Origin: Ptychodera flava
Taxonomy: Eukaryota; Hemichordata; Enteropneusta; Ptychoderidae
Reading direction: 5' to 3'
NCBI RefSeq assembly: GCF_041260155.1
Contig: NC_091933.1
Location: 8,148,501-8,212,500 of the forward strand
Length of the DNA stretch: 64,000 nucleotides
The translations under genes were made by a program, and so were the position numbers. This document shows, in pieces, positions 1 through 64,000 of this stretch. The notes beneath the pieces were generated by a model. That model saw only the letters and a program-made list of their open reading frames with translations, did not search any database and had not been told where the DNA came from. Numbering within the stretch: position 1 is the stretch's first letter; each line of letters opens with the position of its first letter.

Positions 1-90
1 TGTCAAGCATAAAATGTGTTTTGGACAATGTTGGCATGGTCAAATGTTGGCATTGTCAAGCATAAACTGTGTATTGAACAATGTTGGCAT
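1..90. repeat. short imperfect tandem repeat
   Basis: A unit of about 37 bp (1-37) recurs at 54-90 with three or so changes. The 16 bp between them repeats the unit's last part. The array may extend beyond the left edge. No gene is seen from here to the MITE at 534. Confidence 0.7.
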
Positions 91-533
91 AGGATGAGTA
101 ATAGACACAAAATTAATCCTTGATTTGTATGTTTGGGCTTCTGAACGTCAAAATGATCTATAACGGGAGGAATAAATATCCGTAAGAATAAACTGCGTAT
201 TATCAACTGAAGCTACACCAACCAAGGGAGTTTGTTTTTGGCGTATTTTCAACTATCCGATCAAGTTTAGAACAAAAACGTGGACTATTTTTCGATATAT
301 TTCTCATACTCCAGTTAATACTTGACTACAGTCGGCACTTAGCGAGTCAATTTACTCCCTTAGCTTACCATGACGGGCGAGAATTCAAGGTAGATTAACA
401 CCTTTAAGTTTTTGAGACTTTCACGTGAAGTTTCTACTTTCCATCAAAGTAAGAAAATCGCAACACTGTGGAAAACGTGACATTGTCTTCGTGATATATA
501 GTACTTCAGTAACATAAAATATTCTTTTACATA

Positions 534-1008
534 CAGTGGATTTCAAAATAGCTTGGAATTACAACGTGCTTGGATGGTTAGAAAAAGTCTCTGGCGATAG
601 AAAATAACGTCAACTGCAAAGCGTTCTCCTTCGCTTAAATTTTGCAACAATTTAACACAATACGACTTTCACTGTGTTACAGTCAACATCATCAGTGTTG
701 CTGCACTCCCATTGAAAAACTCACTCGTACACTGACTGCTTGGACATAATTATTTTGCCTTTACCACATTTCCCGTCAATGAAACTGCACAGAACGCTAC
801 GATATTTTTTTTCGGTACAGTGTGTACAGGTTGGTACAACAATTGGTATTTCATACACTGAACGTGTTCTGTACGTGAGTTAAATCGTTGCAAAACTATC
901 ACAGTAGAACGTTTGTAATGAATGCAGTTGACGCTATTTTCTGTCGCCAGAAACGTTTCTCTAATCACCAAAGCACGTTGTAATTCCAAGCTATTTTGAA
1001 ATCCACTG
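534..1008. mobile_element. Tc1/mariner-type MITE, 475 bp
   Basis: The ends are inverted repeats: the first ~38 bp, starting CAGTGGATTTCAAAATAG, are matched almost perfectly by the reverse complement of the last ~38 bp. Weaker pairing continues for about 100 bp on each side. A TA dinucleotide flanks each end (532-533 and 1009-1010), as expected of a Tc1/mariner target-site duplication, and the CAGTG start is common in that superfamily. There is no transposase frame, so it would depend on an element elsewhere. The arms have diverged by several percent, so it is not very recent. Confidence 0.8.
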
Positions 1009-1010
1009 TA

Positions 1011-3760
1011 AGTGCCTCGTCTTTGTTTCCTTATGTGTGTATTGTACAGATTAGAAAAAAAAACATCAGAAGTAAACCCGCTATGTGCAATTCATATTTA
1101 ATTCTGATATTTTATTGAGTCAATTTCGTGCCCTTTGTAAGGTATATTTACTTTCTATGGAGGTAGTCGCTGTTGCAAGGCTAGCTTACCGACATGTCAA
1201 TATGGTATAGATCATAATGGAATATGAATACCCTTTCAAGACACGAAAGATCGTGTAACTTTCAAAAACCTTAGTATTGTAATTTAGTCATGGTCTTTAC
1301 ACATTTAATAAATAAATGCTTATCTCGTATGACTATTTGTCTCGTATTAAAATCTGAATCAACTATACACCCAAATGCATTCAAACGACATATATAATCC
1401 ACTTATAAAGAATGACAAAATGGATGCTTTGAGCAGAAGTTAAAAGTCTCAGTGATCGCAAGATGTAACCTATGCACTTACAAAACTAACTGTAGTTATC
1501 ATCTGATTATCACAAGACTTGAGTGGGAAGAGGCGTACATATAGTTTACCGACAAACCACATTACATTTACAATTACATGGAAAACAATCTAGTAAATAT
1601 GTTCATTGATAATAGCTTGAAATGCTTTTGCAGTACCCGATAATCATCAATGACAGTAGATAGCTAGCTAGATAAATAGATTATAATCATCATGACAGTG
1701 TGACAATTATCATGACAATATGTGATAATCATCATGGCAATAGGTGATAACCATCATGAAATTATCTGAAAATTGTTAAGAAAAGGTGTGATAATCTTTA
1801 TCTTGATTTCTGTAATTTGTAGCGTAAGAAATACAAAACTGATGAAGTACTTAATTCAAGGAAATAAGAGGACAGAGCACAATGGGACAATCTCATTCGT
1901 AGTATCGCCTGACTCCATTTATCAGTTATGGTTTTGATTCAATCCCCCCTCCCCAATTTCTGATTTCAATGAATGCATTATCACACTGCCCTCTCAAAAA
2001 GGATATTAAATATTCGTAAACAAAACAATTCACCCAGTAGAGCTTTTAAAGCATGGAAGGACGTCCATCATTACTGGCAGTATTATAACACTTTCTTGCT
2101 GAAGCTCTCTACAGTGCTCTGACAATGAACAACAATAGTGTTTACGAAAGCTTTGGAAAGGCATTTAAATCTAAAGTGTAACATATATTCCGATTTTACT
2201 TCCTCACTGGGAATATCACGCCATATAAACTTAGCGACATAATGAAGATGAAAAAACTGCACAAACGACTATCTAAAATGTAACAGGATCTGTAAGTCAT
2301 TTTTTCGCTCTTGTAATGCTTTTGAAGCTAATATTGTAATTAACGTCTCATTGAAATAAGGGCTAAAGAAACGTTATCATTTAAATTGTGCTACAAAACC
2401 GATTCTCATCATCGGTAAAAACAAATCGTCCAGAAATGATTTGCATATACGTGAGACGACAAGGTGCAGGTCGTGCGAGCGTACGTGTGTACGTGTACGG
2501 GTACGGCGCTGCGCGCGCGTTTTTCCGTGTGAGCAAGGAAAAATGCGGTCGATGTAACAGCTTGCATTTACGTTAATGAAGCCAAAGTCCGACCAAGATC
2601 TGGTGAGGTAGCTTATTCAATACGTTCTGTCGTTGACATTTCAAAGGGAACGTCATTCAGTTATCATGCAATTTTCTTGTACATCTGTCAACATCAAAGT
2701 TCGTATTGTCATATAAGCTTAGTTTCTGTAGACTATCAATTCAGAAGTACCGAGTGTACCCGTGGTTAGAGCAACATGATTTCCTTCGTGTAAGGTGACA
2801 ATTTTTTGACTCTCGGATTTTGCATGGGCAGTCAAGGTTGATCATTGAAAGTTACTTGTTACCATAACGAAATGGTTCATATTGCTAATGGAAAAGCGCG
2901 ACACTGTACGTGCTGGACATAATAAAGAGAAGTGGCAGAGAATGCCTTGCGGTAGGGCATGCAATACTGATCACAACATCACTAGAAGGCAATCTAGGTT
3001 ATTCACTTCACAGCGATGCGGTGGCAAAAATCCATAGTAAAATTTTGACCTCGTCTTTTTCCATACAAACTATTCCACTTCCTTGCTATTACCGAATACA
3101 GAAATATGACAGCGTGGAACGTCGTACGCATTGGCTAAATTATGAAGAACTCGTGTATCAGTGATAGCGATCTGGGAGTTATGGTCAATCAACTACTTGA
3201 TTAATCAATATTGCTGGTGCGACCCGCCAAATTCCCATTTGTATATATTATTTTTCAATGAAGTATTTTATCAACGTCCGATGTGAAATTTGTGACTGAG
3301 TAGAGACGTCTCCAGGTTGAGAAATATAACTAACGTTCGTCGACGTTTTCGCTAAATAGCTTCTTGTCACTGCCATTGTAAGATCGTGAAGAATACTGGA
3401 AAACTATGCTGCGCGTTACGTCTTTTACCTTATGAGCTGCTAACGAGTACTTTGATTTGGGCGATTAAGGCAAGCGTTGATGATCGGTTGAACAAATTAA
3501 TGAAGGGTAATATGGATGGCAATTAACAGATATGGACCGTATATAATAGGCACACACTCGACACAGTTAAGGCTTGTAGTATGATAAAAGTTTAATACGT
3601 GACATTTATTTATTATTTATTTATTCATAACTTTTAGACGAATAATGCCTGCAGTACCCGGTGGTTCGACTGAAAAATTAGGGAGATTGTTCTAAAAAGA
3701 GTCAGTCCAACTGCAAACACAGAAGCAACACGTACAGTGCGGGAACACATCAGGATCACG
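1011..3760. other. intergenic, no gene recognised
   Basis: I see no exon with coherent coding character on either strand. The stretch holds a loose ~25-bp repeat around a GATAATCATCATG-like core at about 1640-1790. At about 2466-2522 there is a run of alternating purine-pyrimidine CG/TG/AC steps that could favour Z-DNA. The short open frames at 2388-2576 and 2910-3164 have no recognisable motif. Confidence 0.6.
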
Positions 3761-4215
3761 CATAGATAATTTTATAAAGGAGGCAGTTTAACCAGTACTC
3801 TTGTCTTCTAACGTTCTTTATTTAAAATGTACCGACGTTTCGCCAACACACAAGTTGCCTTCTTCAGGTTCAAACAGCTTACTGAACTTTAATTTTTAGT
3901 CACAGCGCTTTTCAATGTTTTTAAATCACAAGTGATTTTTAATTTCGTTTCTTACTACTATAGGTTTTGTTTTTTCGCTCACTGTAGTTCCAGTTTTTAT
4001 AAGTATTGTAATTTTCATTTGATTTCGATTTTATCCTCAGTTTACCTTGTACCGGGCTGATTTTTACTTTTGTATGTGCTCACTTTTATTTGTCAGCTTT
4101 TACCCTGATGAAGAAGGCAACTTGTGTGTTGCCGAAACGTCGGTGTATTCTAAATAAAGATTATTAGAAGACTAAGAGTACTGGTTGAACTGCCTCCTTA
4201 ATAAAATTATCTATG
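3761..4215. repeat. foldback element with ~110-bp inverted arms
   Basis: The left arm (3761 to about 3873) and the right arm (about 4103 to 4215) are reverse complements with roughly 90% identity. Both begin and end with CATAGATAATTTTAT or its complement. A ~230-bp T-rich middle separates them. Each arm carries the hairpin motif GGCAAC...GTTGCC followed by GAAACGTCGG, which I recall as common in invertebrate retroelement-related repeats. No coding capacity and no clear target duplication are visible. It abuts a LINE scrap on its right. Confidence 0.7.
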
Positions 4216-4420
4216 AAAAATTGGTTCATGCTTTCGTAACATCCAGACTGGATTACTGTAACAGCTTGCTTTTCGGTTTACCCACAAATGAAATAAGGAA
4301 ACTACAACTGGTTCAGAACTCCGCTACACGCTTGGTTTCAAAAACTAAGAAATCAGACCACATTCAGCCAGTCCTGCGTAACTTGCATTTGCTTCCTGTT
4401 CACATTTCATTACTCGTAAT
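4213..4420 (+). mobile_element. CR1/L2-type LINE scrap (end of RT domain)
   Basis: One frame reads about 68 residues that match the region just after the RT palm in CR1/L2-group LINEs: [20 protein letters not shown], then a KLQLVQN.ATRLV segment and the [10 protein letters not shown] motif. The similarity starts exactly at the right end of the foldback repeat and stops after the LLPV motif, where AT-rich sequence with a CTCGTAATTAC repeat follows. It is a 5' and 3' truncated fossil with no function of its own. It is a different copy from the LINE at 32-37 kb, which lies on the other strand. Confidence 0.8.
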
Positions 4421-4891
4421 TACAAGATTTTGATTTTCGATCCTCATAATTACGATATTTTAGTACTCGTAATTACGAGAATCAACATAAGGGGTCTAGT
4501 CAACTGTATTTTAAACACAATATGAAACTGACAACATTTGAAAATTTTCATGTACAGGCAATGATCATCAGTTGACCGAAATATCACCTAGAATGTAAAA
4601 TATGAGATCACTCGACTTTGTCGAAAATTGCTACAGTATAGGCATTGAAAGACCAAAGCTTATACAATACAGAGCGCAATATACATTTTTACCACAGTAT
4701 ACTTCTTTCACCTTTCATCACCAGTTTATTCCAAAATATTTCCAAGCCTAATTAATGTAGAGTGTCCCTCATAACGCCTCAATTTTATCGACGTGACTTT
4801 GGAGAACTTCGACTTCTAATCATGTCGTCAACGGTACTGATGAAACCTCCGTTCTATTTTGTTGCTCCATTTAGGCCAAGTTCAAACCACA

Positions 4892-5432
4892 ATGAAGTTG
4901 CTTTGGACCTTCATACACATCGCTCTGCTCATTAATAGGCACAGTTGTATTCCAAGAATTTCAATGGAGAGTGGCGACATTGTCGACGATAACACTACTC
5001 ATGCGCACATCACTCAAACAGTTTCAGCTTCCCCTACCACAAGTTCAGGAAACAGTGATAGTTATTACGTTCAAGACTTTGTCGCGATTGACAAAGATAC
5101 GCTGCTATGTCTCTATCCAGGCAGTGACCAAAGACTCGACTCGTGTCTTACGCCGACTGGGTCTATCTGTAACGGTATGAAGACTGCCAAATTACATGAA
5201 AAAGAAATCGTCTTGTGTAGTTGCCAACCTCAATGTCTGCTAAGTGAAGACTGTTGTTATGACTTCATGGATGTGTGTATACGTAACAGCGAGAATCCGC
5301 CGACTCTGGACGATCTGTGGCCATCTAGTTACTGTCTGTCGAGGCCAGATATGTACGATATTGTGATAATTCATAGATGTCAGAGAGAATGGTCGGATGA
5401 TGAGTTCAGAAAAAAATGCGAGAAGACTAATG
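4892..5432 (+). CDS. GPCR exon 1: signal peptide and somatomedin B domain
   Basis: This is the first coding exon of a secretin/adhesion-like seven-helix receptor whose last exon ends at 8857. The start ATG at 4892 is chosen because the next residues form a signal peptide (MKLLWTFIHIALLI, basic then hydrophobic). A TTTAG about 15 bp upstream could be an acceptor for a 5' UTR exon. A Ser/Thr-rich linker with N-glycosylation sites follows. Then comes a somatomedin-B-like module with the pattern CSCQPQCLLSEDCCYDFMDVC (first two residues of that pattern from LCSC), holding the diagnostic paired cysteines. The exon ends at AATG|GTAAGA, phase 1, which agrees with the acceptor at 6543. Somatomedin B domains bind extracellular partners in vitronectin and ENPP proteins; the ligand here is unknown. 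Confidence 0.75.
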
Positions 5433-5590
5433 GTAAGAGAACATAATCTTCATTCAGTTAAATATGTCCGTATGATATTCAATTCTCAACATAACGGTGG
5501 ATATAAGTGGCAACATTCTTTCACATAAGTCGACAGTGACACAGAGGTTTGTAAGGCTAGAGTAAATAGCTAGACTCACCCTTGCTGCAG

Positions 5591-5702
5591 TTCCGTGGCC
5601 CACAACTTTCCACGACGATTTGGAGGCGTCGGAAATATTGGCCGACCATACTAAATCGCCGGAGAGGTTCACTTCAATACCGTTTCCGAATATTTGTGTC
5701 GG
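5591..5702 (+). CDS. possible extra GPCR exon (uncertain)
   Basis: A stop-free stretch of 37 codons follows a good acceptor (CTTGCTGCAG) and ends at a GG|GTAATA donor. Read in the phase left by exon 1 it gives VPWPTTFHDDLEASEILADH and onward to a PFPNICVG end. It leaves phase 2, which does not fit the phase-1 acceptor at 6543. So it is an alternative exon, a chance frame, or an exon with a one-base error. The simpler model joins 5432 directly to 6543. Confidence 0.25.
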
Positions 5703-6174
5703 GTAATATGTGTATGTACGCTATACATATGTTTTGCAAAATGGAGCTTTTTGGATCAGTTACCGTCTAAGTCAGTCAGTCAGTTCTTCGAGTAATCACA
5801 AAATGATACTGACAATGTACATGTCTTTAATCACACTGTTCTTGGTATTGAGTTTGACAGTAGTTGGGCTGGGATTCTAATATTAATAATGTATTCAAGA
5901 AAGACCTTGATGAAAGGTCATGTTGTTAGTGTGTAGCGCTATTTTACAAAAACGAATCTACAAACTTCAAAAAAACCAGTAGCGTCGTTTTTAGTGTTGA
6001 TGTCACAGAGTCGATCAAAACTATTTTGTTCACGTCATAGTTAGCAAATGACATAGATTTTAATTGAGTGTTTGTGGCTGTGCAAACTTTTAAAGTTTTT
6101 TATGGTCTTATGCACTTGATTACTGTATTTCAATCAGTTCCGCTGTGTATCCGATATGTATACTTTCAATATCT

Positions 6175-6291
6175 ACGTATGCATGCATGTACGCATGTAT
6201 GCATACATATATGCATGCATGCATGCATGCGTGCATGCATGCATACATGTATGTATATGTAGGTAGGTAGGTAGGTAGGTAGGTAGGTATA
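6175..6291. repeat. ATGC/ATAC and TAGG microsatellites
   Basis: Runs of GCAT/ATGC tetranucleotides pass into (TAGG)7 inside the GPCR intron. The open frames across it on both strands are repeat artefacts. Confidence 0.9.
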
Positions 6292-6542
6292 GTAGTAAAT
6301 CTCGCCGTAGAATTGTAAACCAAACGATTAACAAACAATCAAAACAATTTGCGACTGGCATTACAATCACCATACTCAACATGTCGCGCTTCCAAGTCAT
6401 TACCTTGCTAAAAAAGTAACATGAACGGCTGGTCAAACATGTAATGAAGTGCTTGTGTTAGCCTACACGTATCTTCTCAACGTATGCATAAATGACTTTC
6501 TGGAAATCCAAATTCATTTTGTCGATCCTTTTTGTGTTTCAG

Positions 6543-8857
6543 ATACGTCTGTATTAGACCTAACACCGGTGTTCACATTATCTGACCATGACGTGTATCA
6601 AAATATTTACTGTGCCGTTTGCAACGGAATCGACCCTTCAGCAGTGCAGTTTTTACCGTTGCAGTGGTCCTGCGACATACCACGACGCACGAAAGCCGAG
6701 ATATGGCATATACTGAGACAACACAACATTTCGTCAGCGATTGCAACGGTCCAGAAGATTCCAGACTGTAAACTCACAGTTGGCGTCCCCAATGACGTCC
6801 AGGAAAAGTTGCCAATTTGTGTGAATTACATAAAAGAATGCCCATCAGACTTTGGGGATCTAAATTTGGTCCAGCGATGTCAAAATTTCACGGCAAATAT
6901 TCAAGTTGGTTCAGCGACATCTATTAGATTTGCTCTGCGCTTTTACAAGAATATTCATTGCGCACTTTGTAATGAGCCACAAGTCAACCTTTCCGAAATT
7001 TTCTGCGGCATTCCTGCAGATTACACGGGTTTCCAACGACTTCCCTCATTTAACGTTCTCTTCGACTTCACCGCTCAAGGATTTCAACGTGTCTTTGCAC
7101 ATGGAGACTACTACACAGAACAATGGAACTGTGACCACGATGAAATGTTTGACATGTTTTTAGAAAAGTGTGTAAAGAAAGTCCGTTATCCGCAAAGTGA
7201 ATTTGAAAACCGGGCGTCTATTGTCAACACAAGATCAATGTCCCGTGATATGATATCCTGGTATATTTTATTGACTTTTCACATTTCCTTTCCATCCCAA
7301 AACGTCCGTCCTGCCTTGACTGAGTTTGAAAGGAACGTTACGTCATTCATACGCAGATCATTACCACTAAACAATATGATCAGTATTTCTGAATCGGAAT
7401 TACAATTATTTAACGCACAGGATGCAACGATTACACTTAAAGTCGACGTGGAATCCACCTCTAACGTCTTTACGGAAGAAATTTTGCCATCAGCGTGTAT
7501 GAGAACATGGGCTGACTCAGAATCAGAAGTGTCAATGGTTGGTGCTGAGATTCAATCTGTAACCTTTGAACTGCCGAATGGTAATTGTAGTAACATGACG
7601 GATAGAGTCACACTCAAAGGCAGCATTTTTGAGTACAATAACGAAACCTTGAACGAAGATGAGGTGGCTAATATTACATGGCACCCCGTGTTCACTTTTT
7701 CACATTTTATGTCCAAATCATGCTTTTATGAACGAGAAAGTTCCAACTTGCAAAACATCGCTATTGAAATGGTGATGTGTATTTCTAAAAGCGATGAAGA
7801 TGACGAAACGCCGTTTACATGTGCAAATGGGGTAATTTTGAAACTTGCCGCAGACGACTTCGAAATAACAGAAGGTATTCTTGTTGTTGATTCATCTATT
7901 TATCCAGAGGATCAGTTTGTCCTATCGGATGATCAGTCCTACGCTTATATATGTCATATCAATCAAAAGGTAGCGTCGTTTTGGAACACAAGTTCAAAGA
8001 CAAAACTAAAACAGCTTTTAACTCTTATAGGTTGTATTTTATCCATCATCTATTTGGTCGTATCAATCATTACGATATGTGCATTTAAACAAATGAGAAC
8101 CCGCCCTGGTAAGATTATCTTGAATTTGGCAATAGCTCTTGTCACAGTCCAATTGCTATTTATTACAGTGATGGACGTAGTTCATATTCTTGGTTGTGTA
8201 AGATAACTGCTATTTTCTCTCACTATTTTTGGCTTTCTGCGTTCTGTTGGATGAGTGTCATGGCAACTGACATCATTACATGCGTACTCACTTGACGGGA
8301 CATATCTCTGGAGACGGGAAAGTGTTCGTCTATTACTCTCTCTATGCCTGGCTTTTACCGTTTGTGTTCGTTGGAATCTGTGTCATAATGGATAATTTTG
8401 CACCAACTGATATCAGATTGGTTACAGTGAAGGTCCTATATGTTGGATTGGTCGACTTACTTCCTTAGTCGTTACTTTTCTGGTCCCCGTTGGTCTGATT
8501 CTGCTCTACAACACTATCTGCTTTCTGTACACCATTTGGTCGATGTTCACATCCGAAAGGAAAATGAAACATCACCGTCAGAAATCATACACAACTAAGC
8601 ACGTGATATTCTCTATAAAAATGTCAACTGTTATGGGACTGACTTGGATTATTGGGTTTCTCGATGGATTCCTACAGAGCGGTGTCTTAGATTATATCTT
8701 TATAGTTGCGAATACCTTACAAGGAGTTTTCATTTTCTTAGCGTTCTTGATGCGCTTGCGCACAGTTGGTCTATACTACAATGCCTGTTGCAGGAAAGTA
8801 AAAGAGAATCAGACCGTATGTGACATGCACCATTTTACCGATAAATCGACTATTTAA
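6543..8857 (+). CDS. GPCR last exon: cysteine-rich ectodomain and 7TM domain, frame broken three times
   Basis: The exon follows TTTGTGTTTCAG in phase 1. The ectodomain carries two copies of an NI(Y/H)CA(V/L)CN module, near 6604 and 6953, and many N-glycosylation sites. The helices are family-B-like: TM1 about 8010-8090, TM2 about 8110-8190, TM3 with FSHYFWLSAFCWMSVMATDI, TM4 with YSLYAWLLPFVFVG, TM5 preceded by ICWIGRL, TM6 with STVMGLTWIIGF, and TM7 with ANTLQGVFIFLAF. The last two are hallmarks of secretin/adhesion receptors. No GPS cleavage motif precedes TM1. The frame changes near 8195-8215, 8270-8295 and 8415-8430, and a stop lies in frame at the first. Outside these points the protein is well kept. 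This suggests either a young pseudogene or consensus indels. The stop at 8855-8857 follows a short cytoplasmic tail. Whole receptor: about 950 residues. Confidence 0.8.
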
Positions 8858-10880
8858 GACGAGCTGGTGCTTGACAATTTTCTTTTAGATCTGAAAGCTA
8901 ACAGAGCCAGAAAGGGCCAACAGCGTAGTATTTTTAAGACTTCAGGACCAACTTCACCACAATAACCCTCGTAAAACTAGAGGGTGACATAATGAACCAT
9001 GATTGTGCGTGTTTTATCCATCTTTTGTTGCTGTACTAAATAATGGTAGAGGAATTTCAGAGTTCACAATTAGACTGAGAGGCCGAGCCTTGGTGGTGGT
9101 TTGCGGCATTGCCTGTTGGCCTAAAGTTCTTTCCCACAGCTTATCCTAGCAATGTTAAGACGGTCTGGTAGTCAGCCAACGAAATTCAAAGTACGTGTAT
9201 GTTGTCGAAAGTCTTTCGAGGCAGACGTTCCGATTTGTGTGTTTTCTTGAAAATAAAGTTTATTAATTAGTAAAAAGGATAACAGTATTTGTTGTTTCCC
9301 TTAAGAAAACGCAAATAAATTTTTCATGAATGTTTTCTTGTCAGTCAGTTTGTTGCATTTTCATTTTTATGTAGACATCTGTAATACAATTTTAAAGTGG
9401 CAAATGTACACCTTGATAATTGTTTGTATAGTATTGTAAAGCGTCATTTCAATCACGTTATTTAAAACTGTTTTGCCCACTTTGCGGGGTTTGCTTTTAA
9501 TTTCAGTAATGAAAAGGTGTAGTCGAGGATATGTGTAGTTTGAATTACCAAAACAAAGTATAGTAAGTGTAAGTATTTTTTTCTGTACTAAAGCACTCGA
9601 TGTTTGGGTACGATCGTTAAAATGTGAGCAGTTAAAAAGTGGTGAAATTTGAGAATGTCTTGAAATCATGAAGTAAGAGAGATTCAATGCCTCATGGCAA
9701 AGTTTTGATAGTGAATACTCTTGCATTATCCCACCTTTTATATCCAGCATCGATAACTGTGGTACCAGAATATGTCATTAAAACAGGTTAATGTACAAGT
9801 TTATTACAAAGCGCCTTAGAAAACTGGCCAAAAATGTGTTAACTGTGTCATTACATGAAGGAGGCTGTAATATGCCATTCTTTAAATGGAAAGTGATTGC
9901 ACTTATGTTTATGTGGATTGTACGCTTGACTGATGGGTTGTAATGCGTGTTGGAAGAATTACCCGCTTTATTTGATTCCTGTTCGGATTCTTCAATTTTC
10001 ATGGATGTATTCTCAAATACTAGTATTTTTCCACTGAGCCTATTGTATCAAGATTATCTTTTTATCGACATGGTTTGAAAGCATCGAACTTATATCCCAT
10101 CCTTGAATGACGTTAACATTACTCTTATACCATTTTGTGAAACTTTAAATATTATATCTGTGTTAATGTAAAACGTAGTGTAGAATACATAGAAATTTAG
10201 AATAAGAAAGTGCATTTTATGAAAATGAAGACAGGAGATTATATAGATTTCTAGTAAGTTGTGTCATGCCAGTACTTTGAGCTGGCAATATGAGTGAGGA
10301 CAAATCATCGATAGGAAGGGTGTTTGGACTTTAGCTCATAGAGTTACAAATGAGAACGATGAGCATTTAATTGGAAATCCTTGCATGAGAAATGTATAAA
10401 TAATATAAAACTGTATCTTTGGAAAATGAGAGATAATACATTTGCAGGTTTTTTAATGTAAAAGACACAGCTCATCATTGCCATTTTGACTGTATCGTCG
10501 CCAAAGAAGTATGGGGAATTGTAGAAAACATTGGGCATTGGCTATTTAACTTACATCGAGCTTTTAGTTGGCAGAATATTGTACTTGGGATTGAAATGAA
10601 TCATAAATTTGAAAGATGAATCTGGTTATTTTGATAGCAAAATGGTCTATTTACAAATTTCATTGTCTGGAATTACGTGAGTCTCAATTGCGAAACTCGG
10701 TACATGATGAGCTAGAGCTGAGGATAGTAACTTGTTTAGTTTTAACGTCTGTATGTGTATATGTTGCTGTGGCAACTTGTGGTGTAACTTTTCCATAAGT
10801 GGTAATAAATAGGTGTCATTCATGGACAAACATTGTATTTTTTTCTGTGTGGTTGCGCCTGATGATTATCCATCAGTGGA
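8858..10880. other. GPCR 3' region, then intergenic DNA
   Basis: The first ~400 bp are probably the 3' UTR of the GPCR gene. Beyond about 9300 I see AT-rich sequence and only short open frames (for example 9367-9750 on the minus strand) without recognisable motifs. Confidence 0.55.
9252..9257 (+). terminator. candidate polyadenylation signal for the GPCR gene
   Basis: AATAAA lies about 395 bp after the GPCR stop codon, with T-rich and GT-rich sequence 20-40 bp further on. A second AATAAA is at about 9315. The placement is plausible for a metazoan 3' UTR but rests on the hexamer only. Confidence 0.4.
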
Positions 10881-10889
10881 AAATTATCG

Positions 10890-11470
10890 TGCCTTAGACG
10901 CAGCATTTGCAGAGTTTCATAGTATTTTACAAAAAGAGACAGAAGAATGCCTTATTAGAGCAAGAGCCAGTTAGATGTAAAAAGAATGAAAAGCGCAAAC
11001 TAGTTCTGAGCTAGAAAGATGAATTAGCACTAAGAAAAATATTTTGAAACTTACAGAATGCGAATGAAATCAATGACTTAGACACTATTTAAATGAAGGC
11101 ATTAACTTTATATATTTACAGAATTTTGAACAGGGAAAAATCACAGGCTCTTAGCTTTGACGATTTTACGAAAAAAATGTGTTAACTACCCGAGCTAGCC
11201 AAACACAAATGAATAGCTCTGAAGGTTTTTTTTTCTGACGAAGAATGTCGCCGGGTGTTAGTTCAAATAAATAAGAACATGACACCTGGATACGATAGTT
11301 TTACCATTGAATTTTACCGTGTCTGATGGATATTACTGGATGAGATGATTATTGATTCGTCAAACAGTGTCTTTAATGGTGGGAGTTTGTCAAATTCCCA
11401 GCAATGAGGTATTATAACATTGCTCAAGAAGAAAATTCAAAGTAAAATTTAGTCGCCAATGCGGCAATAA
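10890..11470 (+). mobile_element. decayed L1/Tx1-type LINE fragment (RT N-terminal part)
   Basis: The clearest part, about 11240-11440, reads in one frame as ECRRVLVQINKNMTPGYDSF, then an EFYR..W motif and GGSLSNSQQ.GIITLLKKK, with two stop codons. This is the RT-0/RT-1 region of L1/Tx1-group LINEs, where the family has KSPGxDG, EFYKxFW and LSxSQRxGxIxLIxK. Upstream, around 10905-10975, FHSILQKETEECLIRARA resembles the linker between endonuclease and RT. The palm domain is not found downstream. It is an old, truncated, dead copy. Confidence 0.7.
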
Positions 11471-12240
11471 TTGGAAAAAATATAAGATTGAATGCGGCTT
11501 ACTTGTTCAAATAATAAAATCTGTCACTATTTGAATTCATCAAAGTAAAACGAGTTGTGCACGTATGATGTAAAACTTTGAGGATGTACATACGAGAATG
11601 AGAGAGGGATCTTTTAAGCCACATGGGCTTAATTGAAGACCAGTTTACAAATATTTTTACTAACAGTGATAACAAGAAATTGAGTATAACTCACTCTTTT
11701 ATTTGAGTAAAAGAAGCAAAACAAATAAGGTTTAAAATAGAAAAAACACATGCCTTTTTCAAGTAACACTAACAAACTTGGAAATTTACATAGCAACTGC
11801 AATAAAAGTTAGAGAAAGTTAAACTTGTGAAGTGTAACTTTGGAATTATTCCCCTGCGCTATGAATGAATGATTCTAGATGGATTGTTTTGTAGGTCTGT
11901 AATGCCTTTCAAATTGTAAATAAGTAATGATGTGACAAGGTCAATGTAAGTGAATGGGAATGATTGACATCAAAGGTTTTCCAATTCTATGCATGTGTAT
12001 CATATTCAAGTTGTTTTGTTTGAAAGAACATCTTTCATAATCGCTTGTTCAAATCTCGGACGCAAATGCCGCAAGCCATAATTGATAATTAAATAATCAG
12101 CTTTTACAACTCGATTTCTGACAGTAGTGACTCCTATAAAGTCCAAAACTACGGAAAACATTCTAAATGACATTTTACAATTAAGTAATTGTATATGACA
12201 ATTCTATAGATTACTTTTAGATAAATAGTAATAGTCATTT
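11471..12240. other. AT-rich non-coding stretch
   Basis: There is no supported gene. It may contain further unrecognisable remains of the LINE to its left. Confidence 0.5.
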
Positions 12241-12241
12241 A

Positions 12242-12633
12242 TAATAAAAAAAACAATAATTGAAATATTTAAATTTAAAACTTGGTATGAGAGCAAAATT
12301 ACTAAAACCGATGTTATCAATAATAAAACAACAATTAGAATATTTTAAATTTAAAACTTGGTATGAGAGCACAAATACTAAAACAGATGTTTATCAATAA
12401 TAAAACAACAATTAGAATATTTTAAATGTAAAACTTGATATTGGAACAAAATTACTAAAACAAGTGTTTATCCATAATAAAACAATAATTGGAATATTTT
12501 AAATCTAAAACTTGGAATGGAAGCAAAAATGTGCAAAACAGGTGTTTATCCATAATAAATAATAATTTGAATATTTAAAATTTAAAACTTGGAATGGAAG
12601 CAAACATTTCTAAAACAGGTGTTTATCCATACA
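12242..12633. repeat. minisatellite, five copies of a 77-bp unit
   Basis: The anchor word CTTG(G/A)(T/A)AT recurs at 12281, 12357, 12434, 12511 and 12588, giving spacings of 76 or 77 bp. The unit is AT-rich (AATAATAAAACAA.AATT, then a TTTAAA block, then AAACTTGG). Copies differ by about 10%. Confidence 0.9.
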
Positions 12634-13559
12634 TGTGGACGTTATACACAAACTTGATGCCGCTTATCATACTTATGTTTGAGGTAAACGCAGGTCATTC
12701 ATAAGTGTTATACTTGTTCAAATTCAGACTAATCAGCTTTGTTATTTGGCCTACACATAGTGAATCTTACATAGATATGTCACTCATAAACCTTCCAGCA
12801 TGACGAAATTTAGTATGACCATTAATTCATTTTCACGATCGTTTCATTGATCGTGTCTAAAACCGGGGTCGAATATATTCATGGTCACCCATTCATTCAC
12901 TATCTTTCGACATGTCAAACAATATAAATAGTATCTCGCATCAAACAAAATTCACGAAAAATGGCCGACTTTGTCCCCTTAAACTTTCTTCATGAGCAAA
13001 AATAAGTATATCAAATGTACCTTAAAAGTGTGATCAAATCCACTTTATTCACTTTTGTTCATAGCCTTATTACAAAAGGTTGTTCAATGTGTAAATGAGC
13101 TAATTATGGTATGTCATACCCCTAAACTTCGAGAATGACTTAAATTAGTACAAGTGTCGTTCTCACTGCAACCTTTTCGCTGGCCCAGCACCGCCCCTCA
13201 TCCGATTCCGACTTATAAAATACATAAAAAGTATTCCATATTTTCTTGATAGGTCATATATAGCGATCGAGACATTGTCCCTTTAAAAAAATTGTAAAAC
13301 TTCTTTTTAAATATGGTTTCCTGTGAACAGTAATGAATACGTGTAATTACTATATCAAAGCTATTTGTCAAAAGTGAATCAAGCGAATTTTATCAAACTT
13401 CTAAGGTACAAAAGTTATACTAACATTACGTTATACTGCAAGTTCATGGGCATGAAATATAGGAGGATTTGATCAGATTTCTAAGGTATATATCAAAGAT
13501 CAATACTGTAAATTTGAACTAGTACAACGTTGATGGATGTTTGATTGATTGATTGATGG
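12634..13559. other. non-coding, nothing recognised
   Basis: Neither strand shows an exon, RNA gene or clear repeat boundary. A GATT repeat of four units lies near 13538. Confidence 0.5.
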
Positions 13560-15060
13560 ATTACCCGGATAATTCTGACGATTATATGCATCTACTGCTA
13601 TACGTAATTTGAAGGAATTAATTTGACTTCAAAACTGTGCCAAGTGACCTGTAAAGTCTCAGTAAATAGTAGCATTACGACTTTGTCCGACATCGATTAT
13701 TGATTTGAACAAATGTCTTTGACTTCAAAATTGTCCCTATGACCTCAAGAGTGTCCTGGATTATTCTGATGATTATATGCTCCCACTGCTATACCCAACT
13801 ATTTTTACGTAATGGAAGGAATATGTTTGACTGAAATATGTGCTTCTTGACCTGTAAAGTGCCAATTACTATTTTGATTATGGTAACCTTCCATTACCTT
13901 GTGTAACATTAAGTGTCGACTTGAAAAAAATACCTATGACTCCAAACGTGTTCCCACGACCTCAAAATCCCAGATAATCCTGTTGGTTATATGCTCCCAC
14001 TGCTATATCCACGTACTTTTACGAATTGAAGGAATGTGTTTGACTTCAAAACTGTAGCAGGTTTTCTGTAAAGTGCCAGTTACGGATAGCATTAATGTAC
14101 ACATCCTCTGTTTTGTCAAACATTAAGTATCAAATTGAAAAAAAATAGTCGACTCAAAAAATGTCCTTATGGCCTCAAAAGTGTCCCTGGATAATTCTGA
14201 TGACTAAAGTAGTATACTCCCACCGCTATGTCCAACTATTTTCGTCTAATTGAAGCAATTTTTTTCTACAAGTAACCTTAATTTTTTTATTTTATATCTA
14301 ACTTGCATTATTAACAAGCAGTTGTAGCTATGACTTAGAAGTTGTTCCTATCAACTAACAAGCATCCCTCTTTAGGCAATGCATGCTAAGATAAAAATAC
14401 AATCCAATAGCCTTGTTAGTTCTGTTCCAAGCAATGATTTTATGCTGCTTGAAATTTTAAATATCAGCGTATACTGTGACTTCAAAATCGTCCCAATGTA
14501 TTGCCGGTATATTCTTAAAAGCGCCAGCCTCAGTCCTTGTTAAATCTGTTCCAGGCCATAGTCTTGTATTTTTATATCCAACTTGAAGTATTAAATACAA
14601 GCAGTCAGTATCACTGGGTATAGGTCTTTTTAAACACTAGCTTTCCCCTTAACAACTCTCTTAGAGTCCTAACACTTGAAGAATTGAATAGCGTCAACTA
14701 GTATGACTTCAAAACAGTGCATGACTTCAATAGCATCTCTTTAAAGAATAGGTATATTTTAGCAGAAAAAATAGCCCCTTCCATTTAAAATGCTGTCTCA
14801 AGCCCTATTTACGCAGTTCTTAGTATGACTTCAAAATGTCTATATGACTTCGAAACCGTCATTTTATAGAGTAGGTATAATGTCATATAGACACTAGCCC
14901 CCTCCATTAATTGCGTCCTCAGCCCTAACTTTTTTAATTTTTTCCAAATTTAAGTATTAAATAGGAGCTTATATGACTTTAAAATGTCCATACTACAAAA
15001 GCATCTTGTTATGCGATGGGTATTGTCAAACTTGAGTTAACCCCCTATCTCAGTGCACAT
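13560..15060. repeat. degenerate tandem array, unit about 190-220 bp
   Basis: The phrase GGATAATTCTGATGATTATA with variants recurs at about 13567, 13759, 13973 and 14191. Each copy is followed by a CTCCCACTGCTATA block, a GAAGGAAT..TTTGACTTCAAAACTGT block and a TGACCTGTAAAGTGCC block. More eroded pieces with the words GACTTCAAAA and CTATGAC run on to about 15000. No coding frame crosses it. This is an old local amplification. Confidence 0.75.
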
Positions 15061-15969
15061 TTAGCATGGGTACACCGTTTAGGTCAGGGGCACCTTTAAG
15101 GTTTTATCAGACATGGCATCATTTTTATGATGAGGAATTACTATCCGCCACTTCAGCTTCGGGCGTATACGTACCATTGCACCACATATTGAGTCACTTG
15201 GATATCTGCAACAAGAAACGTGTTTTAATAATGGTAAACACCTGAAAATCACACGTTCAAAAATAAAAGAACTCGGCAGAAACGTTTAATGTTTAGGTCT
15301 TTTGATGAATTTCCCAAAATAGGGAGCTTAGCTCACTGGCATTCATTTTGTGCCCAGTAAAGACATTCTTGTAGTTCACCATGGCCTACTTTTCTGTCAG
15401 TTTCGTATTCTGTACTTTCAATTAAAGAAAGTCAATAAAGAAAGCAGCAATTGATTAAAGTACATTGCAAGTTGGCCCAGTATTAACAAAAATATTAGGA
15501 ATGTGTGGTGGGCGAGCGAGCGATTTGCGGAACACACTAAAAAGAGGAACCAAGAAGTTAACTACGTATAAAGTCAAATAACAATAGACTCATGTTGTAC
15601 ATAAATACTTGTATTGTTATGAAGGAGCCGTGTGCTGCTAAAATTGTACTCTATGTCATCGAACTTAAAGTGTAAACGACGAGATTTTGATGCTAGAGTT
15701 AACCAAAGGCAATAACAAAATATTCTTGTGCCAATTCATTTCACCCCCTGAACGATAGCACGTTTTACTTGATCATTACTTGATCATGATAGCTCTGCTG
15801 GTGGACAGAGTTGTCCCCAAGGTTGTCTTTCTCCCACTTTAAGCGATGTATTCATTGCTTCAATAAAGTTTGTGTCCGATGTGTGATAGTGCGTGTACGA
15901 GCGTGAGTGCTTCATGAACTCTACTTTGGAGAAGTCGCAATCAGAAAAATGTAACAACTTAGCCCGGTT
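15061..15969. other. non-coding, nothing recognised
   Basis: I see no exon or RNA gene. An open frame on the minus strand (15784-16164) overlaps the SINE below and is not supported as a gene. Confidence 0.5.
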
Positions 15970-16076
15970 ATTGAACCACTCTTTATTGAGAGTGGGGATA
16001 TTTGGCCGAGGGGTTCTGTCTGCTGCTCCTCCGCTAGGATGCCGTATGCTATGAGTTCGAATCCTATTGAAAACAC
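15970..16076 (+). mobile_element. tRNA-like SINE, copy 1
   Basis: The segment holds an A-box-like TTGGCCGAGGGGTTCTG and, about 50 bp on, a B-box GAGTTCGAATCC, the internal Pol III promoter layout of a tRNA. A matching copy lies at 51550-51672, sharing the same upstream leader TTGAACCACTCTTT. The spacing and the GGCCGAGGGG word recall a Leu/Ser-type tRNA ancestor. It does not fold as a complete tRNA, so I call it a SINE head and not a tRNA gene. Confidence 0.6.
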
Positions 16077-18308
16077 CGTATAAGTAAATCATACCATTAT
16101 ATTGATGTTGCAAATAAAGCGATCTGATTGGTCGAGACGTGAAGATAACCGGTTTTATTCGCAATATAGCACGGATAAACCACGCTCTCAGCTAGAAACA
16201 AATTCAGAAGTAATAGCAATAAACCACCCAAGCAAGGAGTATACCACCTGCCCAGTTCATTTCATATATGCCTCGCTATTGCTCATGCATATGAGTGTAC
16301 TTTATTGCTTAATTATATACCTACGTCATAGCATTCCATTTCGCGTGGGCCTTCAGGAAGTGTACTTCATCGGATCGACAGACTTAACATTTCTGTAAGG
16401 AAGGTTACATCTGCTGCAAAACCCGCGTCAAGGTAAGTTTAAATACTAATACGTATTTCCTATAATGCGCATCTTGGAAATATACAAGAATCATCTGTGA
16501 TTGTTATGTTCAGTCAACCTTACCGAGCGATTTTCAGCCCTTGATATGTCAGTGGCGTTGCAAACTGTTCGAAAACGCTCAACATGAACTTCTTGCTCTC
16601 TGGATAGTGTGTTGATCAAGTACTAGACAGATAATTACGCTATGTGTCCCAGTCATTTTGGCAAGTACTATCTTCGCTTCAAACAATGTTTCTTATACGT
16701 AATGTATTATATCAGCGAGTCAATTTATTACGCGAAGCATCCTCCTGATTTTAACGGCTCGGGATATATGTTGTATAACGATCGTAATTTACTTGTGCTG
16801 AAGCAGGCTCCTCATCTGGTGCAGAAATGTTCATGTTTTCAAAAACTGCACAAAAATAACATAAAGTCGGCGTTATGACAAATAAAAATCTGTAAATGAT
16901 TATAATATACATAAAGGTAATAAAAAGGTCTGGTCTACCTGTTTGGTCCCCGCAGATGAAGTAATGAGAGTATAGTTTGGTCACGTTCGTGCATGCGTGC
17001 ATGCGTCCGTAAGCTTTAATCGGAGATGTTGGCCCAATTCTGCCAAGGTTTGTAGAAGAACACAATCATGCGTCATATACAGGCAATGTGGATTTATTTT
17101 GCAGTACGACATGCGGCTGGAAGTTTTGTTTTTGATTTTTAATGTTTTATGTCTGGAGCTAGACTCGGTGCTAGATCGATTTGCTTCAAAGTTGATAAAA
17201 GGAAATAACCCTGTATTGTACATTGTATGGTACAGGGACATTACCATTCGCCATGCATATGCATATGTGTTTTTCCATAAGATCTAATTAGGCTGCCAAG
17301 GGCAATTTTGTTTCAAGTTTCTCTTGTCTAGAACAAAGACATGCTGAACTGATTTGTTTCAAAATTGGTACAATGACAGTGTGTTATATTAAACGTATGT
17401 GCATGTAAATTTCTATCGCTATACATATCAATGAATACGGCCAGCGGGAGGGGCACTTGGTACGACTTTCAGTCCTGCAAAAACGTTGGAACATATCTCA
17501 TTCAAAGTTGGTATATGGACACAATACAATGACATTCACATGCATGTCAATATGTGTGACAATACAATCAAATGTGAATGCAATGCGACCATTTAAGCTA
17601 GTCACGATTTTTTCGTATTCACAGCCATCTTAACATACGGAATTAAAATTTGGTACAAGAATATCACCGCGATTTCATACGAACGTCATTTTTTGTCTCT
17701 AGGATGATTTTAACAAGCACAACTATGAATTGTTACAACCCAAACAGGGATCAATGGCTCCAAACAACATTTTATCCGGTGGGGACTATGTCATCAGTGG
17801 TTATTTGTGTATTCAGAATGGCTGCATAGGAACATGCAATACACTTTACAGTTATCAGAGCTGTCACTTACAACTATTGAGGGACTGTCTACTATATGAT
17901 CAGTCCATTTGTTCATATTTCATCGTCAGACCAATCTCTAAATTTGTTCAACAAGTGCGTAAATTCCTTAAGTAATATACGTTTTTTTATTTTTTTGACT
18001 GTAGCTCGAAGTTAGTTCTTCAATTTTTGTCTCGCTCATCTAATTCTCCTTTGCCACTCATTGATAAAGGTCTATTGAAACGAAAGGCAATCTAAAATGA
18101 TTTGCTTGATATATAAAGTTTTCTATGGTGGATGTAGCCGTATGTTTTATTTATTTTCTTTATTCATCAGACTTTGACTGTAATGGCTCAGCAAAAGAAA
18201 GAACTAAACCAAATGAATGACATTTCCCAACTAATATTGTTCTAAATGGAGTTTTTAAAGTAACCTTCCTGTTGCCCCGATTTGCAACAGGAACATTGAT
18301 ATGCTTAA
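16077..18308. other. intergenic with faint repeats
   Basis: No gene is supported. Between about 17100 and 17700 the words TTCAAAATTGGTAC, CATTCAAAGTTGGTAT and AAATTTGGTACAAGAAT recur every ~190 bp, which suggests a very old repeat. A CATG/GCAT run sits near 16990. Confidence 0.45.
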
Positions 18309-18438
18309 AGTAAAATGTGGAACTGAACATTAAGTTATAAAATTATTGAGGGCCCTATATCACGTTTTATTGGAGTAAAATATGGAACTGAACATTAAGT
18401 TATAAAATTATTGAGGGCCCTATATCACGTTTTATTGC
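18309..18438. repeat. 65-bp tandem duplication
   Basis: Two adjacent copies (18309-18373, 18374-18438) are almost identical, differing at two or three bases. This is a recent direct duplication in non-coding DNA. Confidence 0.9.
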
Positions 18439-19174
18439 AGTGTAGATGTTGGTCATAACAAACCTTTACTCCCAATACCTAGCAAAATTATTTCTAATCT
18501 TATCGTCTAACCTACATACTGAGAAAAGGACACTCCAGCGCTAGTTAAACACGATATTTTTTGTAGCGCATACAATGTCGAGCAAAGAAATCTTTTAGAA
18601 ATGGCATTAATGTATTAGAAGTTAGACTGGGGTTACAAAATTGTTAGAGTCACCCAAAAACTGTCAATAAATCCCCGAAAACATACAACTTGCTTTCAGG
18701 CGCATAATTTCAACTCCTCTGCATTGATCCTTGCCATGGATTGTTTATTTACTAATTCTGATCAACTATAATCTACATTTAATACCAAATAAATTGTAAA
18801 TAACAATTCCAATAAGTCATGTCAGAATTATGTTTAGTTTTAATATCTTCTTATCTTTGAGTAGTTGCATCCAAAAGACATATTTGACCTTGCGAGAAAA
18901 GTATTCAGCATTTAACAAACAGTAATGTCGACCGTTTACTGGTTTTGTAAGTGACCCCGGGCCTTGTAGAAATTTGTTTTACGGAAGTTATTCTTAATAC
19001 CTGGTGACGACAAACCCAAGACCCATTTGAATTTATAGTATTCAGTTATATGCTTACTTCTCGATACAAAAACTTTCCATGACGTCAAAATGAATGACAT
19101 GCAAGCATGTTAAATGCACTCTTACTTTATATTTTTGTGATGCAGTTCAAATTATCAACACTGCCTCATACAAA

Positions 19175-19490
19175 ATGGGCCGAACATTTCTGATCTCGCA
19201 TTCCTTCGAGCTGTTCGAGACCATTATCCTGTTCAGCATTTTTGCACTTGTCCATCCTTCAAACATCTATGAGGTTGCAGTTTTCACCGACGTCACCTTT
19301 ACTGGATTCAACCATTTGACCGTACATAATGAAACCGGCGATGTGTACGTTGGTGGAGTGAATCAGCTGTATAGGTTGAATGCAGACTTGGAACTTAAAG
19401 CAAATGTAACTACGGGACCGGAGTATGATGATGATGATGAAGCATATGATACTTTCAACAAAATACTGACAATATATTACGATGGTGACG
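19175..19490 (+). pseudogene. plexin-like gene, first coding exon, sema domain N-terminal part
   Basis: The ATG at 19175 starts a signal-peptide-like stretch (hydrophobic core ETIILFSIFALV). A TTTTTGTGATGCAG acceptor 30 bp upstream implies a 5' UTR exon. The sema blade-1 signature follows: FNHLTVHNETGDVYVGGVNQ, then LYRL and the TGPEYD/FNKILTIYYDGDG segment. These align by eye with plexin-A sema domains. The reading stops near 19490 because a retroelement fragment is inserted; plexin sequence resumes at about 20255. Plexins are semaphorin receptors on the cell surface that signal through a cytoplasmic RapGAP. I mark this exon as a pseudogene part because of the insertion and the damage in the following exon, though error in the assembly is not excluded. 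Confidence 0.75.
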
Positions 19491-19494
19491 GTGA

Positions 19495-20250
19495 ACTTTC
19501 AACCTTACATTTAGATACACAGACGATGTTATTTCATTGAATAACTCTGAATTCAGTAAATATCTCGCTATGATTTATCCTCCAGAATTGGCGATTAAAG
19601 AGACTACAGAAACGGCCTCTTCTGCTTCATATCTGGACATTTTACTTGAATTTGACTCTAATGGTCACCTTTCTACTAGGCTATATGACAAGAGAGATGA
19701 TTTCAACTTTAGTATAATTAATTTTCCACACCTCATCAGTAATATTCCACTCTCACCTGCTTATGGGGTATACATTTCCCAGCTTATTCGATATGCAAGA
19801 GCATGCAGTTCATATGGTGATTTTGTAGAGAGACATGGCCATCTCTCTTTCAAACTGTTAAATCAAGGTTACACCAGAGCAAGACTTGTCTCTACATTCA
19901 AACGCTTTTTTGGCAGGTATCGCAAGCTGGTTGATAAATACGATATCTCTCTTCGACAAATGATCACTGATGGCATCGGTGACATGGGGCCTTAGTTAGT
20001 GACCACTACCTATCTGACTTACAGATTGATATATGGCGGGTGCCACATGTGGGGCAGGATGCGCTTACTATTTTCGAAACACCTGACATCACTTCTTGGT
20101 CTTCTGGCCAGAGGTCCATATATCTTTCTTTCATGAATATGACTTTGTTTGTGTACCGTCTATTTACTGTCTGTTCTGTGCTGTTTTGTGTCTATGTTTA
20201 CAACTATTGTCTTACAAATTTTGACCTAGTGTTATTGGATTATGGATTGG
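19495..20250 (+). mobile_element. retroelement 3' fragment with RT, Penelope-like type, inside plexin exon
   Basis: The fragment opens in an RT active-site segment (FRYTDDVISLNN, with the YxDD box). It runs into a conserved domain known to me from many invertebrate genomes: SYLDILLEFD, RLYDKRDDFNFSIINFPHL, AYGVYISQLIRYARACSSYG and KLLNQGYTRARL. The order of RT box, FLD/LY.K segment, SQL.R.AR.C and a GY helix resembles Penelope-like elements, but the family is my inference. A non-coding tail to about 20250 follows. It is 5' truncated, lies in the same direction as the host gene, and looks fairly young because this part of the frame is well kept. Confidence 0.7.
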
Positions 20251-21028
20251 TATGATTGCGATTATTTTATAACCTGTGGTGGATATCAAGGTGTTTGCCA
20301 AAAACGACATATTCATGATTTGTCCGTGACCAATGAAAATAGCGCCGTAGTCTATGTTGTCACAAACAAGACCGATGAATGTACTGTTGGATTCATTGCA
20401 CCACATTATTACTTGGTCAACCATTGCTGTTGTTGGTACATCAAGTACATCAGTAAATCCTGGTAGCCCGCTGGTGAGTGGCAGGCTACTCCAAGGTAAT
20501 AACATATTTGAGGTTTTTGAAGACGGTGGAGAAAAGACAAGAGTGGATGTTGCTTTACCGTACATCACCACATTTCCAGTCAGCTATATGGCCGGGTTCA
20601 GCTACAATGGTTACAGTTACTTTGTGACAACACAAAAGTCATCAACATCAGGTTCGGAGTACATTTCCAAGCTTGTCCGTGTATGTCAGAGGGCAGAGCG
20701 GCACAACTTTAATTCTTACACTGAAGTGACATTGAAGTGCCGAGATGATTCATAAAGCCTTGCTTAAGCAGCATATATCACTAGACCTGGACAAGACCTC
20801 ATTCAATCCTTGGCATTGAATGACGCTGAAGAAGTTCTGTTTGTCACGTTTGCTGTTGATGAGAATGATCCTCCAGCACCAACTACAAAGTCGGCAATAT
20901 GCATGTATAAAATGAGTGTACTTGAGAGAGCCTTCCAAGATGCAGTTGAAGGATGTATGGAAGGCGATGGTGTGCAAGAGTTTACTGCTTACTGGATGCT
21001 CGGTGCTTCCTGCTATAGCTCGTTACCT
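20251..21028 (+). pseudogene. plexin-like gene, rest of sema exon, broken
   Basis: Plexin sequence resumes with CDYFITCGGYQGVCQKRHI, the sema block usually reading VxCGxxxQGxCxxR. After GFIAPH the frame shifts at about 20400 and continues as STIAVVGTSS. The strong blocks SYMAGFSYNGYSYFVTTQKS and ISKLVRVCQRAE follow. At 20752-20766 two TAA codons fall in frame four codons apart, where plexins read through to the AAYITRPGQD block. That block and LNDAEEVLFVTFAVDEND follow in the same frame. The exon ends at TTACCT|GTAAGTG. The residual similarity is high on both sides of every break, so inactivation, if real, is recent. Confidence 0.8.
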
Positions 21029-21080
21029 GTAAGTGTGAATAAAATTATTCCTATAAAACAACCCCATGATATTTTTTTTA

Positions 21081-22322
21081 ATTCTGGACCTGTCCACCTC
21101 AATAATTGAGTCTTCTCTGTAACATTTTCCGCGCAATGTTTAACAGCCCCGTTATGATAGTCATGGTAACAAGAACACAAAGTAAGGATTGAAGGAAAAC
21201 GGGTAAGAGTGTTGACTGTTAACGTCTATTATATTCCAATCCCTGCTTCCTTCGCATTGAAAAAGTCGAGCTGAACCAGTGACTGACCACAAATAGACAG
21301 TAATAGTTTTTGGACATGCCCTTGAATATGAATAATAATGTTAACAACTCACAGTATCGTAACTTTACAGCTTAAACGTACATTGTGATTTGTATGAAGA
21401 TCATTATCAATCATGAAAGTAAAATGGAGCGCTTGTTGACCGAGTTTACGCTTTTTTCAACAAAAAAATCATCCGGATTTGCAAAATTTATACAGCACGC
21501 GTGACAGTGCACTACTCACTGAGCTCGCATATAGAGCAGCACGTACTGTTCAGTGAGTACAACATATCTCTAATGCAAGTTCTGGGGCCCCGTTGTCTTT
21601 TGCGTGGAAAATTTTCGTAATTTTGACGGTTTTCTTGGATTCATTGGAAATCTCTAGGATGTTCAGTGCGTCTTGCATTTCATTAGCCTACCAGCACGCG
21701 GAATTCTGGACCTGTCCACCTCAATAATTGAGTCTTCTCTGTACCATTTTCCGCGCAATGTTTAACAGCCCCGTTATGATAGTCATGGTAACAAGAACAC
21801 AAAGTAAGGATTGAAGGAAAACGGGTAAGAGTGTTGACTGTTAACGTCTATTATATTCCAATTCCCTGTCCTTCGCATTGAAAAGTCGAGCTGAACCAGT
21901 GACTGACCACAAATAGACAGTAATAGTTTTTGGACATGCCCTTGAATATGAATAATAATGTTAACAACTCACAGTATCGTAACTTTACAGCTTTAAACGT
22001 ACATTGTGATTTGTATGAAGATCATTATCAATCATGAAAGTAAAATGGAGCGCTTGTTGACCGAGTTTACGCTTTTTTCAACAAAAAAATCATCCGGATT
22101 TGCAAAATTTATACAGCACGCGTGACAGTGCACTTCTCACTGAGCTCGCATATAGAGCAGCACGTACTGTTCAGTGAGTACAACATATCTCTAATGCAAG
22201 TTCTGGGGCCCCGTTGTCTTTTGCGTGGAAAATTTTCGTAATTTTGACGGTTTTCTTGGATTCATTGGAAATCTCTAGGATGTTCAGTGCGTCTTGCATT
22301 TCATTAGCCTACCAGCACGCGG
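21081..22322. repeat. 622-bp tandem duplication in plexin intron
   Basis: Copy 1 (21081-21702) and copy 2 (21703-22322) are nearly identical, with about a handful of substitutions and single-base indels. The unit has no open frame of note. The duplication is recent, or it is an artefact of haplotype merging. Confidence 0.9.
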
Positions 22323-22473
22323 ACTGCAAACAAACTATTTTATCTAAGCGCCTAATGCATTAATAAGCAGCCGTTCGCAAGTGTTGTTTGTAATTTATCC
22401 TCGAATTCCGGTAAGGTCTGCACTAACCACAATACTTATGGCAACGTCTTACTTGTCAACTTTAGTTCTTTAG

Positions 22474-22647
22474 GGGAGTTCACGAATGCCATGCAGTAAC
22501 TAACTTTAAGTATGCCAATGGAGTGGACGATCAATATGGATATGCAGTGGAAGACTATCCAGATACTCCAGTGACGTCAATAGCTGTCACTACAGTGGAA
22601 CAACATACTGTCGGTTTCTTGGGTACTGATACGGGAGTGTTCTTAAG
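22474..22647 (+). CDS. plexin-like exon, end of sema domain
   Basis: The exon lies between TTAGTTCTTTAG and AAG|GTATGG. Most of it reads FKYANGVDDQYGYAVEDYPD, PVTSIAVTTVEQHTVGFLGT and DTGVFLR, the last sema blade (plexins: TSVAVYTYxxHTVxFLGTxxGxLKK). The phase carried from 21028 gives GSSRMPCSN and then a stop. A shift of one frame at about 22500 restores the sema reading. The phase leaving this exon also does not match the next exon. Both anomalies fit the damaged state of the sema half of the gene. Confidence 0.65.
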
Positions 22648-23199
22648 GTATGGCATCATATCTAATGGGTCTACGTTGATGAAATAGGATTGTTACTTGC
22701 CTTGTCATCTCTTTAATATTATTAAAGATTACATCATCTGCATGAATTGAAATGATTGTGCATTTTAGGTCATGATTTAGTAAAGCGCAGATCATTGGCG
22801 AATCATTGTTGTATTATTTATTGTATAAATCATGCTTGTGAGAATACTACCTCTCCCTGTTTATTAGTCCCCACAGGCCAATTGTGTTTGGGTAGTTATT
22901 GTAACCTCAGACGGCTACCGGGTTATAATTGGTCAAGACGCGGTGTCAGCAACGTACCATGAGTGAATGCTGCACATGCTGGATCCTCGCACAATCAATT
23001 GCCGAAGGGAAGAGAGCATTGATTTGAACAATCCTCTGCTCAATTAGCCTTGATGTTAAAAAGGTTGATCAAAACCATCATGATTGTACTAAAGAAAACA
23101 ACATATGTCATGGATTCTATTCCTCTCTGGTCTTCTCGTTTCAAGAAATTCTACTGCATAGTAAATGAATAAAGATAATTTCGTCTGCATTTGACTTTG

Positions 23200-23400
23200 A
23201 GAATCTCTGAAAATCTACATCTTAGGAGACTGAACTTTTGCTCAAACTTTTCCCAAGGAATATTTCATACCTTCCCTTTCAAAATTAAGAATAACAATCG
23301 GGGGTCACCGTGCAAGTTTTGGTACTAGAGAAACAAATTACCAACAGCAAGATTTACCGATATTTGAAACTCAGAACGGCCGCCATCCCTGTTCCATAGA
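23200..23400. repeat. dispersed intron repeat, copy 1
   Basis: A ~190-bp segment shares with 27520-27695 and 29036-29222 an AACTTTTGCTCAAACTTT start, a GGGTCACCGTGCAAG...TTGGTACTAGAGAAACA centre and a GCCGCCATCCCTG end. It is non-coding. Confidence 0.7.
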
Positions 23401-23779
23401 ACTACTGCAATCGCCATTCCCATCGTCGCCTAAAAGTATGAATGGTCTCAAGGGAAAGAAAGAAACTGTTAAGTCGAGTTATTTAGCTTCTTCTAAAATT
23501 AATCGAGCGGTGAAGCTGTTAGTTTGAATGTGTGTCTTCTCCAGAGAATTGATAACAAGTGCTGTCACAGTGTCAAATTGAAAAACAGAAAATAGAAAAT
23601 TTCATAAATAAAGAGGAAGATGTATTATTGAAACCACAAAACATGTAGACAAAGATAGATCATTTTCATATTTTAATATTCATTTTAGGTCATGAGAATA
23701 AATTAGTGACATCCATTTGAGCACATATCTTTGAATCTTACGTGTATTACAGGCGTTAAATATTCTGCTCTTTTGACAG

Positions 23780-23911
23780 CTTCATCTCGTCAATACATCC
23801 TTTGCAAACACCTTTGAAGTGGTTGACTTCGACGAAAGTCAGTCTCAAGTTCTTCCAGATATGATGTTCGATGTGACTGAAGAGCATTTGTATAGACTGT
23901 CTGTCAAGAGT
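23780..23911 (+). CDS. plexin-like exon, sema to PSI linker
   Basis: Read from TTTTGACAG it gives LHLVNTSFANTFEVVDFDES and QVLPDMMFDVTEEHLYRLSV, ending KS|GTAAGT in phase 0. The pattern matches the plexin linker in which VLxDMxFxxDxxxLYxLT leads into PSI1. From this exon to 29515 all ten exons keep a single consistent phase. Confidence 0.7.
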
Positions 23912-24180
23912 GTAAGTCATTGCAATGCCACATTTTAACGTAATAGAAAGTGATGATTAAGATTATGCGTGTGTTGCCGCATCTAGTCATAATAGTTCTA
24001 CTTGTCCCAGTGTTCTTGGCAAATATCAGAAGTTCCTCTTATCGATTTCCATCAAAATGTGTATCATAATTAAAGATACGCTGCAGAATGGTTCTTTGTT
24101 ATTTAACATGTTTCGCCCATCTATTATTTTCGTTAAGGTCGTAAGTCAACATCGATTTCCTGACTATATCTTTCTATTAG

Positions 24181-24281
24181 GTCCGAAAGATCAAGGTAGA
24201 AGACTGCAGCCAATATACCACATGTGCGAGCTGTCTGAGGTCATTGGATCCGTATTGTGGTTGGTGTTTGTTGGACAAGAG
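24181..24281 (+). CDS. plexin-like exon, PSI domain 1
   Basis: The exon begins after CTATTAG and reads [20 protein letters not shown], then [13 protein letters not shown]. The CxxCxxxxDPxCGWC core is diagnostic of a PSI (plexin-semaphorin-integrin) domain, a small disulphide knot that positions the sema propeller. It ends AAG AG|GTTTGT, phase 2, and is completed by the next exon's R-C. Confidence 0.75.
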
Positions 24282-25592
24282 GTTTGTGTATGTTGCTGTG
24301 AAGTCATGGGCATGAGTTTGGTTTCGTTTTTCGGCCAATCCATTTCGAAATGTACAATGAAAGTCATTGGTGGAAATGCTCTCTAATTGTACAATTGTAT
24401 CCATTCCTTCAGAGTCGGTTTATTGAGATTTCTGCGTAAATTTGTGGAAGGATTACGAATGCAGTAGTACGGAAGGCACAGAGCCCGTATTCCATTTTCT
24501 CGAGCGGATGTGATAACGGTGATAAAAAGTCAATGACAATGCTGTCTCTATAAGTATCAAGTAGGATTTTTAAATCAAAGCACAAGATAATATTACTTGT
24601 GTGAGGTCAGTCAGATCACTCTGCGTTTTAGCTGGCGTAACGAAAACTTACTAGTAAGTCGTAAAATACATCCGCAACTATGGTGTACATGACTCCGAGG
24701 AAATCGTAAGAATTCTTACCGAGGTAAAAATTATCCAGCTCTTAATGACAAGGTTTGTGAAGGGCTAGAAGCTTCATTTTCGGTTTGACGTTGACTGAGT
24801 AAAATGATTAACCCTGAATCAGAATGAAAATCATGTTCTCGGCAGCAAAAGTGTTCGTTCCACATTGACTTGATATAGCAACATTAGTTAGAACGTTTTT
24901 GTTTGAAGTTGGTAACAATAAATTGATTCGTATTCTATTAAAGAAGAAAAATGTTCAGTCTTGAAAATGTGTAGATTAAGAGATAGTAAGTTAAAATACC
25001 ATGACTGAAAGAAAAGCTTAATCTGGTATATGCTGAAGGTAAACAAATTAACATCACAATACCAGATATTACATGTGTGTTGATTATATTATGGGCAACA
25101 TAGCTGATTAGAGAGAACATCCTATATAAATAAAGCTGTTCATCTGAAATACTTGCATGATGGTGTAATGACCGCGCCGAAACTTCAATTGCAATATTTT
25201 TTGTGTCAGGCCAGAGGCATACATACAGAAATGGCAAGTTTAGGTAATGATATTGCTTGGCTTTTCGGTGACAGTAATTGAGTCGTAACTTTAATTAAAG
25301 ATTCAATTCAGATTGTGAAACTGTTTAACACTACGTTTTTGTTGAGTTTCCTATAGAATTGCTATGGAGACAGAAAGATAAACAAAAGAAAACATGTGTC
25401 AATATCACATGCACACAGTATCATTTCGCTTGCGATGTGACAGTCATAGCTGTTTCCTTTCCTTGCATCGTTAATGTTGACAATCAACAACTTGCATATG
25501 TATTGACATATAATTATTGTGGCTCTAAACTTATGCAGCACAACTTACCGAATGTCAGCACCTCTAATATCGTAGTTTTCACTGTCTTGCAG

Positions 25593-25731
25593 ATGTTCAA
25601 CTTATGCAAGCTGCGCAGATTCTCAGCCTTCCTCAAGCTGGCTTCATCACTTCGACGACGACGTGTGTGTTGGCATTGAAATAGAATCAACAGATCCCGA
25701 AGACAGTATACCGATAAATGTGGCCCATCCG
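25593..25731 (+). CDS. plexin-like exon, end of PSI1 and start of IPT-like region
   Basis: After TGTCTTGCAG the phase-2 join gives RCSTYASCADSQPSSSWLHH, then FDDDVCVGIEIESTDPEDSI. The first cysteines complete PSI1. The acidic stretch and the PINVAHP segment lead into the first inter-PSI beta domain. It ends in phase 0 at CCG|GTATGA. Confidence 0.65.
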
Positions 25732-25978
25732 GTATGATTCAGTAACGAAACAATATAATACCATGGCAACATTGCCATTAGATATTTCACTGTGAGGCTG
25801 ACTGCATTAACCTTGCCGCATGTACAACTTGATCGGAAATTTGAAACGAACTCTGCATATACATAGCGAAGCCTTTAGAACACTGAGTTAAGAAACTCGT
25901 CGGTTGCCTTTGACGTATTAAGCACGGATTTCAAAGGCATTTTGTCTTGCTAAAGATCATGCCAATTCTATTTCACAG

Positions 25979-26135
25979 ATAACCTTGAATATGGCAGGCC
26001 TACCAGACGATGATGATAGCATATCTTATACGTGCAACTATAATGGCTACTCGACAGTTGCAGATAGGGATGGTCAGAGTTTAACCTGTGATACACCGCC
26101 ACCAGGCTATCGTCCGCACATTCCTTGCGATGAGG
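25979..26135 (+). CDS. plexin-like exon, inter-PSI beta domain
   Basis: It reads ITLNMAGLPDDDDSISYTCN, then YNGYSTVADRDGQSLTCDTP and a PHIPCDEG end. The I/V-TL...L...YxC...C pattern matches the IPT-like strand set between PSI1 and PSI2 in plexins. Phase 0 in, phase 1 out (GATGAGG|GTAGGT). Confidence 0.65.
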
Positions 26136-26773
26136 GTAGGTATCATTTTTTCGTACGAAATTTTTCTCACAACAAGACGCTGCGAGAACGGAACGCGGAC
26201 TATTTCACGGCTCAGTATTCAAAAACGTCCTTGAAAAAAGAGACCGAAGTGCCGGTATACCATGATAAGCATACACACAATTAGTCCATGTTTCAACAAA
26301 ATGTATCGTGTTTTCATTTGCATCCCCGCCTTTCAATCATATCCTCGTTACACCGACTGAAAGTCGATATAGGATGTGATGTATTACCTTTTTATCGTTA
26401 TTTCGCTCAATTAAAGTTATCGTAATTAAAGATTACGGGGCACATTTCCTTGACAGACAGTAATTGATCATGTACAATTCATTGGTTTGAAATCGCGTTA
26501 GTGGCTGAAATGTGCTCATTTTGTGAAAATGGTGTTTCAATCTGCAGTTTTCCATCCTACTTTGAATTTCTTGAATACGGACCCGAACGGTCATAATATA
26601 AGGAAATTAAAATGACGATGGAAAATGTGGTGCTCAATAGGACCATAAAAACAATGTTTTTGTCATCTGCCTGTAAGTTAGTATCATTTATTACAGTGTC
26701 AAGATTCTAAAAGCACAACAAGCATTGATCAGGTGGAACTCTTTAATTTGCGTATCAATATATCGTTTTACAG

Positions 26774-26870
26774 ATCACATCACCGAAATACTGAATGTCA
26801 CGGATGACACAACAAATGGAGACTACTCAGACACAGATTTCCATTATTACGATTGCTCTGTGCATAAATC
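26774..26870 (+). CDS. plexin-like exon before PSI2
   Basis: The phase-1 join gives DHITEILNVTDDTTNGDYSD and TDFHYYDCSVHKS. The final F-YDCS is the standard plexin lead into PSI2. It ends TC|GTGAGT in phase 2, completed by A-TGT of the next exon. An N-glycosylation site (NVT) is present. Confidence 0.65.
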
Positions 26871-26941
26871 GTGAGTGAATCATCGTCTTATTCACTGGTT
26901 TTATAGAAACTATATGGAAGCTTCTCATCGAAGTGTGACCG

Positions 26942-27024
26942 CAACCACCACCACCATCACCACCGCCACCATCACCACCACCATCACCATCACCACCACC
27001 ATAATCACCACCACCACCATCATT

Positions 27025-27069
<45 letters not shown>
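26942..27069. repeat. CAC/CAT trinucleotide microsatellite
   Basis: Interrupted (CACCAT)n passes into about 19 uninterrupted ATC units inside the intron between 26870 and 27352. The long Asp/Gly or Ile/Thr frames over it are artefacts. Confidence 0.95.
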
Positions 27070-27351
27070 GGTAGTAACAGTAAAGTACTTTGACAACATT
27101 AGCCATAATGTGATAGTATACGTACAGCTGCAACTAGGTACGCCTTCAGTAAATCGCCATTGATATTACAGAATACAGTATTTGAGGACATAGGTATATT
27201 TATAGTGGCAGAACTGGAAACATATCATACAATTTGTTTTCCTTCTTGATCAAAATTCATTGATTACATGTTAATGCTGATGACACCTGTTGTGTATGAC
27301 ACACATCTAATCGCACTTCAAAGAGTAATAAACCTCAATTTATTTTTCCAG

Positions 27352-27472
27352 ATGTACAAGCTGCGTAACCAGTGACTGGGCCTGCAATTGGTGTGTCTAC
27401 GAAAACCGATGTACACATTACTTGGACATATGCCAAAGAGATGATTCTTCGTCAGTCGTAGTTGGAATCAAT
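27352..27472 (+). CDS. plexin-like exon, PSI domain 2
   Basis: After TTTTTCCAG it reads SCTSCVTSDWACNWCVYENR, CTHYLDICQRDD and a SSSVVVGIN end. CxxCxxxxWxCxWCxxxxxC is the typical PSI2 pattern of plexins. Phase 2 in, phase 0 out (ATCAAT|GTAAGT). Confidence 0.75.
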
Positions 27473-27519
27473 GTAAGTACAAATGCATCACAACGAAAAG
27501 GTGATGGTAAAACCAGCAC

Positions 27520-27695
27520 GCCTGGAAATTGAAAATCTTAAACTTTTGCCAAACTTTCCGTAAGTAATCTTTCCACTATTTCTTCTAGAAATCGAGAATA
27601 AAAGTCAGGGTCACCATTCAGAATTTGGTACTAGAGAAACAAATAACACAAATTTACCGACATTTAAAATTAAGCATGGCTGCCATCCCTTTTTT
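27520..27695. repeat. dispersed intron repeat, copy 2
   Basis: This copy carries CTTTTGCCAAACTTT, then GGGTCACCATTCAGAATTTG, GTACTAGAGAAACAAATAAC and GGCTGCCATCCCTT. It matches copy 1 at 23200-23400 over most of its length. Confidence 0.7.
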
Positions 27696-28131
27696 AAACA
27701 CTGTGGGGAAAAATAAAATTATCGACTTTCGAAAAACAAAGAGAGTGAACATTTTTCCTACTCCAAGAGCTTCAAAATGAACCCCCCCCCTCAAAAAAAA
27801 GTGGTAGACCAGAAACGACCTGTATAAACTTGCGCATTAACGTATCTGTCCCCGAGGTGCATTCTACCTTAACTGTGTGGATTTCGGGAAATATAAAGCG
27901 AAGTAAGAGTCAGCAGACGATTTCAATGTATTTTACAAGTTTACATGATATATTGATCATCTTGTAGATTCTGATCCTTTATAGTAATCTTTCCATCCCG
28001 TTTTCTTTGATATAGTTTTGATGATGAAAAGAGTTGCACAAAAGCATACGAACAGTGTGGATTCGTCAGATCCCTTTGATCTGATATTGTCTACCTAAAG
28101 TTATTGCTATTTTCTTTTTCCTTTTAACAAG

Positions 28132-28266
28132 AACAAGTTCAAAGACACTGGTATCAAGGGACAGGAATTTTGTCCTCAGCTAGACGTACAGAAGGGAGAG
28201 GTGTTAATACCGGTCAATGTCAACACAAAGATCCAACTTCCAACACTTAACATCTATGATAATAAG
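28132..28266 (+). CDS. plexin-like exon, second IPT-like region
   Basis: It reads NKFKDTGIKGQEFCPQLDVQ and KGEVLIPVNVNTKIQLPTLN. The CP.L...EVLIPV.V...I.L pattern is the plexin beta domain after PSI2. The acceptor is TTTTAACAAG, the donor AAG|GTAAAT, both phase 0. Confidence 0.65.
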
Positions 28267-28496
28267 GTAAATAAAAGTAATGAACGAGAATGGGGTATGT
28301 TGGATTTAACTCTCATGCCATTTTGACAGCCTTAAAGAATCATTGGTAGTTTTGTGTGTTGTTGAAGAAGTTTTATGCGATTTCGACGATAGACTAGCGA
28401 AACACATTTTCTCAGAGTAAACTTACCTTTCACCTCAGTGTTATTGAACTTGAACACAGACATGTACCTTTACTCGGACTTTTACTCGAATCTTAG

Positions 28497-28598
28497 GATT
28501 TAGGTGAATACGAGTGTGTTCTGATGGTTGAAGGCAAACCTCAAACCATCGAAGCAACAAGACATAATGAAACATTAGTGACGTGCAACATGAGAAAG
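28497..28598 (+). CDS. plexin-like exon, second IPT-like region continued
   Basis: Exactly 34 codons in phase 0 read DLGEYECVLMVEGKPQTIEA, then TRHNETLVTCNMRK. The YEC.L..EG......R.N...V.C pattern agrees with plexins. Donor AAAG|GTATGT. Confidence 0.65.
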
Positions 28599-29035
28599 GT
28601 ATGTGAACACTAGGTTTTGGAAAATGTATTTTATGGTACACGACGGGATTCTCGGCAACTCTGTCACTTTTATAAGATACACGGCAATATGAAATGGCAT
28701 ATGGCTTTTTAATACTTGGTGGACTGGCACACATGGCGAACAGAGAAGTAGATGACACAGGGGCTGGTGCAGACTCACGCATTGAACACTGAATAGGCTT
28801 TCATATCGCACAGACCAACTCGAACAAATTAGGCAATTTGCATCTGACATTCAGACCTTTTTTCTGGCAAGTAAACCATGGACTGTACATATGGTAATTA
28901 TGTTCACATGACGAATATTTATCAGAAATAGTAATTTTTCAACACGAGGGAAGACAGTTTGCGCTAATCTTATCGTCTCTAAGCTAGAAAGTTGACAGAG
29001 ATATTCTCGTCATATTATGTTTAGCGTAGTTAGTG

Positions 29036-29222
29036 CCTCGAAATTGAAAGACTAACTTTCGTTCAAACTTTCCTTGCGGAAAAATTAAATAAATATTCAC
29101 TTTCGAAATAATATTAATAAAATTATGGGTCACCGTGTAAATCTAAATTAACCAGAAAAACAGGTTTCCCGATATTTACCAATACTTGAAATTGAAAATG
29201 GCTGCTATCCCTGTGTTTGCGG
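29036..29222. repeat. dispersed intron repeat, copy 3
   Basis: It shares GGGTCACCGTG, CCGATATTTACC and ATGGCTGCTATCCCTG with copies 1 and 2, in the same orientation. It is the most diverged of the three. Confidence 0.6.
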
Positions 29223-29418
29223 GATAAAATTTAATTTAGATTTTCACAAGTATAAGATAATGGTGTGCGATTTCACTTAATATTGCACCATACGGTTAAT
29301 CGCAAATACGACCTCGTATGGATGGCGTATTGAACGAAACGCCAGTTACGGCAACAGATGTATAATAATAACAATTTATTTTTCAAAATATTATGAGGTC
29401 ATTATTCTCTTTTGTCAG

Positions 29419-29515
29419 TACACCTACGAATCATTTCAACCAGAAATGCATGCCAGTCTAACTCTGAGGTGGAATTATGGTTACCATGTAATTGACGATA
29501 TGCATGGTTATGAAG
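29419..29515 (+). CDS. plexin-like exon, lead to expected PSI3
   Basis: It reads YTYESFQPEMHASLTLRWNY and GYHVIDDMHGYE. It matches the plexin Y.YE....L....V.W strand pair just before PSI3. It ends GAA G|GTGAGA in phase 1. No phase-1 exon with PSI3 or later IPT repeats is recognisable downstream, so the plexin homology stops here. Confidence 0.6.
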
Positions 29516-29700
29516 GTGAGATATACAATCTAATACAAACTAATAGTAAAGACAATGTATGATAGAAAGTGAAGCCAATACGGAGGTCTGCCCTTAACAA
29601 AACAATGTCTTTAGGAGGCGTCTCCAAAGTATTGGAAAACTACTTCACTCATCAACTTTATTACATAATTCCATATACAATGATACATGTGCCATTGTAG

Positions 29701-29799
29701 CTCGTTGAGAAGGAAATAATTCAATATGTTGACCACTGTGAGCCTCACTGCTTGGAGAGAGATCCGGGCCAGTGTTGTGATACCTTCAACATTAACTTG
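29701..29799 (+). CDS. unrecognised tail exon A
   Basis: This is 33 codons, phase 0 to phase 0, after CCATTGTAG and before TTG|GTATGT. It reads LVEKEIIQYVDHCEPHCLER, then DPGQCCDTFNINL. The cysteine spacing (CxxxC, CC) could be a degenerate PSI3 or a half somatomedin-B-like knot. The phase does not join 29515, so an unseen exon, an error, or a separate transcript is needed. Confidence 0.4.
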
Positions 29800-30573
29800 G
29801 TATGTTTATACTCCGTATTGTCTAAACGTTTAACCACTTGTATACCAGCAAGATTCTGTTCTTTAAGGTTTTGTATAGAGGTCTAGCTGACAGTCAAGAG
29901 CTCCATGAAAAGTGTACATGTACATTACAGTATGGGTGTGAAATAGATAGATGATAAATTTAACCCCTAGATTTAAAATATTGATTATCTTTGTGGAGTA
30001 AGATGGAATACTCAAATGATGTATCTGAAACTGTGATCCAGCGAGAGAGCTTTTAGATTTTGAAGATCACAACACATTATGTGCAACCATGCACTCATAG
30101 CAATGCAAAAACACTTTTAAGCAAATATGGAGAATTTGGTTTGTTAATTTGAAGTTCTTTGGCTTGAAATAATGTGTCATGATATTTAATGTCTATTCTG
30201 GCGTATTATGATCATGATAAACGGTTGAAGTAACATTAAATCACCGTACTATCATCAGTCATAGCGTTTCATTGTAGCGCTTACCGTCGACCATATTTCA
30301 CATTTCTTTCGATGAAGGATTTACAAGACAAAATGTTGTGGGTTTAAATGAACGTTTGGTGGAATTGTGCGTGTCGTCAAAGGTACCGTAAACGTAAAAT
30401 TTTAGAGTAATAAAAAAGTTATATTCATTTGGCACAGTCAGATCAGACATTGTGTCTTAAAGCCATAGGAAAATACGAAATGTGGAAAAGAGTTTGAAAC
30501 AAGTCTGAAAATTGACAATCTGGAAAACAACATTTTAAGATCCTAACTTTGACCGGAGTATATCCTGTTTTAG

Positions 30574-30648
30574 GATCTGCGTGGTTTGTCTCATCGTAAG
30601 GCAGCTTTTGATGAACTGCTGAAGTTTCTCATCGCACACAAAGACAAG
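30574..30648 (+). CDS. unrecognised tail exon B
   Basis: This is 25 codons, phase 0 to phase 0, between TCCTGTTTTAG and AAG|GTATGA. It reads DLRGLSHRKAAFDELLKFLI and AHKDK, an amphipathic helix. The RK.AFDELL..L spacing weakly recalls the last helices of CARD domains. I do not rely on that. Confidence 0.45.
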
Positions 30649-31165
30649 GTATGACACTTTATTATGATCAGTTGTAATAAATTTGAATGTATGATGCAAT
30701 TTTTCTTAATTCGCCGCATTCAACATTTAAATTGTTTCCTTCATCAAAGCAACACTAAATTTAAATGTATTATTCTAGAAACCAATTTTGGACATTGTTA
30801 TCGAACTGAATACAATCACTTTATGTTGATGCGTCACAGAGCGGTGAATCTACTAATAAAAGACGTGAGTAAATTTTTCATGAGTGATCTGAATAAGAAT
30901 CAGTAAAACTGACTTTTCAATCAGTAGTGTGTATGAAATTATGAAACAAACACCTATATCATTTTCCAGTTAAATTTGAAAGATCCCTAATCTCATACGT
31001 ACAGACACATGCGGCAAATCGCGATGTACAAATAACCAGTCTACTGTACATATACAGATTGAAGCAATCGGGTACAAAAGGCGACTGAGCTACAGTATGT
31101 AAAACGATGCTTTACACAGCGAATGTATTTACAACCTTCAGACTGCATTTTGTGACATTTTACAG

Positions 31166-31261
31166 TTTATGGACGCTCTGGATAGCTATGGAAATTGTGA
31201 GAAGGAATGTCATGCAACTACGCTGGATAAATTAGTCGAAGACTTGACTGGAAATCAGTAG
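31166..31261 (+). CDS. unrecognised tail exon C with stop codon
   Basis: After GACATTTTACAG it reads FMDALDSYGNCEKECHATTL and DKLVEDLTGNQ, then TAG at 31259-31261. It joins exon B in phase 0. Together A, B and C give 89 residues that are helical and carry six cysteines. No transmembrane segment or plexin GAP domain is present, so the product would be secreted. An ATTAAA lies near 31301. Confidence 0.45.
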   Translation, partial: FMDALDSYGNCEKECHATTLDKLVEDLTGNQ

Positions 31262-32308
31262 AAGACGAGGTGTACCTGATATAATTACAAGCTTGGAACA
31301 TATTAAAGATATAATCTCTGCTATAATCACAAAGCATCACACATTGTATCCGATAAGGTTTATTTCTCTGAATATGGTATTCAGGCAAATTTATTCTAGT
31401 TTCGGTATAATTCTGTACATTACACATACAGTAAAACACTGCTATCCCAGTAAAAATAACAGTACAGAATTCTCTACCTGATTGAAAAGACTGGTGCAGA
31501 TTTTAATTTCGTGAATATTTCCATACGTACTCATAGTCAGCAGTTTTTTCAAGATGACTTTTATTACGAAGATTCCTCAAGTCCCAGTTGTGTATTGATT
31601 TGCATCAGTTTTCGACTGTTGGTTCTTAACAATACTATAGGGAAGAAAGTCTTGCCATTAGGTCATTTCAGTGACTTTTCCACCAGGCAGTACATCCGCA
31701 TATTATTGTGGTGCATGGTATTCAACTTCATGCAAATTTGCAACTTGCTTCACGTCAGCGGTAGTTGAAATTCACACCATACAGTTACTGAGTTAACACT
31801 TATGTGGTCACTTATAATCATGAGTTATAATTTTACCTAGTCCCTCGTAATCATGAGTTTAAATTTTACCTGGTCTCTTATAGCCATGCAAATGGCTAGA
31901 TGTAGTATTATACGGAGGTCTTTGAAAGTTCTACTGTTCCTGAACACTAACAATGTATTACAATTAGTATAAAATACAATGCAATACTTTATTGATCTCC
32001 GTGGAGAAATGACAGTGTCTGATTTTTTTTTCTGATTTTTTTAGACTTGAAATGTTTTGTTATTAACTTCCAAATACTTGTCTTCAGACAATCGCTATCG
32101 TGACTTTGTTCACATGTACTAACATATAATCGCAGATTCAGAATTGGTATTTTGTTTTGATTTGATTTGATTTTAAATTCATAATATCAACTCTCATATG
32201 ATCCTGATTTAAGCGTATTTTGATAGCTTAATGATTATCAGAGTCGTCATTTTCTTGATAAGATTTGTTTTTCAAAAACAGGCAAATAAACTGGATTCTT
32301 AGCATTGT

Positions 32309-32310
<2 letters not shown>
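31262..32310. other. intergenic, nothing recognised
   Basis: The sequence is AT-rich. A 2-copy phrase around AATCATGAGTT..AATTTTACCTAGTC lies at about 31815-31885. No exon is supported. Confidence 0.5.

Positions 32311-32345
<35 letters not shown>
32311..32345. repeat. (TAA)n tail of the LINE
   Basis: About eleven TTA units on the + strand, equal to TAA on the LINE's own strand, lie directly after its 3' UTR. A short tandem 3' repeat in place of poly(A) is usual for several non-L1 LINE groups. Confidence 0.85.
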
Positions 32346-32440
32346 TCTTTATTTATAGAGGGTAATCTGAGTTACAAATGAATTGTAATTTACATCAGAG
32401 CCCTCGTCAAGAAAGCAACAAATCAATACAAAGTAATTAA

Positions 32441-35400
32441 TTAGACATCTAAAGAAAAAAAAAAGATACAACGAAAGCATCTACTCCAGTGATGAACCCT
32501 CATTAATGAATTTTGAAAAAGAAAATTGCGCAATTGAGATTTGAACTGCGATAGTCTTTCAATACTTCGGATTGAAATAGGAATATTATTCCAAATCGTT
32601 GTGGCTCGATAAATGAACGATCTCTGTCCAGTAGCTGTTTTGAAAATTGGAGCGTATAAATTCCTGTTACTAGAACTACGGGTAGTAATATTACTCACGT
32701 CAGAGATATAACGGAACTGGTTTAAGTAATCAGGTGCAAGCCCATTCAAGATTTTAAAGGTCATTACAGCAATGAAATAATCAATTCGAAAGTCAATGGG
32801 TAGCCAAAGAAGGCGAGAGAAAAGAGTACGTGTAGACTGTAATGTCAACACCTAAAATAACCCTGGCCGCTCTCTTTTGAAGCCTGTAAATCTTTGTAAA
32901 TTACTCTTTGTGGTGTTTCCCCATACAGTATAGCAATAATCGAAAACAGAAAGAAAAGTGGCATTGTAAACTAAAATAAGGACACTATAAGGAGTTAAAG
33001 GACGCAGCCTTTGCAAGACTCCTATTCTCATAGATAATTTCTTACACAACTTATTTACATGATTATCCCAACTTAGAGTACTGTCAATCTCAATACCGAG
33101 AAGGTTGTGACTGAAAACATTTGAAATCTCACAGTTGTTTATACATACATTAATTGTTACATTTGACTCTTTTAAATTTTTAACCTTCGGGTTTGACGCT
33201 ACAATCATACTCTTTGTCTTTGTGGTATTGATGGACATCGCATTGTTGTTAACCCAGGTAGAGATAGGTAGCACATCTTCCTGAATTGTTTTTCAACTTC
33301 ATCAATACCATCCCCAGATACAAATAAAGTTTGATCATCAGCAAACATGTCTAAGTTACACATATTTAGACATAAAGGAAGGTCGTTTATGAAAATCAGA
33401 AATAAAAGTGGTCCTAAAATGGAGCCTTGAGGTACTCCACATACAATTGGTAAAGTATATGATTTCTCCCCTAAGTAGCTGGTAAACTGACTCCTATCAG
33501 TGAGGTACGATCGAAACCAGCTTAAAGAGGAACCAGTGACACCATAAATAGAAAGCTTTCTAATGAGAATTTGATGATCAACAAGATCGAAAGCTTTACA
33601 TAGATCTAAAAACATTAAACCATTATACAAACCCAGATCAATATTATTTAAAAGTTGATCTGTAAGCTTAAGAAGTGCAGTGTGGCATGAATGAAATTGT
33701 CTAAAACCAGACTGCGAGCTGATCAAAAGATTGTTTGTTTGAAGATAATCATAGAAACTCTTATAAACATGCCTCTCAAGAATCTTCGATAAAGCAGGCA
33801 GAATGGGCCTGTAGTTATTTAAAGTTGTTTTGACCCACTCTTGTGAACTGGTACAACTTTAGCACATTTAAAACATTTCGAAAACGAACCATTTACAATT
33901 GACAAATTAAATATTTTCGTGACAGAATCAGCAATGCTGGCAGCACCAACTTGGAGAAGTTTCGGGGAAATGTTGTCATTTCCCTCGGTCTTATTGATAT
34001 CTAATGAAGAAAGTTGATCCATAACAAAACTACAGGAAATAGGTGGGATTTGAAAAGTGACAGGGGCAGGATCCATTTGTTCAGTTACCCATACTTTAAT
34101 CAGACTAAAGTCTGGCTCAGTGTGAACACTTTGGCGATAACTATTTACAATACTTGTAAAGTGGGTATTGAACGCATTTGCGATGGCCTTATTGTCAGAG
34201 AGCAATACATCATTGTGAACAATACGAGGACTTTGGGATGGGGAGTTTCCTTTGGACAGTATTTCATTAACAGCTAGTACGCCACACAACCGAGGAATTC
34301 CTGGAATTTTCTGTAAAAAACATTTTTATAATGACGACGTTTTTCGGAGGCAATGGTGTGAACAACCTTATTTCTATGAGATTGTAAAGGAGCCAGTCAT
34401 CAGGCGAGTTTGAACGGGAAGCCTTGACAAGATTGAAGTCCCTAGCGTGCATGAGATCTAAAATATGTGTAGAGAACCATGGTGGCTGTTTTAAGCCTTT
34501 TAACTCTTCTGACATTGTAGGGGGCGTGGTTGTTACAAACAGAATTAAACGAGTTAATCCACTCATTAAAAGTTTCGTTGATGTCATTCATATTGTCAAC
34601 ATAAGGCCAGGAGACTGAGTTCAAATTATCTGAAACGAAATTACGATATTGTCTGTGCTTAACATATATATGATCACCAGTACCACCACAATTACTGTTA
34701 TGGCGTTTAATTACACAGATAGGGTAATGGTCAGAGAGACCTACTTCAGGTACACATACAGAAGAAACATGAAGGGGAATAATAGTTTCACATAGATATG
34801 GTCTAAAAGAGAACCAGAAACCGGCCGGGTAGGACTATTCACAAGTTGTTCAAAGTTCAATGACATCATACATCTGTATAAATAGTGATTCTCCCCATTC
34901 GATGCAAGAAGGTTGATATTAAAATCCCCCAGTATAATCATTTCCTTATTTTCAAGTTGAGCCGACTCAATAACAGATTCGATTTTGCGGTCAACACAAA
35001 GGAATGAACTTGGTGGTCGATAAATATCCATTACCAGGAGAGGGCGAGCATGATATATGATTACCTCGAGGATAATCGCTTCTACATCATTGGATTCAAG
35101 ATCAAATCTCCGTATAAAATGCACATCAGAGGCTACGTAAGCTACAAGACCGCCGCCCATACCAGTAGGACGGTCCTTTCTACATTTCTACGTAATTAGA
35201 AATTGCAAAGTCGGAGTCTTGGTTCAAGTCACTTAAAAAAGTTTCGCTTAAAATAAGAATATCAAAAGGTCTCTTATTATGACAAAGTAAAAGGCGTAGT
35301 TCATCAATCTTGTTGGTAATGTGTTGTATGTTCCAATGAGCAATGCGCAAACCTTTACCTGTGGTGACATTGTGAAAGGGTAGATATAACTTGTCCAGAG

Positions 35401-35451
35401 ACGTATTACGCGACGACGGTTGAATATTCGTGACTTCAGATTGGACGGCAC
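32441..35451 (-). pseudogene. LINE ORF2: APE endonuclease and reverse transcriptase, frameshifted
   Basis: From the 5' side (35451 downwards) the endonuclease reads LRIAHWNIQHITNKIDELRL and FDILILSETFLSDLNQDSDF. After a frame change it continues with GGGLVAYV, IYRPPSS, LGDFNINLL and GSLLDHIYV, which supply the catalytic Asn, Asp and His positions. The RT follows with SGFRQFHSCHTALL, FLDLCKAFDLVDHQIL, GVPQGSILGPLLFLIFINDL and the catalytic box FADDQTL (Phe in place of the usual Tyr). The thumb region ends with LLWLPIDFRIDYFI near 32800. Frame changes fall near 35160, 34740, 34590-34270, 33820, 33205-33275 and 32852, so no full protein is made. The order of parts is typical of CR1/L2 relatives. 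Confidence 0.85.
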
Positions 35452-35470
35452 ACTCTTCGTGGCCCGATTC

Positions 35471-37017
35471 CTATGCTGTAGGACAATCCTTTGCCTTGTG
35501 ACCGGGATAACCGCAGGACCAGCAAGTGATTGAAATCCCGTGTCTGCATACTCTGCTCACATGACCCTCTTCGCAACAATTGTGACACTTGACGTTAGAA
35601 TGGAAACGTCGCTGATCTGTTTCCCGACGCAGTGGGCACCTGGTTCTAACATGTCCTGGAGTACCACAGTCGAAACATCTAACAGTCGGTTGATTACTGT
35701 TTCGCTGGCGGGGTTCGTACCTGTCTTTGTTGGCACCGATGTTGTTCCTATGATGATAACTTACGGGTTGCTGATTACCTGGGTGTGGTCTCGGAGGCCT
35801 TGTTCGATTACTGACATTGGTCATTCTTGAGTATTCATTGCATTGATTGAATGATTTACCGGGGATAAACATCTGGCCGAGTTGTGCATTCTCAAGCATT
35901 TTCCGTATTCCTTTGACACTCAAGTGGATGCCATCACGATACAGTAAAGATCTGTCTACAGAATTGTTACGAAATTTGAATGTACAGTCATTATCGATGA
36001 ATGTAACACCTTCGCGTTGGCAGAGCAGTGCCAGGTCATGATTGACTTCATCGATTTTCCCTTGTCATCTTGAGTATCAGTTCGTAGCGGAATGCTGACA
36101 ACTGTGACTCGATCATTACATAATGGTTTGGCGAGTGTTAATAAGTTGCGATATTATCGCTTCTGTTGTGCTCATATTACTTAGATCATTGGTTCCAACC
36201 TGAAGAATCATTTCGTTGTAAACAGAATCCTGGTTTGCAGTTGACAGATGGCTGGAGATGTCATTGATTTTCGCTCCCGGGATAGAAAGTACCGTAGCAT
36301 TTGCAGATTTAGGTGATATGTAGCGAATTAAAGAGTCTCCTATCAGAATTGTCTGTTTTTGTCTCGCTTGTTGATGTTGTGGAGGGAGCACGGTATTTGC
36401 GGGAATTCATTGAAATCAGTTTGTGTTTCTGTTATGATTTTCCTTGGCTACTGATTGAACATAGTTTCCGCTGTATATACTCTGTCTAAAAGTTCGGCAT
36501 TTGCTTCACGTATTGAGATGATTTCCTCTCCTAGAGTGTTGTTCTCTTGAACAGTAGCTGCATACATATCACGTAGATAAGCGGTGTTGTCTTGAATGTC
36601 AGCGATTTTAGTTCTCAGATCAGCGGTGGTTTTGGGCAGATTTCTGCAGTCGAGACATGGCCAAAAGAAACGATTTGCCTCGTCACTATCGATGTCTAGA
36701 CAATCAAGATGAAACCAGTCATAACAGAGGCTACATCGAATCATTTCGCCTTTATCAGATCTGTCCATTTTGCAGTTTTCCATGCAAAAGGTCTCAGTAT
36801 TGACTTTAACGGATTCAGTCTGTTTCTTTTCACTAAGACGTTTTTTCTTGGATTTACGGGATTTTTTCCCGTTGTTTGACTGATTTGATTGTTCGACGAA
36901 ACTTGTGCGGATTCTATGGTGGTGGTATCGCAGATTCTCAGCGGACATGTTCGAGTCAATGGTACTGCTGCTGAAACTTTTTACTAGAGACTTGATTGGA
37001 GATGTAATAAAGGTCAA
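35471..37017 (-). pseudogene. LINE ORF1: PHD finger, coiled coil, SGNH esterase, three CCHC knuckles
   Basis: The N-terminal part (37017-36448) is Lys/Ser-rich and then has a PHD finger: CMENC, CSLC, HLDC and CLDC pairs with W-F between. Next comes a probable coiled coil (TKIADIQDNTAYLRDMYAAT). The middle part (36391-36116) is an SGNH/GDSL-type esterase with IGDSLIRYISPK, a GAKINDI block and QVGTNDLSN, where Ser, Gly and Asn are the expected active-site residues. The last part (35923-35471) starts with the esterase's final helix (SVKGIRKML) and ends with three zinc knuckles: CFDCGTPGHVRTRC, CHNCCEEGHVSRVC and CWSCGYPGHKAKDC. Two breaks separate these parts. Such ORF1 proteins bind the element's RNA. 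Confidence 0.85.
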
Positions 37018-37227
37018 GAGTCAAGAGTCAAGACTCTGTATACAGAGTCAATGGAGTTATTTAACACAAGTTAAACTCGGTAACTGTATGCTGCTGACCC
37101 TCCCGATGTCATACCTATTTCGTTTTCTAAGTCATTGAAAAAAATGTTAGTTTAAAATGTTCTGAGGATTGGTTCTCGAAAAAGTGAACCCATTGACGGT
37201 TTTCAGGTGGCTATTTACTGGAAGAAT

Positions 37228-37231
<4 letters not shown>

Positions 37232-37290
<59 letters not shown>
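37232..37290. repeat. (GA)n microsatellite
   Basis: About 29 uninterrupted AG units. Confidence 0.98.
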
Positions 37291-37294
<4 letters not shown>

Positions 37295-37799
37295 TTAGAG
37301 CATCCACGCTGCTTGAGTTGCTAGGCAACCAAGGGTCCCTCAAAATTTTGGTCGCCGTATACATGAGCAATATCATTATTTGATTAGCCAGTGTATCTGA
37401 TCATGGTGAAGCTATTTATTTCTGCATCAAATCAAACTAATAACACATAATCAGTGACATTTTGGTGAAATTCCCACATAAATCATATCTTACAATAAAA
37501 AATAAACGTGAAACAAGGACGTCATGTCGATCAACAGCATAGTGTGAACTATAAACTGGCATTTGCATGGCATGCACGTAAAAACTCAACATTACAATAT
37601 CAAATGGTGTGAAAAAAACAACTGACAGTGACAGCTGTAATAGTCACGGGTAAAAACTCTTCACAGATGAAAGGATAATGCTTCAAACAAATGAAATTGC
37701 GGGTTTTAGAGAATGAAAACCAACATCGTGGAGAATGAAAAATAAACAATGGCGGATATGCAGTGTGGGACTATTCTATCAACAGGAGACGGAGGGTCA

Positions 37800-37945
37800 T
37801 ATAATCATTAGGCGTTCACAAAAACAATAAGGGGGGGCTGGAGGCGTTCAGGCGGGATATTCGTAAAGTTTTGGGGTAGCAGAGGGGGGACTTGAAATTT
37901 TTGCTCTGCCTATGGGAGGGCGGGGGCCTGAAAATTAATTGGTTC
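37800..37945 (+). repeat. G-rich dispersed repeat, copy 1
   Basis: It starts with GCGTTCACAAAAACAATAAG, has GGACTTGAAATTTTTGCTCTG in its middle with one base more than I quote for other copies, and ends near GGTTCCTTTT. The reverse complement of 49450-49577 matches it through most of its length. A third, weaker relative lies at 38600-38745. No coding frame. Confidence 0.65.
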
Positions 37946-38212
37946 CTTTTATGATTCTAAGGTTTCATGATTAATTCAAAGAAAATTTAATAACATTTTA
38001 ATGTCATCCGATTGTTTAAATGTTAGTAATAACTAAACACGTTCTAGAACCATTTTATCGCATTTCATTCCTTTAACCTCTAAAAAAATCTAAAATCTAA
38101 AAATCTAAAATATATGAATTTTCGTAAAAACGAACAAACAGGTAGGCCCAGTATCAAGTAGGTATCTCGCATAATGGCATGTCCGCATGATGTATCGCGC
38201 GTTTTCATTGCG

Positions 38213-38400
38213 CATAATCAAATGTAATTTCACATTGAATATTCTTACGGTCAAATTCTCGCATTCTTCATGTACGAATGTCAAGTCTTCATGTCCAAAT
38301 ATTCGCATTTTGTACCTCATCATGTCATGTAATTACGAATGTCAAGTCTTCATTTCCAAATGATTGCATTTTGCATTCATCATGTCATGTTGTTACTACG
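38213..38400. repeat. 61-bp tandem repeat, about 2.5 copies
   Basis: ACGAATGTCAAGTCTTCAT recurs at 38274 and 38335, followed each time by CCAAAT, GCATTTTG and CATCATGTCATGT blocks. It is a local, partly degenerate array. Confidence 0.8.
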
Positions 38401-38599
38401 AAAGGCATGTCGTAATTACAAATGGCATAGCGTAATTTTGGCAGGAATTCAACACCATATTGTGACTTTGAATTTCATTTTGTTGGTTTCACCTTTTTCA
38501 ACAGTCATGAGATAACTGATAATTATCTAACGAGTACGCCAGGATTTGAAAGGCCTTTACTATTGCTCTATTTTTTATACATGTATTGATATTTAACTT

Positions 38600-38745
38600 T
38601 TCTGAGTTGAGGATGGGGTAGTCAAAATTTCAATGTTAGAGAGGGCATTACTCAAATCACCATGGTTAGCTGGGGCAGGTTACTCGGGGAGACTTGAAAT
38701 TTTTGAGGGTATTGAGGTGGGATCTGAAAAAAAAATTTCAATCGC
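38600..38745 (+). repeat. G-rich dispersed repeat, copy 3 (weak)
   Basis: The blocks GAGGATGGGGTAGTC, GGGGAGACTTGAAATTTTTG and GGTGGGATCTGAAAA resemble the repeat at 37800-37945 in order and spacing. Identity is low and some blocks are missing. Confidence 0.4.
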
Positions 38746-39703
38746 GGTCCACTCCAAAGCGTTCCCGTATGTACACCTCTACTCAACAGGTCTCGCCACT
38801 TCACTCACGTTTACAGGAATTTACAGTCCTCATACCCACGCAAATCATATTTCCACCCATTTCATTTGAAACGTGCACAGGCTCATACTCGAGCGAATTA
38901 AGCTATGATGAAAGCGTGAGAAGCGCATATTCATCAAAACTTCGATTCACATGTCTGTTTACATTTTAAAGATGGATATGATTCAAAAGTACCCTTGATT
39001 GACGCCTTGACAAATCTTAAAGTGACATTCAAGCGAACAAGTCAGTAATTAGAATTCAGAGTACATGTATTTCTTTCGGAGTCCTTGTGTCGATTCTTCC
39101 TCACATCGTTTCTTTGGATAATGAATGACAAGCCCCGGATAGCGGAGCTGGTTATTAGAGTCTATATCAATGTTCCTCTCGTCGCTTCCATATCCTGACA
39201 TATCGACGAAGGTAAACTAATGGGAACGGGAGCCTGCGGCAATACGACTCGCTTCTTGTTCTTGAGCGATGGTTGTGAACATTTTAGGGAAAAAAATAAT
39301 CATCAGCTACATTTAGAGGAAGCAGTCGTCGGAACTACGCATGTTCGACTTTCTTGTTTATTGAATGCATTATATATGGATGGATCTATCATGTCAACAT
39401 AGCAGCAACATTTGAATTTAATGATGTACATTATAACAAGAATGTTTTAACTTTCAGCAATTGATTTGAGTTGGCGGCACCTGGTCTTACTTCTACAGCC
39501 CAATGGGTAATGAGGAAAGCATACACAAAAACAAATACACGTATCGTCATACGAACTACTGTAATGGTGAAACTTGAAAAGGCATTTGCTCGTAAATTTG
39601 ATTTAACTATCGAATTACTCGGACTGTGAAACAAAACATAAACCCAATGGGTTTATGATAAATCTAAAACAGTACTGCTATGGTGATAATACGCGAAACA
39701 GGT
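38746..39703. other. non-coding, nothing recognised
   Basis: Short open frames occur on both strands but without motif or splice context that would support a gene. Confidence 0.45.
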
Positions 39704-39918
39704 ATAGAATAATATGACAGAACTCCATGACCTTGCCTTAACATTTGTGTGGTACTGAAGTTATTTTCACGAGTGATGCGTGTATCCTGCGGCCGTATTT
39801 TCACGAGCGAAGCGAGTGAAAATACAGCAAGGATACACCGCATCACAAGTGAAAATAACTTTCGTACCACACAAACGTCAAGGCAAGGTCATGGAGTTCT
39901 GTTATTATTACATATGTT
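39704..39918. repeat. long palindromic element 1
   Basis: Arms of roughly 85-95 bp pair almost completely around a short centre near 39795-39830. The left end reads ATAGAATAATATGACAGAAC and the right end GTTCTGTTATTATTACATAT. Element 2 at 41400 has the same two ends, but the palindromic core between them differs. No transposase is encoded. The frames across it on both strands mirror the symmetry and are not genes. Confidence 0.8.
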
Positions 39919-40154
39919 CCCAAATTACACACGTAATTCTTTGGGTCGGCGGATGGATATTACTTAACCTGTAGAGTTATTCGCCACTCAGCTGGTACAC
40001 TCAAACAACGTCACTCACACAAATGACACTACAAAATGTTTTCAGTGAAACCGTTCGTATTTTATATCATTATAATCGAAATTCATGTACACTGGAAACA
40101 AGAACAATGAGTAAAACTTCAAAACAGAAAGTCTAATTATGTTATCGGTTGAAT

Positions 40155-40940
40155 CATTCAATCTGAGTCGGAATCGGAGTAGATCACTGCAGGTCGGCGA
40201 CGTTTGGAGGCGATGCAACGTGGTATACAGGTGAAGACTTCAGATAGGGAATTATTTCCTGTGATGTTGAAGGTAAAGTTGAACGATCCACCACTGATTT
40301 GTGCATTTGAGAACATCCCTGGTAGTTGCGGAAACTGATGGAGGGCATTTTGATGCATTGACGGCAAGGGACCTCGAATAGCATACGAAGGACCGGCCAC
40401 CGGTCGCGGTGTATGTTCGGCCGGCATCAGGCTTGTACTTCCGGTTGCAGTCGGTCGTGGATGCAGGTTGTGTACCGGCGAGTATGTTGCTCATCTGACG
40501 CGCTGCTGGTCTGCACTGGCCACAGAATAACGGTTGGGTTTTTGTGCCCGCTTAGCTTAGTTGTGAAGCCACAGTTGGTGGAACGCCGGCATCGAGCAGT
40601 CGTTGTACGCAGGCTTCACGAGCGCTGTGATTACTCAATTTGTCAGTGAGTCCCGTCGCTAAGAAAAAGATCTAACTCAGGTGGTGGAATTTTTAGAACT
40701 TCGCAAGTTTCTTCTGTCATGGTGTTAATATAAGCCATTCCTTCAAAACTGCCACTTCGCGTCTTGTTTTCATTTCCGTGTTTTGTTTTTTCTGCGCTCC
40801 AACTTGGACGTCGACATCAGCTATGTTGACACGGGCACATCTCCCTGTGCTGGCAGTCCCAGACGGCACTGTCAACGACGCTACCGTCGCGTTATCCTTA
40901 AAAAATACTTGTTTCTCCGTGTCACAAGGTGTTTCCATTG
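40155..40940 (-). mobile_element. Crypton-like tyrosine-recombinase remnant, internally deleted
   Basis: On the minus strand the 40940-40660 part begins with an acidic leader and then QKKQNTEMKTRREVAVLKEW, followed further on by KIPPPELDLFLSDG. This is the N-terminal SAM-like helix of Crypton/DUF3504 proteins. The next readable part (about 40640-40430) has NHSAREACVQRLLDAGVPPT, with the H-x-x-R of tyrosine recombinases, and then KRAQKPNRYSVASADQQRVR with a candidate catalytic Tyr. The 3' part ends with a SGGSFNFTFNITG motif and an acidic YSDSDSD tail, as in related animal proteins. The middle of the enzyme is missing and the frame shifts, so it is a dead DNA transposon or a domesticated-gene relic. 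Family by eye. Confidence 0.6.
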
Positions 40941-41399
40941 TGTCCCCGCAATAAAATTCAATTTCAAAATGATCAACATATTCGCAATTTTGCCAGTCGT
41001 AATGCTGGTCCTCAATCGAGCTGGTTTCAATATACAGCAGACGACAATTTTTACCAAAGTATAAAGTAGTCCGCCAAATTTGATACTCATTTGCATAATT
41101 TAGCGTGAAAATACCGAAAAATTATTGAATGGACACGTGACTAATTTGCATAGTTATTTGATGGCTTATGACATTCTCCTTCAATCTGTTAGTACGTTTT
41201 TAGCTGTTTGACAAGGAGTTTATTGTTAACATTTTGTATTATTATGATAAAATTAATAAAGTGTAGGAAGCAACTGTGTGGTCAATATGATATGCAATTT
41301 ATCCTGCCAAAAACCGAATTTTGAAAAGGAACTATTTTTCTCATATGCACATTACTGAGATTCAATACCAACTTTATGTGGTGGGCACAATAGAATAAT

Positions 41400-41582
41400 A
41401 TGACAGAACCCCATGACCTGTGAGTGCAAGCGCGCCGTACAAGCGGTATTTGCACGAGTGCTGCGGTGTATTCGGCGGCGAGTGAAACGACAGCCGAATA
41501 CACTACAGCACTCGTGCAAATACCGCTAGTACGGCGCGCTGCACTCACAGGCCATGGGGTTCTGTTATTATTACATATGTTC
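41400..41582. repeat. long palindromic element 2
   Basis: Arms of about 80 bp pair around 41480. The ends match element 1 (left ATAGAATAATATGACAGAAC; right TTCTGTTATTATTACATATG). The core instead carries GTGAGTGCA, GCGCGCCGTAC and GGTATTTGCACGAGTGCTGC with its complement. It is CpG-rich. Confidence 0.85.
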
Positions 41583-41689
41583 TATCTTTATTTGCATCAT
41601 TTATCGAGAGAATCGACGATTAATCGTGCGGACTACTTGTCTGTCGAAGCTTCAGGGCGACCCTGCGGAGTTATATAACATTGACATAC

Positions 41690-43450
41690 TGTAATGAGGC
41701 ATCGAATCAGCTTTCACTTTTCATTGGTCAGCGCCGTCACACCCTCTATTTTGATTGGCTAACTATTGTTTACTTGTTTATCAAGGATGACGTAAGAGGA
41801 ATGTCGGAGGGCTCGAACTCTGCTTACGATCGCTCACACATACATACGTAGCTAGTCTGGCAGAGACCCACTCTCGAACCAGAGTTCTTATCGCGCGTAC
41901 GCTAATAAGTATCTCTGGCACAGGCAGATTAATATTCATGTGACCCCGAGGTCATTGGAACGTCAATGAACTACTTTTTTACCTGTCGCGCACTGTAGCT
42001 ATGGTATTGCCACAGTAACGCGCGGCAGTTCGAATTCGTTCCAGCACGCGCACAGTTATCTACAAATTCAAATAAAAACGCCGTTTTCTCTTTTCAGTGT
42101 TTATTTACTGTTCTTTCTTTAGTATTAATATATACGGCCTTGGTAAATAACTTAGAGTGCAGGAGGGGTCACAATTCAAGAAAATACATCATCAGCAGAC
42201 GATACAGGGGATTCGCCCGAAGGTCAGAACAGGTCAAAGCCTTGTTTCTTCCCGAATAATTACACTATTTAAAAGTAGTTCCAATGGTAATTATGTTTTT
42301 CCGGTTCGTGTTTTGCTATAAACTTATAGTAATTAGTTTTCAAACCAGTGAACATTTTTGCATCGAGGATGGACTTTGTATTTTCGGCGAGTTCGTCTCG
42401 GTGTCGGTTTTCGAGCTGACTTCCGGTTTGCGGATCGGTATGTGGTGATTTACCACGTAAACAAGACACCTGTGGCAGAGTCATTTCGGCGACAGCGCAA
42501 GGATTGTGGGAAAAAGACACGCCGATAAGAACTCTGCGCTGGAGATTGGCAGAGACCTTCGCTGATCACTGCGTCTCACGTGACTAGCTAGACGCAGCAC
42601 GAAGTAAGACGCAGATACCGGCAAACCGCCATTTTGAAATGAGACAGTTTTTGGTCTCCCGGAAGTTGTTGATTGCGCATGCCCGCACATAGTGCATCAT
42701 TTTTTATCGCGTGCTTTTAGTCTAGTCTGGTACCTGCCAATATTTCAAAACTTGTAAAGAATGTTAATTAAATCCTCGATTAAATTCTAGCCACGTTCGC
42801 TGTGATAATTTTAGCTTTACTTCGAAGTAAAATTGAAAGCCAATGACAGCGCCCCATGATTCAACCAATCAGATTTCGTAATTCGATACGTGGCGGTTTC
42901 CCGTTACCTGCCTCTTTGTGCTTGTCACTGAGGCGGGGACCAGCCAACGGTGGAGATTGGCAGAGACCGTGCGATTCGCGTTCTTCCCTGTTGGAACACG
43001 CGCGCGCCCTTCAGAGACGCGACGCGAATCCCAGGGTCTGGACGTTCTTGCAAGCGACCGGTCGGATTTCTGCCTGATCCGGGTACTTTACAGAACTCCA
43101 CACATCCGTCACACAAACAAAAAATGGCAAGTACCATAGCCAAATAAAATTAAAAATGATAAATAAAAACATACAGCGTATATAAGTCTACCAGCTACTA
43201 GTATATATTCTCTCCGCCCAGTTAGATAGGTGTTTCTTTTGACATCACTACCCTTATGAATATTCATATCCTTGCAAGAACTGACAGTCGCTGTGTCTGG
43301 CAGCGCGTGCTCACAGCTGCACAGCCTTCGAATGCAGACCCATCGCGGCGCGCACAAAACAAGGCACAGCGACTGTGGAGAGTCTAATACGTAGCCACAG
43401 ATAGCCAAACGAAGAGAACTTTGAACATGGAACGCTTTTGATTTTTTCAC
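41690..43450. other. CpG-rich region with CCAAT motifs, possible promoter
   Basis: CpG dinucleotides are far denser here than in the surrounding AT-rich DNA. ATTGG/CCAAT words occur near 41726, 41755, 42838 and 42865. TTGGCAGAGACC recurs at 42548 and 42956 in direct order and as a near copy at 41861. An inverted repeat around CAGTCGCTGTG/CACAGCGACTG spans 43279-43385. No first exon was recognised on either strand, so the promoter reading is tentative. The GC content could also come from old transposons. Confidence 0.3.
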
Positions 43451-44069
43451 ATTTTGAGCTTGAAATTCTTCTAAATGATCGATACAAATAACAGTTCGAA
43501 GATTTTTACGGGAAATTTAAGAGTAAGATACGGCAAACGTAACTTGTCGAACGATCAAATTTCAGTGTTTACCGTGCACAGCGATCACTGTTATCATTAG
43601 CGTGTAGGACACACAAGCACAGAGTAAACTGCATGCAAAAGTGACTTTCGATTGTAAACAGGGAATGTCCGGTGAGAAAACTACTGGCAAAAACGTCTCT
43701 GAAAATGTTAACTGTTTAATTGGCTCCGCTGCGTCCGCAGTTACGTGTGTTTCGATGTATGTGATGGCCGCCGTGGTATGGCGGCCACCGTGTATCCATG
43801 GAACTAGAAACGGACGTCGCCAGTTGTCAATGTTTTTGCTTCGCTGACAAACAAACTGCTCTTCCGGATAGTAAAAATCATCCTCACACTATAATAAGTA
43901 CAGACAATTTTCTTTGTCGTAGAGTTTCATCGGTAATGTCATGCATTTTACTATAACTAGCATCGAACAAAGTGAAATGAAATCTTGTAGACGACATTTT
44001 TTGTGTTTACAAACAAAAATAGTTCCGGGTCAAAATTGGTAAATACTCATTAACATAAAGGAATGGCAT

Positions 44070-44185
44070 AATGTTTTTGGTATTGCACTGCAGTGCAAAT
44101 ACCGGTAGTACGCGCGCGCTTCGATGCGAATAAACTGTGGTACATATGTAATAATACGCAGTACATATGTAATAATACGTTTTCT
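44070..44185. repeat. partial relative of the palindromic elements
   Basis: The words TGCAAATACCGGTAGTACG and two copies of TACATATGTAATAATACG match the core and right end of element 2. The second arm is missing. Confidence 0.5.
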
Positions 44186-44635
44186 TTGCAGATTTACTGT
44201 GAGCATATCTTGATGTACCTAAATCTTCATCTATATTTAAGATACTTTAGGACTTTTGATTGCCATTCCATAGGATTTTTCAAACATTACATGATCTCTT
44301 GTTGAAACTGGAAACAAGCGTAAGTGCGACTGGACGGCGTAGCGTCGATGACATCATTGAGACACCGGGAACTGTCGATCGATACCGTAGGCGACTGTAC
44401 AGTTACCGGTACCTCTCGACGCACAAGAACTGGTCGAACGATATTGAACGCAGGTTTTATCTGTACATCGTGTAATGAGGAAACGAGCATTATTAACGGC
44501 AGAGGGCGGAAGAGAAGATTTTTCATCGAATTTAATTCGCGGCCTTAAACGACGTTAGCGATGCATACAACATGAAACTTTTGGGTAGCCCTCCCGCCAT
44601 AATAAAAATGTTGTGAACTATCACTTGGTGTGTGT
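44186..44635. other. non-coding or unrecognised
   Basis: Open frames at 44260-44475 and 44324-44548 overlap in different phases and have no family resemblance that I can name. Confidence 0.4.
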
Positions 44636-44661
44636 AATCTATCTATCTATCTATCTATCTA

Positions 44662-44700
<39 letters not shown>

Positions 44701-44742
44701 GATCTATCTATCTATCTATCTACCTATCGATCTATCTATCTG
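44636..44742. repeat. (CTAT)n microsatellite
   Basis: About 25 ATCT units with a few interruptions. Confidence 0.95.
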
Positions 44743-46139
44743 AACGAATTTACGCCTTTCACATTTTTAAGTAAAGTAACACTTCCGTATCTATTTAGTC
44801 CTCCAGATCGCCCTAAAGATGATTTCTATCTACAACCGGCCAAAATAAAGATCAGATTGTTTGTATTCGTGTGAGCCCGTTGGAAGAAATACGCTAATGA
44901 ACACTGTGGCCAGACTGCGTGAAAATGTGGAAATAACAGAGTACTACGGTTACCGCCTTTGCCATTTGTGTGGACGAACAACCAATTGCTGAAAAAGCAG
45001 GACATCAAACTTCGAAGTTGCAGATCACACAAGGTATTTAAAGTTGTTGAATGATTGAGTGCAGTAAATTCATTTGCTAAGTCCGTCCTTATCTGTTCTA
45101 AGCAAGGTATATCCTGAGAACATTTACTATATTTAAGTACCATGCGGAAAATGTAACAGTACATGAACATTTCAAAGTAGATAGTGCTACCGAATGAATG
45201 GTTATGGTTGATAATAACGTTTTAATTTGCAATATACGCAGCCTTGACCTTCCAGTCGTCGACAGGCTTCATTTTTTTAATACTCTCATGAAAAGTGAGA
45301 CTGGTTTTTAATGTTCCATGATGTGCACGACACGACCACTACGTGCTGTTCATTGGTATAAAATCAAATATCTATGTTAAAATACTAATCTAATTGTAGA
45401 AGCGTTCTATATCGTCGTTGCAGAGAGCAAGTATCAAGCAGCGGTCTGAAATCAGCCGAGTTTTGCAAGGAAGGTCACCAAATAACCGAACCTATCAGGC
45501 AAATTTTCCAGAGAAATTTTCGGGTTTTTTAATTCCGTTACATTTTGAAACTCTTGGAACATTTCATATCAAAACGAATAGCAGCTGAAACTTGAAGACC
45601 TGAAAAACAGGGTGTTTACAACGGCGTGCGCATGTAGTCACTGTGTAGTCGTCACAACATGAACCGGTTCAAACCGGTTTCGAAAATAAAACTCCCCTAG
45701 AAGTAATCTTTTCGTATGACTTTGAAAAGTTTGATCGGCACTATCACTGATAAAATTCTATCTCATCCTTCCTTTTATTTACATCGAAACACTCTGTATA
45801 CTACTTAAACTAATCTGTTGTGTCTTTTCTGATATAGTTTCTGAGATATTCTGCAATCGTTCAATATACGCGAAAAAGTATAAGGGTGATTATTGTATTT
45901 ATTTTTGTAGTTTTTTAGTTTCATGCAATCCATCGTCCAACAGGCGAACGCCCAATTAAAGGATGAGGTACCCATACCCATAACCCACCCAATTACTACA
46001 ATGGAGCAATGAGGAGTAAATTGACTTGCTCAAAGGCACAACACTGTGCTAGTGTTTCGATCTTACCACCCCCATACTATGGAAATCATGGCTGACTTAA
46101 GTGGGCTAACATCATATCGTCATGAGTGATGTACATTTA
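44743..46139. other. intergenic; eroded repeat near 45990-46080
   Basis: No gene is supported. TTGACTTGCTCAAAGGCACAAC at about 46020 is two bases longer than I can quote as a motif, but its core CTTGCTCAAAGGCACAAC is common in invertebrate interspersed repeats. Confidence 0.45.
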
Positions 46140-46850
46140 ACATATCGTTTAAAGAATTTCAACGTTGTCCTATGAACTTACAATGTTGTCTATAGGCATA
46201 CAACATGTGTCCAATGCAATTTAATATGTTGTAATTGGCATTCAGTGTGTTGTCCCAGATTTCAATATATTGTCCTAGCTATTCAACATCTTGTCCTTGG
46301 ATTTCATTATGTTCTCTAGGCATTCAATATTGTCCTAGGCATCCAATATGTTTTCCAAGGCATTACTATGTTGTGCTAGGTATTGAACATATTGTGCTAG
46401 GCATTCAGATGTTGTCCTAGGCATTTAGCATTTACAATGTTGTCCAAGGCAATTACTACGTTGTCTTAGGCATTGACCATATTGTCCTATACGCATTTAG
46501 CTAATTGTGCCATGCATTCAACATATTGTCATAGGCATTCATTATGTTATCTAATGCATTTAATATGTTGTCATAGGCATTCAGTATGTTGTTGTAATGG
46601 GATTTCAATATGTTCTCATGGGGATTCATTATGTTGTCCTACGATTCAGCATGTTGTCCTGCGATTTTATTATTTGTCCTAGGCATTTACTATGCTGGCC
46701 TAGGCATTTGCAATTTTGTCTTAGGCAAACAGTATGTTGCCGTAGACATTTAGGGTGTTGTCTTAGGCATTGACCATATTGTCACAGGCATTCAGCATGT
46801 TATCCTAAGCATTTAGAGTGTTGTCTGAAGCATTTACAGCTGGTTTCACT
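46140..46850. repeat. degenerate minisatellite, unit about 20-26 bp
   Basis: Around thirty variants of a TTGTCCTAGGCATTCAATAT unit follow one another. The CCTAGGCATT core is best kept, while lengths vary by several bases. The two short + strand frames inside (46235-46420, 46473-46682) are repeat artefacts. Confidence 0.9.
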
Positions 46851-47353
46851 TTACCTCGCCGTTTTAGTGTCTGTTATACATACGTTGTATGCACAAAACA
46901 CACGATATTTCTATCTTACACAAACAACAAGGTCTCTTAAAAGTGACGCTCTCTCATTAGATTGGACGAGACTAATTATAGTAGGCGGTGTACTCGTTTC
47001 TTGTGTAGACTGTTGATCGGCTGAACGATCTTTGTTTATCACATAACACAGCAAAATGAAGGTGTTGTTAAAACAAAACAACACAATAAAGATGGTCAGT
47101 TAGGTCACTCGAGGAAAAGTGGCATCGTATTACAATGGAACGACGGTGATAAACTTTAAGTTACATTTAGTTTTTTGAGGACACGTAATGTTTTTCTTTT
47201 TCTAAATTTATCTATATTTAATTTTTTACACAAAATTAAGTTTCCCATTTCATTTTAGCTCTCTTGCAATCTAATAAAGACTCAAAAAGTATATTGATTT
47301 CCAAGTCTCGTTGAAAGATATTATAGCAGTTACATTTCTGTAAGCACCATTCT
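46851..47353. other. intergenic, nothing recognised
   Basis: AT-rich, no exon or repeat boundary seen. Confidence 0.5.
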
Positions 47354-47357
47354 TTAA

Positions 47358-47542
47358 AGGTATACAGTCATCTGTAATCTAAATATGCCCATATATGGTC
47401 AAAGGGGCGTTCCTTGGTATTCGAAATGTCCATGTGAGGGCGCTGTTTTTAAAAAGCGGCCACCCGCTTAAAATCTGTGATTGTTTAGATTTTCTCTTTC
47501 CATGGTAACTGTGGCAAAATTGGAACAGGTGACAATATACCT
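47358..47542. mobile_element. TTAA-flanked MITE, 185 bp
   Basis: The ends are inverted: AGGTATACAGTCATCTGT and, on the other strand, AGGTATATTGTCACCTGT. TTAA lies directly outside both ends (47354-47357, 47543-47546), the target duplication used by piggyBac and Kolobok-type transposases. The interior has a GCGGCCACCCGCTTAAAATC segment and no transposase. Confidence 0.75.
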
Positions 47543-47546
47543 TTAA

Positions 47547-48688
47547 AATGGAATACATACTCATACTGATCATCTGAGTTGCAATCTCATTGAAAGTTCC
47601 CAAAAATCAAATATTTCATATTAATAATAGGGTCAACCTCATCATTCTTATGAATGAGAAGTATAATTTGTTTTAAAATTTTGGAATGATAAAGTTAGAC
47701 ATTGGGAATGACAGCTAAGTCATATTGATGTGAACAATTCCTGAAATAAAGATTTTCTTCTAGAACGACAAATTAAGATTAAAGAAAGAGTTTTAAGTGC
47801 AAGCCATACAGAAATCCTTTAAATGATACGGGAAGATCAAGTTACTCGCAAAAGAAAGCGTTGAAATTATACCCCACAAAACCACAGTAACCAAAGTCAT
47901 TTGATTTCAACGACTTGCTTTTATAGGAAATATTAAAATCATTATTGGAGTTATATATCCTAAAGAAATTTTACAAGAGCCTATTTTTTGTGATTATCAA
48001 TGAAGATGTGGCATTTTGGCAAGAAGAATAATTTCTCCTTATGATATCATATAGCAAAGCTCACCATAAACTTCTACTGAAAGTATGGGACAGCGTGGCC
48101 AAGGGGACGAAATATGAGCTCTCGATATGACGTCTACCCATGTAAGACCGAATGTTTGTTCTGATGTAAAGAAGCAGATCTGTATCAGTATGACGTAATC
48201 TAATGTAATTGACAAAATGGCACCCACGGCGCTGGAGAACGTTGATTGGTACTGTATGTCAGATGTCAAAATTTAAGTTTGTCTGGGGAATTGCAAAATC
48301 AGCAGCTGAAGAAAATAACGAGTCACAAAACGCAAAGACGCAATAGAATAGAACAGGCAGGCTTTGTTTATGCACTGTCTTGACTGTGCTTTGTGTTGAA
48401 CTAGGTTTAGTTGATGATTAAAGTGGATGCACGTTGAGTGTTTGGAGTACATTCATAATTTTCTTTAGTTAGAGCAGGGTCGCTCCGAGTGTGTGTACAG
48501 TAAGATCTTGTAGAACTTACATGTTATCGTGGATTGTGCTCATTACATGATATCAGAAGGGTTGGTATCACCTGAAATTTATTTCAAGCTCCAAATGCCG
48601 TAACGTTTAATGTTTTCAGTATTGTTGTTCCGAGCACTAACTGCAATTTTGTTTTTCCAATACGTAAAGCTTGGTGAAAAGCTCAGTA
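47547..48688. other. intergenic, nothing recognised
   Basis: Only short frames without motifs; a 76-codon minus-strand frame at 48039-48269 is not supported by anything else. Confidence 0.5.
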
Positions 48689-48692
48689 TTAA

Positions 48693-49016
48693 AGGCCCAA
48701 TAATGCTAATTTTTCATAATTTTTTTCGTAATTTTCATTTTTCAAGTTCTTCTACTCCAAAAATAATACTGAAACACCTTAGATTGTACATAGCTTTTAG
48801 ATGTGTAAAACACACTGCTATTGTTTACATTTGAAATCTGGTGCGATCAAAATTCACTTGTCAACAATAACAACGCAGTTTATACATTGATAGGCTGAGT
48901 TGACGAGCTCAATACTGCGTATCTCAACATGCTTTGGGAAGTAGAACAAGAAATTATAGTTGAAATTAAAAAAAAATATTGGAAAAAAATCATCAAAGGC
49001 TAGTGTGAATTGGCCT
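48693..49016. mobile_element. TTAA-flanked hairpin MITE, 324 bp
   Basis: The left end AGGCCCAATAATGCTAATTT and the reverse complement of the right end (AGGCCAATTCACACTAGCCT) share spaced identity, and a T-rich block and a GTTCTACT block follow in each arm. TTAA flanks both ends (48689-48692, 49017-49020). The centre holds CAACAATAACAA, which also appears in the DNA just to the right, suggesting a second, eroded copy there. Confidence 0.65.
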
Positions 49017-49449
49017 TTAATATTTACTTCATCAACAGCCCTCATGCGTATAGTCAACATTGTTATTGTTTATGTTAAAATAAAGTCCGGACAAAAATTA
49101 ATTTGTCAACAATAACAATGATCATTAAGGCTGGGTTCACAAATAACGGCTGGGGGCACGTTGATTGTGTTTCAGCATGCTGTAAAGAGACAGCAAGAAA
49201 CTGTATTTGATAAACTGCATCGAAATATTGAAAAAATTATCAACAGTTGCAGCTTCTGCCCGATACTAGAACTACTGGTTTGTTTTTTACGAAAATTCAC
49301 ACTTTTTAGATTTTTTGAGACAAAAGTAATGAAATACGACAAAATGCTGCTAGATCTCATTTAATTTTTACTAACATTATAACAATTGGAGGACATTACA
49401 ACGTTGTTACATTTTCATTGAATTACCCATCAAACATTGAAATGGTAAG
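49017..49449. other. repeat-derived non-coding DNA
   Basis: TCAACATTGTTATTGTT and TTGTCAACAATAACAATGA face each other at about 49053-49130, like the centre of the MITE to the left. Beyond that no feature is recognised. Confidence 0.4.
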
Positions 49450-49577
49450 AAAAGGGACCCAAAAAACTTCAGCCCCCTCTTACAGGCAGATCAAACTTTC
49501 AAGTCCGCCTCTACTACTACGGAAGTTTTCGAATCCCCTGAATTCCTCAAGCCCCCTGTCTTTGTGAACGCAGCTTA
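49450..49577 (-). repeat. G-rich dispersed repeat, copy 2
   Basis: On the minus strand it begins with GCGTTCACAAAGACAGGGGG and holds TAGTAGAGGCGGACTTGAAA and CTGCCTGTAAGAGGGGGCTG in the same order as copy 1 at 37800-37945. Confidence 0.65.
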
Positions 49578-49997
49578 AGATATATAATAAAGGCTGTGTT
49601 GAAAAGACAAAGCTGTAAATTTTGCCAATTCTTGCAGTGTATTTGTTTCGTGTGCATAACTAAGCTCTTTGCTTTACTCCCTATACGTGCTCACTTCTCA
49701 TCTCCTAATTTCAATAGTGACAAATTTGAATTTTCATATATGAACTGTGTTGATGAGCCTAATACTCGGCATTTTATCATGATTTAGTACTCAAACAAAA
49801 TGTTGCGATTCAGCTTAGAAAAAAACCAGGAAAACTAAAAAAGCAAGTCACATATATTGACGAGCTTACAAGTACAGGTTTATGGGGGACTTTCCTCAAC
49901 TGTAAGGAAAACATCATTTGGTCTAAGGTGAAGTCATAGTGTCTTTGACTCTGGTATAGTGGGGGTCACTATGTTTACATTTTACAATACGAAAGGG

Positions 49998-50430
49998 TGT
50001 CCGAGTGCAGCAGAATGCAACTTTTTTATTATTAAAGTTAAAATATTTTCTCTTAGGTCGAGGAGAAATATTGTGCTGTTCCGACAACCCGACCTACCCT
50101 ATTTTTTACTTGCCGACCCAAACCTTTTTAAAGCTACATAAACCAGAAGTAAAAAAGAAAGAAAGAAAACATAAAATCGCGCATTCATCACCTGGCATTT
50201 GATTTTTGCATGAACGAGGATGCCTTTTATGGTTTTATTGCTTTTATTAAGAATGATAAGTTTTTCTGGAAATGTTGTGGCCACTGTTTGATCGCCTCGA
50301 ACCCCCTGAAAAATGCATATATAAAAATATTCTACTTACCCTAGTTTTGAAAATCATGTTATCGGAACAGCACATTGTTTTTGCCTTACCGGAAAGGAAC
50401 GCACTGTACACACTCTTGCACCTACCCCAG
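49998..50430. repeat. imperfect inverted repeat around GTGCTGTTCCGA
   Basis: TTGTGCTGTTCCGACAAC near 50072 and its inverted partner GTTATCGGAACAGCACA near 50357 face each other about 270 bp apart. The arms are only some 20-30 bp long. It is likely an eroded foldback element. Confidence 0.5.
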
Positions 50431-51549
50431 TAAAATACTATGTCTTTGTCAATTTCTATCAATTTCAAAGATAGCTTCAAACTAAATACAGCAAGACACT
50501 AGTAATATCCAGTTTGCAAACAAGTTTTGTCTGAATGTCAAATTTGTTTATCAAGTGAGAATTTTTACATCTTGATCCTGCCGTCAATCCATTAACAACA
50601 ACCTTGATGTACGAAACTATCCTTTAGGTTCTTCAGTAAATTCATACGTATGTCATCTTCCTTTTATAACTCCAGGGCCACAGGGACAGATGACTTATTA
50701 AAGCTCCATTTAGTATTACCAGGGCCCAAGCGTGATGGTAATTTGCAACAAAGGCAATTTTTAGTACAGCTTGATAGGTGAGAATAGTTTATCCTTACTG
50801 TTCCGTGAGAAAGCAACACAAATCGTCCAGCTCTATAGACTGCACGTAGCACTCCCATAGATAGTGATCTGAGCAAAATTTCAGGTCAAATAGTCAGTTG
50901 GTTCTAGAGAAGAATATATTTTTTATTTGACTGAAACTTTTCAAACATTCGTCATAGCGGTCAAGGTCACGTGACTGTTTACAATTTAATTTCAAATTTT
51001 AGTAGACCAAGTAGCAGCATTCTACACAAGAAAATTGAAGAAGAATCAAAGAAGAAGAAGTAGAATTAGAACGAAATCAATCGGGGCCTCGCTCAGCTGC
51101 CCTGGGCCCCTGAAAACCTTGATTGAGCCTCCTTCAACGTCGATCGATAAATTCACACTGTACACTGAACCAAAGATAGTGTCATTAGCTTAAATTGAAA
51201 AGTTCACGTTGCCACTTGTAAATTGACACCTTTGGCCATATACTTGCGATTGCACGCATTTTGAACGACACAACGACCTATTCCTATACTTCAAACATTG
51301 AGATAGGAGCGAAACGCTTCTACTTCCATCTTCAAACAAGCGAGCTTTCTCTCTTTTTATATATTGCAAAAAATGTGGATTTCCCCCGAGACAGCTACGG
51401 CCTCTCTATATTACCATAACTCTGAAGGTTCCGTATGATCATTACATTTTCATATATTCCGACTTTTGGTGGCTCTTGCGAATATGTGAAGGTTAAATAA
51501 GTATTAAAGTAATATATATAAAAATGCATTTTTACAATAAAACAAACTT
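50431..51549. other. intergenic, nothing recognised
   Basis: No exon, RNA gene or clear repeat; a GAAGAA-rich patch lies near 51040. Confidence 0.5.
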
Positions 51550-51672
51550 TTGAACCACTCTTTTTAATGGTGGGGATTTGGCGGAGGGGTTTTGACTGTT
51601 AGGTCTTTGGCTGTTATGTCTTCTGGGCAACTTGGTGCCGTACGTAGTGAGTTCGAATCCGATCGAAAATCT
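51550..51672 (+). mobile_element. tRNA-like SINE, copy 2
   Basis: It shares the leader TTGAACCACTCTTT, the A-box-like TTTGGCGGAGGGGTTTTG and the B-box GTGAGTTCGAATCC with copy 1 at 15970-16076. Here the spacer between the boxes is longer, by an inserted duplication of a TCTTTGGCTGTTATG-like piece. AATAAAACAA precedes it. Confidence 0.6.
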
Positions 51673-52587
51673 TCTGACTTTCCACGACTTGAAGCTTGCA
51701 ATTATTTTCTTAATGTCATCTCCAACAGATTATGAAACTATTAAGAAAAAAACGGTATAAATTTACACGGCACTGGGTACAAGCCCCTGGGCTTGGGCAT
51801 GTGATGCCTGCATGAGGAGATTATTGCTAAAATTATGTTTCTGGCGTATTAATGAGTTTTTCTCCATACATATCCACGACTCTCTGATTGAGAAAGAATC
51901 TTCTTTTTCAGGAGAGAACGTCTATACTGTCATTATAACACCGTGACTCAAACTGCAATTCATGAGTACCTTACAGTAATATTTGAACTTGTTATTTGCA
52001 ATGAAATAGCAAGGATGAATGCATGATGATGTTTCAGCTCTGATATCAGTACTTCGACCTAAGGCTGTAAAGTACATACACAACTATTTGCGCAAAAATA
52101 GGCACACAATGTTAATTTACATTATTTGAAAAGGTAAACGTATATCTTACTTCTATATAAACAGGGAACGATTGTATTTCATCATCATATACCATTTATG
52201 GCATAGCTTTTCCCATTTAGACGAGTTTACCTTCAATATGCTTGCACGAGTAGCGAAGCAGGAGGCAAGTTTGAACCATCTAAGCTAAAATGGTTTTTAC
52301 ATGTTTTTGCATGACTTGGGTAAAATATACTTGGAAGAGCAAGATGAAGTGTACTTGGTTTAGTTTGATTCTACTTTTATTTGTCCAGTAGGCATTTCCA
52401 AGCAAAGTAATATGAAAAAGAAAAAATGTGAAAAATTCTATTAAAATAATAAAATAGTTTGAAAAAAAGAAGAGGTAGTCCTTAGCCAGTGATTGTGCCT
52501 CATGACCTTGCTTTTCATGATGCGTGGTCTGCATGGTGCCACTTCATATTGGTTGATAATGGACAATCTAGCAATTTTGCTTGACCA
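51673..52587. other. intergenic, nothing recognised
   Basis: No supported feature. Confidence 0.5.
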
Positions 52588-52845
52588 TTAATAATGATCC
52601 GGCATATAGCAGCTTTGAGAACACCTTCGACCCTTGCAGTTGTAGTTTGTGTCCGTGTGATGTTCGCAAAGCGTATTGTTCACAAACGGGTTGGCCGTGT
52701 CAACACTGGCGCTGTCAATGCCGCTGAAAAGGCATGGTCTTGAGCCAGTGACAGTAAAGTTAAGCAATAAAGCGCACCCAGTGACGATATACAACGAGAT
52801 TTTGAAGGGTTCGCAACATATATTCATCAGTGATAGTGCATACAT
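52588..52845 (-). CDS. possible small secreted cysteine-containing peptide
   Basis: A minus-strand frame has a second Met followed by a hydrophobic run, ISLYIVTGCALLLNFTV, that could be a signal peptide. Then comes a short chain with two NxT sites and cysteines ending CKGRRCSQSCYMPDHY. A dibasic GRR site would permit processing. The frame is only 85 codons and has no homologue I recognise and no confirmed splice sites, so it may be chance. Confidence 0.2.
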   Translation of the reverse strand: MYALSLMNICCEPFKISLYIVTGCALLLNFTVTGSRPCLFSGIDSASVDTANPFVNNTLCEHHTDTNYNCKGRRCSQSCYMPDHY

Positions 52846-54167
52846 GAAGTGAACTGGTCAAAACCGAGTGGTATACCGTCTTTGAATTTTGGGTCACACA
52901 CTACATACACTGCAGTGTTGGTATTGGGTGATATTTAATGATGCACTATAACTTAGAATTAGAATTTGTGAAGATTATTTTAGACTGCATGTGATTGCCT
53001 ATCTGGCACTGTCGAATTACTTTCGCCTCGGTGTGTTGCATTTCAGTATCAATTTTTGATAGAATAAAGTAAATAATTATCACTTCACTGTTCTCTTGTA
53101 ACCATTCTGCACTCAATATTGGTGAATTGTTTATACCAATTATTTCTGATTTTTTTCACATTTAAAGCCAGTTTCCATTGCAACATCGCAAGATTTTGGC
53201 ATTACAGGCGGAATTTTTAGAATAGACAAACAAGTAGTGTGATATATGATATAGCTTTGTGTACAGTCGGGCCACTAAGTGTGATTTTTTGCTGGCCCTG
53301 CAACTCAACTATATCATGCTACAAACAACGGGTAAGAAAGTGATATCAAGGTGCAGATTTGTAAGTTAATAAAATTTTACCAAATCGTGGTTGATACTGT
53401 TTTTTGTAGAACGCATTCTCGGCCCGGAGGCAGATCTTTCGACAACAGTGGCGTCTTGGGTGACTGTTTGAAGTTCAACGTACAACATTTTCCCGCCATT
53501 GACTGAGTGGCTATTTATTCTCCTCCCATAGGCGACATCTGGGTGCTGCATCGTTTAATGGGCATTTTGTGTGAAATACAAAGGAACTATCCTAAAGAGA
53601 TGATATTGAGAGACTGCTTTCAAGATTATCATCCATGCAAAGTGACGGACAATCGCGGATTTACTATCATCAAAGTTACATTTTTACCTTCCACTATGGA
53701 GTGAGTTGACCTCAAAGCATTTTATCATGCGTATTCATGATCGTTTTTCTATGATCTCCCGCAGAGCGTAGCCCAACATGGAAAACGTCAACACGATTTC
53801 TATTATTTGAATATGACGTTAGTTTTTGATCGAATTTTCATAAGGGTAAGTTTGGAAAGAGGGAGAATCTGCATGACACTGGCTTGTTTGTTTTTACTGT
53901 GAAAGCTACTGTCCAGCATCAGCAGTGAGCTACTGCAGCTGTATATAAGCGTCTGTGGCAGCACGGTGGACTTTGACTCAATAGAAACAAACTGAGTGAC
54001 AAAATACTTTAAAAATAAGAGTACAGTCAAATCAAGTCAAGACAAAACATCAACGGGCCTATGGTTTACCCATATGGTCAACATCAACTTCCGGCCACGG
54101 CCGCTAATGAACGCTAATTAGACGGCCAAGTGTTCTTGGTTACATGAGTAAATGCAGGTGGTATGGT
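52846..54167. other. intergenic, nothing recognised
   Basis: No exon or repeat boundary is supported on either strand. Confidence 0.5.
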
Positions 54168-54171
54168 TTAA

Positions 54172-56019
54172 AGGGACATTATTTGTATCTTTTGACCTTA
54201 TATTGTTGCAAACGAGCAGTTGATAATGTTGTTCGACTTACTGAAAGATGTCTAAAAAACGGTCGACCATAGACAACTTCCATCCCGTTTGCGTACACTG
54301 TATAGAAAAACCTTGGGTCAGGGGTTAATGGTGGGCTACTTTTAACCTCAGAGTTGGCAAGGTGACCTAGTACCTGCGATCAGACCACACTGCTAACAGC
54401 TATCTGGGCCGCTGTAAGCATCCGCGTTTAAAAAAAATAAACCACGCGAAGTGAAAGTCGAAAGCGCAGTATTGCAATTTCGGGATTCCCTATACTGATG
54501 CCGTTTGCTCAGTTACATTTTGACGGTCAGTTTTCATGGAGATCTTGACGGCCAATCCTGCTCTTAGATACACTATTCTTTGCTGCTAGAGAGCACATTT
54601 TATAATGGGCATTTCAAATGCCTACAAGCTGCAAGAAGTCGATGACAAGGCCTATAGTGGTGGATTTTTTTCGTCCCGTTTGTTCCTCCATATGTATATA
54701 TAGACTTGCCCAAAGCCTGTGGGCATAGAAATGTGAAAACATAGTAAAATGAAGGGATAAACTTCAGTAGACAGTCATGTTATTGTCGAGGTGATCGCGA
54801 AATTGAAGCAAATGAATGTACTTTGACAACTGACACGTACATCATATGTCACCGTCTGCGTGGCAGGGCTGTGCAAAATCGCTGGCAGCACCTCGGTTGC
54901 GGCGTGCAGTTTCTCCACCAAAAACAACCCATTTTTAATCCCAAGCTTGCATTGAGTTTCGTTTTTGAGCACGGCACCCACCTCTTCTGGGTACGGTTAG
55001 CCCTGCGTACAGGTCTGTGTGTTCCCGGCGTTATACGGCGTGGAGGCCGTATAACGCCGGGAACACACAGACCTGTACGCACGGCTTAGGTACACGATGT
55101 GCTCAGCTGAGCTTCAATACTTACGCAAAGCCCACTTTTGGGAGTGGGTCGGAGACACGGAGGCCGTAAGCGACGTATAGGGTCTTGGCAACTGTCATTG
55201 CGATGTACTCACTTTTGGTTCGAAATGCGATTCAACTGATACAAATAATTACACAATGCACAGAGAATAACAACATTCAAACAGATCTTGTGTGTCGAGA
55301 GGTGACTCCACTCGCGAGCAGTACATCCATGACAGCACTCGCCCGGTGCGGTGTCACGATGTCACCGATGCTACACTATGCACTGTTCAGTCCGAGTGCG
55401 ATGTTTCCAAGTTCAACAAGTGATCATGTCATGTTTGTAAAACGAATCAACGTAATGGCAAGAAAATGCCCTAAAAATCTTGAAAGTTGACGAACATTTG
55501 CCAACGATCAAATGCACAGAAAATGCATTACTCTGCACCTGTTTCACTATCACCACAGCAATCTGACATCATTTTAGTTTTACCATTGACCCAATTGCGT
55601 CTATGGTTTTATTTGTTTCACAGTCCGTGTCATCGATACTAAAATCAAACTTACAAGCAAATGCCCTGCTTAGTTTCACTATTTGACAGTAGATTGTGAG
55701 ACGTGCATTTGTTTATGCGCGTGTGCTTCTCGATATCCATTGTGCTGAAGTTGGTGTGTAGGTCACAGGCCGTTCACATTCCAGCTGTACTTTGATGGTT
55801 GACGTATGCGTAGTAATATTGGTCATGTGCTTGGGTTCAATAATGGCGGTTGGTTCAAATCGCGCGGACGCCCTTACCAACATTGAACCTTGCCGTAGGT
55901 GGTTTTACATATCCTTGAAGCCGTCCATAGTCACAATTTAGGTCTCCTATTGATTTGACCAGGGATTTCAGTCATCGAAAAAATGAAAAAAAAAGTCAAA
56001 AGATACAAATAATGTCCCT
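54172..56019. mobile_element. TTAA-flanked DNA transposon derivative, 1848 bp
   Basis: Left end AGGGACATTATTTGTATCTT and the reverse complement of the right end are identical for about 25 bp, up to a TTTTGAC block. TTAA lies outside both ends (54168-54171 and 56020-56023). TTAA targets with an AGGG start suggest Kolobok; piggyBac is the alternative. Inside there are no recognisable transposase motifs; frames such as 55185-55490 (+) are unidentified. So it is a non-autonomous derivative or contains captured DNA. A perfect 35-bp inverted repeat lies at its centre. Confidence 0.7.
55004..55080. repeat. perfect 35-bp inverted repeat with 7-bp spacer
   Basis: 55004-55038 (starting GCGTACAGGTCTGTGTGTTC) is the exact reverse complement of 55046-55080. 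Imperfect pairing goes on for 10-15 bp outside. It is GC-rich in an AT-rich setting and sits near the middle of the 1.85-kb TTAA-flanked element. Confidence 0.95.
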
Positions 56020-56023
56020 TTAA

Positions 56024-56714
56024 TGAGGGTGATTTATAACATATTGGAGAAAGAATATTTTACCACGGAAAAATTAATGCTAAACTTATCGCTTTTGGGA
56101 CTTTAATGGTTTTAATCATATGTCAATCATTGCGTCCGTCCGTCCGTCCCGTCAGTACCTGCGTCCGTCTGCAATTTTTTTCCGGATTACAGATTCAAAT
56201 GCATACGTTAACTTTATTCAAACTTTCGACTTTCGCTCTATTTCCAAAATCCACTCTTTTTTAGCTTTGTTTCGACCGGTCACGATGGTTTCACACCATA
56301 TGAAATGTGAGATTAAACCATTATCTATGCAATATTACTAAGTGTTTTATTCATCTAATTATTGTTCACTTTCGTTGAGTCCGGAAAACACGACCGAACT
56401 CAGTTCAAAATCGGTTTATTCTCAATTAGGCATTTTGCCGAATTGCAGGTCGTTTACATTTTCCTACGTCGTTCCTCGTTTTAAAGAGTGTAACTGGAGA
56501 AGGTGTGAACGGAAGAAGAGAAAATTTTCGGAGCAACGTGTCTCGTAAAGCAAATCTAATTTTCATTTCGTTTTCGAAAGCCGCATTATCGCCGACCGAT
56601 TTTGGCAGCAAAATAAGTTTGAAAATAGTTTGTGTTCAAAACCCAAATTATCCTTCTTATCTAGACGCCCGTTGTTTCGATCGGAAGTAACTTTACAGAG
56701 TACTAAGTAGTTGT
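56024..56714. other. non-coding, nothing recognised
   Basis: A GTCC repeat of four units is at about 56131. No exon is supported. Confidence 0.45.
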
Positions 56715-56800
56715 AATTTTTGATGATTTTTTTCTGGCTGATTTTGTTTTAATGTCGACGACAGTTTCTTGTTCTACTCCACTCAGCATACACGGATGTA
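56715..56800 (+). mobile_element. partial copy of the 324-bp hairpin MITE
   Basis: TGATGATTTTTTTC followed by TTTCTTGTTCTACT and CAGCATAC match, in order, the reverse complement of 48900-48995. The ends and TTAA flanks are missing. Confidence 0.45.
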
Positions 56801-56818
56801 AAGTATTCAGCCCATTAA

Positions 56819-57039
56819 CCCGGCCTGTACAGTAAATTGCATCGGTATTGTTGATAGGTAAATTCTGGTCTGGACTTCAATGCAAGTGTTAACAATAACA
56901 GTGTATTCTACACGTAAAACAAAGCTAAATAGCAGGTATTTTACATGCTTTGAGGAGTAGAACAAGCATTTGCGATTTACATACAGATCAAAATCATAAA
57001 GCGTTACAGCTACTTTATATTCAAGGCTGAAGGGCCCGA
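56819..57039. mobile_element. TTAA-flanked hairpin MITE, 221 bp
   Basis: Left end CCCGGCCTGTACAG and reverse-complemented right end TCGGGCCCTTCAG are imperfect inverted repeats. TTAA flanks both (56815-56818, 57040-57043). The interior shares AACAATAACAGTGT and GCTTTGAGGAGTAGAACAAG with the element at 48693-49016, so the two are relatives. Confidence 0.55.
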
Positions 57040-57043
57040 TTAA

Positions 57044-58507
57044 GTACTGGAATATCACTTGCATTACTTGTGGTTTAGAATATTCCTAGCTTTTTAAAAA
57101 AATTTATTTGACCTGTTTAGTTTTCTACATTGTCTGCATCACACCCAAATTAAACCCCGCGGGTTTCACTGACCCGTTTGTATATTCAATATCACCCCCT
57201 TATCATTAGTAGCAGTTTCTGCTTTCCCTACCCACATTGCTTTTGACTTTTTACCGTCATTTTTTAACCTGCTGCACTCGTAAATATCCTTCATAACATT
57301 TATTACTATCTTAATCGAATCTTCATCCTCTACAAACTGTAAGTTGTATAATCAGCTGGTAATCAGATTTTTGCAAAGTTGTTATTCAAAACAGAAATGC
57401 CAGAAATATGCCTGTCTCACTCTACACGCAAGACCTTTCATAACTAGTGCAAATAGAAGAGCAGAAATGGAACTTGATGAACTCACGCGGCAATACTATT
57501 CAACTCAAAAGCTGCTTACTTGTGCTTGTGTGTACTCTTCTACGCAAAACAATTCTGTACAGACCAGGGCAATTAGCGAATGTGTACAACTAGGCTAGTT
57601 AATGAATAATCAAAGACGAGGTGAAAAATATGAATGTGTTTAAAAGCAAGGCCAATTAGTGAAGGATGAATGACGTACAAAGGGGAAGTTCATGAACAGT
57701 GCGTAAACAAGGGCAGTTAATGAAGGATCTAAAACTAGGGCAGCATTTTGATCCGTGGTCAATGCTGAATAACAAACGATTCAATGTGAGGCTTGTCTTC
57801 CCTGAAGGAGTAAACGACTGGAAATACCAGTCAATTTGTTTTTTTCACAGGTTACACATTTCACGTTTGCAGTATTTTAAGGGGGCGCAAGGTTGCCTGA
57901 AATAAACGATCGATGAGGCCAGTATAAAACATCTTCTATGAATGTAGTAGTCATAATTGACTTATAATTTTGGTAGGAAAGCTTAATGCCGTGATAATTT
58001 CAATGCTCTGTTTTCATGATTCCATGCTTTCATGTTTTCATGATTCCATGTCTTTCCAAAGATTAAGACGCATGTAGCATTTTGTCTGAAATAAATTATT
58101 TTTCCGAGCCCCAGCTGTGCTGCAATCAGTTGTTTATTTGCTTGATATGGACAATTATCAATTGTTTATTACACAGATATAGGGAAATATATATTATGTC
58201 AAGTAGTGATGCAAGCAAATACAGGCAAATGTGGTGATTTTGAGATGCAACATGTTTTCTGCCATTGTAAAACTATAAGTCGACGTTCGTAATTACTGAA
58301 ACGAATTGAAAATTATCCTGAGGGGTGATTTCAAGAGAATGGCTAGAATGACCAGACTGCAAACTTGGGAAGAACACATTACAATTTAACCATGGCAAGG
58401 AACAGAATTAATCGCAAATAGGATCTTAAACGATAATACATGTAAGTAAGGATATTACCGATTCAATAAATGGCGATTTGATAGCGATCGGAACTATTCT
58501 GTGAGTC
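57044..58507. other. intergenic with faint tandem phrases
   Basis: AGGGCAATTAGCGAAT, AGGCTAGTTAATGAAT, AAGGCCAATTAGTGAAGGAT and AAGGGCAGTTAATGAAGGAT occur between 57565 and 57735 and look like remains of a short array. TTCATGATTCCATG recurs near 58015-58050. No gene is supported. Confidence 0.45.
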
Positions 58508-59239
58508 CTTTCTTTCTCCCGTTCTGTTGGGCTACCATACCAAACATAAATTGTAAAAAGTTAAACGCTTTCAATGATCGCTTTATACAAATAAATTGAA
58601 ACACTTTGACCGACTCCAAATTTCTTGTGTTCTCCTATGCAATACAAACGTTAGTTTCACGATCTTACTTATACGGATATTCTAACTTAAGGTATTTGAA
58701 ATCGTTGAAGCTAAAACGTAAACAAAACCTTACCAGTTCAACAATTCAACGAGCCACCCCATACTCACCATATCACGTTTCGTGAGTTTGTCACTCAGTT
58801 GCTTACAATGTCTTTTATTACATCAAGATTGCGGTTGTGGATGCTTTTTGAAATGATCAAATTATATTACAAGCTAGGCTGTTCGAGCACGATTGTTCTG
58901 GAAAACAGCTGATTGCAAGCTCGAAGCGGACAATTGCTCGCAAGGTGAACCTTATGTTGAACGGACCACATAAATGCCGTGAAGGGTTAATGACCGCTAT
59001 TTATTCTCTTGCGTACACTTGACGCTCACAGTCGTACACAACCTGGTGCGAAAAAGCCTTGGAATTGTTAAAAACTCTGCCCACGTCTCGGTCCTTTACC
59101 AGCCTGAGACCCCAAAAGTGGCCTTATTTCTCGTTAACCTCCAAGAACTTGTTGCTTAAGCGAGTAATTCGATGTTCTGGCAATAATTGACCATGATACA
59201 GCAAAGTTCTGATCCACACTAAGTTACTTGTACACATAG

Positions 59240-59372
59240 GGATTACGTACGTGCGTGCATACGTGCCTACCTTCCTACCTGCCAATCTACCTGCCTGCCT
59301 ACCCACCTACTTCCTTCCTTCCTTCCCTCACACGTTGCCATCCTCCCTTCCTCCCTCACTACCTACCTACAC
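59240..59372. repeat. CCTA/CCTT-type simple repeat in copy A
   Basis: Imperfect TACC, TGCC and TTCC tetranucleotides mark the place where copy B has its much longer ACAT array. Confidence 0.85.
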
Positions 59373-59498
59373 GTTTTCCCGACTGACGTAATTCTCTGAG
59401 GTATACTACAAAACAAATTTTTATTTTAGCCCAACAAAATACAAGATAGTGTTTATTGGAAAGACTTTTGTCATGCCATACACCTGGTCTATTCACTA

Positions 59499-59627
59499 GG
59501 GATCCAATCAAAACGATAAACGTCATACTTCCGCAATTTACAAAGTGGGACGCTTTCCTCGATGTCAGCCAGAGTCAGCGTTGTGATCTCCGATCGTGAC
59601 TTGCTGTATCGCAAGACGGAGTCCAAA
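59499..59627 (-). CDS. conserved minus-strand frame, copy A (possible last exon)
   Basis: Starting from the homology edge at about 59627 the frame reads LDSVLRYSKSRSEITTLTLA, then DIEESVPLCKLRKYDVYRFD and WIPSE, and stops with TAG at 59499-59501. Copy B has a matching frame with conservative changes. No family is recognised. Non-coding parts of the duplication are similarly conserved, so coding status is unproven. Confidence 0.3.
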
Positions 59628-60415
59628 CACTCTTTTATGTCACATGCTTTAAGCACTTATAACAATATATTCAAATTAACCTCGAGTATTGACATTTTCG
59701 ACAGGTTTAGGCTTCTTTAAAACAAGTATATTGTATCATTTTTTTTACGATTTGTATGTTCATTGTATTTATTTTCGTAAATTTTATGTTTGTTAGTAAT
59801 CGTATGATGTTATGTTTTGCGGCTCCTGTAATTGGAAATTTATTCCTGTTGGTCATCAGAATAGATGAATGAATGAATGAATGAACAAATGAATAAATAA
59901 ATGAATAAATCAATCAATCAAAATAAATAAATAAATGAATACAACGACGATGGTAGTTGTTATCCTTGAGTATGCTATATCGTGCAGGGCAATGATTTGA
60001 AATCAGCGTGGTTCTCTATACGAGTTGTTCATTTATAAGTGACAGGCGAATAGGAAAGGACTTTGAATTATGATTTGTACATAACAACACATGTGTTGAA
60101 CAAGGTATGAATTGTATAAATCGAAGGTCAAACAGTTTTCAGAACATTGTTACTATTGTTATGGGGATGGCGACAGACTTTTACTTGCATTACTAAATGT
60201 TATTGTAATTCCTCAGAAATTTAAACTTAAATATTAACTTTTCAAGTCGCTTCCACAGGTTGTTGAAAAAATTCTGGAAAGTATGATGGGCCGAGTGGGA
60301 ACCATCAGCGATGATTTTGTGCGCTTTACGCAACAGTCGCACGGAATATAAAGATTCAATGCATGGCAACTTATATCCAATTAATTTTGGCGGGGATCTC
60401 ACCTAATATGTCAAT
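59628..60415. other. spacer between duplicate copies, with LINE-like tail
   Basis: It holds the LINE-like 3' tail described separately at 59750-59945. Beyond 59945 no feature is recognised. Confidence 0.4.
59750..59945 (+). mobile_element. probable LINE 3' UTR end with GAATG/AAATA tail
   Basis: CTCCTGTAATTGGAAATTTA, a short gap and then (GAAT)n, (AAAT)n and (CAAT)n repeats resemble the 3' ends of CR1/L2-group elements, which close with a short tandem repeat. No RT sequence is attached, so this is a strongly 5' truncated copy. Confidence 0.35.
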
Positions 60416-61204
60416 GCTTTCTTTCTCCCGCTGTGTTGCGCTACCATACCGAACAGATATTGAACAAGTTTAAACGCTCTCAATTGTCACTCTATAAAAA
60501 TGAATTAAAACACTTTGACCGACTCAAATTTCTTGAGTTCTCTTACGCAATACAAACGTGGTTTTCACAATCCTACTTATATGGATATCCCGACTAATGT
60601 ATTTGTAACCGTTGAAGCTAAAACGCAAAATCAGTTCAACAATTCAACGATCCATGCCATACTCACCATATCACGTGTCGTGAATTTTGTCACTCAGTTG
60701 CTTACAGTGATCTCTCATTAGAACAATGTCTCTTATTAGATCAAGATTGCGGTTGTGGATGCTTTTTTGAAATGATCAAATTATAAGTACGAGCTAGGCT
60801 ATTCGAGCACGATTGTTCTAGAAAACAGCTGATTGCAAGCTCGAAGCAGACGATTGCTCGCAATGTTAACCTCAAATTGAATGGACCACATAAATGCCGT
60901 GAAGGGTTAAGGTGTTTTTTTATACAAGCGATGAATGTCCGTTATTTGTTCTCTAGCATTCATTTGACGCTCACAGTCGTACATAGCTTTATGCGAAAAA
61001 GCCTTGAAATTGTGAGAGCCTCGACAAAAAAGTGGCCCTATTTCTCGTTAACCTCCAAGCATTGCACTAAAACGTTTCTAACAAACAGAGATTATATCGG
61101 TTGCTTATGATCGAGTAATCCGATGTTCTGGCAACAATTGACCATGATACAGCAAAATCATGATCCTTACTTACATGTATACATATGTACATGCTTGCAT
61201 ACGC

Positions 61205-61322
61205 GCTACCTACCTACCTACCTCCTTCCTTCCTTCCTTCCTTCTTCCCTCCCACCCTCCCATCCTTCCTCCCTCCTTCCTTCCCCACATACATACATAC
61301 ATACATACATACATACATACAT

Positions 61323-61362
<40 letters not shown>

Positions 61363-61748
61363 ACATACATACATACATACATACATACATACATACATAC
61401 ATACATACATACATACATACATACATACATACATACATACATACGTCCTGTTCGCGATATGAGCGGAGGGTAAACGCATACATACATACATACATACATA
61501 CATACATACATACATACATTCATACATACGTACATACATACATACATACATACATACATACATACATACATACATACATACATACATACATACATACATA
61601 CATACATACATACATACATACATACATACATACATACATACATACATACATACATACATACATACATACATACATACATACATACATACATACATACATA
61701 CATACATACATACATACATACATACATACATACATACATACATACATA
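61205..61748. repeat. CCTT and long (ACAT)n microsatellite
   Basis: A CCTA/CCTT/CCTC run (61205-61285) is followed by more than 100 ACAT units, broken by a (CA) patch near 61340 and by a 34-bp non-repeat island near 61444-61477. The long Tyr-Ile-His-Thr and Met-Tyr-Val-Cys frames over it are artefacts. Confidence 0.97.
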
Positions 61749-61875
61749 AACGTGTTCCCGACTGTCATAATTCTCAGAGGTATACTACAAAAATGCGGGG
61801 TTTTTTAGCCCAGCAGAATACAAGGTATTGTTGATTTGAAAGATTTTGTCATCCTATACTCCTCGCCTACTCACT

Positions 61876-62009
61876 CAGGGATCCAATCAAAACGATAAAC
61901 GTCATAGTTCCGCAATTTACAAAAAGGGAGGTTTTCCTCGATGTTAGCCAGAGTCAGCGTTGTGATCTCCGATCGTGAATTGCTGTATCGCAAGACGGAA
62001 TCCACCAGG
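61876..62009 (-). CDS. conserved minus-strand frame, copy B (possible last exon)
   Basis: It reads VDSVLRYSNSRSEITTLTLA, NIEENLPFCKLRNYDVYRFD and WIPE, then a stop two bases before the equivalent stop in copy A because of one extra base. Upstream of 62009 the two copies differ completely, so either the exon edge or the duplication edge lies there. Confidence 0.3.
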
Positions 62010-63150
62010 AGCAAACGGTAAGTTACTCCTGATTGTACGACAGAGTCCGAACCGTATGTTTTATTCAGGAACAGTTTTAAGAACAATGTCTACGGTTAAT
62101 AATATATTGTCCTTCTCTGTAAATATGCGAATCTGAGGATTTCAGTTCAGCAAGTAAGATGTTTTGGCTGGTCGTATCAAACGCTTTTTAATAGTTATTT
62201 TATTATTTAAAGGGCTACCGCCGATCCACCTACAAGAGATACATTTAAGTAAGGCAGATATATGTATGTGAACAAATGACGAAAAAATCAATCGTTGAAT
62301 GAACATTGACAATGTTGTCAATACAGCAAGGATATTTGTAGAAAATAATAACGTCACTTTATCATGCGAGTTGGATATTCATACAGATAGGAAGGCAATA
62401 AATTCCTACGAATTGATGTTTAAATTTTAGAAAATAGTAAAAAGTGAATTCCATCTTCAACGACTGGTTCACTCTGTTTTTTCACAAAAAGGAACAATAC
62501 TTATTTTTAATATCTTTATTAATATGTCCACCTGATTAATTTTGAGACTGTGATTCGAGCTCCGAAATTTTGAAAGTGTAATTTTAAACTTATTTGGTTG
62601 AATACATGTTAAGTATCTTTCTGGTTCAAGTTGAAACTTAAATGTAGAGTAAAAATATTAATGTAGGAGATTTGTTGACTTTGTGGAAATAAATATACCT
62701 CTGAATTACCTACTTGCTGCTCTAACCATACATAGGCAAAACCATATCTCATAAGGAGCTATTTAAGGTTTGTTACCCAATTTTTTTGCCTGCATCATCT
62801 TGTTTTCTTAACATTTCGTAACAAGTTTTTGGGTACTGAGAATGATCCATTTCCAAAAGTCTTGACCAATAATTAAAAACCTTTTTTCTTATATGTACAT
62901 ATATAAGTGGAAATCTACCAAATTTACTTAAGACAACTTCATTGCTTATATTGCTACAAAACCTAATAAATATCTACAAAAATGAAAATGTACTGTTTCA
63001 ACACCAGGGGAATACCTTTCTGCCCTATAGCACAAGACTTGAACAACAATACTATCATACTGCTTCATTCTCCTACTTACCTGTCACTATTACTTTTGGG
63101 TTATCTCATTTGCTGCCTTCCAGAACGAGGCAAAAATTTAAATACACGTG
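62010..63150. other. AT-rich intergenic, nothing recognised
   Basis: No gene or clear repeat seen on either strand. Confidence 0.5.
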
Positions 63151-64000
63151 ATCTCATCCCAGGCGGAAACCGCCATGAGATTCCATATTCAAACAGTTCT
63201 CATTTGCCTCGGTGTGTGTAAACACACCGTTTTTCAGCCTTCCAGTATATGGTTTTTGACGTCTGGTTTTGCTCTATTGTTCCTTCCTGGGAGCGTGAGT
63301 TACGGTATCATCTATTATTTCCTGTTTATTTCTCTTTTTTAGCAGTCAGTTTGACGGTAGTTTTTCAGGCCGTTTGAAGTACTGCTTTGAGTTTATGTAG
63401 CAAATGTGTGTTGCTATTGTTTGCTTTCCACGTTTTTGAATGCAGTGACGTGGTCAGTCTGCAGCTGTGCGAGCCAGTTTCTCGTACATTGTGTATTGTA
63501 CTTTATGGTATTTATCGCGCTGGTTTTTGTGTACCATAGGTTTACCGGTTTCTGCTTGTATCATGGACCTATGCGATGTTACTGCGAGTGACGGTTCTAA
63601 GGTTTGCGCTGCAGCTAGATGTAGGAAGATTATTCCTGCTGATGACAGCCATGACAAGTGTCTTGCATGTCGCAAGTGTTCAAAGGCTAAGCCTTGTGAT
63701 ATTTGCAAGGATTGGTCGGATGAACCATGGCGCATTTTTTACTAATCCTGAGTTGCTGCAAGGTAAACAAACTTCAAAAGGTAAGTCTCAGAAGGACAAG
63801 TCCAGGAAGTCGGCTAGTAGTGCAGCTGTCTATTTGCCCTTTGACGAGTCCTATGTTTCCAAGGACGAGATTGAGGGTATTCTGGACACTAGATTTGAGC
63901 AATTTTCGGAGAAGGTTTCTTCTTTGTTGGCTGGTTTTCTTGCTCAATCTCAAAGTGCTGATGTAACAGAGGGCAATCATGTGGAGCCACAACACCAGAA
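63151..64000 (+). mobile_element. 5' part of a DIRS-like or related retroelement, running off the right edge
   Basis: Two strong hairpins open the region: 63151-63181 (ATCTCAT...GGCGG/CCGCC...ATGAGAT) and 63210-63229 (CGGTGTGT/ACACACCG). From about 63560 a gag-like sequence begins: MDLCDVTASDGSKVC, then RKIIPADDSHDKC, CRKCSKAKPCDICKDW with paired CxxC motifs, and further on a Lys/Ser-rich and an amphipathic stretch up to the edge. Cysteine-pair segments of this type precede the RT in DIRS-group elements. The family call is by resemblance only. It does not read as one unbroken frame in view, so this copy is treated as a fossil; the rest lies outside the window. Confidence 0.4.

Follow-up and report, generated by a model that had tools for sequence, protein, structure and literature searches.

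Paired palindromes in an insertion with a broken tyrosine-recombinase gene: a candidate border module of a putative decayed Crypton-like transposon

Described systems and the locus in outline

According to the available text of the survey by Kojima and Jurka, most fungal Cryptons and those of oomycetes end in short direct repeats, whereas none are reported for animal Cryptons (PMC3212892). The same text describes Cryptons as thought to exit as circles and to re-enter elsewhere (PMC3212892). The locus to be compared with them lies in a window of 64 kb, the whole stretch of DNA that was analysed, where a repeat termed X is interrupted by an insertion of about 4.45 kb. A palindrome, E1, stands at the left edge of the insertion, a second, E2, inside it and a third relative, E3, at its right edge. 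As would suit a Crypton (CryptonA of animals), the insertion holds an apparent remnant of a tyrosine-recombinase gene. Unlike a Crypton, its recombinase gene is broken, and most of the insertion is bounded by a 15-nt inverted repeat (TATTATTACATATGT, 39903-39917 and 44163-44177), which is not expected of Cryptons. The short direct repeats at its borders may recall the fungal and oomycete elements as the available part of the survey describes them, whereas the animal elements are reported there without terminal repeats and the insertion has a hairpin of 193-216 bp and a 13-bp border sequence (PMC3212892). The excerpts of the matches listed from the open-licence PMC literature described no hairpin at a Crypton end. 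The available part of an amphioxus study of inverted repeats mentions a Ngaro-like element and palindromes, with no tie to the E element (PMC2632668), and literature texts containing GCGAAGCGAG seemed unrelated, among the matches listed, by their titles and the starts of their abstracts.

A single hairpin module, at the left border of a decayed tyrosine-recombinase (Crypton-like) DNA transposon, may have given rise to both E1 and E2 as diverged copies, a reading on which our confidence is evenly balanced. They are unlikely to be free-standing MITEs. What is new is the proposed placement of the hairpins within a decayed recombinase transposon.

Integron attC sites also have a variable palindrome between conserved ends, as E1 and E2 do, the core of the latter still being homologous. 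Unlike attC sites, which measure 57-141 bp, the E elements are longer and not bacterial, and their ends ACAGAAC/GTTCTGT fit RYYYAAC/GTTRRRY at 5 of 7 positions on each side. We consider it very unlikely that an animal tyrosine recombinase uses the hairpins as folded recombination sites in the manner of attC, recognising their conserved ends and a conserved unpaired TG on the folded single strand. The same low credence attaches to the rest of that reading, in which the core would matter only for forming a stem and the 13-bp border would be where units accumulate in tandem. Among long-inverted-repeat elements, foldback elements and MITEs resemble E1 and E2 as palindromes with conserved ends; the difference is that no target-site duplication common to E1 and E2 was found.

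A process described in yeast coding DNA and in RNA genes is also close to what is seen here: the available parts of two studies describe homogenisation of the arms of inverted repeats by template switching (PMC8604942, PMC8794818). As in the quasipalindrome correction described there, the arms of E1 and of E2 agree within the element over the other copy, and many changes are double; the E stem, at 67-77 bp, is unlike the stems of RNA genes and the short inverted repeats of yeast (PMC8604942, PMC8794818).

The palindromes and their cores

The 64-kb window contains no N, and its DNA looks animal-like. The two palindromes were delimited by repeat search, BLAST, folding and arm alignment. The first-pass annotation had reported both, with common left and right ends, and both exist, with extents mended to 39704..39919 for E1 and 41390..41582 for E2 (both plus strand). 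E1 is 216 bp and E2 193 bp, and both look non-coding. The stem arms of E1 are 67 nt long and 90% complementary, and those of E2 are 29 and 48 nt long with 93% and 94% complementarity. Folded as single-stranded DNA, E1 gives -78.7 kcal/mol (z -18.2) and E2 -94.7 kcal/mol (z -20.3), values equalled by 0 of 200 shuffles in each case, and an unpaired TG in the left arm is common to both folds. A window-wide BLAST for inverted repeats spanning less than 2.5 kb returned 8 pairs at E <=1e-3, and E1 and E2 tie for the top score.

The ends common to the two elements are nearly identical. Over the left 30 nt the identity is 97% and over the right 34 nt 94%; the outermost tips are identical throughout (13/13 left, 17/17 right), and the 16 columns of the inner end (ACAGAACYCCATGACC) agree at 15/16 on the left and 14/16 on the right. 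Terminal inverted repeats are present, ACAGAACYCCATG being found at both ends of E1 and of E2. The ends are more conserved than the core by Fisher tests of 3.0e-4 (left) and 1.3e-4 (right), which treat the columns as independent although they are not fully so.

Inverted repeats of about 50-140 bp are carried by three further elements of the window (529-1013, 3761-4215 and 13005-13421), which are probably ordinary MITEs. A further near-perfect palindrome (93%) lies at 54999-55086, and its sequence is unlike E1 and E2 by eye. An Rfam scan of the window gave 0 matches at the gathering threshold. Patterns of E1 and E2 had 0 matches in viral contigs and prokaryote genome contigs, a result with little bearing on an animal genome.

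The cores between these ends had been taken for different sequences, exchanged or extended by a hairpin-templated process. Alignments of the cores only, in the four pairings of arms, scored 18.0-23.0 against shuffle means of 8.2-9.6, and 0 of 1000 shuffles reached each score, which rules out that the cores of E1 and E2 are unrelated. The apex adds to this. E1 has an apical hairpin (39795..39825, plus strand; from repeat family D2 and the fold) with GCGAAGC at its tip, which we take to be the unusually stable DNA mini-hairpin of that sequence. An apical 17-nt piece of E2 is related to the second half of this hairpin (GCGAGTGAAAATACAGC versus GCGAGTGAAACGACAGC, 88%, family D17). The first 22 nt of the hairpin (39796-39817) match E1's own arm at 39762-39783 in 19 of 22 positions (86%, family D2), and it looks like a copy of that arm motif. 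The apex may thus differ because E2 lost part of an apical hairpin or because E1 gained one.

On these alignments the cores of E1 and E2 are homologous. It is extremely improbable that each element gained its core separately, through fold-back copying that placed unrelated sequence inside fixed ends, as the first-pass annotation had it. Compared on the same side, the cores of E1 and E2 are identical at only 39/63 and 35/61 positions, and the apical hairpin of E1 is not present in full in E2, as such an origin would have it; the significant homology of the arms and the common apex piece contradict it for E1 and E2. Exchange or renewal of the core is unsupported because the two cores are homologous, differing, in the two copies compared, by indels as well as point changes. 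For these two copies this leans towards descent of the cores from one ancestor, the outcome that the first-pass annotation had named as counting against renewal. The idea of an extended core fares somewhat better, given the resemblance of the E1 apical hairpin to its own arm.

The third relative had been proposed from the same first pass, and it is real but weak. It consists of a single arm related to E2 (44087..44126, plus strand; BLAST and profile), in which a 28-nt stretch resembles E2 (BLAST E 3.6e-4; profile E 0.071, under the inclusion threshold), followed by two copies of the tip sequence ACATATGTAATAATACG, so that the whole spans 44087-44179. No ACAGAACYCCATGACC end was matched in it at up to 3 mismatches, and it does not form a long hairpin (fold z -0.98, with 37 of 200 shuffles as good).

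The interrupted repeat, its borders and the recombinase gene

The left half of X lies at 39475..39716 (plus strand; BLAST of 39493-39713 to 55750-55527 on the minus strand, E 1.3e-24, and profile) and the right half at 44180..44560 (plus strand; BLAST of 44221-44316 to 55499-55402 on the minus strand, E 2.0e-9, and profile). An uninterrupted copy, a relative of the empty site, was found by BLAST and profile at 55100..55798 (minus strand); these outer limits are those of the stretch chosen, the BLAST relative being 55402-55750. The E-values of the profile hits at 39475-39716 and 44148-44560 are circular since the profile was built partly from these halves. Because X matches the left flank and then the right flank across the joint, it is interrupted from about 39717 to about 44170, the exact border being uncertain by about a dozen bases. 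When the joined flanks were aligned with X, one aligner placed an 11-nt gap at the joint, and the profile consensus of a second aligner has none there. The GC content of the window is mostly 34-41% but reaches 44% at 40001-44000. The near-perfect palindrome at 54999-55086 lies about 300 bp from the 55402 BLAST end of the uninterrupted copy.

The borders carry a 13-bp sequence, located by sequence and pattern scan and found four times on the plus strand: as ATAGAATAATATG at 39704..39716, again at 41390..41402, as ATGTAATAATACG at 44146..44158 and a fourth time at 44167..44179. A pattern drawn from these same four sites, ATRKAATAATAYG, occurs at 39704, 41390, 44146 and 44167 and nowhere else in the 64 kb on either strand with at most 1 mismatch; with two mismatches it occurs at 20 places, some of them in the right tips of E1 and E2, where it is inverted. 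The 13-nt left tip recurs without an E element at 44146 and 44167, in a related form (10/13), and stands where the insertion in X begins and ends. The direct border copies have the form AATAATAYG and agree at 8 of 9 positions (AATAATATG at 39708-39716 versus AATAATACG at 44171-44179). In an ungapped comparison by eye, GCAGAGTAATGCA of uninterrupted X stands opposite ATAGAATAATATG of the left border; 7 of 13 positions are equal and all 6 differences are transitions, so that a likeness to the border sequence may already have been present in the target site.

Further relations were considered and rejected. E2 does not lie inside a second copy of X, as its flanks beyond the tips match X at chance level (scores reached by 119, 479, 341 and 50 of 500 shuffles). 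The two units of the insertion have no homology beyond E either, two matches at E 0.029 being taken as chance. No homology was found between the right flanks of E1 and E2 beyond the tips (216 of 500 shuffles reach the score) or between the right flank of E1 and the region left of E3 (72 of 500).

These borders bear on whether E1 and E2 represent two subfamilies of ordinary MITEs, moved by a DDE transposase that reads the common ends, with the nearby recombinase unrelated, which we think fairly unlikely. Common ends with diverging interiors are a frequent behaviour of MITEs, palindromes of 216 and 193 bp with a non-coding look would suit them, and the window has the three other inverted-repeat elements mentioned above. 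Against this, no exact target-site duplication of at least 4 bp was found at an offset common to E1 and E2 (left -12 to +15, right -20 to +9), save ATATG within the tips; a 6-bp repeat, CTTTAT, does flank E2 at one offset, with no counterpart at E1. The recurrence of the left tip without E at the borders of the X interruption also argues against it.

Between E1 and E2 the insertion contains an apparent broken tyrosine-recombinase gene on the minus strand, 40791-40161. HxxR is a mark of tyrosine recombinases, and the block that carries it (LSNHSAREACVQRLLDAGVPPTVASQLS, 40555..40659, minus strand) resembles Pfam PF00589 at scores below the curated cut-off. Two further stretches on the minus strand are presumed parts of the gene, namely N-terminal blocks in two frames at 40652..40791 and a C-terminal block at 40161..40328 that ends in SDSDSD and then a stop. 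We assume that both belong to the same kind of recombinase as the HxxR block, and the C-terminal block is, to our eye, presumably Crypton-like. Along the minus strand KTRREVAVLKEWL lies in one frame, NTMTEETCEVLKIPPPELDLFLSD in another and ATGLTDKLSNHSAREACVQRLLDAGVPPTVASQLS, which contains HxxR, back in the first; GHKN follows in the second frame and the C-terminal SDSDSD block in the third. Since the N-terminal and HxxR blocks abut, the catalytic domain seems to have lost its central part.

The HxxR piece alone matched PF00589 with E 0.044 and 14.0 bits, below the curated cut-off of 27.1 bits, and when joined to GHKN across the frameshift it gave E 3.9e-5 and 23.9 bits, still below that cut-off. 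Pfam gave no match for the presumed N-terminal blocks, NCBIfam no family for either recombinase peptide, and a PDB sequence search with the recombinase peptide 6 weak matches, none of them named recombinase. In unit 2 (41403-44145) no recombinase block was found, the best chance match having E 0.7, and each of its ORFs of at least 90 codons (42269-42565, 43109-43516 and 43562-43888, all minus strand) matched 0 Pfam families.

Elsewhere in the window, Pfam found the reverse transcriptase of a non-LTR element (PF00078, E 5e-24) and a stretch of a secretin-type receptor (PF00002, E 1.4e-5). The former belongs to a non-LTR retrotransposon at 32441-37020 (minus strand) with PF00078 reverse transcriptase and zinc knuckles, its frame split across several ORFs; SGNH/GDSL matches there were weak and below the cut-off. 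A unit of about 622 bp is tandemly duplicated at 21080-22323, the copies being 98.9% identical. At the window edge a cysteine-rich ORF (63449-63745), with a Pfam match at chance level only, resembles, as we take it, the gag of DIRS elements.

Evolution of the arms and the proposed role of the hairpin

The four arms of the two cores were aligned in 60 ungapped columns, 17 further gapped columns being omitted from the counts. Of the columns, 31 are identical, 17 divide by element, 1 by side, none crosswise and 11 in other ways; in the tips 0 columns divide by element. Inside one element the core arms are identical at 61/72 and 55/63 positions (116/135 pooled), against 74/124 pooled when the same side is compared across elements (Fisher 2.5e-6, the pooled columns not being independent). 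When the tips are aligned with the TG bulge, a 2-nt indel and two substitutions separate their sides, and the contrast of tips with the rest has P 0.014, 0.0026 or 0.0006 with the indel omitted, taken as one column or taken as two columns. An alignment that ignores the bulge gives 7 side-specific columns in the tips and Fisher 1.2e-5; the weaker figures that allow for the bulge are preferred. The two arms of each core are thus more recently related to one another than to the arms of the other element, which does not hold for the tips.

This pattern fits homogenisation inside the hairpin, by the known template-switch process, better than exchange of the core. Of the hairpin-templated process proposed for the cores, the copying of arms within an element fits the joint change of the two arms, which is not seen in the tips; the exchange of cores is left without support. 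Arm-to-arm copying inside the hairpin would yield the pattern of the arms, and so would separate source copies whose pairing was selected. With only two full copies, a subfamily history is not separable from conversion.

The second of these, in which the elements have one origin and separate source copies and the arms were kept paired by selection for the folded single strand and not by template switching, is in our judgement unlikely. The strong fold and the same unpaired TG of the left arm are kept in both E1 and E2, as such selection would have it. It would also accommodate the 18 columns that changed on both arms (one of them in the inner end), for which clustering is not significant; the element-specific core changes form 7 adjacent pairs where 4.3 are expected (P 0.078). 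Against it, only 8 of the 18 double changes are transitions, and the other 10 are transversions, which are impossible via a G-T intermediate, though selection could still account for them.

Returning to the hairpin as a border module of a Crypton-like transposon, the recombinase would have moved the element in the way proposed for Cryptons (PMC3212892), using the 13-bp border sequence as the site of recombination, and two units, in tandem or nested, would have left four border copies and two hairpins. The tips and the ACAGAACYCCATG ends would be fixed because the recombinase or its partners would read them. The core would be read for its shape or not at all, and would drift accordingly in sequence. 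Within each lineage one arm would be copied from the other by a replication template switch in the hairpin, and the arms would so stay complementary. The hairpin would then form the end of the element, with proteins recognising its tips and arm-to-arm copying keeping its core paired. Counting against this reading are the element-specific changes without significant clustering, the Pfam scores below the cut-off, the lack of a recombinase block in unit 2 and the 15-nt inverted repeat; the hairpin and the border repeat would moreover be additions to what is published for animal Cryptons. Because the 64-kb window holds only two full copies, the insertion borders and the role of the hairpin are given as we infer them from those two.

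Should the hairpin be part of the recombinase element, it would give an animal Crypton-like transposon a terminal structure that does not appear in the available text of the main published survey (PMC3212892). If this is true, a terminal hairpin would aid in finding the borders of Crypton-like elements. Fixed tips together with arms that change in concert also provide a small natural example in which to study how the pairing of long stems is maintained in evolution.
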